Source of the DNA: Loktanella sp. M215
GTDB lineage: Bacteria > Pseudomonadota > Alphaproteobacteria > Rhodobacterales > Rhodobacteraceae
Direction of reading: 5' to 3'
DNA: 64,000 nt
Assembly: GCF_021735925.1 (NCBI RefSeq)
Contig: NZ_WMEA01000001.1
Coordinates: 409,501 to 473,500, forward strand
Part shown: piece by piece, positions 1-64,000 of the stretch
Numbering within the stretch: the stretch's first letter is position 1
Layout: each line of letters starts with the position of its first letter
Notes under the pieces: generated by a model
The model's input: the letters and a program-made list of their open reading frames with translations, nothing else
Database searches by the model: none
What the model was told of the DNA's origin: nothing
Translations under genes and position numbers: made by a program

Positions 1-2
1 GG

Positions 3-395
3 ATGCTGGATGACGATTGGCGCGAGGATTGCGCGCCCCGCCGCGTGATGGAGATCTTTGCCACCAAATGGACCAGCATGATCCTGCACACCCTGCAGGC
101 CCGCCACCGGGGGGCCGCCCGCAGCGGCATCCTGCACCGCAGCCTGCCGGGGCTGTCGAAGAAGATGTTCGTGCAGACCCTGCGCGACATGGAAACCAGC
201 GGGCTGATCGACCGGACGGTCGACAGTACCGTGCCGCCTGCGGTGACCTATGCCCTGACGCCGCTGGGTCTGCGGTTCGTGGACCTTGTGGACATGGTCT
301 ATGACTGGGGCCGCGACAACGCCGACGCGCTGGACGCACTGCAGCCGCGCGACGGTGCGCGTCGCGGCCGTACCGCTGCGGTGCCGAAGGCGTGA
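3..395 (+). CDS. HxlR-family winged-helix transcriptional regulator
   Basis: A 130-residue protein with the layout of HxlR/MarR-like DNA-binding regulators: a conserved Cys near residue 10, the KWTSMILHTL helix at about 22-31, a recognition-helix region around LPGLSKKMFVQTLRDMETSGLI (here given only as the GLSKKM and LRDMETSGLI parts) and a beta-wing ending in YALTPLG. HxlR proteins bind DNA as dimers and often sense aldehydes or redox state through the N-terminal Cys. The first ATG lies two bases inside the window, so an upstream start cannot be excluded, but the length suits the family. It converges on the flavoenzyme gene on the other strand, so it is not cotranscribed with it. Target genes are unknown. 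Confidence 0.85.
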   Translation: MLDDDWREDCAPRRVMEIFATKWTSMILHTLQARHRGAARSGILHRSLPGLSKKMFVQTLRDMETSGLIDRTVDSTVPPAVTYALTPLGLRFVDLVDMVYDWGRDNADALDALQPRDGARRGRTAAVPKA

Positions 396-454
396 CGGCC
401 GCGGGCTTAGGGTCCGGCGGATTTTCACAGCCCTGTGCAACGGGTCCGAAGGTG

Positions 455-500
455 GCGGCGTAGAGGGGGCTGCCCTCGGGCGGCACCCTCCTTTGGAGTT
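455..500 (+). terminator. possible terminator after the HxlR gene
   Basis: A GC-rich imperfect inverted repeat (outer GAGGG/CCCTC, inner GCCC/GGGC) lies between two convergent genes and is followed on the plus strand by a short T-rich stretch (CTTTGGAGTTT). The stem has an internal mismatch loop, so the call is weak. Confidence 0.3.
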
Positions 501-522
501 TATCCGGTCGGATGAATGCGGA

Positions 523-3021
523 TCAGGCGTCCTTGCGGATGGTGGCATTCTGCGGGTCGTAGGGGGAATCCTCGACGATCTCGCAGGGCCAGAGCTGGTC
601 GAACATCTTGACCTGCAATTGCGTGCCGACAGCCGCGTGATCGGGATGGACGTAGCCCATGCCGATGCTCTTGCCGAAGTGAACCGAATAGCCCCCCGAG
701 GTCAGGCGGCCGACACGGGTGTCGCCGGCATAGAGCACTTCGCGGCCCCAGGGGTCGGCGTCGGCGGGGCCGTCGATCAGCAGGGTGACGCAGGTGGAGC
801 GGATGCCCTTGGCCTGCATCGCGGCCTTGCCATGGAAATCCTTGGCGAGGTCGACGAAGCGGGGCAGATCCGCCTCCAGCGGGGTCGCGTCGCGGCCGAG
901 TTCGTTACCGAAGGCGCGGTAGGATTTTTCCTGCCGCAGCCAGTTCTGGGCGCGGGCGCCGACGAGTTTCATCCCGAACGAAGCGCCCGCCTTTTCCAGC
1001 AGGTCGAAGAGGTAGTTCTGCATCTCGATCGGGTGGTGTAGTTCCCAGCCAAGCTCGCCGGTGTAGGCCACGCGGATCGCGTTGACCGGGCACATGCCGA
1101 GTTCGATCTGGCGGGCGGAGAGCCAGGGGAACCGCTTGTTCGACAAGGCAGTCGCGGGATCCGCGTCCTTGATGACCGATTGCAGCACGGCGCGGGCGTT
1201 GGGGCCTGCGATGGCGAAGACGCCGTATTTCGTGGTGACGTCTTCCGCGTTGATGCGGCCCACGGCGGGTTCGGCGTCGGCGATGGCCTTGTACAGGTAA
1301 TCCTCGTCATAGGCGTGCCAGGCCCCGGCAGAGACGAGGTAGTAATCGTCCTCTGCCAGACGGACGATGGTGTATTCCGTGCGCGTCGTGCCGTGGGCGG
1401 TCAGGGCATAGGTCAGGTTGATGCGGCCGACCTTCGGCAGCTTGTTGGTGGTAAACCCGTCGAGGAAGGCGGTCGCACCGGGGCCGCTGATGCGATGCTT
1501 GGCAAAGGCGGTGGCGTCGATCAGGCCGACATTCTCGCGGATCGCCTTGGCCTCCTCCACCGCGTATTGCCACCACGCACCGCGGCGGAAGCTGCGGCTG
1601 TCGTGGTCGAACGTCTCGGGTGCATCGACGGGGCCGAAGTAGATCGGGCGTTCCCAGCCGTTCACCAGACCGAATTGGGCGCCGCGGGCCTTTTGGCGGT
1701 CGTAGGCGGGCGAACAGCGCAGCGGGCGGCAGGCGGGGCGTTCCTCGTCCGGGTGGTGCAGGATGTAGACGTGCTCGTAGGCTTCCTCGTTCTTGCGCGC
1801 CGCCCATTCGGTGGTCATCCACGGACCGTAGCGCTTGGGGTCGAGGCTCGCCATGTCGATCTCGGCCTCGCCGTCGACCATCATCTGCGCGAGGTAGTAG
1901 CCGGTGCCGCCGGCGGCGGTGATGCCGAAAGAGAAGCCTTCGGCCAGCCACATGTTGCGCAGGCCGGGCGCCGGGCCGACCAGCGGATTGCCGTCGGGGG
2001 TGTAGCAGATCGGGCCGTTGAAGTTGTTTTTCAGCCCGCAGTCCTCGGCCGAAGGGATGCGGTGGTTCATCGCCATGTACTGATCCTCGATCCGGTCGAG
2101 GTCGAGCTCAAAGAGGTCCGCGCGGAAGCTGTCGGGGACGCCATACTCAAAACGGGCGGGGGCGTTCCGTTCGTAGACGCCAAGGATCCAGCCACCACGC
2201 TCTTCGCGCACGTAGCTTTGCGCGTCGGCGTCGCGGACGACGGGGTGTTCCGGGTTGTCCTTGCGCCATTCGACCAGTTTGGGGTCGCGGTCCATGACGA
2301 TGAACTGATGCTCGACCGGGATCGCCGGGATCTTGATCCCCAGCATCTTGGCCGTGCGCTGCGCGTGGTTGCCAGAGGCGGTCACGACGTGTTCGGCGGT
2401 GATGACGATCTGTTCGTCGGAGGGGACGAGGTTGCCGCCCTTCTCGATCATCTTGGTTGCCGTCACCTCCCAATGGGTGCCCGTCCAGTGAAACGCGTCG
2501 GCCTGCCAGCGGCGTTCGATCATCACGCCACGCTGCCGCGCGCCCTTGGCCATCGCCATCGTCACGTCGGCGGGGTTAATGTAGCCGTCGGTGCTGTGGT
2601 AAAGCGCGCCTTTGAGGTCGGACGTCTCGATCAGGGGCCAGCGGTCCTTGATCTCCTCTGGCGTCAGAAAGACGTATGGGACGCCGCAGGTCTCGGCGGT
2701 AGAGGCGTAAAGCTGGTATTCCTCCATCCGCTCGTCCGTCTGGGCCATGCGCAGGTTGCCGACCACGGCGAAGCCCGCGTTCAGGCCCGTCTCCTCCTCC
2801 AGCGTCTTGTAGAAGCGGATGGAATAATCGTGGATGTGGGTCGTGGCAAAGCTCATGTTGAAATAGGGCAGCAGGCCCGCCGCGTGCCAGGTAGAGCCGG
2901 AGGTGAGTTCGTCGCGTTCCAGCAGCATGACGTCGTCCCAGCCGGCGCGGGCGAGGTGGTAGGCGATCGAGGTGCCGACGGCACCGCCGCCGATGACAAG
3001 TGCCTTGACGTTGGTCTTCAT
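523..3021 (-). CDS. FAD-dependent dimethylglycine/sarcosine dehydrogenase-like protein with GcvT domain
   Basis: An 832-residue two-part flavoenzyme. The N-terminal half is a DAO-type FAD domain with dinucleotide motif VIGGGAVGTSIAYHL at about residues 9-23 and an STWHAAG motif near residue 48, where the His matches the covalent flavin attachment site of mammalian dimethylglycine and sarcosine dehydrogenases. The C-terminal half, from about residue 430, resembles GcvT/aminomethyltransferase and would bind tetrahydrofolate to accept the one-carbon unit. The reaction is therefore probably oxidative demethylation of an N-methylated amine such as a glycine-betaine breakdown product; the exact substrate cannot be read off. 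An in-frame upstream start at 3096 exists, but 3021 begins right at the MKTNVKALVIGGG domain edge and is preferred. Paralogues with other substrates are common in roseobacters. Confidence 0.85.
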   Translation of the reverse strand: MKTNVKALVIGGGAVGTSIAYHLARAGWDDVMLLERDELTSGSTWHAAGLLPYFNMSFATTHIHDYSIRFYKTLEEETGLNAGFAVVGNLRMAQTDERMEEYQLYASTAETCGVPYVFLTPEEIKDRWPLIETSDLKGALYHSTDGYINPADVTMAMAKGARQRGVMIERRWQADAFHWTGTHWEVTATKMIEKGGNLVPSDEQIVITAEHVVTASGNHAQRTAKMLGIKIPAIPVEHQFIVMDRDPKLVEWRKDNPEHPVVRDADAQSYVREERGGWILGVYERNAPARFEYGVPDSFRADLFELDLDRIEDQYMAMNHRIPSAEDCGLKNNFNGPICYTPDGNPLVGPAPGLRNMWLAEGFSFGITAAGGTGYYLAQMMVDGEAEIDMASLDPKRYGPWMTTEWAARKNEEAYEHVYILHHPDEERPACRPLRCSPAYDRQKARGAQFGLVNGWERPIYFGPVDAPETFDHDSRSFRRGAWWQYAVEEAKAIRENVGLIDATAFAKHRISGPGATAFLDGFTTNKLPKVGRINLTYALTAHGTTRTEYTIVRLAEDDYYLVSAGAWHAYDEDYLYKAIADAEPAVGRINAEDVTTKYGVFAIAGPNARAVLQSVIKDADPATALSNKRFPWLSARQIELGMCPVNAIRVAYTGELGWELHHPIEMQNYLFDLLEKAGASFGMKLVGARAQNWLRQEKSYRAFGNELGRDATPLEADLPRFVDLAKDFHGKAAMQAKGIRSTCVTLLIDGPADADPWGREVLYAGDTRVGRLTSGGYSVHFGKSIGMGYVHPDHAAVGTQLQVKMFDQLWPCEIVEDSPYDPQNATIRKDA

Positions 3022-3191
3022 GTGCGATTCCCCGGCTGATGACGTGTCCGCAATCTGCTGGAAAGCGCGTGCGGTTGAAAGAACCAGCCGACTCAATTGC
3101 GCATGAATACGACGCGCCGGGCTTTGATGGGTTGCATTGCCGACCGCTTCACGGAAAGTGGGGGAAATTGGCCGGAGAGGATGCTAACCCC

Positions 3192-3821
3192 ATGACGCGT
3201 GACGATTTCATCCGGCTGGTCGGAAAAAGCGTATTCCACGTCACGCTGGAGTCGAACATGACCGGCATCGGTGCGCGCGGTTTGCTGCGCCCGGCAGAGG
3301 CGGCGCGTCAGGCAGGCTTTGCACCCGCCGACGTGGCCCTGCGCAAGGATCCCGAGACCATCGTTGCAAATGCGGGGCCGATGACGCTGAACCATCAGCG
3401 CCCGCTGCTGGCCGGAGAGGACAATGCCGGGGACTTTCTGTCGTCGGGCAGCCTGCGCGACTGGGCGATGCAACTGGACGAGCGGGTGTTCTTCTGGCCG
3501 CGCCGGATGCGGCAGAGCTATATCGACAGCTTTGGCGCGGACGCGCATCTGGTGGTGCTGGAAATCGACGCGGGCGGGCTGTTCGATATCTATGCGGACA
3601 ACCTGGATCTTGCGCCCATCAACTCCGGTGCGGCACTGCGCAAGCCCGCGCGACGGGGGCCGTGGATCTATGTCCCTGCCACCGCCACGGTCGAGGCGTT
3701 CCGCACCAACCGGATCAAGCGGGATCTGGTCAAGAGCCGCGACGCGGTGGCGGAACTGAGTCTGCGCTGCGATATCCCGGGGCCGCAATTGTCGGTGTTG
3801 CGGATCACGCGCGAGGCGTGA
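3192..3821 (+). CDS. uncharacterised protein, DUF7002-like, possible ADP-ribosyltransferase fold
   Basis: A 209-residue soluble protein of no firmly recognised family. The N-terminus reads VFHVTLESNMTGIGARGLLRP, of which the F-H-x-T part followed by an I-x-x-x-GLL element recalls the opening strand and helix of ADP-ribosyltransferase-like folds. Later elements are ERVFFWP near residue 97 and LVVLEIDAGGLFD near residue 117, the latter looking like a core strand. I chose the ATG at 3192 because it opens the domain; the open frame runs back to 3039 over DNA between two divergent genes. It is divergent from the flavoenzyme and stands upstream of panC without overlapping it. The DUF7002 assignment is from memory of similar proteins and is tentative; enzymatic function is not shown. 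Confidence 0.6.
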   Translation: MTRDDFIRLVGKSVFHVTLESNMTGIGARGLLRPAEAARQAGFAPADVALRKDPETIVANAGPMTLNHQRPLLAGEDNAGDFLSSGSLRDWAMQLDERVFFWPRRMRQSYIDSFGADAHLVVLEIDAGGLFDIYADNLDLAPINSGAALRKPARRGPWIYVPATATVEAFRTNRIKRDLVKSRDAVAELSLRCDIPGPQLSVLRITREA

Positions 3822-3871
3822 CATGGCCTGTGCCGTGGCCTAGAACGGCCCGGAAAAAGGGGGGCGCATCC

Positions 3872-4714
3872 ATGCTGATCTGCAAGACCGTGGCCGAGGT
3901 GCGTGCCGCCGTCAGCGACCTGCGTCAGGCCGGCAGCGTCGGGCTGGTGACGACCATGGGCGCGCTGCACCCGGGCCACATGGCGCTGATCGCGGCCGCA
4001 CAGGCCGATCATGCCTCTGTCGTGGCGACGATCTTTGTCAATCCGACGCAGTTCGGCAATCCGGCGGACCTTGACACCTATCCCCGGACCGAAGACGCGG
4101 ATCTGGCCCTGCTGCGCGATGCCGGCGTGGCGGCGGTCTTCATGCCCGATGCCGGCGTCATGTATCCCCCCGGCGACCAGACCGTGGTCGAAACCGTGGC
4201 GCTGGCGCAGTCCTACCACGGCGCCGTGCGGCCGGGACATTTCCGCGGCGTGGCGACGGTGGTGACGAAGCTGTTCAACATCGTCGGCGCCGATGCCGCC
4301 TATTTCGGGGAAAAAGACTATCAGCAGTTGGCGGTGATCCGGCGCATGGTGGCAGACCTGTTCATCCCCATTGCCATCCACGGCGTGCCCACGGTGCGCG
4401 AGGACGACGGCCTTGCCATGTCGTCGCGCAATGTGCGGCTGACGCCCGGCGACCGCGCTGCCGCCCGTGTGCTGCACCGCGCCCTGCGTGCCGCCGAGGA
4501 CACGATCCATCGCGGCGGCACCGTGCAGGAGGCCGTGCAGACGATCCACGAGATCGTCGCGGACGAGCCGCGCGCGACGCTGACCGGCCTCGATATCGTC
4601 AATGTCGCCGACTTTACCCCGGCGACCGGCGATCCCACCGCCCCCATCGGCATCATGATCTCTGCCCAGTTCGGGGATGTCTTGCTGATCGACCAGAAGG
4701 AAATCGACCCATGA
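3872..4714 (+). CDS. panC: pantothenate synthetase
   Basis: A 280-residue enzyme joining pantoate and beta-alanine with ATP to give pantothenate, the coenzyme A precursor, in the cytosol. Family signatures are visible: [13 protein letters not shown] with the HxGH nucleotide-binding motif, [29 protein letters not shown] and the SSRN loop. Length matches bacterial PanC. The start at 3872 follows a purine-rich AAAAAGGGGGG ribosome site; the longer open frame upstream overlaps the preceding gene and is not coding. Its stop overlaps the panB start by ATGA, so the two are translationally coupled. Confidence 0.97.
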
Positions 4715-5523
4715 GCACCCAGACCGAAACCATTCGCCGCACGACCGTGCCGCAGATCCGCAACCGCAAGGGCGGCGATCCCATCGTGTCGCTGACATCC
4801 TACCACGCGCATACCGCCGCGATCGTGGATAAATACGCTGACTTCATCCTTGTGGGTGACAGCCTTGGCATGGTGATGCACGGCATGGAAAGCACGGTCG
4901 GCGTGCCGATGGACCTGATGATCATGCACGGCAAGGCCGTCGTGCGCGGCACGAAGCGCGCGCTGATCGTGGTCGACATGCCCTTCGGCAGCTACGAGGA
5001 AAGCCCGAACGTGGCCTTTCGCAATGCCGCCACGGTCATGAAGGAAACCGGCTGCGGCGCGGTCAAGCTGGAGGGTGGTGCCCGCATGGCCGAGACGATC
5101 CACTTTCTGGTGGAACGCGGGATTCCCGTCATGGCGCATACGGGGCTGACGCCGCAGTCGTCCCACGTCATGGGCGGGTTCAAGACGCAAGGCCGCGACG
5201 AATCGACATGGGACGCCCACCGCGAGGATGCCCGCGCAGTCAGCGAGGCCGGGGCCTTTGCCGTCGTGCTGGAGGGGATGGTCGAGCCGCTGGCGGCAAA
5301 GATCACCCAGGAGGTGGCGATTCCCACCATCGGGATCGGTGCGAGCGTGCACTGCGACGGGCAGATCCTGGTGCTGGAGGACATGCTGGGCCTGAATCCG
5401 TGGACGCCGAAGTTCGTCAAGGTTTACGGACAATTGGGTCCGATGATCGAGGATTCGGTCAAGCGTTACGCGGAAGATGTGAAATCCCGGGCCTTTCCGA
5501 CGGACGACGAAGTCTATCGCTGA
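4711..5523 (+). CDS. panB: 3-methyl-2-oxobutanoate hydroxymethyltransferase
   Basis: A 270-residue TIM-barrel enzyme making ketopantoate from alpha-ketoisovalerate and methylene-tetrahydrofolate, the first committed step toward pantothenate. Visible motifs: [24 protein letters not shown] with the metal-binding Asp, DMPFGSYE with the second metal ligand, VKLEGG and the [14 protein letters not shown] segment. It overlaps panC by four bases. A strong stem-loop starts 10 bases after the stop, so panCB is a compact two-gene unit. The other ketopantoate reductase step (panE) is not in the window. Confidence 0.97.
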
Positions 5524-5532
5524 CGCGCAGGG

Positions 5533-5577
5533 TGCGGCGCAAATGCGGCGGATCTTCGCCACATTTGCGCCGCATTT
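5533..5577 (+). terminator. intrinsic terminator after panB
   Basis: An 18-bp stem with one mismatch (arms 5533-5550 and 5557-5574, repeating the GCGGCGCAAATG unit) and a 6-base GATCTT loop sits 10 bases past the panB stop and is followed by TTT. Confidence 0.8.
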
Positions 5578-5721
5578 CCCGGTCAGACTCTGACCTACTT
5601 TGTATTTTTGACACGTCGCACGCTGAATTGAGGCCGGATCGCGTCAACGGGGATCTTATTTGCGCCGCACCCGTTATAACAAAAGATACCGCACGTCAGA
5701 TGCGGACTTGAGGAGAGCAGT

Positions 5722-5871
5722 ATGAAACGCACCACGCTTATTGCGCTGGCTGCACTGATGGTCTTGGGTGGCTGCATGTCGCCCGCAGACTCTGTGACGG
5801 GCCGCGCCGACAACGACATGTTGCGGTTTTCCAGCATGAATTACATGACGCTGATGGAGCGTGCCGACTGA
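5722..5871 (+). CDS. small lipoprotein, 49 residues
   Basis: A short gene with a clear AGGAGAG ribosome site at 5710-5716 and ATG at 5722. The product has a Lys-Arg start, a hydrophobic core (TTLIALAALMVLGG) and a LGGC lipobox with Cys18, so it should be lipid-modified and anchored in the outer or inner membrane. The mature part is about 32 residues, with a Met-rich tail (SSMNYMTLMERAD). No domain is recognised; small lipoproteins of this sort are common in alphaproteobacteria and many are of the entericidin/hypothetical class. It is bracketed by the panB terminator and a convergent hairpin, so it is monocistronic. Confidence 0.75.
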   Translation: MKRTTLIALAALMVLGGCMSPADSVTGRADNDMLRFSSMNYMTLMERAD

Positions 5872-5950
5872 TCGCGGACCTGTCCGTCTGATGCATGTCG
5901 GCAAGGGCCTGCATCGCAAGACGCATCAGTTGACCTGAGCGTCCTGTTTT

Positions 5951-5986
5951 GGCGCGCGACCTGACCCGCAGGGCCGGTCGCGCGCC
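5951..5986. terminator. bidirectional hairpin between convergent genes
   Basis: Perfect 11-bp inverted repeat (GGCGCGCGACC at 5951-5961 and its complement at 5976-5986) placed between the small lipoprotein gene and the convergent proline-rich lipoprotein gene. Neither side has a strong U-tract, so termination strength is uncertain. Confidence 0.55.
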
Positions 5987-5990
5987 TGTC

Positions 5991-6338
5991 TTACATGTCT
6001 TCGTCCATCACCAGCGGGGCCGATGACCCGCCCAGCGGGGCCGCAGGTGTTGGCGTAAAGGTCGGAAGCTCGTCCGGGATCGGCCCGACCACGCCGACTT
6101 CGACCGGGGGCGGTGCCATGCCGTTGGTCGATGGCAGCGGCGTGGGCGCATAGGCCGGCCCGTCGAGCGACGATGTCGTGACCGGCGCAGGCGGCGGCAC
6201 GGCCTCTGGCACGGAGGGGATGACCAGCGGGATCGGGGTGCCCACCTGGGCCGCGGTGCCGTTATATCCCACCGGAACCGGTGTCGCGCAGGCCGCCATG
6301 GCCGCCAGGCCGGCAGCGGACATCAGTATTTTCTTCAT
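5991..6338 (-). CDS. proline-rich secreted lipoprotein, function unknown
   Basis: A 115-residue protein beginning MKKILMSAAGLAAMAAC, a signal peptide with lipobox-like AMAAC (Cys17), followed by a low-complexity mature region rich in Pro, Val, Thr and Ala with repeated TPxPxxxP patterns, ending in an acidic tail (MDEDM). Such Pro-rich mature regions usually span the periplasm or act as flexible tethers. The ATG at 6338 has an AGGAG ribosome site 8 bases upstream; another ATG two codons earlier at 6344 is too close to it. No enzyme motif is seen. Confidence 0.7.
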   Translation of the reverse strand: MKKILMSAAGLAAMAACATPVPVGYNGTAAQVGTPIPLVIPSVPEAVPPPAPVTTSSLDGPAYAPTPLPSTNGMAPPPVEVGVVGPIPDELPTFTPTPAAPLGGSSAPLVMDEDM

Positions 6339-6402
6339 TCTCATCGCTCCTATCGTTTCGTGCTGAGGTGGCGCATTTCGCGCCCGCGTCAATCCAATGA
6401 CC

Positions 6403-7389
6403 CTACATCAGGCCGGGGACGACCAGATCCGGGGGCCTGTGGCCGTCGGCGAAGGTCTTGATGTTGATCAGCACCTTCTCGCCCATCTCAACCCGCCCTT
6501 CGACCGTGGCGGACCCCATGTGCGGCAGCAGGATCACGTTCGGCAGGGCCTTGAGACGCGGATTGATCTCGTGCCCGCGCTCGAACACGTCAAGGCCGGC
6601 GCCCGCGATCTCTTGTGCGCGCAGCATGCGGGTCAGGGCGTTTTCGTCGATCACCTCGCCGCGGCTGGTGTTCACGATGACGGCCTGCGGCTTCATCAGC
6701 TTCAGCCGGCGGGCGTTCATCAGATGGAAGGTCGACGGCGTATGCGGGCAGTTGACCGAAATCACGTCCATCCGCGCGACCATCTGGTCGAGGCTGTCCC
6801 AGTAGGTCGCTTCCAGCGGCGCTTCGACCTCTGGGCGCAGACGCTTGCGGTTGTGATAGTGGATCTGCATGCCGAAGGCGCGCGCGCGGCGGGCCACGGC
6901 CTGTCCGATCCGGCCCATGCCAAGGATGCCCAGCCTGCGCCCCGCGATGCGTCCGCCCAGCATGGCGGTGGGCGACCAGCCGGACCAGTCGTCGGACTGG
7001 GCGACGCGCATGCCTTCGGGGATGCGGCGCAGCACGCTCAGCATCAGGGCCATGGTCATGTCGGCGGTGTCGTCGGTCAGCACGCCGGGCGTGTTGGACA
7101 CCAGGATGCCGCGCTGCCGCGCCGTGGCGACGTCGATGTTGTCCACGCCCGCACCGTAATGCGCGATCAGCTTCAGCCGGTCGCCCGCCTGCGCCAGCAG
7201 CCGCGCGTCGATCTGGTCGGTGATCGTCGGCACCAGCACGTCGGCGTCCTGCATGGCAGAGGCCAGCGCCTCGCGCGTCATCGGGACATCGTCGGGCGAC
7301 AGGGTCACGTCGAACAACTCCGTCATCCGCGTCTCGACCGCCGGCGGCAACCGTCGCGTCACGACAACACTCAGCTTCTTCCCCGGCAT
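6403..7389 (-). CDS. D-isomer-specific 2-hydroxyacid dehydrogenase (glyoxylate/hydroxypyruvate reductase type)
   Basis: A 328-residue NAD(P)H-dependent dehydrogenase. Visible are YGAGVDNIDV near residue 78, the Rossmann motif LGILGMGRIGQAVA at about 153-166, NTSRGEVIDE with catalytic Arg243, LDVFERGHEINP supplying the catalytic Glu, and LLPHMGSAT with the general-acid His290. Substrate is most likely glyoxylate or hydroxypyruvate, because the ERGxxINPRL segment is typical of that branch. The start at 7389 follows an AGGAGG site. It stands alone, divergent from the SH3-domain gene. Confidence 0.9.
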   Translation of the reverse strand: MPGKKLSVVVTRRLPPAVETRMTELFDVTLSPDDVPMTREALASAMQDADVLVPTITDQIDARLLAQAGDRLKLIAHYGAGVDNIDVATARQRGILVSNTPGVLTDDTADMTMALMLSVLRRIPEGMRVAQSDDWSGWSPTAMLGGRIAGRRLGILGMGRIGQAVARRARAFGMQIHYHNRKRLRPEVEAPLEATYWDSLDQMVARMDVISVNCPHTPSTFHLMNARRLKLMKPQAVIVNTSRGEVIDENALTRMLRAQEIAGAGLDVFERGHEINPRLKALPNVILLPHMGSATVEGRVEMGEKVLINIKTFADGHRPPDLVVPGLM

Positions 7390-7496
7390 CGGCCCTCCTG
7401 CGGCACTTTCCAAAACCCGTGATTGGTGGCACGTTGCCAGTCAGGGACGCGGGGCACAAGAACCATCGCGCCCGCCAGGCAGATCGAGGCTATCCC

Positions 7497-8051
7497 ATGA
7501 CTTTTGCGCGAACCCTTTGCGTCGTGATTTCACTGCTCTGTGCCGGACCCTTGGCGGCGCAAGAGGCGACCCCCGAAACCATGGACGATGTCGCCCCGAC
7601 ATCCGCCAGTTTCACGGCGCCGGACGTCGGGCCGGAAACGAACATGCCCCTGCCCCGCTACGTCAGCCTGAAGGCGAAAGAGGCGAACGTCCGCCGCGGC
7701 CCCAGCCTGACACACCGCATCGACTGGGTCTTCAAGCGGCGCGACATGCCGTTGCAGGTGATCGCGGAATACGGCCACTGGCGCCGGGTGATTGACCGCG
7801 ACGGTCAGGGCGGCTGGGTGCATTACACGATGCTGTCCGGCGTGCGGACGGTCATCGTCGATCAGGACCGCATGGCCCTGCGGGCGAATCCCTCGGACAC
7901 GGCGGCAGAGCGGGCCGAGCTGGAACAGAACGTCATCGCCCGCCTTGGCGATTGCGAAGGCGACTGGTGCGAGTTGACCGCCGGCGGCTACAGCGGCTGG
8001 GCGCACCGGTCGGTCCTGTGGGGCGTCGACGCGGCCCCTGCCCCCAACTGA
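7497..8051 (+). CDS. secreted SH3-domain protein
   Basis: A 184-residue exported protein. Residues 1-20 form a signal peptide ending in the AxA-type PLAAQ site. After a short acidic linker, YVSLKAKEANVRRGPS begins the first bacterial SH3 repeat and VDQDRMALRANPSD the second; both carry the V/LRxxPS element of SH3_3/SH3_4 domains (COG3807-like). Such proteins bind peptidoglycan or partner proteins in the periplasm and have no known catalysis. A GAGG ribosome site precedes the ATG at 7497. It shares a divergent promoter region with the dehydrogenase gene and lies 38 bases before the CDF exporter, possibly cotranscribed. Confidence 0.82.
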   Translation: MTFARTLCVVISLLCAGPLAAQEATPETMDDVAPTSASFTAPDVGPETNMPLPRYVSLKAKEANVRRGPSLTHRIDWVFKRRDMPLQVIAEYGHWRRVIDRDGQGGWVHYTMLSGVRTVIVDQDRMALRANPSDTAAERAELEQNVIARLGDCEGDWCELTAGGYSGWAHRSVLWGVDAAPAPN

Positions 8052-8089
8052 CGCTTTCGGTGCCGTCCGCGCTGCGCTAGGACGGTGCC

Positions 8090-8998
8090 ATGAATGAAAA
8101 GTCCAACACCCGCCTGAACCTGTCTGCCGGCCTTCTGTCCTGCGCCGTGGCGCTGTCGCTGGTCGTGGCAAAGCTCTGGGCCTTCGGGCAGACCGGATCG
8201 CTGGCCATCGCCGCGACGCTGGCAGATTCGGCCATGGACCTGATGATGTCGCTGGGGGCGCTGGCCGCCATCGCCTATGCGGCCAAGCCCGCCGACGACG
8301 ACCACAACTTCGGCCATACCTCGGCCGAGGATCTGGCGGCGCTGGCGCAATCGGTCATCATCCTGATCTCCTCGGGCGTGATCGGCTTTGCCGCGGTCTG
8401 GCGATTGTGGCAGGGGGATCCGGCCCTGCCCCGCAACGAGGTTAGCGGGATCGCGATCGTCGTCTTCTCGATCGTGCTGACGCTGGGGCTGGTGGTCTGG
8501 CAACGTCGCGTCGCCGCGCGCACCGACAACCCGGTGGTGAAGGCCGACAGCCTGCATTATCTGGGCGACCTGATCCCCAATGTGGGCGCCATCGTCGCCC
8601 TCTGGGCGTCAAAGGCGCTGGGTCTGGCGCAGGTCGACAGCGTCGTGGCCCTGGGTGCCGCCCTGCTGCTGGCCGTCGGTGCGCTGCGCATCGGCAAGGG
8701 CGCCTGGGACGCGCTGATGGACCGGCAGGCCGATCCCGCGATGATCGACGGGATCGCCGCCATCGCCCGCGATTTCGAAGGCGTCCGCGGCTTTCACGAC
8801 CTCAAGACCCGCCGCGCGGGCAGCCGGGTGTTCGTGAACCTGCATATCGAACTGGACGGCGAACAATCGCTGCACCGCGCCCATGCGATCGGCGCGTCCC
8901 TGCGCCGGGCGATCCTGCACGCCTATCCGCGCGCCGATGTGCTGATCCACAAGGATCCCGTCGGGGTGCAAAAACACCCCGACGATCCGTCGGCTTAG
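8090..8998 (+). CDS. CDF-family divalent cation exporter (FieF-like)
   Basis: A 302-residue inner-membrane proton/metal antiporter. It has about six membrane segments in residues 12-190 and a cytosolic ferredoxin-like domain after 200. Metal-site motifs are present: DSAMD (46-50) in TM2, HNFGH (72-76) in the loop, and DSLHYLGD (153-160) in TM5, closely matching FieF/YiiP. Likely substrates are Fe(II), Zn(II) or Cd(II). The last codons encode a perfect 10-bp hairpin. It converges on the M3 peptidase gene with only one base between the stops. Confidence 0.92.
   Translation: MNEKSNTRLNLSAGLLSCAVALSLVVAKLWAFGQTGSLAIAATLADSAMDLMMSLGALAAIAYAAKPADDDHNFGHTSAEDLAALAQSVIILISSGVIGFAAVWRLWQGDPALPRNEVSGIAIVVFSIVLTLGLVVWQRRVAARTDNPVVKADSLHYLGDLIPNVGAIVALWASKALGLAQVDSVVALGAALLLAVGALRIGKGAWDALMDRQADPAMIDGIAAIARDFEGVRGFHDLKTRRAGSRVFVNLHIELDGEQSLHRAHAIGASLRRAILHAYPRADVLIHKDPVGVQKHPDDPSA
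8959..8984. terminator. hairpin inside the 3' end of the CDF gene
   Basis: Perfect inverted repeat CGTCGGGGTG / CACCCCGACG with a CAAAAA loop, lying within the last codons of the exporter and just beyond the convergent peptidase stop. It could end transcripts from both strands, although neither side has a good U-tract. Confidence 0.4.
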
Positions 8999-8999
8999 G

Positions 9000-11021
9000 T
9001 CAGGCCGCCAGCCCGCGCCCCTTCAGCAGCGCCTCGACTCCCGGCATCCGCCCGCGGAAGTCCTGATAAAGCGTCGCCGCATCCACGGACCCGCCAGAGG
9101 ACAACACCGTTTCCTCCAGCCGCTTGGCCAGCGCCGGATCGAACGGATCGCCCGCCTCCTCGAAGGCGGCGAAGGCGTCGGCGTCCATTACCTCTGACCA
9201 CATGTAGCTGTAGTAGCCGCTGGAATAGCCGTCCCCCGCAAAGACATGGGCGAAATGCGGCGTCGCGTGGCGCATCCCGATGGCATGGGGCATGCCCAGA
9301 TCTTCAAGGATCTCGGCCTGCCGCTGCATCGGGTCGGCGGGGGCGTCGCCCGCATGAAATTCCAGATCGACCAGCGCGCTGGCGATGTATTCGACGGTCT
9401 GAAAGCCCATGTCGTAGGTCGCCGCCGCCAGCATCCGGTCCAGCATGTCCTGCGGCATCGCGGCGTCCGTGACGGCATGGGTGGCAAAGGTCTGCAGCAC
9501 CTGCGGCACCTCCAGCCAATGCTCGTACAGCTGGCTGGGCAGTTCGACGAAGTCCCGCGCGACGGATGTGCCGGAGATCGACTCGTAGGTCACATCCGAC
9601 AGCATCTGGTGCAGCGCGTGGCCGAATTCGTGGAACAGCGTGCGCGCGTCATCATAGGAAAGCAGCGCCGGCTTACCCTTGGCGGGCTTTGCGAAGTTGC
9701 AGACGTTCACGACGATGGGGGCCACGTCGCCCGCCATCCGGTGCTGGCTTTGCATTGCCATGCACCATGCGCCCGACCGCTTGGACGCGCGCGCGAAGTA
9801 GTCGCCGACGAAGACCGCCACGTGCTGGCCGTCGCGGGTTACGTTCCACAGCCGCACGTCAGGATGATAGACCGGGCCGTCGAAGGGCTCGAATTCCAGC
9901 CCGAACAGCCGCGTGGCACAGTCGAAACTGGCGGCGATCATCCGGTCGAGCTGCAGGTAGGGCTTCAAGGCCGCCTCATCCAGATCGTGTTCCGCCTGCC
10001 GCCGCTTTTCGGAATAATAGCGCCAGTCCCACGGCTCCAACGGGCCGGTGACGCCGTCGGCGTGCATCATGGCGGTCAGCTTGACGGAATCAGCCTCTGC
10101 CGCGGCCTTGGCGGGGGCCCAGACCTGCATCAACAGATCGCGGACGGCGTCCGGCGTGCCGGCCATCTCCGTCTCCAGCTTGTAATCGGCAAAGCTGTCG
10201 TAACCCAGCAGGTCGGCGCGTTCGGCCCGCAAGGCCAGTGTTTCGGTCGCCAGCGCCCGGTTGTCCGTGGCCCCCCCGTTCATCCCGCGCGCGGTCCAGG
10301 CGGCATAAGCCCGTTGGCGCAGGTCACGTCGGGGCGAGAATTGCAGGAAGGGCACGATCAGCGACCGCGACAGGGTCACGACGGGGCCGGCATGGTCGCC
10401 CGCCTCGCCCGCCGCCCGTGCGGCATCGACGACAAAATCGGGCAGACCCGCCAGATCATCCTCTGACAGGGGCATGAACCAGTCGCGTTCGTCCGCCAGC
10501 AGGTTCTGCGTGAACTGCGTGCCCAGCACCGCCAGCCGGGATTTCACATCGCGCAGCCGGTCCGCCGCCGGCCCCTGCAACTGCGCCCCCTGCCGCACGA
10601 AGCCGCGCCGGGTCAGCATCAGCACCCGCGCCTGCTCGGCCGTCAGGTCCAGATCGTCGCGGCGCGCCCACAGATCCTCGATCCGCGCAAACAGCGCCGC
10701 ATTCGCCGTGACCTCGGACCCGAAGGCGCTCAGCAAAGGCGAGAAATCGCGCTGCAGCGCCTCGCGCGCCGGGTTGCTGTCGGCGCCCGCCACGCCGTAG
10801 AACACGCCCAGCACGCGACCCAGCGTCGCCTCGGCCCGCTCGAACGCTTCGATTGTGTTGGCAAATGTCGGCGCGTCCGGGTTATCGGCGATGGCCGCGA
10901 TATTGGCCCGCGCCTCGGCCAGCGCCGCGTCGACGGCGGGTGCGAAATCAGCGTCCCTGATCGCATCGAAGGGCGGCAGGGCGTGGGGTGTGGTCCAGTC
11001 GGACAGCAGCGGATTGGTCAT
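9000..11021 (-). CDS. M3-family zinc oligopeptidase (dipeptidyl carboxypeptidase type)
   Basis: A 673-residue cytosolic zinc metallopeptidase that degrades short peptides. The HEFGH zinc motif is at residues 464-468 in TLFHEFGHALHQML, and the third ligand Glu follows in the ELPSQLYEHW segment typical of oligopeptidase A/Dcp. Length matches the family (about 680). The start at 11021 has an AAGGAG site seven bases upstream; the longer frame from 11042 lacks one. It is preceded by a copy of the repeated GAGTATTT element and stands as a single gene. Confidence 0.93.
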   Translation of the reverse strand: MTNPLLSDWTTPHALPPFDAIRDADFAPAVDAALAEARANIAAIADNPDAPTFANTIEAFERAEATLGRVLGVFYGVAGADSNPAREALQRDFSPLLSAFGSEVTANAALFARIEDLWARRDDLDLTAEQARVLMLTRRGFVRQGAQLQGPAADRLRDVKSRLAVLGTQFTQNLLADERDWFMPLSEDDLAGLPDFVVDAARAAGEAGDHAGPVVTLSRSLIVPFLQFSPRRDLRQRAYAAWTARGMNGGATDNRALATETLALRAERADLLGYDSFADYKLETEMAGTPDAVRDLLMQVWAPAKAAAEADSVKLTAMMHADGVTGPLEPWDWRYYSEKRRQAEHDLDEAALKPYLQLDRMIAASFDCATRLFGLEFEPFDGPVYHPDVRLWNVTRDGQHVAVFVGDYFARASKRSGAWCMAMQSQHRMAGDVAPIVVNVCNFAKPAKGKPALLSYDDARTLFHEFGHALHQMLSDVTYESISGTSVARDFVELPSQLYEHWLEVPQVLQTFATHAVTDAAMPQDMLDRMLAAATYDMGFQTVEYIASALVDLEFHAGDAPADPMQRQAEILEDLGMPHAIGMRHATPHFAHVFAGDGYSSGYYSYMWSEVMDADAFAAFEEAGDPFDPALAKRLEETVLSSGGSVDAATLYQDFRGRMPGVEALLKGRGLAA

Positions 11022-11124
11022 GACAGGTCTCCTTTGCCCCACAACCTAGGACCGCGCCCGGTGAAGTGCCACCGCCCCCGCGCCGGGCGACCAAATAAAC
11101 TGGCCTCCAACCGCGCGGGGCCAA

Positions 11125-11148
11125 GTCCTCGCTTTTTTCAAAATACTC
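11125..11148 (-). repeat. dispersed intergenic element, copy 1
   Basis: On the minus strand it reads GAGTATTT, TG, six A, GCGAGGAC, and its first bases overlap the stop codon of the ABC permease gene. It is one of four copies in the window. Confidence 0.7.
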
Positions 11149-11914
11149 AAGATCGGCGGCGCCCTCTCTCGAACCGGCGGAGCAGGAGCGACAGGGAAAT
11201 CGTCATCGTCAGATAGACGAGCGCCACGACATTGTAGGTCTCGAAATAGCGGAAATTGCCCGCGGCGATCACCTTGCCCAGCTGCGTGATGTCCGCCACG
11301 CCCAGCACGCTGACCAAGGAGGAATCCTTGACCATCGCGACGAAATCGTTGCCAAGCGGCGGCAGGATCGTGCGCAGCGCCTGCGGCCAGACAACGAAGC
11401 GGAACCGGTGCCACCGCGACAGGCCCAGCGCGTGCGCCGCCTCGATCTGGCCCGCATCCACCGCCTGCAGGCCCGCGCGGAACACCTCTGCCAGAAAGGC
11501 GGAATAGGCGAGGAACAGCGCGATGATCGCCCGCCACAGCAGGGGGAAATCCCGCGTCCGCGCCTCCGGCAGGCCCAGCGCGTTCCAGCCCGCGACCAGT
11601 GCCGGCGCCAGCACGAAAGCGACATACAGCAGCAGGACGAGGATCGGGATGCCGCGCATCACCTCGACGTAGAACCGCGCGATCTGCCGCAGCACGATGG
11701 ACCCCGACCCCGCCATCAGCGCCAGCCCAAGCCCCAGCGCGCAGGCCATCGCATAACTGACAAGTGTGACCATGATCGTCGTCTGCACGCCCTGCATCAG
11801 CGTGCCCAGCACCTTGGACGACGCGGGGTCCGACAGGACGCCGGCAAACAGGCCCACCCCGATCATCACGACCGCGACCAGCCACCAGGGAAAGTCGCGG
11901 TCCGGCGACGTCAT
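11147..11914 (-). CDS. polar amino acid ABC transporter permease
   Basis: A 255-residue inner-membrane permease of the His/Glu/Gln/Arg (HisM/GlnP) class. Membrane segments are evident at about 9-30, 50-72, 90-115, 130-150 and near the C-terminus. The cytoplasmic EAA loop, contacting the ATPase, reads EAAHALGLSRWHRFRFVVWPQ with the conserved G. It lies 7 bases after the binding-protein gene on the same strand, so the two form one unit. No ATP-binding subunit gene adjoins, so the importer must borrow an ATPase from elsewhere. Confidence 0.92.
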   Translation of the reverse strand: MTSPDRDFPWWLVAVVMIGVGLFAGVLSDPASSKVLGTLMQGVQTTIMVTLVSYAMACALGLGLALMAGSGSIVLRQIARFYVEVMRGIPILVLLLYVAFVLAPALVAGWNALGLPEARTRDFPLLWRAIIALFLAYSAFLAEVFRAGLQAVDAGQIEAAHALGLSRWHRFRFVVWPQALRTILPPLGNDFVAMVKDSSLVSVLGVADITQLGKVIAAGNFRYFETYNVVALVYLTMTISLSLLLRRFERGRRRS

Positions 11915-11921
11915 GGGCGGT

Positions 11922-12701
11922 TTATTCGCCCATCTTGAAGTCGAGGAACCATGTGGTGTTCAGCGCGTCCAGCGTGCCGTCGGCCTTCATCGCGGCAATC
12001 GCGGCATTGACGGGTGCGACAAGGTCGGAGCCCTTCGGAAAGATGAACCCGAAATCCTCGGTCCCCAGTTTTTCGCCCACGATCTTCAGCCCGCCGTCGC
12101 TGGCGGCGACATAGCCCGCACCGGCGGTGCCGTCGGTCAGCACGAGGTCCACGTCACCGGCGCGCAGCGCCTGCACGGTGGCGCCAAAGGTCTCCATCGT
12201 CTTGATCCGGGGATTGGCCTCGTCACCGTCCAGCACATCGTAGACGCCGACATAGAACGGCGTCGTGCCGGGCTGGGCCGCCATCAGCAGGTCCGGATCG
12301 GCGGCAAAGCTTGCGGCATCGCCAAAGCGGTCCTCGTCACCCCGCACCAGCATGACCATTTCCGACGTCATGTAGGGGTCAGAGAAATCGACGACCTCCT
12401 TGCGGTCGTCGCGGATCGTGATGCCGGTCATGCCGATGTCGTACTGCCCTTGCGAGACCGCAGGAATCATCGCGTCCCAGCTGGAGTTCTCGTAGGTCAC
12501 GGTCATGTTCAGACGCTTGGCGATCTCGGCCATGGCGTCGTATTCCCAGCCGACGGCAGTGCCGTCCTGCACGAACTGCAGCGGCGGATAGGCGTTTTCA
12601 GTCACGACCGTCACGTCGCGCCCGCCAAGGTCCGGCAGGGCGTCCTGTGCCGTGGCCGCGGTGGCGCACAGGGCCGCAGCAAGTGTCATCAGAAGTTTCA
12701 T
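11922..12701 (-). CDS. amino acid ABC transporter periplasmic binding protein
   Basis: A 259-residue type-3 extracellular solute-binding protein. Residues 1-18 form a signal peptide with an ATA|Q cleavage site. The mature N-terminus contains [18 protein letters not shown], where the YPPLQF part is the usual start of lobe 1, followed by [15 protein letters not shown], typical of amino-acid binders. Later DVDLVLTD and the [10 protein letters not shown] segment complete the second lobe. Ligand could be a polar amino acid; it cannot be specified. It is the first gene of the two-gene importer unit. Confidence 0.92.
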
Positions 12702-12729
12702 CTCGGCAGTCCCCCTCAGGATGTTCGGC

Positions 12730-13797
12730 TCAGACCTTGGCCTGTGCTGCAGCCACCTTCAAGCCCCGCCCGCCGCAGACCGGGCAATCGGGGGCTGCGG
12801 GCACCTGCACGATCCGCGTCTCGGCATAGAGTGCATCGTAAATCAGCAACCGCCCGCCAAGGCCCGTGCCCGCGCCGGTCAGGGTCTTCACCGCCTCGAC
12901 CGCCATCAACGACCCCATGACGCCGGGAAGCGGGCCGATCACCCCGGCCTCGGCACAGGTCGGCACGAGGCCCGGTGCGGGCCGGTCGGGGAACACGCAG
13001 GCATAGCAGGGCGTCCCCCGCGCCGGATCGTAAAGGCTGATCTGCCCTTCCCACTGGGTCAGTGCCGCGGCGATCAGCGGCACGCCGGCAGCGACGCAGG
13101 TCCGGTTCACCAGATACCGCGTGTCAAAGTTGTCGCAGCCGTCCAGCACCAGATCGTAATCCGCGATCAGATCCGCCGCGATGTCCTCGGTCAGACGACG
13201 GTCATAGGGTCGGACGGTCACATGGGGGTTCAGCTCGGCCACCGCCTGCAGTGCCGACTGCACCTTGGGCAAACCGCGTCCGCCGTCGCGGTGGATCACC
13301 TGCCGTTGCAGGTTGCTGGCATCGACCCGGTCGTCGTCGATCACCCCGATGGTGCCGACGCCGCTCGCCGCAAGGTACAGCAGCACCGGCGACCCGAGGC
13401 CCCCCGCGCCCACCACCAGCACACGCGCATCCTTCAGCGCCCGCTGGCCCCGCCCGCCGACTTCGCGCAGCATGATGTGGCGGGCATAGCGGGTCAGCTC
13501 GTCCTCGGAAAAACCGCCCGAGACCGGCACCGCCACCGCCGGCCTGACCCGCGCCTTGACCGCGCGCAGCACGGCGGCATAGCCCCAGACGACCGCACCC
13601 AGCCCCAGCAACAGCAGCCACAGCCGCGCGTCGCCGCCCGTCGCCGCGCGGAGCGGATGACCGTCCGGCAACACAAGTTGCGCCGCAATGACCGCGACCA
13701 TCAGGATGCCGACCATGATCCAGCGCGCCTGCCGCGGCGCCTTCATCGCAGCCCCGACGCCCCAGATCACGGCGATCAGGAAACCGACCATGATCAT
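12730..13797 (-). CDS. MoeB/ThiF-family adenylyltransferase with N-terminal membrane anchor
   Basis: A 355-residue E1-like enzyme. The N-terminal 80 residues hold three hydrophobic segments (about 1-18, 26-44 and 57-80), then a HesA/MoeB/ThiF domain: [12 protein letters not shown], the ATP site GAGGLGSP at 130-137, [25 protein letters not shown], and zinc ligands CYAC and CPVC. Catalysis would adenylate the C-terminal Gly of a small sulfur carrier (MoaD or ThiS) for molybdopterin or thiamine synthesis. MoeB and ThiF lack the membrane part. It overlaps dut by ATGA, so its start is fixed at 13797. Which carrier it serves is unknown. Confidence 0.88.
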
Positions 13798-14276
13798 GGC
13801 AGCACCCCCGTCGACCCGAATCCGCCCGCGCCCCGCGCGGTCTGGTCCAGATCGGCCAGCCCGAACGCCGCCCGCACGACGGGGGCCACGACAAGCTGCG
13901 CGATCCGCATCCCGTGCGTGACGGTGAAATCGGCCTCGCCCAGATTGACGATCAGCACGCCCAGCGGCCCGCGATAATCGCTGTCGATGGTCCCCGGCGC
14001 ATTCACCAGCGCGATGCCATGCCGCAGCGCCAGCCCCGACCGCGCCCGGACCTGCACCTCGAACCCCTGCGGGATCTCCAGCCGCAGCCCCGTCGGCACC
14101 AGCGCCCGCGCGCCGGGGCGCACCAAAACACCTCCCGCCCGGTCAGCCGCACCCAGGTTGGCACAGACGTCCGCCCCCGCCGCCCCCGCGGTCTGATAGT
14201 CCGGCAGCGGCACGCTCCGGTCGGCGCCGGTGTCGTATGCAACGGCAATCCGCACGGCTTGCGCCGCGACGGGCAT
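13794..14276 (-). CDS. dut: dUTP diphosphatase
   Basis: A 160-residue trimeric dUTPase hydrolysing dUTP to dUMP and PPi, keeping uracil out of DNA and feeding thymidylate synthesis. All five motifs are visible: [34 protein letters not shown] (with catalytic Asp), MRIAQLVV and the C-terminal [10 protein letters not shown] prefer the ATG at 14276, giving the usual length. A start at 14324 overlapping coaBC by ATGA would add 16 residues, but these are translated from the repeated GAGTATTT element, and so seem less likely. Confidence 0.93.
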
Positions 14277-14301
14277 GTCCTCGCTTTTTCCCGAAATACT
14301 C
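14277..14301 (-). repeat. dispersed intergenic element, copy 2
   Basis: Minus strand: GAGTATTT, CGGG, five A, GCGAGGAC, lying directly before the preferred dut start and after the coaBC stop. Preceded by the GC-rich GCCTCCGGCGG context seen in copy 4. Confidence 0.7.
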
Positions 14302-14320
14302 CCGCCGGAGGCTCCGGCGC

Positions 14321-15514
14321 TCATGCCAGCGCCTCGGCCAGCCGCTGCGCCAGACGGACGGCCACCGCGTCCTTGCCCATGCGGGGCCAGTCCTCGGCGC
14401 CGTCCTGCGTGATCAGCGTCACCGCGTTCTCAATCCCGCCCATGATCCCGGTCCCGTCAGATACGTCGTTCGCCACGATCCAGTCGCAGCCCTTGCGCAG
14501 GCGCTTTTCCGTGGCCAGTCGCGTCACATCCTGCGTTTCCGCAGCAAAGCCCACGACCAGCCGCGGTCGTTGCGGACCGGGCGCCGAGACGGCAGCGAGG
14601 ATGTCAGGATTTTCGGTCAGGTCCAGAACGGGCAGGCCACCGGCGGTCTTCTTCATCTTTTGCGCGCCCGCCTGCGTCACGCGCCAGTCCGCCACGGCGG
14701 CTGCAAAGACGGCGGCCTCTGCCGGCAGGGCCTCCATGACGGCGGCCTGCATCTGCACCGCCGTTTCCACCCGGATCACCGTCACACCCGCAGGCGGCGG
14801 CACGGTGGCCGGCCCGGTGACGAAGGTCACATCGGCCCCCAGCGCGATAAGTGCCCGCGCAATGGCCGTGCCCTGCGCCCCCGACGACCGGTTCGCGATA
14901 TAGCGCACCGGGTCGATCGGTTCATGGGTCGGACCGGAGGTCACGATGACATGCCGCCCCGCCATCGGCCCCTTTGCAAAATGGCCTGAAATCGCAGTCA
15001 GGATCGCGGCCGGTTCCGCCAGCCGTCCGGGACCATGTTCGCCACAGGCCATGTCGCCCACGTCGGGCCCGACGAAGCGCAGGCCGTCGCCTTTCAGCGT
15101 CGCAAGATTGCGCTGGGTCGCCGGATGAACCCACATCCGCACGTTCATCGCGGGCGCCATCAACACCGGCGTATCCGTCGCCAGCAGCAGCGTGCTGGCC
15201 AGATCGCCCGCCAGCCCCGTCGCCGCCTTCGCCATCAGGTCGGCGGTGGCGGGAGCCACCACGATCAGGTCGGCCACGCGGCTCAGCTGGATGTGGCCCA
15301 TCTCGGCCTCGTCGGTCAGATCGAAAAGGTCGGTATAGACCCGCTCTCCCGCCAAGGCAGACACGCTGAGCGGTGTCACGAATTCCGCCGCCGCACGCGT
15401 CATCACCGGCGTGACCGCGGCGCCGGTCGTGCGCAGCAGGCGGATCAGCTCCAATGATTTGTAAGCCGCGATGCCGCCGCCGATGATCAGCAGGATCCGC
15501 TTGTCGTGCAGCAT
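14321..15514 (-). CDS. coaBC: bifunctional phosphopantothenoylcysteine decarboxylase/phosphopantothenate-cysteine ligase
   Basis: A 397-residue fusion performing two successive steps of coenzyme A synthesis. The N-terminal CoaC half is an FMN decarboxylase: [34 protein letters not shown], and the PAMNVRMW substrate loop. The C-terminal CoaB half starts with [16 protein letters not shown] and NRSSGAQG, and forms 4'-phosphopantothenoyl-CMP before joining cysteine. Together with panCB in the same window it covers much of the CoA route. A GGGG-rich ribosome site precedes the ATG at 15514. dut and the MoeB/ThiF gene follow closely and are probably in the same transcript. Confidence 0.96.
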
Positions 15515-15575
15515 GGCTCAGTCCCCTTTGTTGGCCCCAGATGTAGGCGGCAGCCGGGGCGATGACAACAACGGG

Positions 15576-16346
15576 CTATTGCGTGAAGGTGGCGCAGGGA
15601 TCCGGGCGATCGGTGACACCGGTGACAGCCACGGCATCGAAGGGTGCGTCGGCCTCCGCCGCGCCCTCGATCTGGCCCAGCGACCAGACCTTCAGATCGG
15701 GCCGCGCAAGGCGCAGAGCAGCCGGCACGCCCACATCCGTGCGCGCGTGACCAGTGCCGGTGATCAGCACCACCGGCCCGCCCGTGGCATCAAAAGCGGA
15801 CAGGGTCGCACCCGCAAAATCCGCATCGCGCAGACGCTGCGCCTCGACCATGCCGGGCAGCATCTCGGGCGGCAGGGCGCCGCAATGCGCCTCGGCCTGT
15901 TCCTGCGACAGCACCGCCAGTTGCGCATCGGTCAAGGGCGGCACGGGCGATGTGCTGACGGCGGCAGCACCCTCTTTCATCGCGCGCAGCATGTCGTCGC
16001 GCGGGACCGCGGCGCCGACGATCGTGGCACCCGGCGCTGCCGCAAAGATCGGCGCATACATCGCGAAATCCGGCCAGCCACTGTCGGCCCAGCCGGTCGC
16101 CGTGGCGACAGCCGCCGCATCGGTGCGGTCCACGGTCATCGCCGCCGCGGCCTGTGCTGGCGTCAGCATCTCGAACACCAGCGCCAATGGTTGCACCTGC
16201 GCCACGATCCCGGCCTGCGTGGCATGATGGGTCGGGTTGTCATGCACCTCGCCCAACACGAAAATGTCGGCCCCGGGCAAGGGGCCGACATCCGCATAAA
16301 CAGGGCTGGCGCATAGGGCTGCGCACAGGACCGACCAACGCATCAT
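15576..16346 (-). CDS. ChaN-like haem-binding/Tiki-superfamily protein
   Basis: A 256-residue exported protein. Residues 1-18 are a signal peptide (ASPVYA|D); no lipobox Cys is present, unlike some ChaN proteins. The mature part begins DIFVLGEVHDNPTHHATQ, where LGEVHDNPxHH is the hallmark of ChaN/PF04187, followed by FEMLTPAQ and a C-terminal VVLITGTGHARTDVGVP. Campylobacter ChaN binds haem dimers and takes part in iron uptake; here function is inferred only from family. The start overlaps the rpoHII stop (ATGA), so the two genes are coupled, an arrangement that suggests coregulation under stress. Confidence 0.82.
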   Translation of the reverse strand: MMRWSVLCAALCASPVYADVGPLPGADIFVLGEVHDNPTHHATQAGIVAQVQPLALVFEMLTPAQAAAAMTVDRTDAAAVATATGWADSGWPDFAMYAPIFAAAPGATIVGAAVPRDDMLRAMKEGAAAVSTSPVPPLTDAQLAVLSQEQAEAHCGALPPEMLPGMVEAQRLRDADFAGATLSAFDATGGPVVLITGTGHARTDVGVPAALRLARPDLKVWSLGQIEGAAEADAPFDAVAVTGVTDRPDPCATFTQ

Positions 16347-17221
16347 GCGAAGAACGACAGGACTTCCCGGCTCTGGCTTTCAAGGTTCTTGCGCATCTTG
16401 CCGAAGGCCGCGGCCTCCAGCTGACGCACACGCTCCTTGCTCAGCCCCAGTTCGACGCCAAGGCTTTCCAGCGTGCGGGGATCGTCGCGCAGCTTACGCT
16501 CGCGCACGATGAACCGCTCGCGGTCATTCAGATCGCCCAGTGCCGTCAGCAGCCACTGACGCAGGCGTGCGTTGTCGTGGGACAGCTCCACGTTCTCGGC
16601 GGCCTGGGTCGAATCGTCTTCCAGCGCGTCGATCCACTCGCGGCCTTCATCCTCGGAGGATTGCGTGGCGTTCAGGCTGAAGTCGGAACCGGACAACCGG
16701 CCCTCCATCATCTCGACATCATGCAGCGGCACACCGACTTCGGTGGCGATCATCTGCCGCATGATGTGGCCTTCCAGCTTGCGGCCTTCGGCGGCGGCCT
16801 CACGCTCCAGCCGTGCCTGCACACGGCGCAGATTGAAGAACAGCGATTTCTGCGAGGATGTGGACCCGGTGCGGACCATCGACCAGTTGCGCATCACGTA
16901 ATCCTGGATCGACGCCTTGATCCACCAGACGGCATAGGTCGAAAACCGCACGCCCCGGTCGGGATCGAATTTCTCGGCCGCTTTCATCAAACCGACAGAG
17001 GCTTCCTGGATTAGATCGTTCATCGGCGCGCCGTAGCGCTTGAACTTTGCAGCCATGGAAATGGCAAGGCGCATGTAGGCAGTGATCAGGCGGTGCAGGC
17101 TCTCCTCGCACCCCTCGTCGCGCCAAGCATAGGCAAGGCGCAACTCCGTTTCTGCATCCAGCAGCTCTGCTTTCATCGCGGTGCGCGACAGTGTCTGATC
17201 CGAAAATCCGTCAAAAGCCAT
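16343..17221 (-). CDS. rpoH2: RpoHII-type RNA polymerase sigma-32 factor
   Basis: A 292-residue sigma-70-family factor. The N-terminus MAFDGFSDQTLSRTAMKAE, of which DGFSDQ-LSR is typical, identifies the second rhodobacterial heat-shock sigma (RpoHII), which in Rhodobacter sphaeroides drives the singlet-oxygen and oxidative response. Region 2 includes AYMRLAISMAAKFKRYG and FDPDRGVRFSTYAVWWIKASIQDYVMRNWS (given in parts), with the Trp pair for -10 melting; region 4 includes LGVELGLSKERVRQLEAAAF. Starts at 17227 and 17221 are both possible; the latter has a GGGGG run 9 bases upstream. A separate RpoHI gene is expected elsewhere. Confidence 0.93.
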   Translation of the reverse strand: MAFDGFSDQTLSRTAMKAELLDAETELRLAYAWRDEGCEESLHRLITAYMRLAISMAAKFKRYGAPMNDLIQEASVGLMKAAEKFDPDRGVRFSTYAVWWIKASIQDYVMRNWSMVRTGSTSSQKSLFFNLRRVQARLEREAAAEGRKLEGHIMRQMIATEVGVPLHDVEMMEGRLSGSDFSLNATQSSEDEGREWIDALEDDSTQAAENVELSHDNARLRQWLLTALGDLNDRERFIVRERKLRDDPRTLESLGVELGLSKERVRQLEAAAFGKMRKNLESQSREVLSFFA

Positions 17222-17291
17222 CGTCATAATCCCCCAAGAGCATTGCACGAACTGCTTGTGTCGGACGACGATGCAGTTTCTATGACACCGA

Positions 17292-17317
17292 AACTTACAT
17301 GACCGCGGGAAAGTTCC
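17292..17317 (-). promoter_or_regulatory. candidate ECF-type promoter upstream of rpoH2
   Basis: On the minus strand, GGAAC at 17317-17313 and GTT at 17294-17292 are 18 bases apart, matching the GGAAC-N18-TT pattern of alphaproteobacterial general-stress sigma factors. It lies 65 bases before the rpoH2 start. Whether such a sigma exists in this organism is unknown, so this is a candidate only. Confidence 0.35.
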
Positions 17318-17323
17318 CACAAG

Positions 17324-17845
17324 ATGTTGCATCACCTGACTTTCATACTAGGCGGCGCCGCGTCCGGCAAATCGGCCTACGCCGAAGGCTTGGTGAACAA
17401 CACTTCAAAACCAAAGACTTACATCGCAACCGCGCAGCCCTTCGATGACGAGATGCGCCAAAAGATCGCAGCCCACAAAACCGCCCGCGGCACAGGCTGG
17501 ACCACGATCGAGGCGCCTTTGGACCCCGCGGCAATCCTTGTCGCGCAGGATCCCGCCGGTGTCGTGCTGCTGGATTGCGTCACCCTGTGGTTGACCAATG
17601 TGCTTCTGGCGGATCAAGATGTGGCGGCGGCGGGCGACGGGTTGCTGGCAGCCCTTGCCGCCTGCCCCTGCCCCGTGGTCGTCGTCTCGAACGAGGTCGG
17701 TCAGGGCATCGTCCCCGACAACGCCCTGTCGCGGCGGTTTCGTGCGGCGCAGGGCCACCTGAACCAACGGCTCGCACGGCAGGCCGATACGGTCGTGGCG
17801 GTGATGGCCGGCCTGCCACTGGCGTTGAAAGAGGATCTGCCATGA
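17324..17845 (+). CDS. cobP: adenosylcobinamide kinase/adenosylcobinamide-phosphate guanylyltransferase
   Basis: A 173-residue bifunctional enzyme (CobU in enterics) that phosphorylates adenosylcobinamide and transfers GMP to it, activating it for attachment of the lower ligand in vitamin B12. The P-loop GGAASGKSAYAE is at residues 10-21, DCVTLWLTN and VVVSNEVGQGIVP follow, and the length suits the family. It is divergent from rpoH2 and overlaps the next gene by ATGA, which fits a cobalamin function for both. Confidence 0.93.
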   Translation: MLHHLTFILGGAASGKSAYAEGLVNNTSKPKTYIATAQPFDDEMRQKIAAHKTARGTGWTTIEAPLDPAAILVAQDPAGVVLLDCVTLWLTNVLLADQDVAAAGDGLLAALAACPCPVVVVSNEVGQGIVPDNALSRRFRAAQGHLNQRLARQADTVVAVMAGLPLALKEDLP

Positions 17846-18420
17846 CGACGCTTTGGCTGGTGCGCCACGGACCCACCCATCAGAAGACGATGACCGGCTG
17901 GCGCGACGTGCCCGCCGACCTATCGGACCGGGACGCGCTGGTGCGCCTGTCGGCCTACCTGCCGGGGAACGCGCTGATCGTGTCGTCGGACCTGATCCGG
18001 GCAGTGACCACCGCCGATGCCGTCGCAGGGCAGCGCCGTCGCCTGCCCCATCAGGCGGACCTGCGGGAAATCGACTTCGGCGCATGGGACGGGATGTCTG
18101 GCGATGACGTCGCGGCGCGCGATCCGGTGCTGTCGCGGCAGTTCTGGGACCAGCCCGGCGACATTGCAGCGCCCGACGGCGAAAGCTGGAATGCCGTCAC
18201 CGCCCGCGTCGCCGCGGCCATCGACCGCACCATCGCGGACCACAGCCCGGCGCATCTGGTGATCGTGGCGCACATGGGGGCCATCATGTCGCAGATCCCC
18301 CGCGCGACAGGCGAAACCGCGTCGCAATCCATGTCGCACCGCATCGACCCCCTCGGGGTCACCGACATGACCCTGACGCCCGCCGGCTGGCGGATCGGCC
18401 GGATCAATCACGTCGCCTGA
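17842..18420 (+). CDS. cobC: histidine phosphatase, probable alpha-ribazole phosphatase
   Basis: A 192-residue member of the phosphoglycerate-mutase-like superfamily. LVRHGPTH (6-13) holds the phospho-accepting His; SSDLIRAVTTADA and LREIDFGAWDG are the usual second and third motifs, and VIVAHMGAIM carries the second catalytic His. Coupled to cobP by ATGA, it most probably removes the phosphate of alpha-ribazole phosphate or adenosylcobalamin phosphate late in B12 assembly. The cobC name rests on this neighbourhood; the fold alone cannot define the substrate. Confidence 0.82.
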   Translation: MTTLWLVRHGPTHQKTMTGWRDVPADLSDRDALVRLSAYLPGNALIVSSDLIRAVTTADAVAGQRRRLPHQADLREIDFGAWDGMSGDDVAARDPVLSRQFWDQPGDIAAPDGESWNAVTARVAAAIDRTIADHSPAHLVIVAHMGAIMSQIPRATGETASQSMSHRIDPLGVTDMTLTPAGWRIGRINHVA

Positions 18421-18430
18421 GGAGCAGGCC

Positions 18431-19306
18431 ATGACCCACACCCTCTACATCGGCAATCGCCTCTATTTCAGCTGGTCTCTGGCCGCCTGGCTGATGGTCG
18501 ACCGCTTCGGCCTGTCGGACCATGTCAGAACGACCGTGCTGTACCCGGAAACGGAGGATGGCGTCGGCACGCTGATGACCGACCTTGCCCCTGCCCGGAC
18601 ATTGCCGACACTGGTGACACAGGACGGCGCGATCCTGTCCGACAGCATGGCCATCGCAGAGGAACTGGCGACGCGCTATCCCGCGGCGGGCCTCTGGCCG
18701 CAGGACCCGGTGGCCCGCGGCACCGCCCGGACGCTTGCGAACGAGATGCACAGCAGCTTTCGCGCATTGCGCGGCGGCTGGCCGGTGAACCTGCACCACA
18801 GCTATCAGCCGATCACGCCCCCCGCCGACGTCGCAGCGGAATGCGCCCGGCTGGAGACGGTCTGGACCCACGCGCGCGCTGTCACCGGGTCGCAGGGGCC
18901 ATGGCTCTGCGGCGATTACAGCATCGCGGACGCGATCTTTGCCCCGATGGCGGTGCGGCTGGCGAACTACGGCTTCGACACGGCCCCCACGACCCGCGCC
19001 TATGTCGCGGCCCATCTGGCCGACGGCAGCCTGCGGCGCTGGCGCGCGATGGGGCTGGCGGCGGGCAAGGTGTCCGCAACCTTCGAACACGACGGCCCCA
19101 CCCGCCCTTGGCCCGGCCCCGCGCCGCTGCCCGCCACCGCCGTCGACACAGGCACCCCGGAAAACGCCGCGTGTCCCTACTCCGGCGATCCGGTGACGCA
19201 CCTGATGCAGATGGGTGGCCGCACCTTCGGGTTCTGCAACGCGTTCTGTCGCGACAAGACCATCGCCGACCCCGCCGCCTGGCCCGCCTTCATGGCATTG
19301 GTCTGA
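18431..19306 (+). CDS. glutathione S-transferase with C-terminal TRASH-like Cys motif
   Basis: A 291-residue protein. Residues 1-85 form a thioredoxin-fold GST N-domain (LYIGNRLYFSWSLAAW, ending with ILSDSMAIAEELATRYP, the Asp-Ser pair binding glutathione), and 95-210 an all-helical GST C-domain with GDYSIADAIFAP. After a Pro-rich linker, residues 246-275 carry CPYSG, then GFCNAFCRDK: Cys248-X20-Cys269-X3-Cys273, exactly the spacing of the TRASH metal-binding motif. TRASH domains occur in metal sensors and traffickers, so the enzyme may be metal-linked. It sits 10 bases after cobC and could be cotranscribed. Substrate unknown. Confidence 0.82.
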   Translation: MTHTLYIGNRLYFSWSLAAWLMVDRFGLSDHVRTTVLYPETEDGVGTLMTDLAPARTLPTLVTQDGAILSDSMAIAEELATRYPAAGLWPQDPVARGTARTLANEMHSSFRALRGGWPVNLHHSYQPITPPADVAAECARLETVWTHARAVTGSQGPWLCGDYSIADAIFAPMAVRLANYGFDTAPTTRAYVAAHLADGSLRRWRAMGLAAGKVSATFEHDGPTRPWPGPAPLPATAVDTGTPENAACPYSGDPVTHLMQMGGRTFGFCNAFCRDKTIADPAAWPAFMALV

Positions 19307-19314
19307 CGCACCCA

Positions 19315-19338
19315 GTCCTCGCTTTTTCACAAATACTC
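19315..19338 (-). repeat. dispersed intergenic element, copy 3
   Basis: Minus strand: GAGTATTT, GTG, five A, GCGAGGAC, in the gap between the convergent GST and ComM-like genes. Just upstream on that strand a small TTCGG/CCGAA stem occurs. Confidence 0.7.
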
Positions 19339-19372
19339 CCGCGCGGCGCGCTTCGGCGCAGCCGAAATGGCA

Positions 19373-20887
19373 TCAGACCTCCTTTGTCAGCGTCAGCCTG
19401 AAACTCACGGCCTCGGCCACATGGTTGCGGCGCACCGCCTCCGATCCATCCAGATCCGCGATGGTGCGCGCCACCCGCAGCACCCGGTGATAGCCGCGGG
19501 CCGACAGGCCAAAGCGGTCGGCCACGCGCAACAGCAGGTCGCGGCCTTCCGCATCGGGGGTGGCCACATCCTCCAGCACCGCGCCCTGGGCATCGGCGTT
19601 GGCCCACATCCCCGCGTGGCCTGCGTAGCGGGCGACCTGCACCTGCCGCGCCGTGGCAACGCGGGCGGCGATCGTGGCAGAGGATTCGCCCGTCATCGGC
19701 AGGTCGAGGTCGGTAAAGGACACCGGCGGCACCTCGACCCGCAGATCGAAGCGGTCCATCAACGGGCCGCTGATCCGGCCCATGTAGTCCTCTCCGAAGA
19801 TCGGTGCACGCCCGCAGGCAAGCGCGGCATCGGCGAGGTAGCCGCATTTGCAGGGGTTCGCCGCGGCCACCAGCATGAAGCGGCAGGGATAGCGGACGTG
19901 GGCGTTGGCGCGGGCGACCACGACCTCTCCGGTCTCGATCGGCTGGCGCAGGGTTTCAAGGACGGCGCGGGGATATTCGGGGAACTCGTCCATGAAGAGG
20001 ACACCGTTGTGCGCAAGGCTGATCTCTCCGGGTTTTGCCCCCCGCCCGCCGCCGACGATGGCGGCCATCGACGCCGTGTGGTGCGGTTCGCGAAAAGGTC
20101 GCGTGCGCGAAATGCCACCGTCGTCGAGCAGTCCCGCGAGCGAGTGGATCATCGAGGTCTCCAGCGCCTCGACCGGCGTCAGCGCCGGCAGGATGCCCGG
20201 GATGCGAGCGGCCAGCATGGACTTGCCGGACCCGGGCGAACCCACCAGCAGCAGGTGGTGACGGCCTGCGGCGGCGATCTCCAGCCCGCGCTTGGCGCGT
20301 TCCTGCCCCTTGACCTCTGACAGGCAGCGGGCGCCGCTGGCGTGGGTGACCTCTCCCGGCGTGGCGGGGTCGAGGACGGCGCGACCGGTCAGGTGTGCTA
20401 TGGCCTGAGCTAGGGACGAAGGAGCGATGACGCGGACGCTGTCGACCCAGGCCGCCTCTGCCCCGCAGGCGGCGGGGCACATCAGGGACCGGTCGCCATC
20501 CCCGGCGGCCACCGCGGCGGGCAAGGCGCCGACGACGGGGACGAGGGTGCCGTCCAGCGACAACTCACCCAGGGCCACGAGGTCTGACACCTCTTCGTGG
20601 GGCACGATTTCGAGTGCGGCCAGTACCGCCAAGGCGATGGGCAGATCGAAGTGCGAGCCTTCCTTCGGCAAGTCGGCGGGCGAGAGGTTGATGCTGATCC
20701 GCTGGCTGGGCAGCGCGATCGCCATGGAGGTGAGCGCGGCACGGACGCGTTCACGCGCCTCTGACACGGCCTTGTCCGGCAGGCCGACGATGGCAAAGCC
20801 CGGCAGGCCGGGGCTGATTGCGCATTGCACCTGCACCAGCCGCGCGTCGATGCCGTCGAAGGCAACCGTATAGGCCATGGCGACCAT
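19373..20887 (-). CDS. comM: YifB/ComM-family Mg-chelatase-like AAA+ ATPase
   Basis: A 504-residue protein with an N-terminal Lon-protease-like ChlI domain (about 20-165: VSEARERVRAAL, INLSPADLPKEG), an AAA+ core with Walker A GSPGSGKS at 216-223, Walker B VLFMDEFPEY, and a C-terminal helical domain. ComM is a hexameric helicase promoting branch migration during natural transformation, while the function in other bacteria is less clear. The start at 20887 gives the typical MVAxAYTVAF beginning and has a GGGGAA stretch upstream. The gene is monocistronic. Confidence 0.9.
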   Translation of the reverse strand: MVAMAYTVAFDGIDARLVQVQCAISPGLPGFAIVGLPDKAVSEARERVRAALTSMAIALPSQRISINLSPADLPKEGSHFDLPIALAVLAALEIVPHEEVSDLVALGELSLDGTLVPVVGALPAAVAAGDGDRSLMCPAACGAEAAWVDSVRVIAPSSLAQAIAHLTGRAVLDPATPGEVTHASGARCLSEVKGQERAKRGLEIAAAGRHHLLLVGSPGSGKSMLAARIPGILPALTPVEALETSMIHSLAGLLDDGGISRTRPFREPHHTASMAAIVGGGRGAKPGEISLAHNGVLFMDEFPEYPRAVLETLRQPIETGEVVVARANAHVRYPCRFMLVAAANPCKCGYLADAALACGRAPIFGEDYMGRISGPLMDRFDLRVEVPPVSFTDLDLPMTGESSATIAARVATARQVQVARYAGHAGMWANADAQGAVLEDVATPDAEGRDLLLRVADRFGLSARGYHRVLRVARTIADLDGSEAVRRNHVAEAVSFRLTLTKEV

Positions 20888-20964
20888 CTGTGCGTTCCCC
20901 ATTCACTTTGGTTAACAGGTACCGGCGGGGTAGTTGCCAAATAGTTAATCGGCCGCGGATGGCG

Positions 20965-20993
20965 TTCGATTTTCCGCCTTGCGGAAAATCGAA
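20965..20993. repeat. perfect 13-bp inverted repeat
   Basis: TTCGATTTTCCGC and its complement are separated by CTT in the gap between purK and the ComM-like gene. On the minus strand it follows the purK stop by about 50 bases; on the plus strand it leads into repeat copy 4. It may serve as a terminator or a processing hairpin. Confidence 0.6.
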
Positions 20994-21004
20994 GCCTCCG
21001 GCGG

Positions 21005-21028
21005 GAGTATTTGGAAAAAAGCGAGGAC
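21005..21028 (+). repeat. dispersed intergenic element, copy 4
   Basis: Plus strand: GAGTATTT, GG, six A, GCGAGGAC, preceded by GCCTCCGGCGG. Unlike the other copies it points toward the 3' end of its neighbour purK. Confidence 0.7.
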
Positions 21029-21039
21029 CCTCGTCGGAT

Positions 21040-22113
21040 TTAGGCGACGGGACCGGTGACGCGGTTGACGTGGCCCATCTTGCGGCCGGGGCGCGCCTCT
21101 GGCTTGCCATAGAGGTGCAGACTGGCATCGGTCTTGGCGATCTGCGGGACCCGGTCCATATCGGCGCCGATCAGATTTTCCATCACGACGTTGCTGTGAC
21201 GTGACCCGTCACCCAGCGGCCAGCCCGCAACGGCGCGGATGTGCTGTTCGAACTGGTCGACAGCACAGCCGTTCTGGGTCCAGTGGCCGGAGTTGTGCAC
21301 GCGGGGCGCGATCTCATTCACGATGAGGGCCTGCGGGGTGACGAAAACCTCCACGCCCAGCACGCCGACGTAGTCGAGGGCGTTCAGGATGCGGGCGGCG
21401 ATCAGGATGGCGTCGGTGCGCTGGGTCGGGGTCAATGTCGCGGGGACGGTCGTTGTGTGCAGGATGCCGTCGCGGTGGACGTTCTGACCGGGGTCGAAGC
21501 AGGCGACGGCGCCGTCCTGACCGCGGGCTGCGATCACGGACACCTCGTGCGTGAAATCGACGAAGCCTTCCAGCACGGCGGGCTGTCCGGCCATCGTGGC
21601 GAGCGCCTCTGATGCATCGTCCGGGGATTTGATCCGGGCCTGCCCCTTGCCGTCATAGCCCATGCGCCGGGTCTTGAGGATTGCGGGCGTGCCGATCCTG
21701 GCCAATGCGGCATCGAGGGTGGCGGCGTCGGTCACGTCGGCGAAGGGCGCGACGGTCAGGCCGAGGGACTGCAGGAACGCCTTTTCGGTCAGGCGGTCCT
21801 GAGAGGTGGCAAGGGCGCGGCGCGGCGGGTGGATCGGGCGCAGCGCCTCGATCGTGTCGAGGGCCGCGGTGGGAATATTCTCGAACTCATAGGTGATGAC
21901 GTCGCAGGCCTCGGCGAAGCGCGTGAGAGCCGCTGTATCGTCGTATCCGGCGGCCAGGTGGAAATTGGAGACATGGGAGGCCGGGCAATCGCCCGCAGGC
22001 TCAAAGATGCAGGTCTTGAAGCCGAGGCGCGCGGCTGCGACCGACAGCATGCGGCCCAGCTGGCCGCCGCCGAGGATGCCGATGGTGGCGCCGGGGGCGA
22101 GCGGGTCAGTCAT
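21040..22113 (-). CDS. purK: N5-carboxyaminoimidazole ribonucleotide synthase
   Basis: A 357-residue ATP-grasp enzyme that carboxylates AIR with bicarbonate and ATP to N5-CAIR in purine synthesis. N-terminal [17 protein letters not shown] marks the family; [14 protein letters not shown] carries the ATP-binding Lys, and [15 protein letters not shown] is the magnesium-binding C-terminal signature. Its start overlaps the end of purE by 8 bases, giving the standard purEK operon. Confidence 0.97.
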
Positions 22114-22594
22114 CGGTCGGTTCCTCTGGGATGGAGGCGGAGAGGTCGGCGCGCCATTGATCGAGGCGCTGTGCGAGGGCGGGATCGTTCAGGGCGAGGA
22201 TACCAGCGGCCATGAGACCGGCATTGGCCGCCCCGGCGGCGCCGATGGCCATGGTCGCGACAGGATAGCCGCGCGGCATCTGCAGGATGGAATAAAGGCT
22301 GTCCACGCCGTGCAATGCGCGGGTCTGGATCGGCACGCCGATCACCGGCAAGCGGGTCTTGGACGCCATCATCCCGGGCAGATGCGCGGCCCCGCCCGCA
22401 CCCGCGATGATGACCTTGAGGCCCCGGTCCACGGCGGTCTTGCCGTAGTCCCACAGACGGTCCGGGGTCCGGTGGGCGCTGACGATCCGCGTGGCGTAGG
22501 GCACGCTAAGGGCGTCGAGGATCGCGGCTGCCTCTTTCATCGTCGGCCAGTCGGACTGGCTGCCCATGATGATGCCGATCTGCACGTCTGCCAT
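22106..22594 (-). CDS. purE: N5-carboxyaminoimidazole ribonucleotide mutase
   Basis: A 162-residue enzyme converting N5-CAIR to CAIR. The family motif [12 protein letters not shown] opens the protein, [12 protein letters not shown] carries the catalytic His, and [15 protein letters not shown] and GVPIQT follow. It is the first gene of purEK, with a good promoter about 30 bases upstream. Confidence 0.97.
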
Positions 22595-22623
22595 CGAATG
22601 CCCCTTCTGCCCGTCAGGCGCGC

Positions 22624-22651
22624 TTTATACCGGGCTGTGCCGTGGCGGCAA
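22624..22651 (-). promoter_or_regulatory. sigma-70-type promoter of purEK
   Basis: On the minus strand TTGCCG (22651-22646), a 16-base spacer and TATAAA (22629-22624), located 30 bases upstream of purE. Confidence 0.55.
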
Positions 22652-22661
22652 GCGGGGCCTG

Positions 22662-22880
22662 TCAGGCGATGATATCGGGGTTCAGGCGGTCTTCCAACCG
22701 GGCGATCTGATCCTTGAGAAACAGCTTCTTTTTCTTGAGGCGCTTCAGCGTCAGAACGTCGCCGGGGTGGCGTTCCTGCAACACGGATATCGCGAGGTCA
22801 AGATCGCGGTGTTCGCCGCGCAACACGGCGAGTTCTACGGTCAGGACCTCCGCCTCGTTCATGCGGGTAGAGGAATTCAT
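22662..22880 (-). CDS. YdcH/DUF465 family small protein
   Basis: A 72-residue helical protein. The middle reads LRGEHRDLDLAISVLQERHPGDVLTLKRLKKKKLFLKDQIARLEDRL, matching DUF465/YdcH in its H-R-x-LD-x-I core and KKKKLxLKD run. The family is a two-helix coiled coil of unknown role found throughout proteobacteria. I take the ATG at 22880, which opens the domain; the upstream in-frame extension is Arg-rich and unlikely to be coded. It sits just upstream of the purE promoter. Confidence 0.83.
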   Translation of the reverse strand: MNSSTRMNEAEVLTVELAVLRGEHRDLDLAISVLQERHPGDVLTLKRLKKKKLFLKDQIARLEDRLNPDIIA

Positions 22881-23001
22881 GGTGGTCTTTCGATCTGGGT
22901 GCGCGCCACGGTAGGGACACACAGGTTTACATTGCCTTACCGCCTTTGCGGGCAAACACCTAGGAATTTTCCGCAGCCTTGACCTCCGCCGGCGGTTGAT
23001 C

Positions 23002-23030
23002 TTGCGCCATCGCGCCCGGTTTCCCATATT
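23002..23030 (+). promoter_or_regulatory. candidate heat-shock (RpoH) promoter of the hsp20 operon
   Basis: CTTGCGC with hexamer at 23002-23007, 17 bases, then CATATT at 23025-23030 (context CCCATAT), which resembles the rhodobacterial RpoH consensus with a CTTG -35 and CCATAT -10. It is about 70 bases before the Hsp20 start. Confidence 0.5.
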
Positions 23031-23096
23031 GAGGTCATCGGTTGCCGCCTGCGGGACCGGTTTGCAGATGTCGCTTTATCACGAAGGACGTGGCGC

Positions 23097-23510
23097 ATGA
23101 CAAAAATGGCTTTGGGAACGCATCCGTTCTTGCTGGGGTTCGAACAGTTGGAACGACTGGTCGAGCGGACGGCGAAGACCGGCAATGACGGCTATCCCCC
23201 CTACAACATCGAACAGACCTCCGAGCGGTCCTACAGGATCACGCTGGCCGTGGCCGGTTTCGCAGAGGAGGACCTGTCGATCACGATCGAGGATTCCGCA
23301 CTGGTCGTGCGCGGTCGCCTGACCGAGGACATGGGCGAGCGGGTGTTCCTGCATCGCGGCATCGCGGGCCGACAGTTCCAGCGGTCCTTCGTTCTGGCCG
23401 AGGGGGTCGAGGTGGGGACTGCCACGATCGTGAACGGCCTGCTGCACATCGATCTGAACCGAAGCGAACCCGACCGCGTTATACAGACAATACAGATCCG
23501 GAAAGGATAG
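23097..23510 (+). CDS. ibpA: small heat-shock protein, Hsp20 family
   Basis: A 137-residue ATP-independent holdase. The alpha-crystallin domain spans about residues 33-125: YNIEQTSERSYRITLAVAGF, EDLSITIEDSALVVRGR, and the conserved NGLLHIDL near the C-terminus, followed by a short tail with an IQI motif of the IxI oligomerisation type. AAGGA lies 8 bases before the ATG. It starts a tight operon with the DUF1150 gene. An RpoH-type promoter upstream suggests control by the heat-shock or RpoHII sigma encoded about 6 kb away. Confidence 0.93.
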   Translation: MTKMALGTHPFLLGFEQLERLVERTAKTGNDGYPPYNIEQTSERSYRITLAVAGFAEEDLSITIEDSALVVRGRLTEDMGERVFLHRGIAGRQFQRSFVLAEGVEVGTATIVNGLLHIDLNRSEPDRVIQTIQIRKG

Positions 23511-23513
23511 TTC

Positions 23514-23738
23514 ATGTTTACCAAGCAAGATCTGCAATCGCTGGGCGAGAACATCGTCTACCTCAAGCCTGTGGCCACGCAGGACCTGCCGGAAGAGGTG
23601 CGCGCTCAGGCGGGCGATCTGGACGTGCTGTTCGCGGTCCATAACACCAAGGGTGAACAGGTGGCCCTGGTGGCGAGCGAAGGTATCGCGACCCACCTGG
23701 CGGCAGAGCATCACATGCAACTGGTCACGCTGCACTAG
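23514..23738 (+). CDS. DUF1150 family protein
   Basis: A 74-residue protein beginning MFTKQDLQSLGENIVYLKPV and ending GEQVALVASEGIATHLAAEH; this is the DUF1150 pattern, which in Rhodobacteraceae regularly follows hsp20. It has a GAAAGGA site and starts 3 bases after the Hsp20 stop. The family is uncharacterised; the linkage suggests a role with the small chaperone. Confidence 0.87.
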   Translation: MFTKQDLQSLGENIVYLKPVATQDLPEEVRAQAGDLDVLFAVHNTKGEQVALVASEGIATHLAAEHHMQLVTLH

Positions 23739-24107
23739 ATGTCTGGCCATTCGGCAGATGTGGCGCGCGGCGCTGGTCGCGCGCCCCGCGCGATGCTGCG
23801 GCTGGCGGGAACTGCGCTGATCTGGTTCGCCATGGGTGCGGGCGCCGGTCATGCCCAGGGTTCTACCTGTGTCACCGACGCCGGCGGCGTCACGCAATGC
23901 AGTGCCGCGCCACGCTATCAAGCCGACAGCGTCGGCATCCTGCGCGACGGCACGACGTCACAGGACCCTGTGAACATCCCCGCCCTGCGCGGTGAAGACG
24001 AGACGGAAGATGTGGGTGCGGCGTTCCGGAACATGACACAGCAGCCGCAGACGAGCGGCGCAGGCATCGGGTGCCGGACGGATGCGACGGGTGTGACCCG
24101 CTGCTAG
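23739..24107 (+). CDS. small exported protein with two CxTDxxGVTxC repeats
   Basis: A 122-residue protein whose ATG follows the DUF1150 stop directly (TAGATG). A hydrophobic stretch (LRLAGTALIWFAMGAGAGHAQG) is a signal peptide; a second start at 23793 would place it right at the N-terminus. The mature part has CVTDAGGVTQC near its start and CRTDATGVTRC as its last residues, an obvious duplicated motif with paired cysteines flanking a 60-residue polar linker, presumably disulfide loops in the periplasm. No family is recognised. It is likely in the heat-shock operon. Confidence 0.65.
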   Translation: MSGHSADVARGAGRAPRAMLRLAGTALIWFAMGAGAGHAQGSTCVTDAGGVTQCSAAPRYQADSVGILRDGTTSQDPVNIPALRGEDETEDVGAAFRNMTQQPQTSGAGIGCRTDATGVTRC

Positions 24108-24187
24108 CCGCTGTGCCCGCGTTCGGGTTCAATCTTTCCCTACAGCATCAAGCGCCTCGACCTCAGTGATCGTGCGGCGTCCGTCGA

Positions 24188-25135
24188 TCACGCGCCGATC
24201 ATACGCGAGATCAGGGTTTCCGGTGTGTCGAAGCGGGGATCGGGCTGGGCGGCGACCGCCGCGCGCAGTGCCTGAACCGCTGACTGCCCGGTCCAGACGC
24301 CGAGTGTCGATATGGGATAGGGGCAAAGATCCGGCGGCGATCCTGCAAGGCGCTGTTCCAACCAGATGTCGCGCAGCGCAGCGGCGCTGACCTTCAGCAA
24401 CTCCTCCATCTTTTCGCGCCGGCGACCGGGTGTCGCGCCGACGAAAAGACCGCGGCCCGCATAGGCAAGACGCGTGTTTGCATGGTGGCAGCAGTCGGCC
24501 AGCATGCTGCCCGTCAGGTGAAGCCGCTTCACGACATCCTTGTCGGTGTTGGCCCCCAACGACTGGACCGGCGAGATCCGGACCGCGAAGAGAGACAGCG
24601 CGTGGCAGCCCGCAGGCAATTCCAGCAGCGCATTCTGAAGCGCCAGAAAAGGAACGGGCGCCCCGTTCTTTCCGGCCGAAATGCTGTCGTCATACCCCAG
24701 GGCCGCCCGCCTGCGCAGGGTGTCGGTTTCGGCGCGCGCCTTGCGTTCGCGCCGGACACTGGCGTTCAGCATGGCGGCCACATGCAGACGAGCGCCCAGA
24801 TCAAGGCCATCGAGCGGCTTGCGTACGAAATCCGTCGCACCGGCCCGGAACGCGCGCTCCATGGCGTCGGCGGCCTGACTGGCGGTAATCATGATGATGG
24901 GCGTGGCCGTGTATCGCGGCATGGCCCGCAGCGCGGCGCAGAGGTTGATCCCGTCGCGACCCGGCATGACGATATCGACCAGAAACGCATCGAAGGGATT
25001 GTCGGCCGCGGCGATGATCTCCAACGCCTCTTCGGCCGATGCGGCACAGGTCAGGTCGTAGACGCCACCCAGCCACATCGGTGACTGCAGCAGTTCAAGG
25101 ATCATGGGATCGTCGTCGATGGCAAGGATACGCAT
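24188..25135 (-). CDS. response regulator with degenerate GGDEF-like output domain
   Basis: A 315-residue protein. Residues 1-118 are a CheY-type receiver: acidic pocket D7/D8, phospho-acceptor Asp54 in FLVDIVMPG, Thr84 in IIMITAS, and Lys106 in VRKPLDG. A coiled-coil-like linker (RRERKARAETDTLRRR) leads to a C-terminal region, 180-245, in which LSLFAVRISPV, VKRLHLTGSMLADCC and YAGRGLFVGATPG follow the spacing of a GGDEF diguanylate cyclase domain, but the GG[D/E]EF site has become AGRGLF, so catalysis is improbable. The ATG at 25135 has a GGAG site. No histidine kinase is adjacent. Confidence 0.75.
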   Translation of the reverse strand: MRILAIDDDPMILELLQSPMWLGGVYDLTCAASAEEALEIIAAADNPFDAFLVDIVMPGRDGINLCAALRAMPRYTATPIIMITASQAADAMERAFRAGATDFVRKPLDGLDLGARLHVAAMLNASVRRERKARAETDTLRRRAALGYDDSISAGKNGAPVPFLALQNALLELPAGCHALSLFAVRISPVQSLGANTDKDVVKRLHLTGSMLADCCHHANTRLAYAGRGLFVGATPGRRREKMEELLKVSAAALRDIWLEQRLAGSPPDLCPYPISTLGVWTGQSAVQALRAAVAAQPDPRFDTPETLISRMIGA

Positions 25136-25247
25136 GGTGAAACTCCGCAACGGGTGACCGCAAAACAGGGTGACGGCCCATCATGGTTAACGGCCAATCG
25201 TGTTTGCAACGCGGCGATACTGCGGTGAATGCGTGATAGGCAGGCAG

Positions 25248-25275
25248 GCAAAAGGCCGGGCACATGGCCCGGCCT
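25248..25275 (-). terminator. intrinsic terminator of the PAPS-synthetase gene
   Basis: A perfect 9-bp stem (AGGCCGGGC at 25253-25261 and complement at 25267-25275) about 30 bases past the stop and followed on the minus strand by TTTT. Confidence 0.8.
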
Positions 25276-25302
25276 CTTGTCAATGCAGTGCGACCGGCGC
25301 GA

Positions 25303-27348
25303 TCAGGCGGTGATCAGGCCCATCGATTCCAGCTTGAGGATCACCTGATGGGCGCAGTTGTCGACCTCGGTCGCCTCTGTCTCCAGCCGCATTTCGGGGC
25401 TTTCCGGCACGTCGTAGGGGTCAGAAATCCCGGTGAATTCCTTGATCTTGCCTTCACGCGCCAGCTTGTAAAGACCCTTGCGGTCCCGGCGTTCGCATTC
25501 CGCGATCGAGGTGGCGACGTGGATTTCGATGAAGGCACCGAACTGTTCGACATCCTCGCGCACCGCACGGCGGGTCGTGGCATAGGGGGCGATGGGCGCA
25601 CAGATCGCGATACCGCCGTTCTTGGTGATCTCGGACGCGACATAGCCGATGCGGCGGATGTTCAGGTCGCGGTGTTCCTTGCTGAAGCCCAGTTCAGACG
25701 ACAGGTTCTTGCGCACGATGTCACCATCCAGCAGCGTCACCGGGCGACCGCCCATTTCCATCAGCTTGACCATCAGCGCGTTGGCAATCGTCGACTTGCC
25801 GGAACCGGAGAAGCCGGTGAAGAACACGGTGAAGCCCTGCTTGTTGCGCGCGGGCCGCGTGCGACGCAATTCGGAGACGACCTGCGGGAAAGAGAACCAC
25901 TCGGGGATTTCCAGACCTTCGGCCAGACGGCGACGCAGTTCGGTGCCCGAGATGTCAAGCACGGTGCCGCCCTCGGGGACTTCATCCGCGGGGAAATACT
26001 GCGCTTTTTCCTGCACATAGACCATGTGCTTGAAATCGACCATCTCAACGCCGATTTCGTCCTGGTATTTTTTGAACAGATCCTGCGCATCGTAGGGGCC
26101 GTAGAAGTCCTTGCCGGCAGAGTTCTTGCCGGGGCCCGCGTGGTCGCGGCCCACGATGAAGTGGGTGCAGCCGTGGTTGGCGCGGATCAGGCCATGCCAG
26201 ACCGCCTCGCGCGGGCCAGCCATGCGCATGGCGAGGTTCAGCAGCGACATCGAGGTGGTGGAGGCGGGATACTGGTCCAGCACGGCTTCGTAGCAGCGCA
26301 CGCGGGTGAAGTGATCGACGTCGCCGGGCTTGGTCATGCCGACGACCGGGTGGATCAGCAGGTTGGCCTGCGCCTCGCGGGCGGCCCGGAACGTCAGTTC
26401 CTGATGCGCGCGGTGCAGCGGGTTGCGGGTCTGGAAGGCCACGACCTTGCGCCAGCCCAGCTTGCGGAACAGCGCGCGGAGTTCGTTCGGCGTGTCGCGG
26501 CGCGAGCGGAAGTCATAGTGGACGGGCTGCTGGATGCCGGTCACCGGGCCACCCAGATAGACGGCACCAGCGGTGTTGTGCAGGTAATTGACGGCCGGGT
26601 GGGCCGAATCGTCAGCGCCGAAGACCTTTTCGGCCTCCAGCTGCTTGTTCGGCACCCATTTGTCGGTGACCGTCATGGTGGCAAGGATCACGCCTTCCTG
26701 ATCGCGCAAGGCGATGTCGGTGCCGACCTCGACCGTCTCGGCGAACTTTTCGGACACATCAAGGGTGATCGGCATCGGCCAGAGCTTGCCGTCGGACAGG
26801 CGCATGTCGGACACGACGGAATCGTAGTCGGCCTCTGGCAGGAACCCCTTCAGCGGGTAGAAGCCGCCGTTCATCAGCAATTCAAGATCGCAGATCTGGC
26901 GTGACGTCAGATCGTGGCTGACCAGATCGCCGGCCTCGGCCTTCAGCCGCTGCGCGCTGTCTGGCGAAACGTACAGTTCTGGGATCGGCGAAAGGTTGTT
27001 CTGCATGGTCGAAATCCTGTTCAGGGTGAAGGCATAGCCGCTGGCCTGTCCGGTCAGCTCGGCGTGGAGGGCGTCATATTCGGCGAACTTGCGCGCCAGG
27101 AACCTGTCGGTCAGGCGGGCCTTCAGCGCCGCGCCCTTGTGGGTCAGGCCGTAGGCCACACGGCTGCGCCGGTCGGCACCGGATTGCTCACCCAGGCTGA
27201 CGTGACCGTCGGCGATGGCCTGCTTGATCTGCGCGTTCAGCCGCCCCAGCGACACGCCCACCGCCGCCGCCGTCTCGCGCTGGCTGGCAAAGGGCGCCAG
27301 ATCGAGCTGCCGCAGAAGGCGGAACAGGCCCTCCTCGGCATCGGTCAT
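25303..27348 (-). CDS. winged-helix domain fused to sulfate adenylyltransferase/APS kinase
   Basis: A 681-residue open frame from ATG 27348. Residues 1-100 resemble the EPS-associated MarR regulator family (TIGR04176): FRLLRQLDLAPFASQRETAAAVGVSLGRLN parts and YGLTHKGAALKARLTDRFLARKFAEYDAL parts. From MQNNLSPIPEL at residue 115 a complete PAPS synthetase follows: ATP sulfurylase with FQTRNPLHRAHQ and GRDHAGPG, then APS kinase with P-loop FTGFSGSGKST, DGD and LSSELGFSKEHR. It makes APS and then PAPS for sulfation or sulfate assimilation. An AGGA site precedes the internal ATG at 27006, so the enzyme part might also be translated alone. No in-frame stop separates the domains, whereas related enzymes normally begin at the MQNN position. 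Fusion versus readthrough of two genes is not proved. Confidence 0.85.
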   Translation of the reverse strand: MTDAEEGLFRLLRQLDLAPFASQRETAAAVGVSLGRLNAQIKQAIADGHVSLGEQSGADRRSRVAYGLTHKGAALKARLTDRFLARKFAEYDALHAELTGQASGYAFTLNRISTMQNNLSPIPELYVSPDSAQRLKAEAGDLVSHDLTSRQICDLELLMNGGFYPLKGFLPEADYDSVVSDMRLSDGKLWPMPITLDVSEKFAETVEVGTDIALRDQEGVILATMTVTDKWVPNKQLEAEKVFGADDSAHPAVNYLHNTAGAVYLGGPVTGIQQPVHYDFRSRRDTPNELRALFRKLGWRKVVAFQTRNPLHRAHQELTFRAAREAQANLLIHPVVGMTKPGDVDHFTRVRCYEAVLDQYPASTTSMSLLNLAMRMAGPREAVWHGLIRANHGCTHFIVGRDHAGPGKNSAGKDFYGPYDAQDLFKKYQDEIGVEMVDFKHMVYVQEKAQYFPADEVPEGGTVLDISGTELRRRLAEGLEIPEWFSFPQVVSELRRTRPARNKQGFTVFFTGFSGSGKSTIANALMVKLMEMGGRPVTLLDGDIVRKNLSSELGFSKEHRDLNIRRIGYVASEITKNGGIAICAPIAPYATTRRAVREDVEQFGAFIEIHVATSIAECERRDRKGLYKLAREGKIKEFTGISDPYDVPESPEMRLETEATEVDNCAHQVILKLESMGLITA

Positions 27349-27392
27349 AAGAACGGGTTTCAGGACAGTCACAGTGCGGCGATTCGATATAT

Positions 27393-27406
27393 GTTCATGC
27401 TTGAAC
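27393..27406. promoter_or_regulatory. palindromic operator candidate 1
   Basis: GTTCATGCTTGAAC: perfect GTTCA/TGAAC arms with a 4-base centre, about 45 bases upstream of the fused winged-helix/PAPS-synthetase start. Confidence 0.5.
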
Positions 27407-27427
27407 GCTCTTTGCCTCAAAAAGTCT

Positions 27428-27441
27428 GTTCATGAAAGAAC
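27428..27441. promoter_or_regulatory. palindromic operator candidate 2
   Basis: GTTCATGAAAGAAC: GTTC/GAAC arms, sharing GTTCATG and GAAC with candidate 1, with 35 bases between the centres of the two sites. Confidence 0.5.
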
Positions 27442-27489
27442 AAACTTTGCCCGCAACGGTCTGTGTGCGTTTCCGCGACAGTCGGTGTG

Positions 27490-27942
27490 TCAGACGGAAG
27501 CGGACCAGGCCTGCGCCGGGCCGGCGTCGCGGATTGCGGCAGGGTCGAACAGCACGAGATGAACGAGATCCGGGCGAGAGCGGGAGCGGTACAACAGGCC
27601 CTGCGCGCCCCGGTCGCGGGCCATGTCCGACAGCGCCCATGTGGGCGACGGCGCGCCGCTGGCGCGGATGTCCTGCCAGACGATGGAGGGCGCAAGTCCC
27701 GCCTCACGCAGATCGACCACCCGCTTCGCCGCGATGGTCAGCGGCACGAGCATGCGCGGGGGGCCGTCGGCCCTCAGGTAGGCCCTGATCGCGATGCCAC
27801 AGCCCTCGGGCGTCAGCGAGGTGTAGATGGCGGGCTGGCCGTCGTGGTGGAACCGCCCTTCCGGAGAGGGGACGGGCCAGGTGGCGCGGTCGACGGCGGC
27901 GGCGTCGATCAGACGCCACGCCGTGCCGCGCCATGCGATCAC
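27490..27942 (-). CDS. RES-domain protein (toxin/NAD+ phosphorylase fold)
   Basis: A 150-residue protein read from a GTG at 27942 that overlaps the trxB stop as GTGA. The RES fold is suggested by [40 protein letters not shown], and [11 protein letters not shown] toxins hydrolyse or phosphorolyse NAD+ using Arg, Tyr and Glu residues; here the Arg and Tyr (IYTS) are kept, but the Glu that normally lies 11 positions after that Tyr is replaced by Ala. No Xre/DUF2384-type antitoxin gene adjoins. It may therefore be a non-toxic relative, or act in the thioredoxin context given coupling to trxB. Confidence 0.72.
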
Positions 27943-28943
27943 TCGGCGGCGGCCTCCGGCGCGCCGTAGCCCAACGGCAGTTCCGTGCTTGCGTCGGTTT
28001 CGCCCTGCTCGGCCAGGAAGCGTTCCGCATCCAGCGCCGCCATGCAGCCCATCCCCGCAGAGGTCACGGCCTGACGGTAGATATGATCGGTCAGATCGCC
28101 GGCGGCGAAAACACCCGGGATGGCAGTGCGGGTCGTGCCCGGCTCGACCTTGACGTAGCCGCCGTGGTGCAGCTCCAGCTGATCCTTGACCAGTTCGGAC
28201 GCGGGCGCGTGGCCGATGGCGATGAACAGCCCCTTGGCGGGAATCTCGGTGATCTCTCCGGTCTCGACATGCTTCACGCGGACCGCCTCGACGCCCAGCG
28301 GATCGGTAGTGCCGACGACCTCTTCGACCGCGTGGTACCAGAGCATTTCGATCTTGGGGTTCTTCAGCAGGCGGTTCTGCAGGATCTTCTCGGCGCGCAA
28401 CTCGCCGCGGCGATGCACCAACGTGACCTTCGAGGCGAAATTGGTCAGGAACAGCGCCTCTTCCACGGCCGTGTTGCCGCCGCCGACGACGACGATTTCC
28501 TGCCCGCGGTAGAAAAAGCCATCGCAGGTCGCGCAGGCAGAGACGCCAAAGCCCTTGAACTTCTCCTCTGACGGCAGGCCCAGCCATTTGGCGCGCGCAC
28601 CGGTGGCCAGGATCACGGCATCGGCAGTGACGACGCCGCCGCTGTCGCAGGTCGCGGTGAAGGGACGCTTGGACAGATCGAGGGAGGTCACGATGTCATG
28701 CACGATGTTGGTGCCCATCGCGCGGGCATGCGCCTCCATCCGGACCATCAGGTCGGGACCCTGCACCTCGGTATCGCCGGGCCAGTTTTCGACCTCGGTC
28801 GTGGTGGTCAGCTGGCCGCCGGGTTCGATGCCCTGGATCAGCATGGGCTCCAGCATGGCCCGGCTGGCATAGACGCCGGCGGTATAGCCTGCGGGGCCGG
28901 ACCCCACGATCAGAACCTTTGTATGCGTCGGCTGTTGGGACAT
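27939..28943 (-). CDS. trxB: thioredoxin-disulfide reductase
   Basis: A 334-residue FAD/NADPH enzyme reducing thioredoxin. The FAD motif [15 protein letters not shown] is at 12-26, the redox pair CATC is at 137-140 in ACATCDGFF, the NADPH motif [14 protein letters not shown] follows, and [15 protein letters not shown] is the second FAD motif. The ATG at 28943 has an AGGAG site; upstream codons in the same frame lie in the shared regulatory gap with the Lrp gene. It overlaps the RES gene by 4 bases. Confidence 0.96.
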
Positions 28944-29009
28944 GGTGAACTCCTGCTGGTCTGTGGCCTGATATAGGGCTGCGGTTGCCGTATGAAAAGG
29001 CACTGCGGA

Positions 29010-29039
29010 TTGTCAGATGTTGCGCGTGCGTGATAGAAT
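29010..29039 (+). promoter_or_regulatory. sigma-70-like promoter of the Lrp gene
   Basis: TTGTCA at 29010-29015, an 18-base spacer, then TAGAAT at 29034-29039, about 60 bases before the start. Several TTGC/GCAA pieces nearby would fit autoregulation. Confidence 0.45.
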
Positions 29040-29097
29040 ATTGCGTCTCTGCGCCGCAACGCGTAGGAATTGCAAAAGACCTGATAGGATAGACGCG

Positions 29098-29598
29098 ATG
29101 CCCGGTGCCAAGCTGGACGAGATCGACCGGATGATTCTGGCGGAACTGCAGGCCGACGGCCGCATGACCAACGTGGAGCTGGCCAAGCGCGTCGGCATCA
29201 GCGCGCCGCCCTGCCTGCGCCGCGTTCGCACGCTGGAAGAGCAGGGCTATATCCGCGGATACCATGCCGATATCGACCCGCGCGAACTGGGGTTCGAAGT
29301 GCAGGTCTTTGCCATGGTCGGTCTTGTCAGTCAGGCCGAGGCGGACCTGAGTGCCTTCGAGGCCAAGTGCAAGGGCTGGTCGCTGGTGCGCGAGTGCCAC
29401 ATGCTGAACGGCGAGGTCGATTTCGTCCTCAAGTGCGTGGCCCCCGACCTGCGGTCCTTCCAGCGCTTTCTGACCGAAGAGCTGACCAGCGCGCCCAACG
29501 TGGCAAGCGTCAAGACATCGCTGGTCATCCGGGGCGCCAAGGACGAGCCGGGCGTGCCCTTCGACGTGCTCGAAGAACGGCTGGCCCGCGAGGCCTAA
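29098..29598 (+). CDS. Lrp/AsnC-family transcriptional regulator
   Basis: A 166-residue regulator. The N-terminal helix-turn-helix reads LDEIDRMILAELQADGRMTNVELAKRVGIS (in parts), and the C-terminal RAM/ligand domain includes GFEVQVFAMVGLVSQ, VRECHMLNGEVDFVLKC and the final SVKTSLVIRG. Such proteins bind amino acids as octamers and control amino-acid genes. The start at 29098 has a GATAGGATAG site. It is divergent from trxB. Its stop overlaps the stop of the convergent ABC-F gene by four bases. Confidence 0.93.
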   Translation: MPGAKLDEIDRMILAELQADGRMTNVELAKRVGISAPPCLRRVRTLEEQGYIRGYHADIDPRELGFEVQVFAMVGLVSQAEADLSAFEAKCKGWSLVRECHMLNGEVDFVLKCVAPDLRSFQRFLTEELTSAPNVASVKTSLVIRGAKDEPGVPFDVLEERLAREA

Positions 29599-31106
29599 GC
29601 CATTTCACCGGCCAGAAAGGTTTCGGGGTCATCGACCTCGACCAGCCGCCTGCCGATGATCTGCCAGAATCGGGTGCCGACGGCCCGCAGGAACTGCCGG
29701 TCGTGGCTGACCAGCAGGCAGGCGGCGCCCTGGCTGACAAGCTCGTCCTCCAGCGCCTCTTGCCCGTCGATGTCGAGGTGGTTCGTCGGTTCGTCCAGCA
29801 GGTAGAAGTTCGGCTGTTGCAGGCGCAGGACCAGCATCGCCAGCCGCGCCCGCTGCCCGCCCGACAGCGCTGCAATGGGCGTATCCTGCATCCGGATGTC
29901 GATCCCTGCCCCGGCCAGCAGCCCCCGCGCCCGGCTGTCGCCCACGTCAAATTGACCGGCGATGGCATTCATCGGGGTATCCGTGCGGGACAGCTGGCTC
30001 AGGTGCTGGTCGGAATATCCCATGCTGACGCTGGGCGCGCATCTGATCTGCGACGCAGCACCGGTCACGGCCGCATGGATCAGGCGGACCAGTTGCGTCT
30101 TGCCGGTGCCATTGCTGCCCAGCAGGACGACCCGGTCGCCCGGCGTGATCCACGTCTGCCCCGTGCGATAGAGCAGCCGTCCGTCCGGGGTCGCGACCGC
30201 CACATCCTCCAGCGTGACCAGGGCCTTGGCGTGGGTGCCACTGTTGGCAAGGCGGATCTCCCCTGCCCCCTTCTCGGCATGGGCGGGCCAGGCCGCAGCC
30301 TCGATCCGGTCGGCGCGCGCGCCAAGCTGCTTGGTCTTGGTGATCAGCAGGTCAGAGCCGGAGTTGATCCCGATGTTCTTGAGCTTTGCCGCCTGCCTGC
30401 GCAACTGTTGGGCCTTGTTCAGATCGTTGGCAAAGCGACGTGCGTCGGCGGCGTCCGCCTCCGCCAGCGCGGCGCGCGCGGGGGTATAGGGCAGCGCAAA
30501 GCTGCGGCTATCGCTGGCCCGCAAGAACAGGGTGCGGTTGGTGACGGCGTCCAGAAAGGCGCGGTCGTGGCTGGTCACGACGACCGGCACGCTGCGCGGC
30601 AGGGCGGCCAGCCAGCCCTGCAACAGGCCGATGCGGTGCAGGTCAAGGTGGTTGGTGGGTTCGTCCAGCAACAGCACATCCGGCTCTGCCACCCAGGCGG
30701 CGGCAAGCAGCGCCGTGCGTTGCCAGCCGCCGCTGAGCGTCGACAGGCGCTGCTGGTGCAACTCCTGCGGCACCTGCAGGTCATCAAGGACGACATCCAC
30801 CCGCCACGCCTCGCCATCGGCCTGCTCCGGCGGCAGGGCGCGCAGGACCACGTCATAAAGCGTCAGGTCGGCATCATCGGGGATCAGGTGCTGACCGACA
30901 TGGCCGATGCGCAACCCGCGGGCGCGGGTGATTTCGCCTTGTGTCGGATCAATGTGGCCGGCGATACAGCCCAGCAGCGTGGATTTGCCACGCCCGTTGG
31001 CCGCGACAAGGCCGATGCGATCGCCCTTGGTGATGGTCAGGGTCAGGTCGGTGAACAGCGTGTCGCCAAGGGTCACCCCGAGGGATTGAATGTCGATGAG
31101 GGTCAT
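29595..31106 (-). CDS. ABC-F family ATP-binding protein
   Basis: A 503-residue protein with two ABC domains and no membrane segment. Domain 1: Walker A NGRGKST, signature LSGGWQR, Walker B LLLDEPTNHLDLH. Domain 2: Walker A GSNGTGKT, signature LSGGQRAR, Walker B LLDEPTNHLDID. A basic linker with the QLRRQAAKLKNIG run separates them, as in ABC-F translation factors, which act on the ribosome E site and can confer antibiotic protection. Subtype (Uup, YheS or other) is not certain. Start at MTLIDIQSLG. Confidence 0.88.
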   Translation of the reverse strand: MTLIDIQSLGVTLGDTLFTDLTLTITKGDRIGLVAANGRGKSTLLGCIAGHIDPTQGEITRARGLRIGHVGQHLIPDDADLTLYDVVLRALPPEQADGEAWRVDVVLDDLQVPQELHQQRLSTLSGGWQRTALLAAAWVAEPDVLLLDEPTNHLDLHRIGLLQGWLAALPRSVPVVVTSHDRAFLDAVTNRTLFLRASDSRSFALPYTPARAALAEADAADARRFANDLNKAQQLRRQAAKLKNIGINSGSDLLITKTKQLGARADRIEAAAWPAHAEKGAGEIRLANSGTHAKALVTLEDVAVATPDGRLLYRTGQTWITPGDRVVLLGSNGTGKTQLVRLIHAAVTGAASQIRCAPSVSMGYSDQHLSQLSRTDTPMNAIAGQFDVGDSRARGLLAGAGIDIRMQDTPIAALSGGQRARLAMLVLRLQQPNFYLLDEPTNHLDIDGQEALEDELVSQGAACLLVSHDRQFLRAVGTRFWQIIGRRLVEVDDPETFLAGEMA

Positions 31107-31337
31107 TGCGGTCTCTGCACATGAAATCTGTGCCGCGGCACGCGCGGCGGGATGGGCAGACCGGATCTGGTCAGCCCTGCAAACGGATCTGCAGGGCGTC
31201 ACGGGGACCATGCTGAAGACGGCGAATGATGCGCATGTTCAGCCTTTGCCCTCCCGTTGTGAATATGACCGTTGTGTAATGTTAGGCAGCGCCGCACCAC
31301 CGGTCAACCGCCCGGGGCGGTCCGCTGGGTGCGAAAC

Positions 31338-31371
31338 GCAAAACGCCCCCGAACGGCGGTTCGAGGGCGTT
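31338..31371 (-). terminator. terminator of the DUF1127 gene
   Basis: A 13-bp stem with one mismatch (AACGCCCCCGAAC at 31342-31354 with 31359-31371), followed on the minus strand by TTTTGCGTTT. Its flank CGCAAAACGCCCCCG recurs in the rpmD terminator at 31768-31803. Confidence 0.75.
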
Positions 31372-31393
31372 CCGGACCGGATCGTTCTGCGGA

Positions 31394-31615
31394 TCAGAGG
31401 CGTGCGGCACCGGACCGGGCAATGTCCGTGATCATGTCACGGGTCACGCCGATATCGGCCAGTTCGTAATCCGAAAGGGCGTTCAGGTCGCGGGCGGTCG
31501 TGCGATAGGCGCGGCGGCGGGCGAAGGCATCGCGCAGATCGGCGAAGGCATCCACGACGACCTGACCAAAGCTGGCGCTGGAGACGTGGGGGGCAATGTT
31601 GGAGCTGTAGGGCAT
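31394..31615 (-). CDS. DUF1127 (YjiS-like) small protein
   Basis: A 73-residue protein whose C-terminal half, DLNALSDYELADIGVTRDMI, is the DUF1127 signature, preceded by an Arg-rich AFARRRAYRTTAR patch. Family members in alphaproteobacteria are short Arg-rich proteins, some induced in stress or linked to phosphate and carbon metabolism or RNA binding. A terminator stem follows it. No operon partner is present. Confidence 0.85.
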   Translation of the reverse strand: MPYSSNIAPHVSSASFGQVVVDAFADLRDAFARRRAYRTTARDLNALSDYELADIGVTRDMITDIARSGAARL

Positions 31616-31767
31616 GGGAGGAGCTTTCAGAGTAAATGCGGCACAGCGAATCCTGTACGCGTGATATATGACGTTTGTGCTAAGGAATTAGGCACTCTGA
31701 AAACTTTAGACAACGGCTGGAAAACCATACCATCCATGCGTTTTGCGCATGACGGCGCGGCCTGCCG

Positions 31768-31803
31768 CAAACGCAAAACGCCCCCGGTTTTCACCGGAGG
31801 CGT
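31768..31803 (-). terminator. terminator of the rpmC-rpmD transcript
   Basis: ACGCCCCCGGT at 31778-31788 pairs, with one mismatch, with 31793-31803; the minus strand continues TTTTGCGTTT. It lies 36 bases past the rpmD stop and shows that transcription ends there, with no rplO downstream. Confidence 0.78.
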
Positions 31804-31839
31804 CGTGTGGCCAGCACCCGAAGGTGTGGCGGAGGCCGC

Positions 31840-32028
31840 TTAGCCGCGCTCTTCGATGATCTCGACGAGGTGCGGGATGCTGTTCACCATGCCGCGGACG
31901 GAGGGCGTATCCTCCAGCTCCCGCGTGCGGTGCATCTTGTTCAGGCCAAGGCCGACCAGCGTGGCACGCTGAACGGCGGGGCGGCGGATCGGGGACCCGA
32001 TCTGCTTGACGACGATTGTTTTAGCCAT
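31840..32028 (-). CDS. rpmD: 50S ribosomal protein L30 (uL30)
   Basis: A 62-residue bacterial uL30. Residues 1-20 include [14 protein letters not shown] and the middle [18 protein letters not shown], both typical. It is the last gene of this ribosomal block; in most bacteria rplO and secY follow, but here a terminator does. It binds 23S rRNA in the large subunit. Confidence 0.97.
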
Positions 32029-32040
32029 GCTCAGATCTCC

Positions 32041-32652
32041 TTACGCGTCAGCCGAAGCGTCGGCTTCGGTGGCGTTGTGGGCCACGTCGCTTTGCTCGGT
32101 CACGTGATCGTCACGCTTGGGCAGAATGTCGGCGACTTTCTTGCCGCGACGCTGCGCCACAGAGCGGGGCGATTGTTCCTTGTTCAGGCCGTCGATGGTG
32201 GCCCGGATCATGTTGTAGGGGTTCGTCGATCCCAGCGACTTGGACACAACGTCCTGCACGCCCAGCATCTCGAACACCGCACGCATCGGACCACCGGCGA
32301 TGATACCGGTACCGGCGGGGGCCTGACGCATCACGACGCGACCGGCGCCATGACGGCCTTCCATGTCGTGGTGCAGCGTCCGGCCGTCGCGCAGGGCGAC
32401 GCGGATCATCTGACGCTTGGCCTGCTCGGTGGCCTTGCGGATGGCCTCGGGGACCTCCTTGGCCTTGCCCTTGCCGAAACCGACGCGACCCTTCTGGTCA
32501 CCGACGACGACGAGGGCTGCGAAACCGAAGCGCTTACCACCCTTGACGGTTTTCGACACGCGGTTGATGGCGACCAGGCGGTCGGCAAATTCCGGCGTCT
32601 GCTCTTCACGACGGCCACGGCCGCCGCCACGATTGTTATCACGTTCTGCCAT
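32041..32652 (-). CDS. rpsE: 30S ribosomal protein S5 (uS5)
   Basis: A 203-residue protein. The S5 double-stranded-RNA-binding domain [21 protein letters not shown], given as the start of the domain, is followed by [17 protein letters not shown] and a C-terminal IRATIDGL. The N-terminal GRGRREEQ and acidic C-terminus are family extensions. Start 32652 follows AAGGAT. S5 contributes to decoding accuracy at the mRNA entry site. Confidence 0.97.
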
Positions 32653-32758
32653 GTTGGCATCCTTATCTTGGGTGGCGTTGCCGCCATTGATGCGATCGCA
32701 GTGGGACAAGAGGCCCCCCGATCATCGAGGCGGGCGCCCGAGGGCACCCGCCTGCACT

Positions 32759-33118
32759 TTAGATTTTCAGACCAGCTTCACGGGCGGCGTCGGCAACTGC
32801 CTTCACCTTGCCGTGAAACAGGAAACCGCCACGGTCGAAATAGGCGGTGTCCACACCGGCAGCCTTGGCACGCTCTGCAATCGCAGTGCCCACCTTCTTG
32901 GCGGCTTCGATGTTGTTCTGACCCACAACGCCCAGATCCTTTTCGAGCGTGGAAGCGGACGCAAGCGTCAGACCTTTCACGTCGTCGATCAGCTGGACGC
33001 TGATGTTCTTGTTGGACCGGTGAACCGACAGGCGCATGCGCCCGGCGTTCACAGCCCGCAGTTTGTTCCGGACGCGCATGCGGCGCTTGAGGAACAGGGT
33101 ACGTTTGCTGTTTGCCAT
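32759..33118 (-). CDS. rplR: 50S ribosomal protein L18 (uL18)
   Basis: A 119-residue 5S-rRNA-binding protein: basic N-terminus [16 protein letters not shown], then [17 protein letters not shown] and C-terminal [23 protein letters not shown] (in parts). The ATG at 33118 (MANSKRT) opens the conserved region; the longer frame runs into rplF. Confidence 0.97.
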
Positions 33119-33119
33119 G

Positions 33120-33656
33120 TTACTTCTTCTTACCTTCTTTGCGGAAGATGTACTCGCCTTTGTACTTGATACCCTTGCCCTTGTAGGGCTCGGGTGCACG
33201 CCACTCGCGAATGTTCGCGGCGACCTGTCCAACAAGCTGCTGGTCGATACCTTCAACAATGATTTCGGTCTGCTTGGGGGCCGTCACGGTGACGCCCTCC
33301 GGCACTTCGAAGTTCACATCGTGGCTGTAACCCAATGCCAGTTTCAGGACCTTGTCGCCCTGCATCGTGGCACGGTAACCAACGCCGTTGATTTCAAGCT
33401 CTTTCTTGAAACCGGTGGTGACGCCGGTAACGAGGTTTTCCACCATCGACCGGGACATACCCCACTGCTGACGGGCGCGCTTGGACTTGCCGCGCGGCGT
33501 CACAGTGATTGCATTGTCCTCGACCGCGAGGGTCACATCGTCGGTTGCTTTGAAGGAGCGGGTCCCTTTCGGGCCCTTCACTTCGACGGTCTGGCCGGAG
33601 ACTTTCGCCTCAACCCCGGAGGGCAGCTCGACCGGTTTCTTACCAATACGAGACAT
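33120..33656 (-). CDS. rplF: 50S ribosomal protein L6 (uL6)
   Basis: A 178-residue protein beginning [17 protein letters not shown] with the duplicated L6 domain; the C-terminal [16 protein letters not shown] motif binds 23S rRNA near the sarcin-ricin loop. Length is normal. The stop is 2 bases before rplR. Confidence 0.97.
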
Positions 33657-33666
33657 CTTGCTCTCC

Positions 33667-34062
33667 TTAGAAGACGGTGCAGAGCACTTCGCCACCAACA
33701 TTGGCGGCACGTGCGTTTGCATCAGACATCACACCCTTGGGGGTGGAGACAATCGACACACCAAGGCCCTGACGGACGCTCGGCAGATCATTGACGGACA
33801 TGTAGACGCGACGACCGGGCTTGGAGACCCGCTTCACTTCGCGAATGACAGCTTCGCCTTCGTAGTACTTCAGCTCGATCGAAAAGGCCGGGTGACCGTC
33901 CTTGCCGTCGCGCTTCTCGTAACCGCGGATGTAGCCTTCGTCGGCCAGCACATCCAGCACCCAGCCACGCAGCTTGGACGCAGGTGTTTCCACCGCAGCC
34001 TTGCCGCGCATCTGACCGTTGCGGATACGTGTCAGCATGTCACCGATAGGATCGTTCATCAT
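33667..34062 (-). CDS. rpsH: 30S ribosomal protein S8 (uS8)
   Basis: A 131-residue protein: [14 protein letters not shown] at the N-terminus and the [13 protein letters not shown] segment near the C-terminus, with GGEVLC at the end. Starts at 34062 (MMND) and 34059 are equally consistent with the AAGGAG site at 34071-34076. In E. coli S8 represses the spc operon. Confidence 0.97.
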
Positions 34063-34074
34063 GATAAATTCTCC

Positions 34075-34380
34075 TTACCAGCTCGACTTGACCATGCCCG
34101 GGATCTCGCCGTTGGAACCAAGGTTCCGCAGCGCGATCCGGCTGATCTTGAGTTTGCGGTAATAGGCGTGCGGACGCCCGGTGAGCTGGCAACGGTTGTG
34201 CAGACGCACGGCAGAGGAGTTGCGCGGCAGCTTGGTGAGGGCCAGCGTTGCCTTGAACCGCTCTTCGACGGGCTTCTCTTGGTCGTTGATGATCGCCTTC
34301 AGGCTTGCACGCTTCTCAGCATACTGCGCCACCAGCTTTTCGCGCTTCTTCTCGCGCTCGATCATGGATTTCTTGGCCAT
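34075..34380 (-). CDS. rpsN: 30S ribosomal protein S14 (uS14), zinc-free type
   Basis: A 101-residue S14. C-terminal [18 protein letters not shown] is the family core; it has only one Cys of the zinc set, so this is the long zinc-independent form. It sits between rplE and rpsH with short spacers, as in the spc operon. Confidence 0.96.
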
Positions 34381-34395
34381 AACTTATTCTCCCAA

Positions 34396-34959
34396 TCAGC
34401 TGTTGAAGGGCATGTTGAAGGCTTTCAACAGGCTCTTGGCTTCAGCGTCGGTGTTGGCGGTGGTGCAGATCACGATGTCCATGCCCCAGTTCTCGTCGAT
34501 CTTGTCAAAGTTGATCTCGGGGAACACCAGGTGCTCTTTCAGGCCGGTGGCGTAGTTGCCACGACCGTCAAAGGACTTGCCGGAAACGCCGCGGAAGTCG
34601 CGGATACGCGGCATTGCGACGGTGATCAGACGGTCCAGGAATTCGTACATCTTGTCGCCACGCAGGGTGACTTTCGCACCCAGCGGCATGTCCTCGCGGA
34701 CGCGGAAACCAGCGATGGATTTCTTGGCGCGCGTGGTCAGGGCCTTCTGGCCGGCGATGGTGGACAGGTCTTCCTGTGCGGATTTGGCCTTCTTGCTGTC
34801 ACGGACAGCCTCAGCACCACAGCCGATGTTCAGGACGATCTTGTCCAGCTTGGGAACCTGCATCTGGTTCTTGTAGCCGAATTCCTCGGTCAGCGCGGCA
34901 CGGATCGTATCCATGTACTGCTGCTTGAGGCGCGGGGTATAGTTTGCTTGGTCCAACAT
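34396..34959 (-). CDS. rplE: 50S ribosomal protein L5 (uL5)
   Basis: A 187-residue 5S-rRNA-binding protein with [44 protein letters not shown] and the C-terminal [16 protein letters not shown]. The start overlaps the rplX stop by one base. Confidence 0.97.
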
Positions 34960-35264
34960 CAGAGTGCATCCCCTGTGGTCTTGGCGAAGCGCACCTTGGT
35001 GTCGCCGTCCATGCGGAAACCGACGCGGGTCGGCTTGCCGTTGGCGTCGGCCACAGCGAGGTTGCTCAGCTGGATCGGCATCGGCTTGGGCGTGCGACCG
35101 CCTTCGGACGATTGCGACTGCTTGGCATGACGGATCGCGATGTTCACGCCCTCGACGATGGCCTTGCCGGCCTTCGGATCGACGGACTTGATCTCGCCGG
35201 TCAGGCCCTTGTCCTTGCCGGCCAGCACGATGACCTTGTCACCTTTGCGAAGTTTGGCAGCCAT
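34959..35264 (-). CDS. rplX: 50S ribosomal protein L24 (uL24)
   Basis: A 101-residue protein whose N-terminus [20 protein letters not shown] is the KOW motif of uL24, an early 23S-rRNA assembly initiator. Both ends overlap neighbouring genes by single bases. Confidence 0.97.
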
Positions 35265-35632
35265 TACAGCACCTCCGGCGCAAGAGAGATGATTTTCATG
35301 AAGTTCTTGGCACGCAGCTCGCGCACGACCGGCCCGAAGATACGGGTGCCGACGGGCTCGTTGTTGTTATTCAGAATAACAGCCGCGTTGCGATCGAAAC
35401 GGATCGCGGTGCCGTCTTCACGGCGAACTTCCTTTGCGGTGCGCACGACGACGGCCTTGCGGACGTCACCTTTCTTTACGCGACCACGGGGGATCGCTTC
35501 CTTGACCGACACCACGATGATGTCACCCACGGAAGCATACCGGCGGTGAGAACCGCCCAGAACCTTGATGCACTGAACACGGCGAGCGCCGCTGTTGTCA
35601 GCAACATCCAGATTGGTCTGCATCTGGATCAT
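35264..35632 (-). CDS. rplN: 50S ribosomal protein L14 (uL14)
   Basis: A 122-residue protein: [27 protein letters not shown], with the conserved ADNSGARRV, and [11 protein letters not shown] near the end. The stop overlaps the rplX start (TAATG). An 85-base gap to rpsQ holds no evident gene. Confidence 0.97.
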
Positions 35633-35717
35633 TTGGTTACCTTTCGACCTTTAAGGCGCTTTGCCGATTTCTGTCCGGCGGGCCCTAGGGTTTCGTTAAA
35701 CTGATGATGAAGGCGTC

Positions 35718-35948
35718 TTAGGACGCGATCACTTCCCAGCGTTTCGTCTTCGACTTCGGCGCACATTCCTGGATGCGCACCTGATCGCCCACGTTGAACG
35801 CGTTGTTCTCGTCATGGGCGCGGTATTTCTTCGACTTCCGCACGGTCTTGTGCAGCAGCGGGTGCTTGAAGCGACGCTCGACCGACACGGTCACGGTCTG
35901 CTCGTTCTGGTTCGACGTCACGACGCCTGTCAGGATACGCTTGGGCAT
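35718..35948 (-). CDS. rpsQ: 30S ribosomal protein S17 (uS17)
   Basis: A 76-residue protein starting [19 protein letters not shown], with [10 protein letters not shown] and [16 protein letters not shown], the standard S17 OB-fold pattern. Its start is 3 bases after the rpmC stop. Confidence 0.97.
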
Positions 35949-35951
35949 TCT

Positions 35952-36161
35952 TTACGCCTCCGACTTGGCGGCGTCTGCCGCTTTCTGGTTGAGAATCGTC
36001 TTCACACGGGCCGCACCACGACGGGCGTTGCGGATGCCTGCGGTGTTTTCCAGCTGGCCGGTGGCCTGCTGAAAACGCAGATTGAAGGATTCTTTCTTAA
36101 GGTTTACAAGCTCTTCCCGAAGCTGATCGGGCGTCTTGTCACGCAGTTCGTTGGCTTTCAT
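35952..36161 (-). CDS. rpmC: 50S ribosomal protein L29 (uL29)
   Basis: A 69-residue helical protein beginning [24 protein letters not shown] and containing [22 protein letters not shown] text ([18 protein letters not shown]). AAAGGA lies upstream of the ATG at 36161. The same frame stays open upstream to 36326 with another ATG at 36257, which would add 32 residues unlike any uL29, so I reject that start. It is the first ribosomal gene after the inserted oxygenase. Confidence 0.96.
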
Positions 36162-36179
36162 GCCATTTCCTTTCAACAT

Positions 36180-36216
36180 CACTGGAGGGCCCTTACGGGT
36201 CACCCTTCGTCCAGTG
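36180..36216 (-). other. hairpin in the rpmC leader
   Basis: CACTGGA and TCCAGTG (7 bp) with an inner GGG/CCC pairing, 20 bases upstream of the rpmC ribosome site. It may be an mRNA leader structure; there is no U-tract. Confidence 0.35.
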
Positions 36217-36342
36217 GAGTTCACGATGAAGCGCTCCTCTACAGGTGTTGCACTCATCTGACAACCCCATAGCCACAAGAGTCTTTCGGTCCCCGGCGAC
36301 GCCACGGCGTCGGCCCGTGTGACCAAGCTAACCGGTGATCCG

Positions 36343-36966
36343 TCAGTCGCCCCAGCGATAATTAAAGCTGACCGAAATCCGGTCCTCTTCGGCCATGTTC
36401 ATCGGCACCTCGTGGCGCAGCCAGCTTTCCCACAGCAACACGTCGCCCACATCGGGGGCCACGTAGATGAACTGGCGCAACGCCTGCTCCGCATCCTTCA
36501 AACGACCGGGGGCGGCCATCATCATCGGCAGGCGCGGGTCCTCGAACTTGATGGCAGAGGTGCCCTTGGGCATCGCCACATAGGTCGTGCCGGAGATGAC
36601 GGAATGCGGGTGGATGTGGGCGGTGTGGATGCCCCCCTCCGGCAGGATATTGATCCAGAGGTCTTCCAGCTTCAGCTTCTTGTCGCCCAGATCGAAGGCC
36701 AGGTCGGCGGCAAAGGACCTCACGTGCTTGTCGAGCGCCTTCTTCAGCGTCTTGAAGATCGGCATCCGCCACGGCAGGTCCGTCAGCGACGCGTAGGATG
36801 TGTAGCCCGGAAAGTCATGCTCCTCGCACCACGCCTGGCCCGCCTCGTCATCCTCGGCAATCGACAGGCACGTCGCCTCCAGCTCGGCGGGATCGACGGG
36901 TTTGCCATGCTCTGACAGCTTGGCACGATACAGGCGGGTCACGAAGAGAGAGGAGATATCTGACAT
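36343..36966 (-). CDS. TIGR02466-type 2OG-Fe(II) oxygenase within the ribosomal cluster
   Basis: A 207-residue protein. The core has [17 protein letters not shown] (His114, His117, His119, Ser122), then IKFEDPR, the [16 protein letters not shown] segment with His185, and RISVSFNY with Arg196. These match the 2OG-FeII_Oxy_5/TIGR02466 oxygenases: iron ligands, then an Arg for 2-oxoglutarate. It lies between rplP and rpmC on the same strand, 182 bases before rpmC and 126 after rplP with a terminator in between, so it probably has its own promoter. Substrate unknown; location beside rplP makes a ribosomal-protein hydroxylase a reasonable guess. Confidence 0.82.
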
Positions 36967-36996
36967 GGGGCAAGCTTATCCGATGGGGTGAAAAGG

Positions 36997-37026
36997 CAAA
37001 AGCCCCGCTTGTGACAGCGGGGCTTT
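36997..37026 (-). terminator. intrinsic terminator after rplP
   Basis: Perfect 11-bp stem (AAAGCCCCGCT at 36999-37009 with 37016-37026), followed on the minus strand by TTTTGCCTTTT. It separates rplP from the oxygenase gene. Confidence 0.85.
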
Positions 37027-37092
37027 CGTAATGATTGACCGTGTGGGGCCGCAGTTGGCTGCGCCAACCGCTTTCCCCCACCGCGTGAAGAC

Positions 37093-37506
37093 TTACCAGT
37101 CCTCGCGGACCACGGTGCGGGTCTTGATCGGCAGCTTCATCGCGGCAAGGCGCAGGGCCTCGCGTGCGGTGACTTCATCGACACCGTCGATCTCGAACAT
37201 CACGCGGCCGGGCTTGACCTTGGCGGCCCAGAAATCGACCGAACCCTTACCTTTACCCATACGCACTTCGACGGGCTTGGAGGTGACGGGCAGATCCGGG
37301 AAAATCCGGATCCAGACGCGGCCCTGACGCTTCATGTGACGCGTCATGGCACGACGTGCGGCTTCGATCTGGCGTGCGGTGATCCGCTCGGGCTCAACAG
37401 CCTTCAGACCATAGGTGCCGAAGTTCAGGTCAGACCCGCCCTTCGCATCGCCATGGATCCGGCCCTTGTGCATCTTGCGGAATTTGGTGCGCTTTGGTTG
37501 CAGCAT
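37093..37506 (-). CDS. rplP: 50S ribosomal protein L16 (uL16)
   Basis: A 137-residue protein with [16 protein letters not shown] at the start and [15 protein letters not shown] in the middle; Arg82 here corresponds to Arg81 of E. coli L16, the residue hydroxylated by the 2OG oxygenase YcfD. It lines the peptidyl-transferase region. rpsC precedes by 12 bases; a terminator follows. Confidence 0.97.
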
Positions 37507-37518
37507 CTTCTCTACTCC

Positions 37519-38235
37519 TTACCGGTCACGACGCGGGCCGCCGGGACCGCGGGGAATCGCGCCCTCTTGCAGCTCGGCGTGCTTGCGATCGTGACCCTGG
37601 GGGTCATGCTCCATGATCTCGCCTTTGAAGATCCAGACCTTGATCCCGATGATACCATAGGGGGTCATGGCTTCGTAGAGCGCGTAATCGATGTCAGCCC
37701 GCAGGGTGTGCAGGGGCACGCGGCCTTCACGGTACCATTCGGTCCGTGCAATCTCGGCGCCGCCAAGACGGCCCGCAAGGTTCACACGGATGCCAAGGGC
37801 ACCCATACGCATGGTGTTCTGCACGGCGCGCTTCATGGCACGACGGAAGGACACCCGGCGTTCCAGCTGCTGACCGATGTTTTCAGCGACCAGGGCCGCA
37901 TCCATCTCGGGCTTGCGCACTTCGACGATGTTCAGGTGCAGTTCGGACTTCGTCAGCTTCGCCAGCTTCTGGCGCAGACCTTCGATGTCCGCACCCTTCT
38001 TGCCGATGATGACGCCCGGACGGGCCGCGTGGATCGTGACGCGGCACTTGCGGTGCGGACGCTCGATGATCACGTGGCTAATGCCGGCCTGCTTGCACTC
38101 TTTACGAATGAAAGCCTTGATGGCGAGGTCTTCCAGCAGCAGATTGCCGTAGTCCTTGGTATCTGCATACCAGCGGCTGTCCCAGGTCCGGTTGACCTGC
38201 AGACGCATGCCGATGGGATTGACTTTGTTACCCAT
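37519..38235 (-). CDS. rpsC: 30S ribosomal protein S3 (uS3)
   Basis: A 238-residue protein: [21 protein letters not shown] (in part), the KH domain with [20 protein letters not shown] and C-terminal [30 protein letters not shown] (in parts). It forms the mRNA entry channel helicase with S4 and S5. Start overlaps the rplV stop by one base. Confidence 0.97.
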
Positions 38236-38615
38236 TATGCTTGCTCCTCAATCTGGCGGACCAGGATTGTGATTTCCGAGAACGGCTTGACGATCTTGCC
38301 GAACCGGCCACGGGCACGGGGACGTCCGCGCTTCATGATCAGGTTCTTGCCCACATAGGCCTCGGCGACGACCAGTTCGTCGACGTCCAGGTTGTGGTTG
38401 TTCTCGGCATTGGCGATGGCCGACTGAAGGCACTTCTTCACGTCGCCTGCGATCCGCTTCTTGCTGAAGGTCAGGTCCGTCAGGGCCTTCTCGACCTTCT
38501 TGCCACGGATCAGCGCGGCCACGAGGTTCAGTTTCTGCGGGCTGGTACGCAGCATCCGCAGCTTGGCGCGGGCTTCGTTGTCAGCCACGCGGCGGGGATT
38601 CTTGTCCTTGCTCAT
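38235..38615 (-). CDS. rplV: 50S ribosomal protein L22 (uL22)
   Basis: A 126-residue protein with [26 protein letters not shown] and the hairpin loop [13 protein letters not shown] that lines the exit tunnel. Overlaps rpsC by one base; 3 bases after rpsS. Confidence 0.97.
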
Positions 38616-38618
38616 GGC

Positions 38619-38897
38619 TTACTTCCGCTTCGCTTTTTTGTCGGCTGCGTGACCGTAATAGGTCCGCGTCGGGGAATACTCACCGAACTTCTGACCGATC
38701 ATGTCCTCAGAGACGTTGACAGGGATGTGCTTCTTGCCGTTGTAGACGCCAAACGTCAGGCCCACGAACTGGGGCAGGATCGTCGAGCGGCGCGACCAGA
38801 TCTTGATGACTTCGTTGCGGCCGCCTTCGCGGGACGCTTCGGCCTTTTTCAACACATACGCGTCGACAAAAGGGCCTTTCCATACAGAGCGAGCCAT
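38619..38897 (-). CDS. rpsS: 30S ribosomal protein S19 (uS19)
   Basis: A 92-residue protein: [36 protein letters not shown] and [24 protein letters not shown] (in parts), all diagnostic of uS19, which forms the A-site finger contact. One base separates it from rplB. Confidence 0.97.
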
Positions 38898-38898
38898 A

Positions 38899-39741
38899 TT
38901 AGCGGCCTTTCTTCTTCTGGTGACGCGTGCGAACGATCAGGCGCGAGGAGGCCTTGTTCTTGTCGCGAGTCTTGTTGCCCTTGGTGCCCTTGCCCCACGG
39001 GGTGACCGGGTGACGACCACCCGAGGTCCGGCCTTCACCACCACCGTGCGGGTGGTCGATCGGGTTCATGGCGACACCACGGACCGAAGGACGCACGCCG
39101 TAGTGGCGCATACGACCGGCTTTACCGTAGTTCTGGTTAGAGTTGTCGGGGTTCGACACGGCACCGATGGTGGCCATGCATTCCTGACGGACCAGACGCA
39201 GTTCGCCAGAGGACAGGCGGATCTGGGCGTAGCCACCGTCACGACCGACGAACTGGGCGTAGGTGCCAGCCGCACGGGCGATCTGACCGCCCTTGCCGGC
39301 CTTCAGCTCGATGTTGTGGACGATGGTACCGATCGGCATGCCAGAGAAAGGCATGGCGTTGCCCGGCTTGATGTCAGCCTTGGCCGATGCGATGACCTTG
39401 TCACCGATCGAGATGCGCTGCGGGGCCAGGATGTAATTCTGTGTGCCGTCTTCGTACTGGATCAGCGCGATAAAGGCGGTGCGGTTCGGGTCGTATTCGA
39501 TCCGCACGACAACAGCGGACATGTCCAGCTTGTTGCGCTTGAAATCGACGATGCGATAGAGACGCTTTGCGCCCCCACCGATACGACGCATGGTGATCCG
39601 TCCGGTGTTGTTCCGGCCGCCCGATTTCGTCAGACCCTGTGTGAGGGACTTGACGGGACGTCCTTTCCAAAGCTCCGAACGGTCGATCAGCACCAGCCCA
39701 CGCTGGCCCGGCGTCGTCGGTTTGTACGACTTGAGTGCCAT
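38899..39741 (-). CDS. rplB: 50S ribosomal protein L2 (uL2)
   Basis: A 280-residue protein essential for peptidyl transfer. It shows [33 protein letters not shown], and [32 protein letters not shown] (in parts), including the conserved His in HPHGGGEG. It begins a new transcription block: upstream is a terminator-bounded unknown gene rather than rplW. Confidence 0.97.
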
Positions 39742-39811
39742 GTTTCTGTCTTCCGTTTGCTTGGCGGGACCGCTGGGCGGCCCCTGAAGTGAAGGCCCCC
39801 GTAGGTGCCAA

Positions 39812-39850
39812 AGAATAAACTAAACGGCCCCGGAACGAATCCGGGGCCGG
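39812..39850 (-). terminator. terminator after the unknown gene, or rplB leader attenuator
   Basis: CGGCCCCGG at 39825-39833 pairs with 39841-39849 around a 7-base loop; the minus strand continues TTTAGTTTATTC. If a promoter lies upstream (TTGCCA-N17-TATCAG is seen about 40 bases before it) it could also attenuate rplB. Confidence 0.7.
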
Positions 39851-39986
39851 TTGAGTGAGCGGCTGATAGCAGGGAGGGGGTGGGGTGGCAAGGGGTGGAA
39901 AAAATCGATCCACGCTAATCGCGCAACCTATGATAAACTTGCGGAAATGCGGTCTGCCCCAGCGAACCAACTAAATCACGTGAAAT

Positions 39987-40349
39987 TTAGTCGTAGTGGG
40001 GACCATCGACTTCAGCACTCGAAACGTCCAGATCTTTGCGCACAGCTACCAAATCAAATCGCTTAAAGTAAGCCAACGCTTCACCAGGAGTCATTTGGAT
40101 GTCCACAGCTCGGATTTTCGACACCCCTCGATCAAACGTGGTGGCTGAAAGGTATACGACGAGGCTCACACTATCGACTGGCCCCTTATCCACACAGCCT
40201 GATCCGATCCTGAAGCCAACAAGGATTTCATCGGCCCTAGCAATTCCTTGCTCGGTCAGCATCGTATGAATCCTGTGGTTATCGCTCTCATCTACAGCGA
40301 CAGTACCTTTTAAATCATCGTATTGAACGGCAGCTTTGAAAGTAGGCAT
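39987..40349 (-). CDS. unknown protein inserted between rplW and rplB
   Basis: A 120-residue protein not recognised. The sequence MPTFKAAVQYDDLKGTVA starts a mostly beta-rich, soluble, acidic chain with GFRIGSGCVDKG and MTPGEALAYFKRFD; no membrane segment or catalytic motif is seen. The DNA is visibly richer in A and T than the flanking ribosomal genes, and both ends are bounded by intrinsic terminators. The ribosome site is poor: AGGG lies about 12 bases upstream. It breaks the S10 operon order rplD-rplW-rplB. It may have been acquired by transfer. Confidence 0.6.
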   Translation of the reverse strand: MPTFKAAVQYDDLKGTVAVDESDNHRIHTMLTEQGIARADEILVGFRIGSGCVDKGPVDSVSLVVYLSATTFDRGVSKIRAVDIQMTPGEALAYFKRFDLVAVRKDLDVSSAEVDGPHYD

Positions 40350-40473
40350 TATGATGTATTTCCCTAATGATTTACCTCCTTGACGTGTGGTGACAATGCC
40401 GTGAAATCAAGTAGTGACCCTTTTTCTGGACATCCGCGATTGTCGATTTCTTTGGTTGACGACGCGCTGCGAC

Positions 40474-40503
40474 AAAAAAAGCCCCCGCGTTCCCGCGAGG
40501 GCC
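40474..40503 (-). terminator. intrinsic terminator after rplW
   Basis: A 9-bp stem with one mismatch (GCCCCCGCG at 40481-40489 with 40494-40502) followed on the minus strand by seven T. It splits the S10 operon before the unknown gene. Confidence 0.85.
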
Positions 40504-40530
40504 TCCTTCATTCCAACCGTTCGACCAGTC

Positions 40531-40827
40531 TTACAGACCGGTGCTCACGTCGATCGTGTTGCCTTCTTCAAGCGTCACGTAGGCCTTCTTGACGTCCTTG
40601 CGGGTACCCAATGAGCCGCGAAAGCGCTTCACTTTGCCCTTGGTGATCGTCGTGTTGACGGCCTTGACCTTCACACCGAACAGGGCCTCGACGGCCTGCT
40701 TGATCATCGGCTTGTTGGCATCGATCGCCACCTCGAACACGACGCCGTTGGATTCGGACATCATGGTCGCTTTTTCGGTGATGATCGGCTTGCGGATCAC
40801 GTCGTAGTGTTCAGCTTTCGTGCTCAT
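40531..40827 (-). CDS. rplW: 50S ribosomal protein L23 (uL23)
   Basis: A 98-residue protein: [33 protein letters not shown] and [22 protein letters not shown] (in parts). L23 docks trigger factor and SRP at the exit tunnel. It overlaps rplD by ATGA. A terminator follows instead of rplB. Confidence 0.97.
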
Positions 40828-41444
40828 TTCAGACGAGCCTCCAGTGCTTCGAGACCGGCCTTCGTGATGACCAGCGTGTCGCTTTTCAGGATGTCATAGA
40901 CGTTGGCACCCATCGACGGGAGGACGTCCAGATTGGCCAGGTTGCGCGCTGCACGGGCGAAGTCGGCGTTGACCTCGGCCCCGTCGATAATCAGCGCACG
41001 CTTCCAGCCGCGATCGTTCACGTGCTTGGCCAGTGCCTGCGTCTTGGCATTGTCGACGGCCAGTTGGTCGATGACCACCAGCTCTCCGGCCAGCATCTTG
41101 GCGGACAGCGCGTGACGCAGACCCAGCTTGCGGAACTTCTTGGTCAGCTCGTGGCCGTGGCTGCGCGGGGTCGGACCCTTGTAGACACCACCGTGACGGA
41201 AGATCGGCGCGCCCTTGGACCCGTGACGTGCGCCACCGGTGCCCTTCTGGCGATAGATCTTCTTGGTCGAGTAGGACACGTCGGACCGGCCCAGCGTGGC
41301 GTGCGTGCCCTGCTGCGCGTTGTTGCGCTGCCAGCGGACCACACGGTGCAGGATGTCCGCACGCGGCTCCAGCCCGAAGATGGCGTCGTCCAGTTCCACA
41401 GAACCAGCAGCTGCGCCGTCGAGTTTGATTGCATCAGCCTTCAT
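40824..41444 (-). CDS. rplD: 50S ribosomal protein L4 (uL4)
   Basis: A 206-residue protein: [40 protein letters not shown] (in parts), the basic tunnel loop, and a Rossmann-like C-terminal half. L4 is the autogenous regulator of the S10 operon in enterics. Start [10 protein letters not shown] at 41444 overlaps the rplC stop by 11 bases. Confidence 0.97.
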
Positions 41445-42300
41445 TTTTGTCACCACCTTCTTCAGCGTTGGTTTCATCCACGGACTTGGCGTCGTTCGCC
41501 AGTTCCGCTGCGGCGGCTTCTTCTGCGGCCTGCTCTGCCTCGGCTGCGGCCTTGGCGGCTGCGGCTTCTTCAGCGGCGGCTGCATCGGCAGCTTCCTGTG
41601 CCAGACGCTTGGCTTCGTCGTCCAGCGACTTCAGGCCAGCGGGGTACATCACGCCTTCGGGTGTCGCCTTCTTGACGGCATCCTTGACGGTGACCCATGC
41701 GCCCTTGGACCCCGGAACGGCGCCCTTGACCATGATCAGGCCACGGTCGGCGTCGGTGCGGACGACCTGCAGGTTCTGGGTGGTGACACGGGCGGACCCC
41801 ATGTGACCGGCCATCTTCTTGCCTTTGAAGATGCGGCCCGGATCCTGACACTGGCCGACAGAGCCGTGCGAACGGTGCGACACGGACACACCGTGCGACG
41901 CGCGCAAGCCGCCGAAGTTGTGGCGCTTCATGACGCCGGCGAAACCCTTACCGATCGAGGTGCCGGAGATGTCGACATACTGACCAGCAAAGTAGTGGTT
42001 CGCAGTGATTTCTTCACCGACGTCGATCATGTTCTCGGCGGCGACGCGGAATTCCGCGACCTTGCGCTTGGGTTCCACGTTCGCCTTGGCGAAGTGGCCA
42101 CGCATCGGCGCGCTGACGCGCTTCACCTTGGCTGTGCCTGCGCCCAGCTGAACGGCGGTATAGCCGTCACGCTCTGGCGTGCGCTGTGCGACGACCTGAA
42201 GGTTTTCCAGGGCGAGGACGGTCACCGGGATCTGGCGGCCGTCTTCCATGAAGAGACGGGTCATGCCCAGCTTCTTCGCGATCAATCCTGTACGGAGCAT
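41434..42300 (-). CDS. rplC: 50S ribosomal protein L3 (uL3) with Ala/Glu-rich C-terminal tail
   Basis: A 288-residue uL3. The globular part (to about 210) has [30 protein letters not shown] and the [27 protein letters not shown] peptidyl-transferase loop, in parts. After VTVKDAVKK the protein continues with a tail of about 65 residues, mostly Ala and Glu with some Asp, ending in a Gly-Asp-Lys patch; typical L3 stops near 210 residues. The ATG at 42300 has GGGAGG nine bases upstream. Confidence 0.96.
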
Positions 42301-42315
42301 ATGCAATATCCTCCC

Positions 42316-42627
42316 TTAAACGCTGATCTGCACGTCCACGCCAGCGGCGAGGTCGAGCTTCATCAGGGCGTCAACGGTCTGCGGGGTCGGGTCGACGATG
42401 TCCAGCAGACGCTTGTGCGTGCGGATCTCGAACTGGTCGCGCGACTTCTTGTCGATGTGCGGACCGCGCAGAACGGTGAATTTTTCGATCTTGTTCGGCA
42501 GGGGGATCGGGCCACGGACCGACGCGCCGGTGCGCTTGGCGGTCGAGACGATCTCTGCGGTGGAGGCGTCGAGGACGCGGTAGTCAAACGCCTTGAGGCG
42601 AATGCGGATGTTCTGGCTGGCTGCCAT
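42316..42627 (-). CDS. rpsJ: 30S ribosomal protein S10 (uS10)
   Basis: A 103-residue protein: [48 protein letters not shown] (in parts). Also part of the NusB antitermination complex. It starts the S10 unit, 15 bases ahead of rplC, with a promoter further upstream. Confidence 0.97.
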
Positions 42628-42752
42628 GTGACATCACCCTTCAACTAGGGCTGAGATCGGAGAGGAGGAGACAGGCTCATCCGGCCCCCTCGTCGCGTCT
42701 TCTGTTTAACTTAAAAAGGGCACGCGACGGCGCACCCTTGGCAAGTTGGGTC

Positions 42753-42781
42753 CCTATAGGGTGAGTCGGGGATGGTGTCTA
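42753..42781 (-). promoter_or_regulatory. promoter of the S10 operon
   Basis: On the minus strand TAGACA (42781-42776), 17 bases, TATAGG (42758-42753), about 125 bases before rpsJ; the long leader would leave room for autogenous control. Confidence 0.55.
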
Positions 42782-42816
42782 GGGGCAGTTTGCTCGCCGA
42801 TCAGATTGGCGACGCT

Positions 42817-43257
42817 TCAATCCGGGTTTTCGCAGTCTGGCAGATACGATAATATATAGTCGTTCGAAGGGCGTATTTTCTCAGGTAAATCCTGTAGAAC
42901 CTCATCGACCACCGACGCACTCGCCTCCGCCATGTCACAAGCATAGTCGGACTTAGAACCGTCAGGGTTTTCGTCCTGCCATTCGAGATAATCCTGCGCC
43001 TCAAACGCAGCAACGGCTGCAATGCCAACGAGCGGGATTGCTGCAACATAGCGCCTTATCCGAGCTTTAGCTTTTGCTTTCACTACCGCTGAAGCTATCG
43101 CCTTGCGGTTAGCTATAACTGTGCCCGCAGCAGAGGCTGACAAAGTTGCCACTTCAGCCGTTAACATGACGGTCTTTGCCAAAAGTGATGCCGTAGAAAT
43201 TGCTAGGGATACACAAAGGACGACCAAGAAAGCGGTATTTTTGAAAAAGCCAAACAT
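42817..43257 (-). CDS. unknown membrane protein inserted between tuf and rpsJ
   Basis: A 146-residue protein with a hydrophobic N-terminal segment (FLVVLCVSLAISTASLLA, about 9-27) and a second at about 68-84 (YVAAIPLVGIAAVAAF), separated by a basic KAKAKARIRR stretch, and an acidic cytoplasmic or periplasmic tail with DYLEWQDENPDGSKSDYACD. No family is recognised. It lies after the tuf terminator on the same strand and upstream of the S10 promoter, so it is a separate unit. A clear ribosome site is not visible, and the base composition is less GC-rich than the neighbours, suggesting acquisition. Confidence 0.6.
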   Translation of the reverse strand: MFGFFKNTAFLVVLCVSLAISTASLLAKTVMLTAEVATLSASAAGTVIANRKAIASAVVKAKAKARIRRYVAAIPLVGIAAVAAFEAQDYLEWQDENPDGSKSDYACDMAEASASVVDEVLQDLPEKIRPSNDYILSYLPDCENPD

Positions 43258-43332
43258 CGGAGGTTACTTTAATTGAAGGCTGCGCCGGTTCTTACACTGC
43301 AATCTTTATCGTCATGCTTCAGCGTAACAATC

Positions 43333-43368
43333 AGAAAAGGCCGCCTCCTTTCGGAAGCGGCCTTCTTT
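43333..43368 (-). terminator. intrinsic terminator after tuf
   Basis: A 12-bp stem with one mismatch (AAGGCCGCCTCC at 43337-43348 with 43353-43364), followed on the minus strand by TTTTCTGATTGTT. Confidence 0.85.
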
Positions 43369-43454
43369 AGCACCTAGCTTGGCACGCTGTGGGACATTCT
43401 CATGGTTTCTGCGAAACCACTACCATGTCCCACCCGCCAAATTCGCAAATCGAA

Positions 43455-44630
<1,176 letters not shown>

Positions 44631-44668
44631 GATGGCCTCCTTGGTATTCGATGAATGGGGAATGTGGG

Positions 44669-44689
44669 GCGCGGGGACAGGCCCCGCGC
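44669..44689 (-). other. hairpin between fusA and tuf
   Basis: GCGCGGGG (44669-44676) and CCCCGCGC (44682-44689) around a 5-base loop. No U-tract, so it is more likely an mRNA processing or stabilising structure than a terminator. Confidence 0.4.
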
Positions 44690-44696
44690 ACGCCGT

Positions 44697-46820
44697 TTAT
44701 GCGTATTTCTTCTGGATCTCGTCCGAGATGTTCTGCGGAACGGGCTCGTAGTGATCGAACTGCATGGTGAAGTTCGCACGACCGGAGGTCATGGACCGCA
44801 GGTTGTTGATGTAGCCGAACATGTTCGCCAGCGGCACGAAGCAGTTGATGACGTTCGCGTTGCCGCGGCTGTCCTGCCCCTGCACCATCCCGCGACGGGA
44901 CGTCAGGTCGCCGATGACGCCACCGGTGTATTCTTCCGGTGTCACGACTTCGACCTTCATGATCGGTTCCAGCAGCTTGGCGCCAGCCTTGCGCAGACCT
45001 TCACGCATGCACATCCGTGCCGCGATCTCGAACGCGAGGACCGAGGAGTCGACATCGTGGTACTTGCCTTCCAGCAGCTGCACCTTGAAGTCGATGACCG
45101 GGAAACCTGCCAGCGGACCTGAGTCCATGACCGACTTGATGCCCTTTTCGACGCCCGGAATGTATTCCTTCGGCACCGAACCACCCACGACCTTGGATTC
45201 GAACGAATAGCCTTCGCCCGGCTCTGTCGGCATGATCAGCAGCTTCACTTCACCGAACTGACCCGAACCACCCGACTGCTTCTTGTGGGTGTAGGTATGC
45301 TCGACTTCGTGGCCGATCGTCTCGCGGTAGGCCACCTGCGGCGCACCGATGTTGGCCTCGACCTTGAACTCGCGACGCATGCGGTCGATCAGGATGTCGA
45401 GGTGAAGTTCGCCCATGCCGCGCATGATGGTCTGACCGGATTCGAAATCGGTCTCCACGCGGAAGGACGGATCCTCGGCGGCCAGACGGGCCAGTGCGAC
45501 GCCCATCTTTTCCTGGTCGGCCTTGGTCTTGGGTTCGACGGCGATCTCGATCACCGGCTCGGGGAAGGTCATCGTTTCCAGAACGACGGGTTCCTTTTCC
45601 GAACACAGCGTATCACCGGTCGTGGTGTTCTTCAGACCACCCAGCGCGATGATGTCGCCGGCAAACGCCTCGTCGATCTCTTCGCGGTTGATGGCGTGCA
45701 TCATCATCATCCGGCCAACGCGCTCTTTGTTGCCCTTGGTCGAGTTCAGCATCGCATCACCCTTCTTCAGCTGACCCGAATAGATCCGGGTAAACGTCAA
45801 AGAGCCCACGAAGGGGTCGTTCATGATCTTGAACGCCAAGCCAGAGAACGGCATGTCGTCGTCCGCGCGGCGGGGGATGCTGCGCGTTTCAGTCTCGTCA
45901 CCGGGCTTGAAGCCCATGTAATCGACCACGTCCAGCGGGCTGGGCAGGAAGTCGATGACGGCGTTCAGCAGCGGCTGCACACCCTTGTTCTTGAACGCGG
46001 ACCCAGCGGCCACCGGCACGAAGGACAGCGACAGCGTGCCCTTGCGGATCAGCTTGCGCAGGGTCGCCTCGTCGGGCTCGACGCCTTCCAGGTACTGCTC
46101 CATCGCGTCGTCGTCCATGTCGACGGCGGTCTCGATCAGCGTGGCGCGCCATTCGTCGGCAAGCTCTTTCAGATCGTCACGGATCGGCTTGCGAACCCAG
46201 CTTGCGCCGAGGTCTTCACCTTCCCAGACCCACTCTTCCATCTTGATCAGGTCGATGATGCCTTCCAGCTTGTCTTCGGCCCCGATGGGCAGGCTGATCG
46301 GCACGCCGGTCGCACCGGTGCGGTCCTTGATCATCTTGACGCACTTGTAGAAATCGGCGCCGATCTTGTCCATCTTGTTGACAAAGACGATCCGCGGAAC
46401 CTTGTAACGGTCGGCCTGACGCCAGACGGTTTCGGTCTGCGGCTCGACACCGGCGTTGGCGTCCAGCAGGCAGATCGCGCCGTCAAGCACGGCCAGCGAA
46501 CGCTCGACTTCGATGGTAAAGTCGACGTGGCCGGGGGTGTCGATGATGTTGAAGCGGTACTTCGTGTCCGAAATGCCGTCAGCGGTCGGGTCTTCCTGAC
46601 GCTGCCAGAAGGTCGTCGTCGCAGCAGAGGTAATCGTGATACCCCGCTCCTGCTCCTGCTCCATCCAGTCCATGGTGGCGGCGCCGTCGTGGACTTCGCC
46701 GATCTTGTGGGACTTGCCGGTATAGAACAGGATGCGTTCGGTCGTCGTGGTTTTACCCGCGTCGATGTGCGCCATGATCCCGAAGTTCCGGTAGCGCTGC
46801 AGAGGATAGTCGCGTGCCAT
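44697..46820 (-). CDS. fusA: translation elongation factor G
   Basis: A 707-residue translocation GTPase. G1 [17 protein letters not shown]2 [13 protein letters not shown]3 [17 protein letters not shown]4 [10 protein letters not shown], and the later [12 protein letters not shown] and [17 protein letters not shown] domain IV/V text are all as in bacterial EF-G. Second gene after rpsG, 18 bases downstream. Confidence 0.98.
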
Positions 46821-46838
46821 TGTGGTGGTGCTCCTGAA

Positions 46839-47309
46839 TTACCAGCGGTAGTGGCTGAACGCTTTGTTCGCGTCGGCCATCTTGTGGGTGTCTTCGCGCT
46901 TCTTCACGGCGGTGCCGCGGTTGTTGACCGCATCCAGCAGCTCGCCGGCAAGGCGCTCTTCCATCGTGTTTTCGTTGCGCTTTTTGGCAGCGGCGATCAG
47001 CCAGCGGATGGCCAGCGCCTCACGCCGCTCGGGGCGGACTTCGACGGGGACCTGGTAGGTCGCACCACCGACGCGGCGCGAACGCACTTCGACGGAGGGT
47101 TTGATGTTCTCGAGGCACTCGTGAAACACTTCCACGGGCGACTTCTTCAGCTTGCCTTCCACACGCTCGAAAGCGTTGTAGACGATCCGTTCGGCGACGG
47201 CTTTCTTGCCGTCAACCATCAGGTTGTTCATAAATTTGGTCAGAACGGTATCACCGAACTTGGCGTCCGGCAGGACCTGGCGTTTTTCAGCGGCGTGACG
47301 ACGTGACAT
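46839..47309 (-). CDS. rpsG: 30S ribosomal protein S7 (uS7)
   Basis: A 156-residue protein: [35 protein letters not shown] and [21 protein letters not shown] (in parts). In the str operon S7 autoregulates. A 7-bp CCCGGGC hairpin lies in the 63-base gap after rpsL. Confidence 0.97.
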
Positions 47310-47342
47310 GTCTTTTTCCTCTTATCAAGTTGCGGGCGAAAC

Positions 47343-47359
47343 CCCGGGCAAGGCCCGGG
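47343..47359 (-). other. hairpin between rpsL and rpsG
   Basis: CCCGGGC (47343-47349) and GCCCGGG (47353-47359) with a 3-base AAG loop, in the intergenic mRNA between rpsL and rpsG, where E. coli S7 binds to repress the str operon. Confidence 0.4.
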
Positions 47360-47372
47360 TCGGCCGAGTTTC

Positions 47373-47744
47373 TTACTTCGGCCGCTTCGCGCCATACTTG
47401 GAGCGACGCTGCTTACGGTCTTTGACGCCTTGGGTATCCAGCACACCGCGCAGGATGTGGTAACGGACACCCGGAAGGTCTTTTACACGGCCGCCACGGA
47501 TCAGGACGACAGAGTGTTCCTGAAGGTTGTGGCTCTCACCGGGGATGTACGAGATGACCTCGAAGCCATTGGTCAGACGGACCTTGGCGACTTTCCGCAT
47601 GGCGGAGTTCGGTTTCTTGGGCGTGGTCGTATAGACACGCGTGCAGACGCCGCGCTTCTGCGGGCAGCCTTCAAGGTGCATGGATTTCGACCGGGTGACT
47701 TTGGGCTGACGCGGTTTGCGGATCAGCTGCTGGATCGTTGGCAT
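47373..47744 (-). CDS. rpsL: 30S ribosomal protein S12 (uS12)
   Basis: A 123-residue decoding-centre protein: [33 protein letters not shown] with Lys43-region [10 protein letters not shown], and [13 protein letters not shown]. Streptomycin-resistance positions are Lys as in sensitive strains. The start at 47744 lies 224 bases after the promoter -10. Confidence 0.97.
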
Positions 47745-47967
47745 TGGGCTGTTGTCCCCATCTTTCTTGTGTGGCGACCACCGGGGGCCGCGGATTGATG
47801 ACGCGTGCAAATCCGTTCGGAAAAGCACAAAAAATCCGCAGTCGAACCCTTACCGGAGGTTCGGTGCGGTGGGTTCCAGAGGAACAAGGCCTTGCCAGCC
47901 CGGTTCTTGACCACTTCAACTCTGATATCGGATTTGGACGGAGTGCGCCCTGACCCGGATGAGGGGC

Positions 47968-47996
47968 CGTATAGGCCGTTGCACTGGGGGTGTCAA
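47968..47996 (-). promoter_or_regulatory. strong sigma-70 promoter of the str operon
   Basis: On the minus strand TTGACA (47996-47991), 17 bases, TATACG (47973-47968), a near-consensus promoter 224 bases before rpsL. It leaves a long leader and an overlap with the end of the EamA gene region only in its upstream edge. Confidence 0.75.
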
Positions 47997-48030
47997 CACT
48001 GCGCACGGACCGCCCGAAGATCAACAAAAC

Positions 48031-48933
48031 CTAGCGGATGCGGTCCGGTACGACCCGGCGGCGCAGGGCCAGTTGCTGTTCGCGGAACAGGGTGAAGATG
48101 CCCGTCGCCACCACGATTCCCGCACCGATCAGCGTCAGGGTCGATGGAAACTCCTTGAACACGATCATGCCCAGCACCAAGGCCGTCAGCAGGCTGGCAT
48201 AGCGGAACGGCGCGACAAATCCGATCTCGCCCACGCGCATGGCGGCGACCGAGAAGATGTAGCCAAAGACGACAAAGACCGTCGCCCCGCCCAGGCGGAA
48301 CACCTCTTGCCCCGACATGGGCTGCCAATCGACCCAGATCGACGCGACGCCCGAAAACACCGTGATCCCGACAGCGGCCGAAAGTGAAACCATCAGCGAC
48401 GGCACCGACCGCGACAGTTTGCGCACGACAAGGTCGCGCAGGGTCACGCAGGCCACCGCCGCAAGGGCATAAAGCGAGAAGATGTTGAAATCCGCACCGC
48501 CGGGCCTGACGATCAGCATGACACCGCCAAAGCCCACCATGATCGCGACCAGCCGCCGCCACCCCAGCGGTTCATTCATGAACAGCGCGCCGGCCAGCGC
48601 CACGCTCAGCGGCAGGACCTGCAGGATCGCACTGACGTTGGCGATGGGCATGTGGAACAGCGCAGTGATGAAGAAATACGCGCCACCGATTTCACCCAGC
48701 GTGCGCAGGCCGATATAGACCCAGTCCCGCACCGACAGATCGAACCGCAACTGTCCCATCGCGCGGGCCATCACGGCCAGACAGATCATCACGCCGATCC
48801 CGCGCAGAAACAGCAGCTGCGACAGCGGCAGGACGTCGGACAGCGTCTTGGTGAATGTATCGTTGACCGTGAAGGTCATCATTGCTGCCGCCATCAGGGC
48901 CGCGCCGCGCATGTTATCGGATAAGGGTGCCAT
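48031..48933 (-). CDS. EamA/DMT-family transporter
   Basis: A 300-residue membrane protein of two EamA repeats with ten hydrophobic segments, e.g. GAALMAAAMMTFTVNDTFTK with the SQLLFLRGIGVMIC second segment, and the VLPLSVALAGALFMNEPLGW segment in repeat 1. Such transporters export metabolites or amino acids; substrate cannot be told. I use ATG 48933 (MAPLSDNM), since the first 52 codons upstream are not membrane-like. It is inserted between rpoC and rpsL on the same strand, divergent from the CDF gene. Confidence 0.88.
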   Translation of the reverse strand: MAPLSDNMRGAALMAAAMMTFTVNDTFTKTLSDVLPLSQLLFLRGIGVMICLAVMARAMGQLRFDLSVRDWVYIGLRTLGEIGGAYFFITALFHMPIANVSAILQVLPLSVALAGALFMNEPLGWRRLVAIMVGFGGVMLIVRPGGADFNIFSLYALAAVACVTLRDLVVRKLSRSVPSLMVSLSAAVGITVFSGVASIWVDWQPMSGQEVFRLGGATVFVVFGYIFSVAAMRVGEIGFVAPFRYASLLTALVLGMIVFKEFPSTLTLIGAGIVVATGIFTLFREQQLALRRRVVPDRIR

Positions 48934-49070
48934 GGATTGAGGCGTATCAGCGCCCCCTGCCCCACGCCAGAGGGTCTGAACACGCCCCCTCGTTTTTACG
49001 CAGGTCGCATGCTGCGGGAACCCACGATCACCGCTTTGCGTCATACCACTGAACAATGGTGGAGCACCGC

Positions 49071-50045
49071 ATGGCCGATACAGCATCACACGACGACGGC
49101 GGCAAGGCGGCCGTCTATGCCGCCCTTTTCGCCAACCTCGGCATCGCCGTGACCAAGTTCATCGCCGCCGCCTTTTCGGGATCCTCGGCGATGCTGGCCG
49201 AAGGGATCCATTCGACCGTCGATACCGCCAACGAAGGGTTCCTGCTGCTCGGCATGTCGCGCGGCAAGAAGCCCGCGGATGCGCAGCACCCCTTCGGCTA
49301 CGCCGGAGAGGTGTTCTTCTGGTCGTTCATCGTGGCCGTCCTGATCTTTGCCCTCGGCGCGGGCCTGTCGATATATGAAGGCGTGCGCGCCATCCTGCAC
49401 GGCGGGCACGAGGCAGACGGCGTGCCATGGATCCCCTTCGCCGTGCTGGGGGTGTCGTTCTGCTTCGAAGGCTATTCCCTGTCGGTCGCGATCCGCGAAT
49501 TCATGAAGCTGCGCGCCGGGCGCGGACTGATCCGCGATCTGCGCGACATGAAGGACCCCGCCATCTTCGTCGTCCTGGCCGAAGACAGCGCCGCCTGTCT
49601 GGGTCTGATCATCGCCGCCATCGGCGTCGGGCTGTCATGGTATCTGGCGAACCCGCTGTTCGACGCGGGCGCCTCGATCGTGATCGGCGTGGTGCTCGGC
49701 ATCACGGCCGTCACCCTCGCGATCGAGGTCAAGGGCCTGCTGATCGGGGAATCCGCCGCCCCCGAGATGACCGACCGCATCCACGAAATGGTCAGGTCGA
49801 TCCCAGAGATCAAGCACATCAACGAAATCCGCAGCCTGCACCTTGGGCCGCATCAGGTGCTGCTGACACTCAGCATCGACTTTGCGGACGATGTGCTGTC
49901 GCAGCGGATCGAGGCGATCGTCACCGACCTTGACCACGACATCAGGGAAACCTTCGCCATCGTGAACTCCGTCTTTCTGGAGGTCCAGTCCCGCGACGGC
50001 CACCGCAGGATCATCGCGGAAACGCCGGACATCGTCAGCGCCTGA
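49071..50045 (+). CDS. CDF-family cation exporter, ZnT9-like branch
   Basis: A 324-residue exporter. The TM2 region has HSTVDTANEG (His47 and Asp51), the next loop HPFGYAGEVFFWSF (73-86), and LAEDSAACLG in TM5; the His/Asp pair differs from the DxxxD of FieF, placing it in another CDF subfamily than the gene at 8090. About six membrane segments and a C-terminal domain with SLHLGPHQVLLTLSI. Start 49071 has GGAG 7 bases upstream. It lies convergent to rpoC. Confidence 0.88.
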   Translation: MADTASHDDGGKAAVYAALFANLGIAVTKFIAAAFSGSSAMLAEGIHSTVDTANEGFLLLGMSRGKKPADAQHPFGYAGEVFFWSFIVAVLIFALGAGLSIYEGVRAILHGGHEADGVPWIPFAVLGVSFCFEGYSLSVAIREFMKLRAGRGLIRDLRDMKDPAIFVVLAEDSAACLGLIIAAIGVGLSWYLANPLFDAGASIVIGVVLGITAVTLAIEVKGLLIGESAAPEMTDRIHEMVRSIPEIKHINEIRSLHLGPHQVLLTLSIDFADDVLSQRIEAIVTDLDHDIRETFAIVNSVFLEVQSRDGHRRIIAETPDIVSA

Positions 50046-50048
50046 CAG

Positions 50049-50082
50049 AAAAAAGGCCCCGGCAATCTGCCGGGGCCTTTTG
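50049..50082. terminator. bidirectional intrinsic terminator between the CDF gene and rpoC
   Basis: A 14-bp stem (AAAAGGCCCCGGCA at 50051-50064 with 50068-50081) and short ATC loop, with T-runs in both directions. Confidence 0.9.
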
Positions 50083-50105
50083 ATGGCCTCACCGTGGGTC
50101 GCGAT

Positions 50106-54365
<4,260 letters not shown>

Positions 54366-54433
54366 CTTCAATTCCTTGAATTGGGGTGCAGAGTGGGACG
54401 GGGCGGCGTCAGGCCGCCCCAAGGGATCGGACC

Positions 54434-58573
<4,140 letters not shown>

Positions 58574-58708
58574 GTGTGATATCACCTTATATCTGTCTGT
58601 CGCATCTCACCTCGCCCGGGCCGCGGGGTGTGACGCTTATGACTGGGGGCGTGCCGTCCATACGTGACCTCTGTCCCACCAGAGGCCTCCCGACGGTGCC
58701 ACCTCCCC

Positions 58709-58738
58709 AAAAGGAGGGCTGTGTTCACAGCCATCCTT
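58709..58738 (-). terminator. possible attenuator between rplL and rpoB
   Basis: On the minus strand AGGA-x-GGCTGTG, AA loop, CACAGCC-x-TCCT, then TTTT. The position between rplL and rpoB matches the partial terminator that lowers rpoB expression in E. coli. Confidence 0.5.
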
Positions 58739-58740
58739 TA

Positions 58741-58785
58741 AGACAGGTGCGGCTGGACCTGCGAGATGCAGATCCAGCCTTGTCT
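58741..58785 (-). other. extended hairpin between rplL and rpoB
   Basis: GGCTGGACCTGC (58751-58762) pairs with 58768-58779 with one G-U, and the outer AGACA (58741-58745) pairs with TGTCT (58781-58785). It may be a processing site in the rplL-rpoB mRNA. Confidence 0.5.
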
Positions 58786-58823
58786 TGCGGTGCGAACCCC
58801 CGAAAGGGGCCCGCCGTTCCGGC

Positions 58824-59198
58824 TTAGGCCAGTTCGATCTTGGCGCCAGCTGCTTCCAGCTTGGCTTTGATCTCTTCGGCTTCGGCTTTGGACGCGCCTT
58901 CCTTGACCTTGCCGCCAGCTTCGACCAGGTCCTTGGCTTCTTTCAGGCCCAGACCGGTGATCGCGCGCACTTCTTTGATCACGTTGATCTTCTGTGCGCC
59001 GGCTTCCTTCAACACGACGTCGAATTCGGTCTTTTCTTCGGCAGCTTCGGCGCCAGCGGCAGCCGGGCCAGCCATCATCACAGCGCCGCCAGCGGCGGGC
59101 TCGATGCCATACTCGTCCTTGAGGATGGTTTTCAGTTCTTGTGCTTCGAGAAGGGTCAGACCGACGATCTCTTCAGCCAGTTTTTTCAGATCAGCCAT
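58824..59198 (-). CDS. rplL: 50S ribosomal protein L7/L12 (bL12)
   Basis: A 124-residue stalk protein: [21 protein letters not shown], an Ala/Pro hinge, and C-terminal [23 protein letters not shown] (in parts). Recruits elongation factors. Start 59198 (MADLKK); the longer frame covers intergenic sequence. Confidence 0.97.
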
Positions 59199-59271
59199 TT
59201 GATATGCTTTCCGTTTGCTTAAGTGTGTTCCAACGTCAGGGGTTACAACCCCCAAGGCAGTTCAGGTTGCT

Positions 59272-59784
59272 TTATGCAGCTTTCTCTTCGATGGTCGAAA
59301 GAATGCTCGCGATGTTCGAAGCAGGCGCGCCAATGGCCCCGGCGATGTTTGCGGCAGGTGCTGCGATGCAACCCACGATGGAAGCAATAAGCTCCTCGCG
59401 GCTCGGCATCCCGGCAACGGCTTTCACACCGGCTGGATCCAATGCGGTCTCACCCATGGCACCGCCAAGAACAACGAGCTTTTCGTTTTTCTTGGCGTAG
59501 TCGTCGACCACTTTCGCCGCAGCGACAGGGTCTTCCGAATAGGCAAGGACCGTCATGCCCGTCAGGTACTCAGCAATGGAAGCGCTGGGTTTGCCTTCAA
59601 GGGCGATCTTGGCGAGCTTGTTCTTGGCAACGCGCACGGATCCGCCTGCAACACGCATCATTGCGCGCAGATCCTGCATTTCTGCAACTGTCATGCCTTC
59701 GTAGCGGGCAACCACCACGACGCCAGAGCTTTCAAAGATCTGGCCGAGTTCGTCGACCAGCTTCTCTTTTTGTGCTCTATCCAC
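59272..59784 (-). CDS. rplJ: 50S ribosomal protein L10 (uL10)
   Basis: A 170-residue protein read from a GTG at 59784 preceded by GGAG seven bases upstream. It begins [20 protein letters not shown], with [13 protein letters not shown] and C-terminal [15 protein letters not shown]. It anchors L12 dimers. No ATG stands nearer. Confidence 0.96.
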
Positions 59785-60028
59785 AGTTTTACTCCAAGTT
59801 TGGGGTTTCCCCCGGCTCAATTTTGCCCCCGGACTTCAGGGGGCGTTCGGGTCCGTATGATGGTCCCGAGGCCAATATCGCCCGAGGTTTCCCCCGGAAA
59901 TCTTGTTCTCGTTTCCCATCTCGGGAAGGAATTATGACAGGCAGATGCCTGCACCCTCCGTCTCGGACAGCACAGCGACGATGGTTTGCCGCTGCGAGAT
60001 GGCAGGCCCCGAAGGACCCGCCAAATTC
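59785..60028 (-). promoter_or_regulatory. L10 leader region
   Basis: The 244-base rplA-rplJ gap has several stems on the minus strand (for example GCCCCC/GGGGGC around 59827-59841), in the place of the L10-leader where the L10-L12 complex binds to repress rplJL in other bacteria. Identity is by position and structure, not by alignment. Confidence 0.5.
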
Positions 60029-60727
60029 TTAATTGCCAGTGGCTGACGCGATGTCGACCGACACGCCCGGGCCCATGGTCGAGGTCAGGTTGACCTTCTT
60101 CATGTAGGTGCCCTTGGCGCCCGCCGGACGGGCCTTCTGCACGGCGTCGACGAATGCCTTCAGGTTCTCTTCCAACTGTTCCTGGCTGAACGAGGCCTTG
60201 CCGATTCCGGCGTGGACCACACCGGCCTTTTCGGCGCGGAACTGGACCTGGCCGCCCTTGGCGTCCTTGACGGCCTGCTTCACATCCATGGTGACCGTGC
60301 CCACGCGGGGGTTCGGCATCAGGTTGCGCGGACCAAGGATCTTGCCCAGACGACCGACGACGCCCATCATGTCAGGGGTCGCGATGCACCAATCGAAATC
60401 GATCGTGCCACCCTGAATGGTTTCCATCAGGTCTTCTGCACCGACGATGTCGGCACCAGCGGCCTTGGCTTCGTCTGCCTTGTCGCCACGGGCGAAGACG
60501 GCGACGCGCACGGTCTTGCCGGTGCCGTGGGGCAGCGTGACCGTGCCACGGACCATCTGGTCAGCGTGACGCGGGTCGACGCCCAGAACCATGGCGATCT
60601 CGATCGTCTCGTCGAACTTGGCGGTCGCGGCGGTCTTCACCAGCGACACGGCTTCCGTCACCTTGACGTTGGCCTTGCCTTCGAATGCGGCGCGGTTGGC
60701 CGTCGTGCGTTTTCCGAACTTTGCCAT
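60029..60727 (-). CDS. rplA: 50S ribosomal protein L1 (uL1)
   Basis: A 232-residue protein with [40 protein letters not shown], and [14 protein letters not shown] (in parts). L1 forms the E-site stalk and can repress its own operon. Start overlaps the rplK stop by one base. Confidence 0.97.
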
Positions 60728-61152
60728 TACTTCACCTCGATGCCCATGGACCGGGCAGAGCCCGCGATGATCAGCATTGCGCCCTCGATCGAGGTCGCAT
60801 TCAGATCTTTCATCTTCGCTTCGGCGATCTCACGCACCTGCTTGGCAGAGATCGACCCGGCGGTCGTCTTGCCCGGCGCCTTGGACCCGGAGGACAGCTT
60901 GGCGGCCTTCTTGATGTAATAGGACGCGGGCGGCGTCTTGATTTCCATCGAGAACGACTTGTCCGCGTAATACGTGATCACGGTCGGGCAAGGTGCGTCT
61001 TTTTCCATGTCTGCGGTCTTGGCGTTGAACGCTTTGCAGAATTCCATGATGTTGATGCCGCGCTGGCCCAAAGCCGGACCGACGGGCGGGGACGGCTTTG
61101 CGTTGCCGGCCGGAACCTGCAACTTCAGCGAACCCATTACTTTCTTGGCCAT
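60727..61152 (-). CDS. rplK: 50S ribosomal protein L11 (uL11)
   Basis: A 141-residue protein: [30 protein letters not shown] (in parts), [13 protein letters not shown], and [14 protein letters not shown] end [10 protein letters not shown]. Binds the GTPase centre. The 107-base gap upstream has two hairpins, GGCGGAT/ATCCGCC and GGCCCCG/CGGGGCC, that may serve L1 or L11 feedback. Confidence 0.97.
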
Positions 61153-61259
61153 GAGGCCTCTCCTTCATCATCAGCGGCGGATCAGATCCGCCCTACAACG
61201 GCCCCGCGACGGGGCCAACTTGCCGTGGTTCGCATCACTGCTCCCACGTCCGAAACACG

Positions 61260-61793
61260 TCAGCCCTGCTTAGAGACCTGCGTGAATTCCAACTCGACCG
61301 GGGTGGCCCGGCCAAAGATCGAGACCGTCACCTTCAGGCGCTGGTTGTCCTCGTCCACTTCCTCGACCATGCCATCGAAGTCCTCGAACGGACCGTCGTT
61401 GACCTTGACCTTTTCGCCGATCTCGAAGTGGATCAGCGTGCGCGGGCTGTCTTCGCCTTCCTGCACGCGACCCAAGATCGCCTGCACTTCGGCATCGCGC
61501 ATCGGGCTCGGACGACCCTGCGGACCAAGGAAACCCGTCACCCGGTTGATCGAGTTGATCAGGTGATAGCCTTCGTCCGACAGCTCCATGTGGACCAGCA
61601 CATAACCGGGCATGAAGCGACGCTCGGTCGTGACCTTCTTGTTCCGGCGGATCTCGATCACTTCTTCTGTCGGCACCAGAACTTCGTCGATCTGCTCTTC
61701 CAGACCTTGCTCCGACACTTTTTGACGGATGGTCTCTGCGATCTTTTTTTCGAAGTTCGACAGAACGCTAACCGAATACCAACGTTTCGCCAT
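61260..61793 (-). CDS. nusG: transcription termination/antitermination factor NusG
   Basis: A 177-residue factor: RWYSVSVLSNFEKKIAETIR NGN domain, RRFMPGYVLVHMELSDE and the C-terminal KOW GEKVKVNDGPFEDFDGMV. It binds RNA polymerase and couples to ribosomes or Rho. Start at 61793 (MAKRWYSV). Confidence 0.97.
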   Translation of the reverse strand: MAKRWYSVSVLSNFEKKIAETIRQKVSEQGLEEQIDEVLVPTEEVIEIRRNKKVTTERRFMPGYVLVHMELSDEGYHLINSINRVTGFLGPQGRPSPMRDAEVQAILGRVQEGEDSPRTLIHFEIGEKVKVNDGPFEDFDGMVEEVDEDNQRLKVTVSIFGRATPVELEFTQVSKQG

Positions 61794-62003
61794 GTTCGTC
61801 GTCACCTCGCACCTGCGACAGTCACCCGGGGGCGTAGCCGCATAAATTCCAGTTCTTTCAGCCGCATAACACGGCCTGCCCCGACAATAAATTTTTGGCG
61901 TGCAACACGATTCGCCGCACGCCATCCGGGTAAGTTGTGGGCTATTACCGCCGCAGCCACCTGAATTCAAGGGGGTGCGGACAGATTGTGCCGCAGCTTT
62001 GCG

Positions 62004-62201
62004 TCAGCTGCCGAAGAACGTCAGGATGAACTGCAGGCCCTGACGGATCACCAGATCGACGATGCTGAAAAACGTCGCCATCAGCGCCGCCATGATGAAC
62101 ACCATCACCGTCGTCAGAACGACCTCGCGCCGCGTGGGCCACACGACCTTGGCGATTTCTGCACGGGTCTCGTTGATGAACTTGACGGGATTGGTGGCCA
62201 T
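62004..62201 (-). CDS. secE: preprotein translocase subunit SecE
   Basis: A 65-residue single-TM subunit: NPVKFINETRAEIAKVVWPTRREV amphipathic clamp, then VVLTTVMVFIMAALMATFF membrane segment. Start 62201 (MATNP). The 210 bases to nusG are gene-free. Confidence 0.96.
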   Translation of the reverse strand: MATNPVKFINETRAEIAKVVWPTRREVVLTTVMVFIMAALMATFFSIVDLVIRQGLQFILTFFGS

Positions 62202-62264
62202 GGCTGCGTCCTTCCGGGGTGACGTGGCGGACATACGGCCTCTGCCCGTCGGTTTCAAGCCCGC

Positions 62265-63185
62265 TTAGCCAAGGGGGGCAGGTCGCAACAGGGTGACGCC
62301 CGGCATCTGCGCGATCTCCGCCACCTGGACGGCATAGAATTCGGCGGATAGCGCACGTTCTTCGGCATCGAAACCATCATGGGCGGGGGTGTCAGGCCCG
62401 ACCGGAAACCTGTCACGCGCCTGCTGCACGATCGGCCCGTCGGCACCGGCAGCCTTCAACTCCAGCGCGCAGGCCACCGCGGCCGCCGACAGACCCGGAT
62501 TGACGACCCGCGCGACCGGGCGGATCGGACCGACCCCTGCCCCCAGCAACGCCGCGACAACGGGATCGAACAGGCGATGGTAATCCTCGTGGCGCCACAC
62601 GGTCAGACTGGCGACGCCGGGCGCCTGACGCAGGCGGCGCACCAGATCGACCCAGTCGATATGCGCCAATGGATTGCGGCGCTTGAAATTCTCCATCGCG
62701 ACGCCGGACCCTGCCTGCAACACCAGCCCGTACGCTGAATTGAGAAAGCTGGCGGGATCCCGAATACCGATGCACAGGTCGATTCCCCTATCCGGCGCGA
62801 TGCAGGCCGCCAGCGCCGACAGCCGGTCCGCCGCATCCGGATACAGCGGCACGGGCATGCTGTGGAACGGCCCGGCATAGCGGCGGTCGAACAGCGCACC
62901 GATGAAGTTTTCCTCTGACAGCACCAGCCGCGTGCCACCGTCCAGCATTTCTGCCAGCACCTCCGATGCCGGCCGCAGGTCGGCCACGGATTTGCGCGGG
63001 TTGAAGTGCAGGTTGAACCGCGCCTCGATCCGCGTGCCGGGCTGGCGCAGGGCGGGCGGACCAAAGAATCGCACGCCGGCGGCTTCGACATGGCGGCGCG
63101 CGCCGTGGATGGAATGTTGCAGATGCGTCGTCGCGGTCTTGTGCGCGCCGACGTGAAACACGATCTTAACGGACACATCAGACAT
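62265..63185 (-). CDS. sulfotransferase-like P-loop protein
   Basis: A 306-residue protein. KIVFHVGAHKTATTHLQHSI matches the PAPS-binding start of sulfotransferases (HxGxHKTxTT); FNLHFNPRK, LVLSEENFIG and the IGIRDPASFLNSAYG segment resemble the phosphate and substrate loops, the RDPxSF part being typical of the 3'-phosphate motif. No signal peptide. It is placed between tRNA-Trp and secE, where most bacteria have no gene. Start 63185 or 63203, both without a clear ribosome site. Confidence 0.72.
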   Translation of the reverse strand: MSDVSVKIVFHVGAHKTATTHLQHSIHGARRHVEAAGVRFFGPPALRQPGTRIEARFNLHFNPRKSVADLRPASEVLAEMLDGGTRLVLSEENFIGALFDRRYAGPFHSMPVPLYPDAADRLSALAACIAPDRGIDLCIGIRDPASFLNSAYGLVLQAGSGVAMENFKRRNPLAHIDWVDLVRRLRQAPGVASLTVWRHEDYHRLFDPVVAALLGAGVGPIRPVARVVNPGLSAAAVACALELKAAGADGPIVQQARDRFPVGPDTPAHDGFDAEERALSAEFYAVQVAEIAQMPGVTLLRPAPLG

Positions 63186-63217
63186 GCGACGGGACCGTGT
63201 CATAAGAATTGGGAAAC

Positions 63218-63293
63218 TGGCAGGGGCACACAGACTCGAACTGTGGGCCTACGGTTTTGGAGACCGTCGCTCTACCAACTGAGCTATACCCCT
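63218..63293 (-). tRNA. tRNA-Trp (CCA anticodon)
   Basis: A 76-base cloverleaf on the minus strand: acceptor AGGGGTA with TGCCCCT, D-arm AGCTCAGTTGGTAGAGC, anticodon arm ACGGT-CTCCAAA-ACCGT with CCA, T-loop GTTCGAGTC and encoded CCA end. Confidence 0.95.
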
Positions 63294-63362
63294 GCATCGT
63301 GGCGTCGGATTAACGGAAGCCCGCGGCGGGATCAAGTCCCTCCGCACGGTTTCGGTGCAGCT

Positions 63363-64000
63363 TCATGGTTTCGTCCGCGTCAGACCCGTCGCCTGCGCAT
63401 GAGAGATATCGACCTCGCGCTGGCCCGCCTGCACCGCATCGCGCCAGCCCGCGTTGTTGATGACCGTGTCGGGCCGGGCGGCCTCCTTGTCATAGAAGGC
63501 CAGCAGCGCCTCGACCGTATGCCACTGCGAGTATTCGTGCAGCAGACGGTCGGCGAGCCATTTGACCGGCAACTTCAACAGCGTGTCGGCTTTCTGGTAG
63601 TGATAGCAGACGACCTGCCGGATGGCCTGATCGCTGATCTTGCCGGCCTTGTTCCATTTCACGTCGATCATGTTCAGCCGCAGCCCCGCCCGTTCGACCG
63701 CGACCGGCAAAGAGATCTGGTCCAGCGTCGGATAAATCCCGCGGGCCAGACGCCGCCGTTCGATCGCCAGCGCCGTATCGCGCCAGAGTTCACCAAAGTG
63801 CGATCCCATGTAGGTCACGTAACCGGCCGAGATCGAGGGCATGGTGAACGACTGGTCGGGCCGCGACATGCGCCCGCGCGGCAGGGACAGACCCACGCTT
63901 TCATAGGCCGGCACCCAGTCCTGCGGCGTGTTGCCCCACATCCAGTTGCCCGTGGGCCTGCCAGACACCGCCCCCGGCACCAGCGTTTCCGACAGCAGCG
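63363..64000 (-). CDS. partial protein, possibly a nucleotide-sugar glycosyltransferase
   Basis: The C-terminal 211 residues of a protein whose start lies beyond the window. It includes ETLVPGAVSGRPTGNWMWGN, ISAGYVTYMGSHFG and YPTLDQISLPVAVERAGLRL; the P-x-x-DQ-x-x-x-P text recalls diphospho-sugar transferases, but nothing is firm. It is 69 bases upstream of tRNA-Trp. The sulfotransferase-like gene is on the same strand. Confidence 0.6.
   Translation of the reverse strand, partial: LLSETLVPGAVSGRPTGNWMWGNTPQDWVPAYESVGLSLPRGRMSRPDQSFTMPSISAGYVTYMGSHFGELWRDTALAIERRRLARGIYPTLDQISLPVAVERAGLRLNMIDVKWNKAGKISDQAIRQVVCYHYQKADTLLKLPVKWLADRLLHEYSQWHTVEALLAFYDKEAARPDTVINNAGWRDAVQAGQREVDISHAQATGLTRTKP

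Follow-up and report, generated by a model that had tools for sequence, protein, structure and literature searches.

A PAPS synthetase fused to a MarR-type winged helix in Loktanella: a candidate autoregulator with two putative translation starts

Does a PAPS synthetase that carries a winged helix at its N terminus act on its own promoter, and does the same gene also yield the enzyme alone, from an internal start? The question is raised by a locus in the window, the whole stretch of 64,000 nucleotides from Loktanella sp. M215 analysed here, in which an initial annotation had described a winged-helix domain running in frame into a complete ATP sulfurylase/APS kinase, with paired palindromes upstream and an ATG inside the frame preceded by AGGA. 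To our knowledge, enzymes that control their own genes are few, and we know of none for sulfate activation.

The fused gene and its distribution

The minus-strand frame is uninterrupted from a TTG at 27420 to the stop at 25303, and its features are collected in Table 1. The enzyme part is complete by domain content: it scores 1032.4 bits against NF004040, the family of bifunctional sulfate adenylyltransferase/adenylylsulfate kinase (cut-off 669), and contains the sequences QTRNPLHRAH and GFSGSGKST, which we take to be the motifs of the two predicted catalytic activities. The Pfam matches listed (20 families) comprise sulfurylase, APS kinase, PUA, HTH_24 and weak P-loop-type matches; HTH_24 matches the N-terminal part with 24.3 bits, over its cut-off of 21.9. 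When the N-terminal domain is modelled alone, a winged-helix fold with MarR-like topology is predicted (pLDDT 86), and MarR proteins are the top structural matches.

Table 1. Coordinates of the features of the fused gene and its upstream region in the window
Feature	Positions	Strand	Basis or remark
Long product: winged helix + PAPS synthetase, 689 aa	25303..27372	-	GTG start 27372; alternative ATG 27348
Short product: PAPS synthetase alone, 567 aa	25303..27006	-	ATG start 27006; putative
MarR-type winged-helix domain, about residues 10-108, long C-terminal helix included	27049..27345	-	TIGR04176, HTH_24, model
Linker, low pLDDT	27007..27048	-	AELT-to-internal-start spacing and model
PUA-like domain of ATP sulfurylase	26530..26985	-	PF14306
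ATP sulfurylase domain	25861..26502	-	PF01747
APS kinase domain, P-loop GFSGSGKST	25384..25839	-	PF01583 and sequence
Internal Shine-Dalgarno AGGA, contains Arg119 codon AGG	27015..27018	-	Codon conservation; putative
Proximal palindrome GTTCA-N4-TGAAC, putative operator	27393..27406	.	GTTCATGCTTGAAC on + strand
Distal palindrome GTTC-N6-GAAC, second putative operator	27428..27441	.	GTTCATGAAAGAAC

The description of this domain as MarR-EPS-like holds in part. The winged helix and its long C-terminal helix are closest to the NCBI family TIGR04176 (MarR_EPS), with 75.2 bits for the N-terminal domain alone, 70.6 bits for the whole protein and 74.5 bits in the genome scan, but the curated cut-off of 88 is not reached, and for that reason we do not claim membership. 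The protein further differs from that family in carrying an enzyme, in its recognition-helix sequence, as judged by eye, and in its neighbours, which are a RES-domain gene and a pyridine-nucleotide oxidoreductase of the trxB type rather than polysaccharide genes. The window's genome contains a second, weak match to TIGR04176 (25.5 bits), in a frame of 400 aa (L003, G000:C1:1040011-1040235).

Homologues of the whole protein number at least 120, and among the matches listed all are 683-703 aa long and bear source names that give the enzyme and no DNA-binding domain. With the first 120 residues as the query, 673 of 2013 candidates pass. Named genomes gave 332 stretches that encode a winged helix related to this one, of which we took the best 80; by that domain the closest is from Loktanella atrilutea (L105), with 91% over its best segment. 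Salipiger bermudensis HTCC2601 and Leisingera daeponensis, both marine, are also represented with a fused locus. One stretch (L161), which lacks the enzyme part at a contig end, was left out, and in all 79 assessable loci of this named set the winged helix runs in frame into the enzyme with no stop, so that the fusion proposed in the initial annotation stands and is conserved in many species.

Within the family we scanned 149 genomes, of which 138 gave a match; among the matches listed, 23 were full-length fused genes and one was a contig-edge fragment that includes the winged helix, and in the remaining genomes the best matches listed begin later, mostly in the linker or the enzyme. From the enzyme-length matches we chose 41 unfused loci, after removing two duplicates (L035 of L027, L036 of L028). 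A profile search for a hidden, divergent winged helix found none in these 41 loci, among them L069, where the match begins at residue 68, and recovered both fused controls. Genes in which the two halves always stand separately, the finding that the initial annotation had held would tell against it, are thus not what the comparison gave; common instead are unfused homologues with no winged helix at the locus (0/41 held one). A wider scan covered 385 genomes of the class, 90 of which were matched by the winged-helix profile; two of these, both from the window's family, have a frame of fused length, and the frames matched in the others have 80-357 aa. Most frames in many other families of the class (L083-L104 and others) have about 200-260 aa and match the profile with about 45-63 bits over its DNA-binding part, and appear to represent a widespread protein with a related domain.

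The fusion is therefore patchy within the family, and since it is often absent it must be dispensable for sulfate assimilation. A maximum-likelihood tree built from the enzyme parts of the 23 fused and 41 unfused genes requires 14 changes of the fusion label (12-16 over bootstrap trees), at least 8 of them being forced by well-supported branches; shuffled labels require 19.0 changes on average, and 6 of 500 shuffles were equally low. The window's sister on this tree, with a support of 100/100, is an unfused species of the same genus (G006, L024). There trxB is still found upstream, its match (83% identical DNA across 1130 bases) lying just about 240 bp from the enzyme, and neither the palindromes nor the winged helix nor the RES-domain gene is present. 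As trxB lies within 3 kb upstream at 76 of 80 fused loci (best 80 of 332) and at 25 of 41 unfused ones, for which a shorter flank was covered, fused and unfused genes occupy largely the same locus. Distances between winged helices correlate with those between enzymes (Mantel r 0.34; highest of 999 permutations 0.23), which fits shared descent, and we favour one old fusion followed by repeated loss over transfer. The RES-domain gene (27490-27942, minus strand; PF08808, 67.9 bits) stands between trxB and the enzyme gene; a relative of it is present at 8 of 80 fused loci (best 80 of 332) and at 1 of 41 unfused loci.

Palindromes upstream of the fused gene

The two palindromes do lie where the initial annotation had placed them, 35 bases apart, but the motif is better written as GTTC-N6-GAAC, or GTTCA-N4-TGAAC for the proximal copy. 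Aligned sites from the window and its named relatives (n=80, best 80 of 332) have the consensus GTTCA-N4-TGAACA-N-A. Two palindromes within 130 nt of the reference start were found in 24 of these 80 genes, most commonly with a spacing of 32 bp (11/24).

GTTC-N6-GAAC is present upstream at all 79 named fused loci (best 80 of 332), and in the family scan at 23/23 fused loci versus 1/41 unfused loci, the stretch searched before the enzyme start being 500 nt for the fused and 750 nt for the unfused genes. At the sole unfused locus with a palindrome (L059) the site is off-consensus. We also drew 8 independent pairs of genes differing in fusion, using well-supported branches only and 200 random pairings; the palindrome changes with the fusion in 8/8 pairs for nearly every pairing and in 7, with one tie, for a few (sign test, median p 0.0078, range 0.0078-0.0156). 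Palindrome and winged helix thus change together in independent gains or losses, the pattern to be anticipated of a protein that binds at its own promoter, and the earlier proposal of such binding gains comparative support.

Where the motif occurs elsewhere in the genome was also considered. The strict core GTTCANNNNTGAAC is found at two places in the window's genome, the enzyme promoter and a coding frame at 48570; with 2 core matches per strand versus 3 per strand for a backwards control, the count is no higher than chance, and it is the place of a match rather than the count that matters. The match at 48570 was rejected as a second target, lying as it does within a frame (48031-49089) that looks like an EamA-type transporter (a name that comes from reading the sequence). 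A 15-base core, GTTCANNNNTGAACA, is present at the enzyme promoter in 17 of 18 fused genomes, and the remaining one (G081) has GTTCG there. Scattered extra core matches occur in the fused genomes (n=18) and in 5 of 6 unfused genomes; the four loci with extra matches that we inspected (L187, L190, L195 and L198) suggested no shared further target, and the 15-mer common to L187 and L198 is probably coding sequence.

The position of the palindrome would fit repression. A logo of the 80 sites (27378-27435 and the same place in relatives; best 80 of 332) contains a conserved CTTT 29-26 nt before the palindrome and a TTTGAGTCG-like stretch after it, possibly promoter and ribosome-binding elements; a promoter overlapping the palindrome was sought by eye in this logo, and we claim none.

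The palindrome also bears on where the long product begins. An in-frame start codon stands 14-26 nt past the palindrome in 75 of the 80 genes (window and relatives, best 80 of 332) when the in-frame start closest to 19 nt after it is chosen, a rule that in one gene gave AGC, which is no start. Because relatives' start codons sit at this distance, we judge GTG 27372, 20 nt past the proximal palindrome, to be the likeliest first start, ahead of ATG 27348.

The internal start

The suggestion that one frame gives two products depends on the ATG at 27006 and the AGGA at 27018-27015. In the window and the 79 named genes (best 80 of 332) the codon at this junction is ATG in 71, GTG in 8 and TTG in 1, so that a start codon is present in 80/80 despite the differing residue, and in 80/80 an AGG begins exactly 12 nt upstream of it (in the codon alignment, L153 is shifted by one codon, an alignment offset). 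Among 43 conserved arginine columns, Arg119 is the only one that is AGG throughout; other arginine codons of the same genes are AGG in 40/4135, about 1%. Measured against the genes' own codon usage, the bias at Arg119 is 5.13 bits, where the 477 conserved degenerate columns have a mean of 0.22 (sd 0.31) and a next highest value of 1.63. The 23 fused loci of the family scan, a set that overlaps the named one (L121/L005, L112/L011, L143/L006), have AGG in 22, CGG in L019 and a start codon in 23/23.

The internal site is predicted to pair only moderately with the 16S tail (median -4.0 kcal/mol), and 25% of 1212 other in-frame ATGs pair equally well; the case for the internal start rests on conservation, not on pairing energy. 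Codon conservation points to clear selection on this site as a start, and the proposal of two products, with the Shine-Dalgarno codon itself under selection, thereby gains comparative support.

Mechanism, alternatives and known systems

We consider it likely that the gene encodes an autoregulating PAPS synthetase, made as a long DNA-binding form and a short, enzyme-only form. Translation from the first start would give the long protein with its N-terminal MarR-type winged helix, which would dimerise through the long C-terminal helix, through the enzyme, or through both; the dimer would bind the GTTCA-N4-TGAAC palindrome or palindromes just upstream and most likely repress its own gene. The conserved internal AGGA and ATG would give an enzyme without the DNA-binding domain, and the state of the enzyme (substrate or product bound), together with the ratio of long to short forms, would set the expression of sulfate activation. 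Operator binding, repression and the presence of two proteins in the cell we infer from the comparative evidence; that the protein senses APS, PAPS or sulfate is conjecture. A fuller version, a one-gene homeostat in which substrate or product is sensed by the PAPS synthetase itself and mixed oligomers arising from the two starts tune repression of the gene, we hold tentatively, as somewhat short of an even chance.

An artefact, in which a frameshift, a missed stop or a misassembly joins two genes, is hardly credible: the 79 assessable named loci (best 80 of 332) share the open frame, on which ground a frameshift or missed stop is rejected, and the linker, counted from AELT up to the internal start codon, is 15 residues long in 78 of 80 genes, the other 2 being unparsed. 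We regard it as unlikely that the long form is the only one made and that the internal AGGA and ATG are a relic of the point at which an older, separate enzyme gene once began. Many unfused homologues do begin at or near the aligned position, and a pairing energy as unexceptional as that observed would agree with a relic; but the invariant AGG (80/80, best 80 of 332), so rare among the other arginine codons, and a junction at which methionine gives way to valine or leucine only as the start codons GTG (8) and TTG (1) speak for a site in use. Furthermore, AGGA precedes the aligned enzyme start in 2 of 41 unfused genes; being mostly missing there, it was not simply inherited.

It is also quite improbable that the winged helix controls other genes, for example polysaccharide genes, and that a different regulator occupies the upstream palindrome. 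Some substance comes to this alternative from the family name MarR_EPS and from four standalone relatives of the winged helix (L072, L073, L080 and L081), which adjoin polysaccharide-type genes as read from translations, but the palindrome comes and goes with the winged helix, the strict core lies outside coding frames at only one place in the window's genome, and the 15-base core marks the enzyme promoter in 17 of 18 fused genomes, with no shared target suggested by the four extra matches inspected. Possible, though on the doubtful side, is plain negative feedback, in which the fused domain autoregulates without sensing and holds the amount of enzyme constant. No effector site or pocket was seen in the protein, and in the model the low-confidence linker gives no predicted interdomain contact; however, the full-length AlphaFold model (pTM 0.47) is too weak in its enzyme half for contacts to be judged, for which reason we claim none between the domains, and trigger enzymes are described as acting on DNA when substrate is absent (PMC8249747).

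If the gene does encode an autoregulating PAPS synthetase with two products, the selected internal start would separate the dose of enzyme from the dose of repressor. The fusion is conserved in many marine bacteria and has a compact putative operator, and the unfused sister species, one of them in the same genus, form a natural control set; because of these properties and the selected internal start, the evolution of trigger enzymes by gain or loss of a domain and its operator becomes directly testable.

By sequence and by model, the protein is a metabolic enzyme carrying a DNA-binding domain, as trigger enzymes are. The DNA-binding domain of BirA is likewise a winged helix, and we know of no conserved internal start in BirA; the E. 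coli trigger enzymes PutA and NadR have other folds than the fused protein and belong to other pathways. As described in PMC5343134, BirA resembles our protein in being a metabolic enzyme with an N-terminal DNA-binding domain, and is also a repressor; its DNA-binding domain is missing in some lineages. It differs in its enzyme, no biotin ligase domain being among the 20 Pfam families listed for the fused protein, and in mainly controlling other biotin genes, autoregulation being given there for the Desulfovibrionales only (PMC5343134). PutA and NadR are alike in being enzymes that gained a DNA-binding domain, and PutA is a single-target trigger enzyme; the five E. coli trigger enzymes listed in that source include none that activates sulfate (PMC8249747). 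By analogy, the fused protein could in principle work like BirA or PutA.

The NF004040 enzymes share the complete enzyme part, and the nearest solved structures are those of Aquifex aeolicus (2gks) and Penicillium (1m8p); in the solved chains that matched, the best stretch begins at residue 129 at the earliest, and none showed a winged helix. Rhodobacter capsulatus, a member of the same order as the window's organism, offers a likeness of another kind. Its AerR occurs as long and short isoforms through an internal start, and these were told apart by silent changes in the ribosome-binding site; AerR differs in being a photoreceptor co-regulator with no enzyme, in isoforms that differ by 41 residues and not by a DNA-binding domain, and in its CTG start (PMC6199135). 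The fusion was absent from the titles and abstract openings found, which supports its absence from print weakly.

No CysD was seen in the window's genome, so the fused gene is probably its only means of activating sulfate, and reduction and PAPS formation would diverge at APS. The single PAPS_reduct-family protein of this genome is CysH-like (L215:1291-2241) and contains CC and CxxC motifs, a pattern that we presume to be of the [4Fe-4S] APS reductase type, and its gene adjoins a frame that looks like sulfite reductase.
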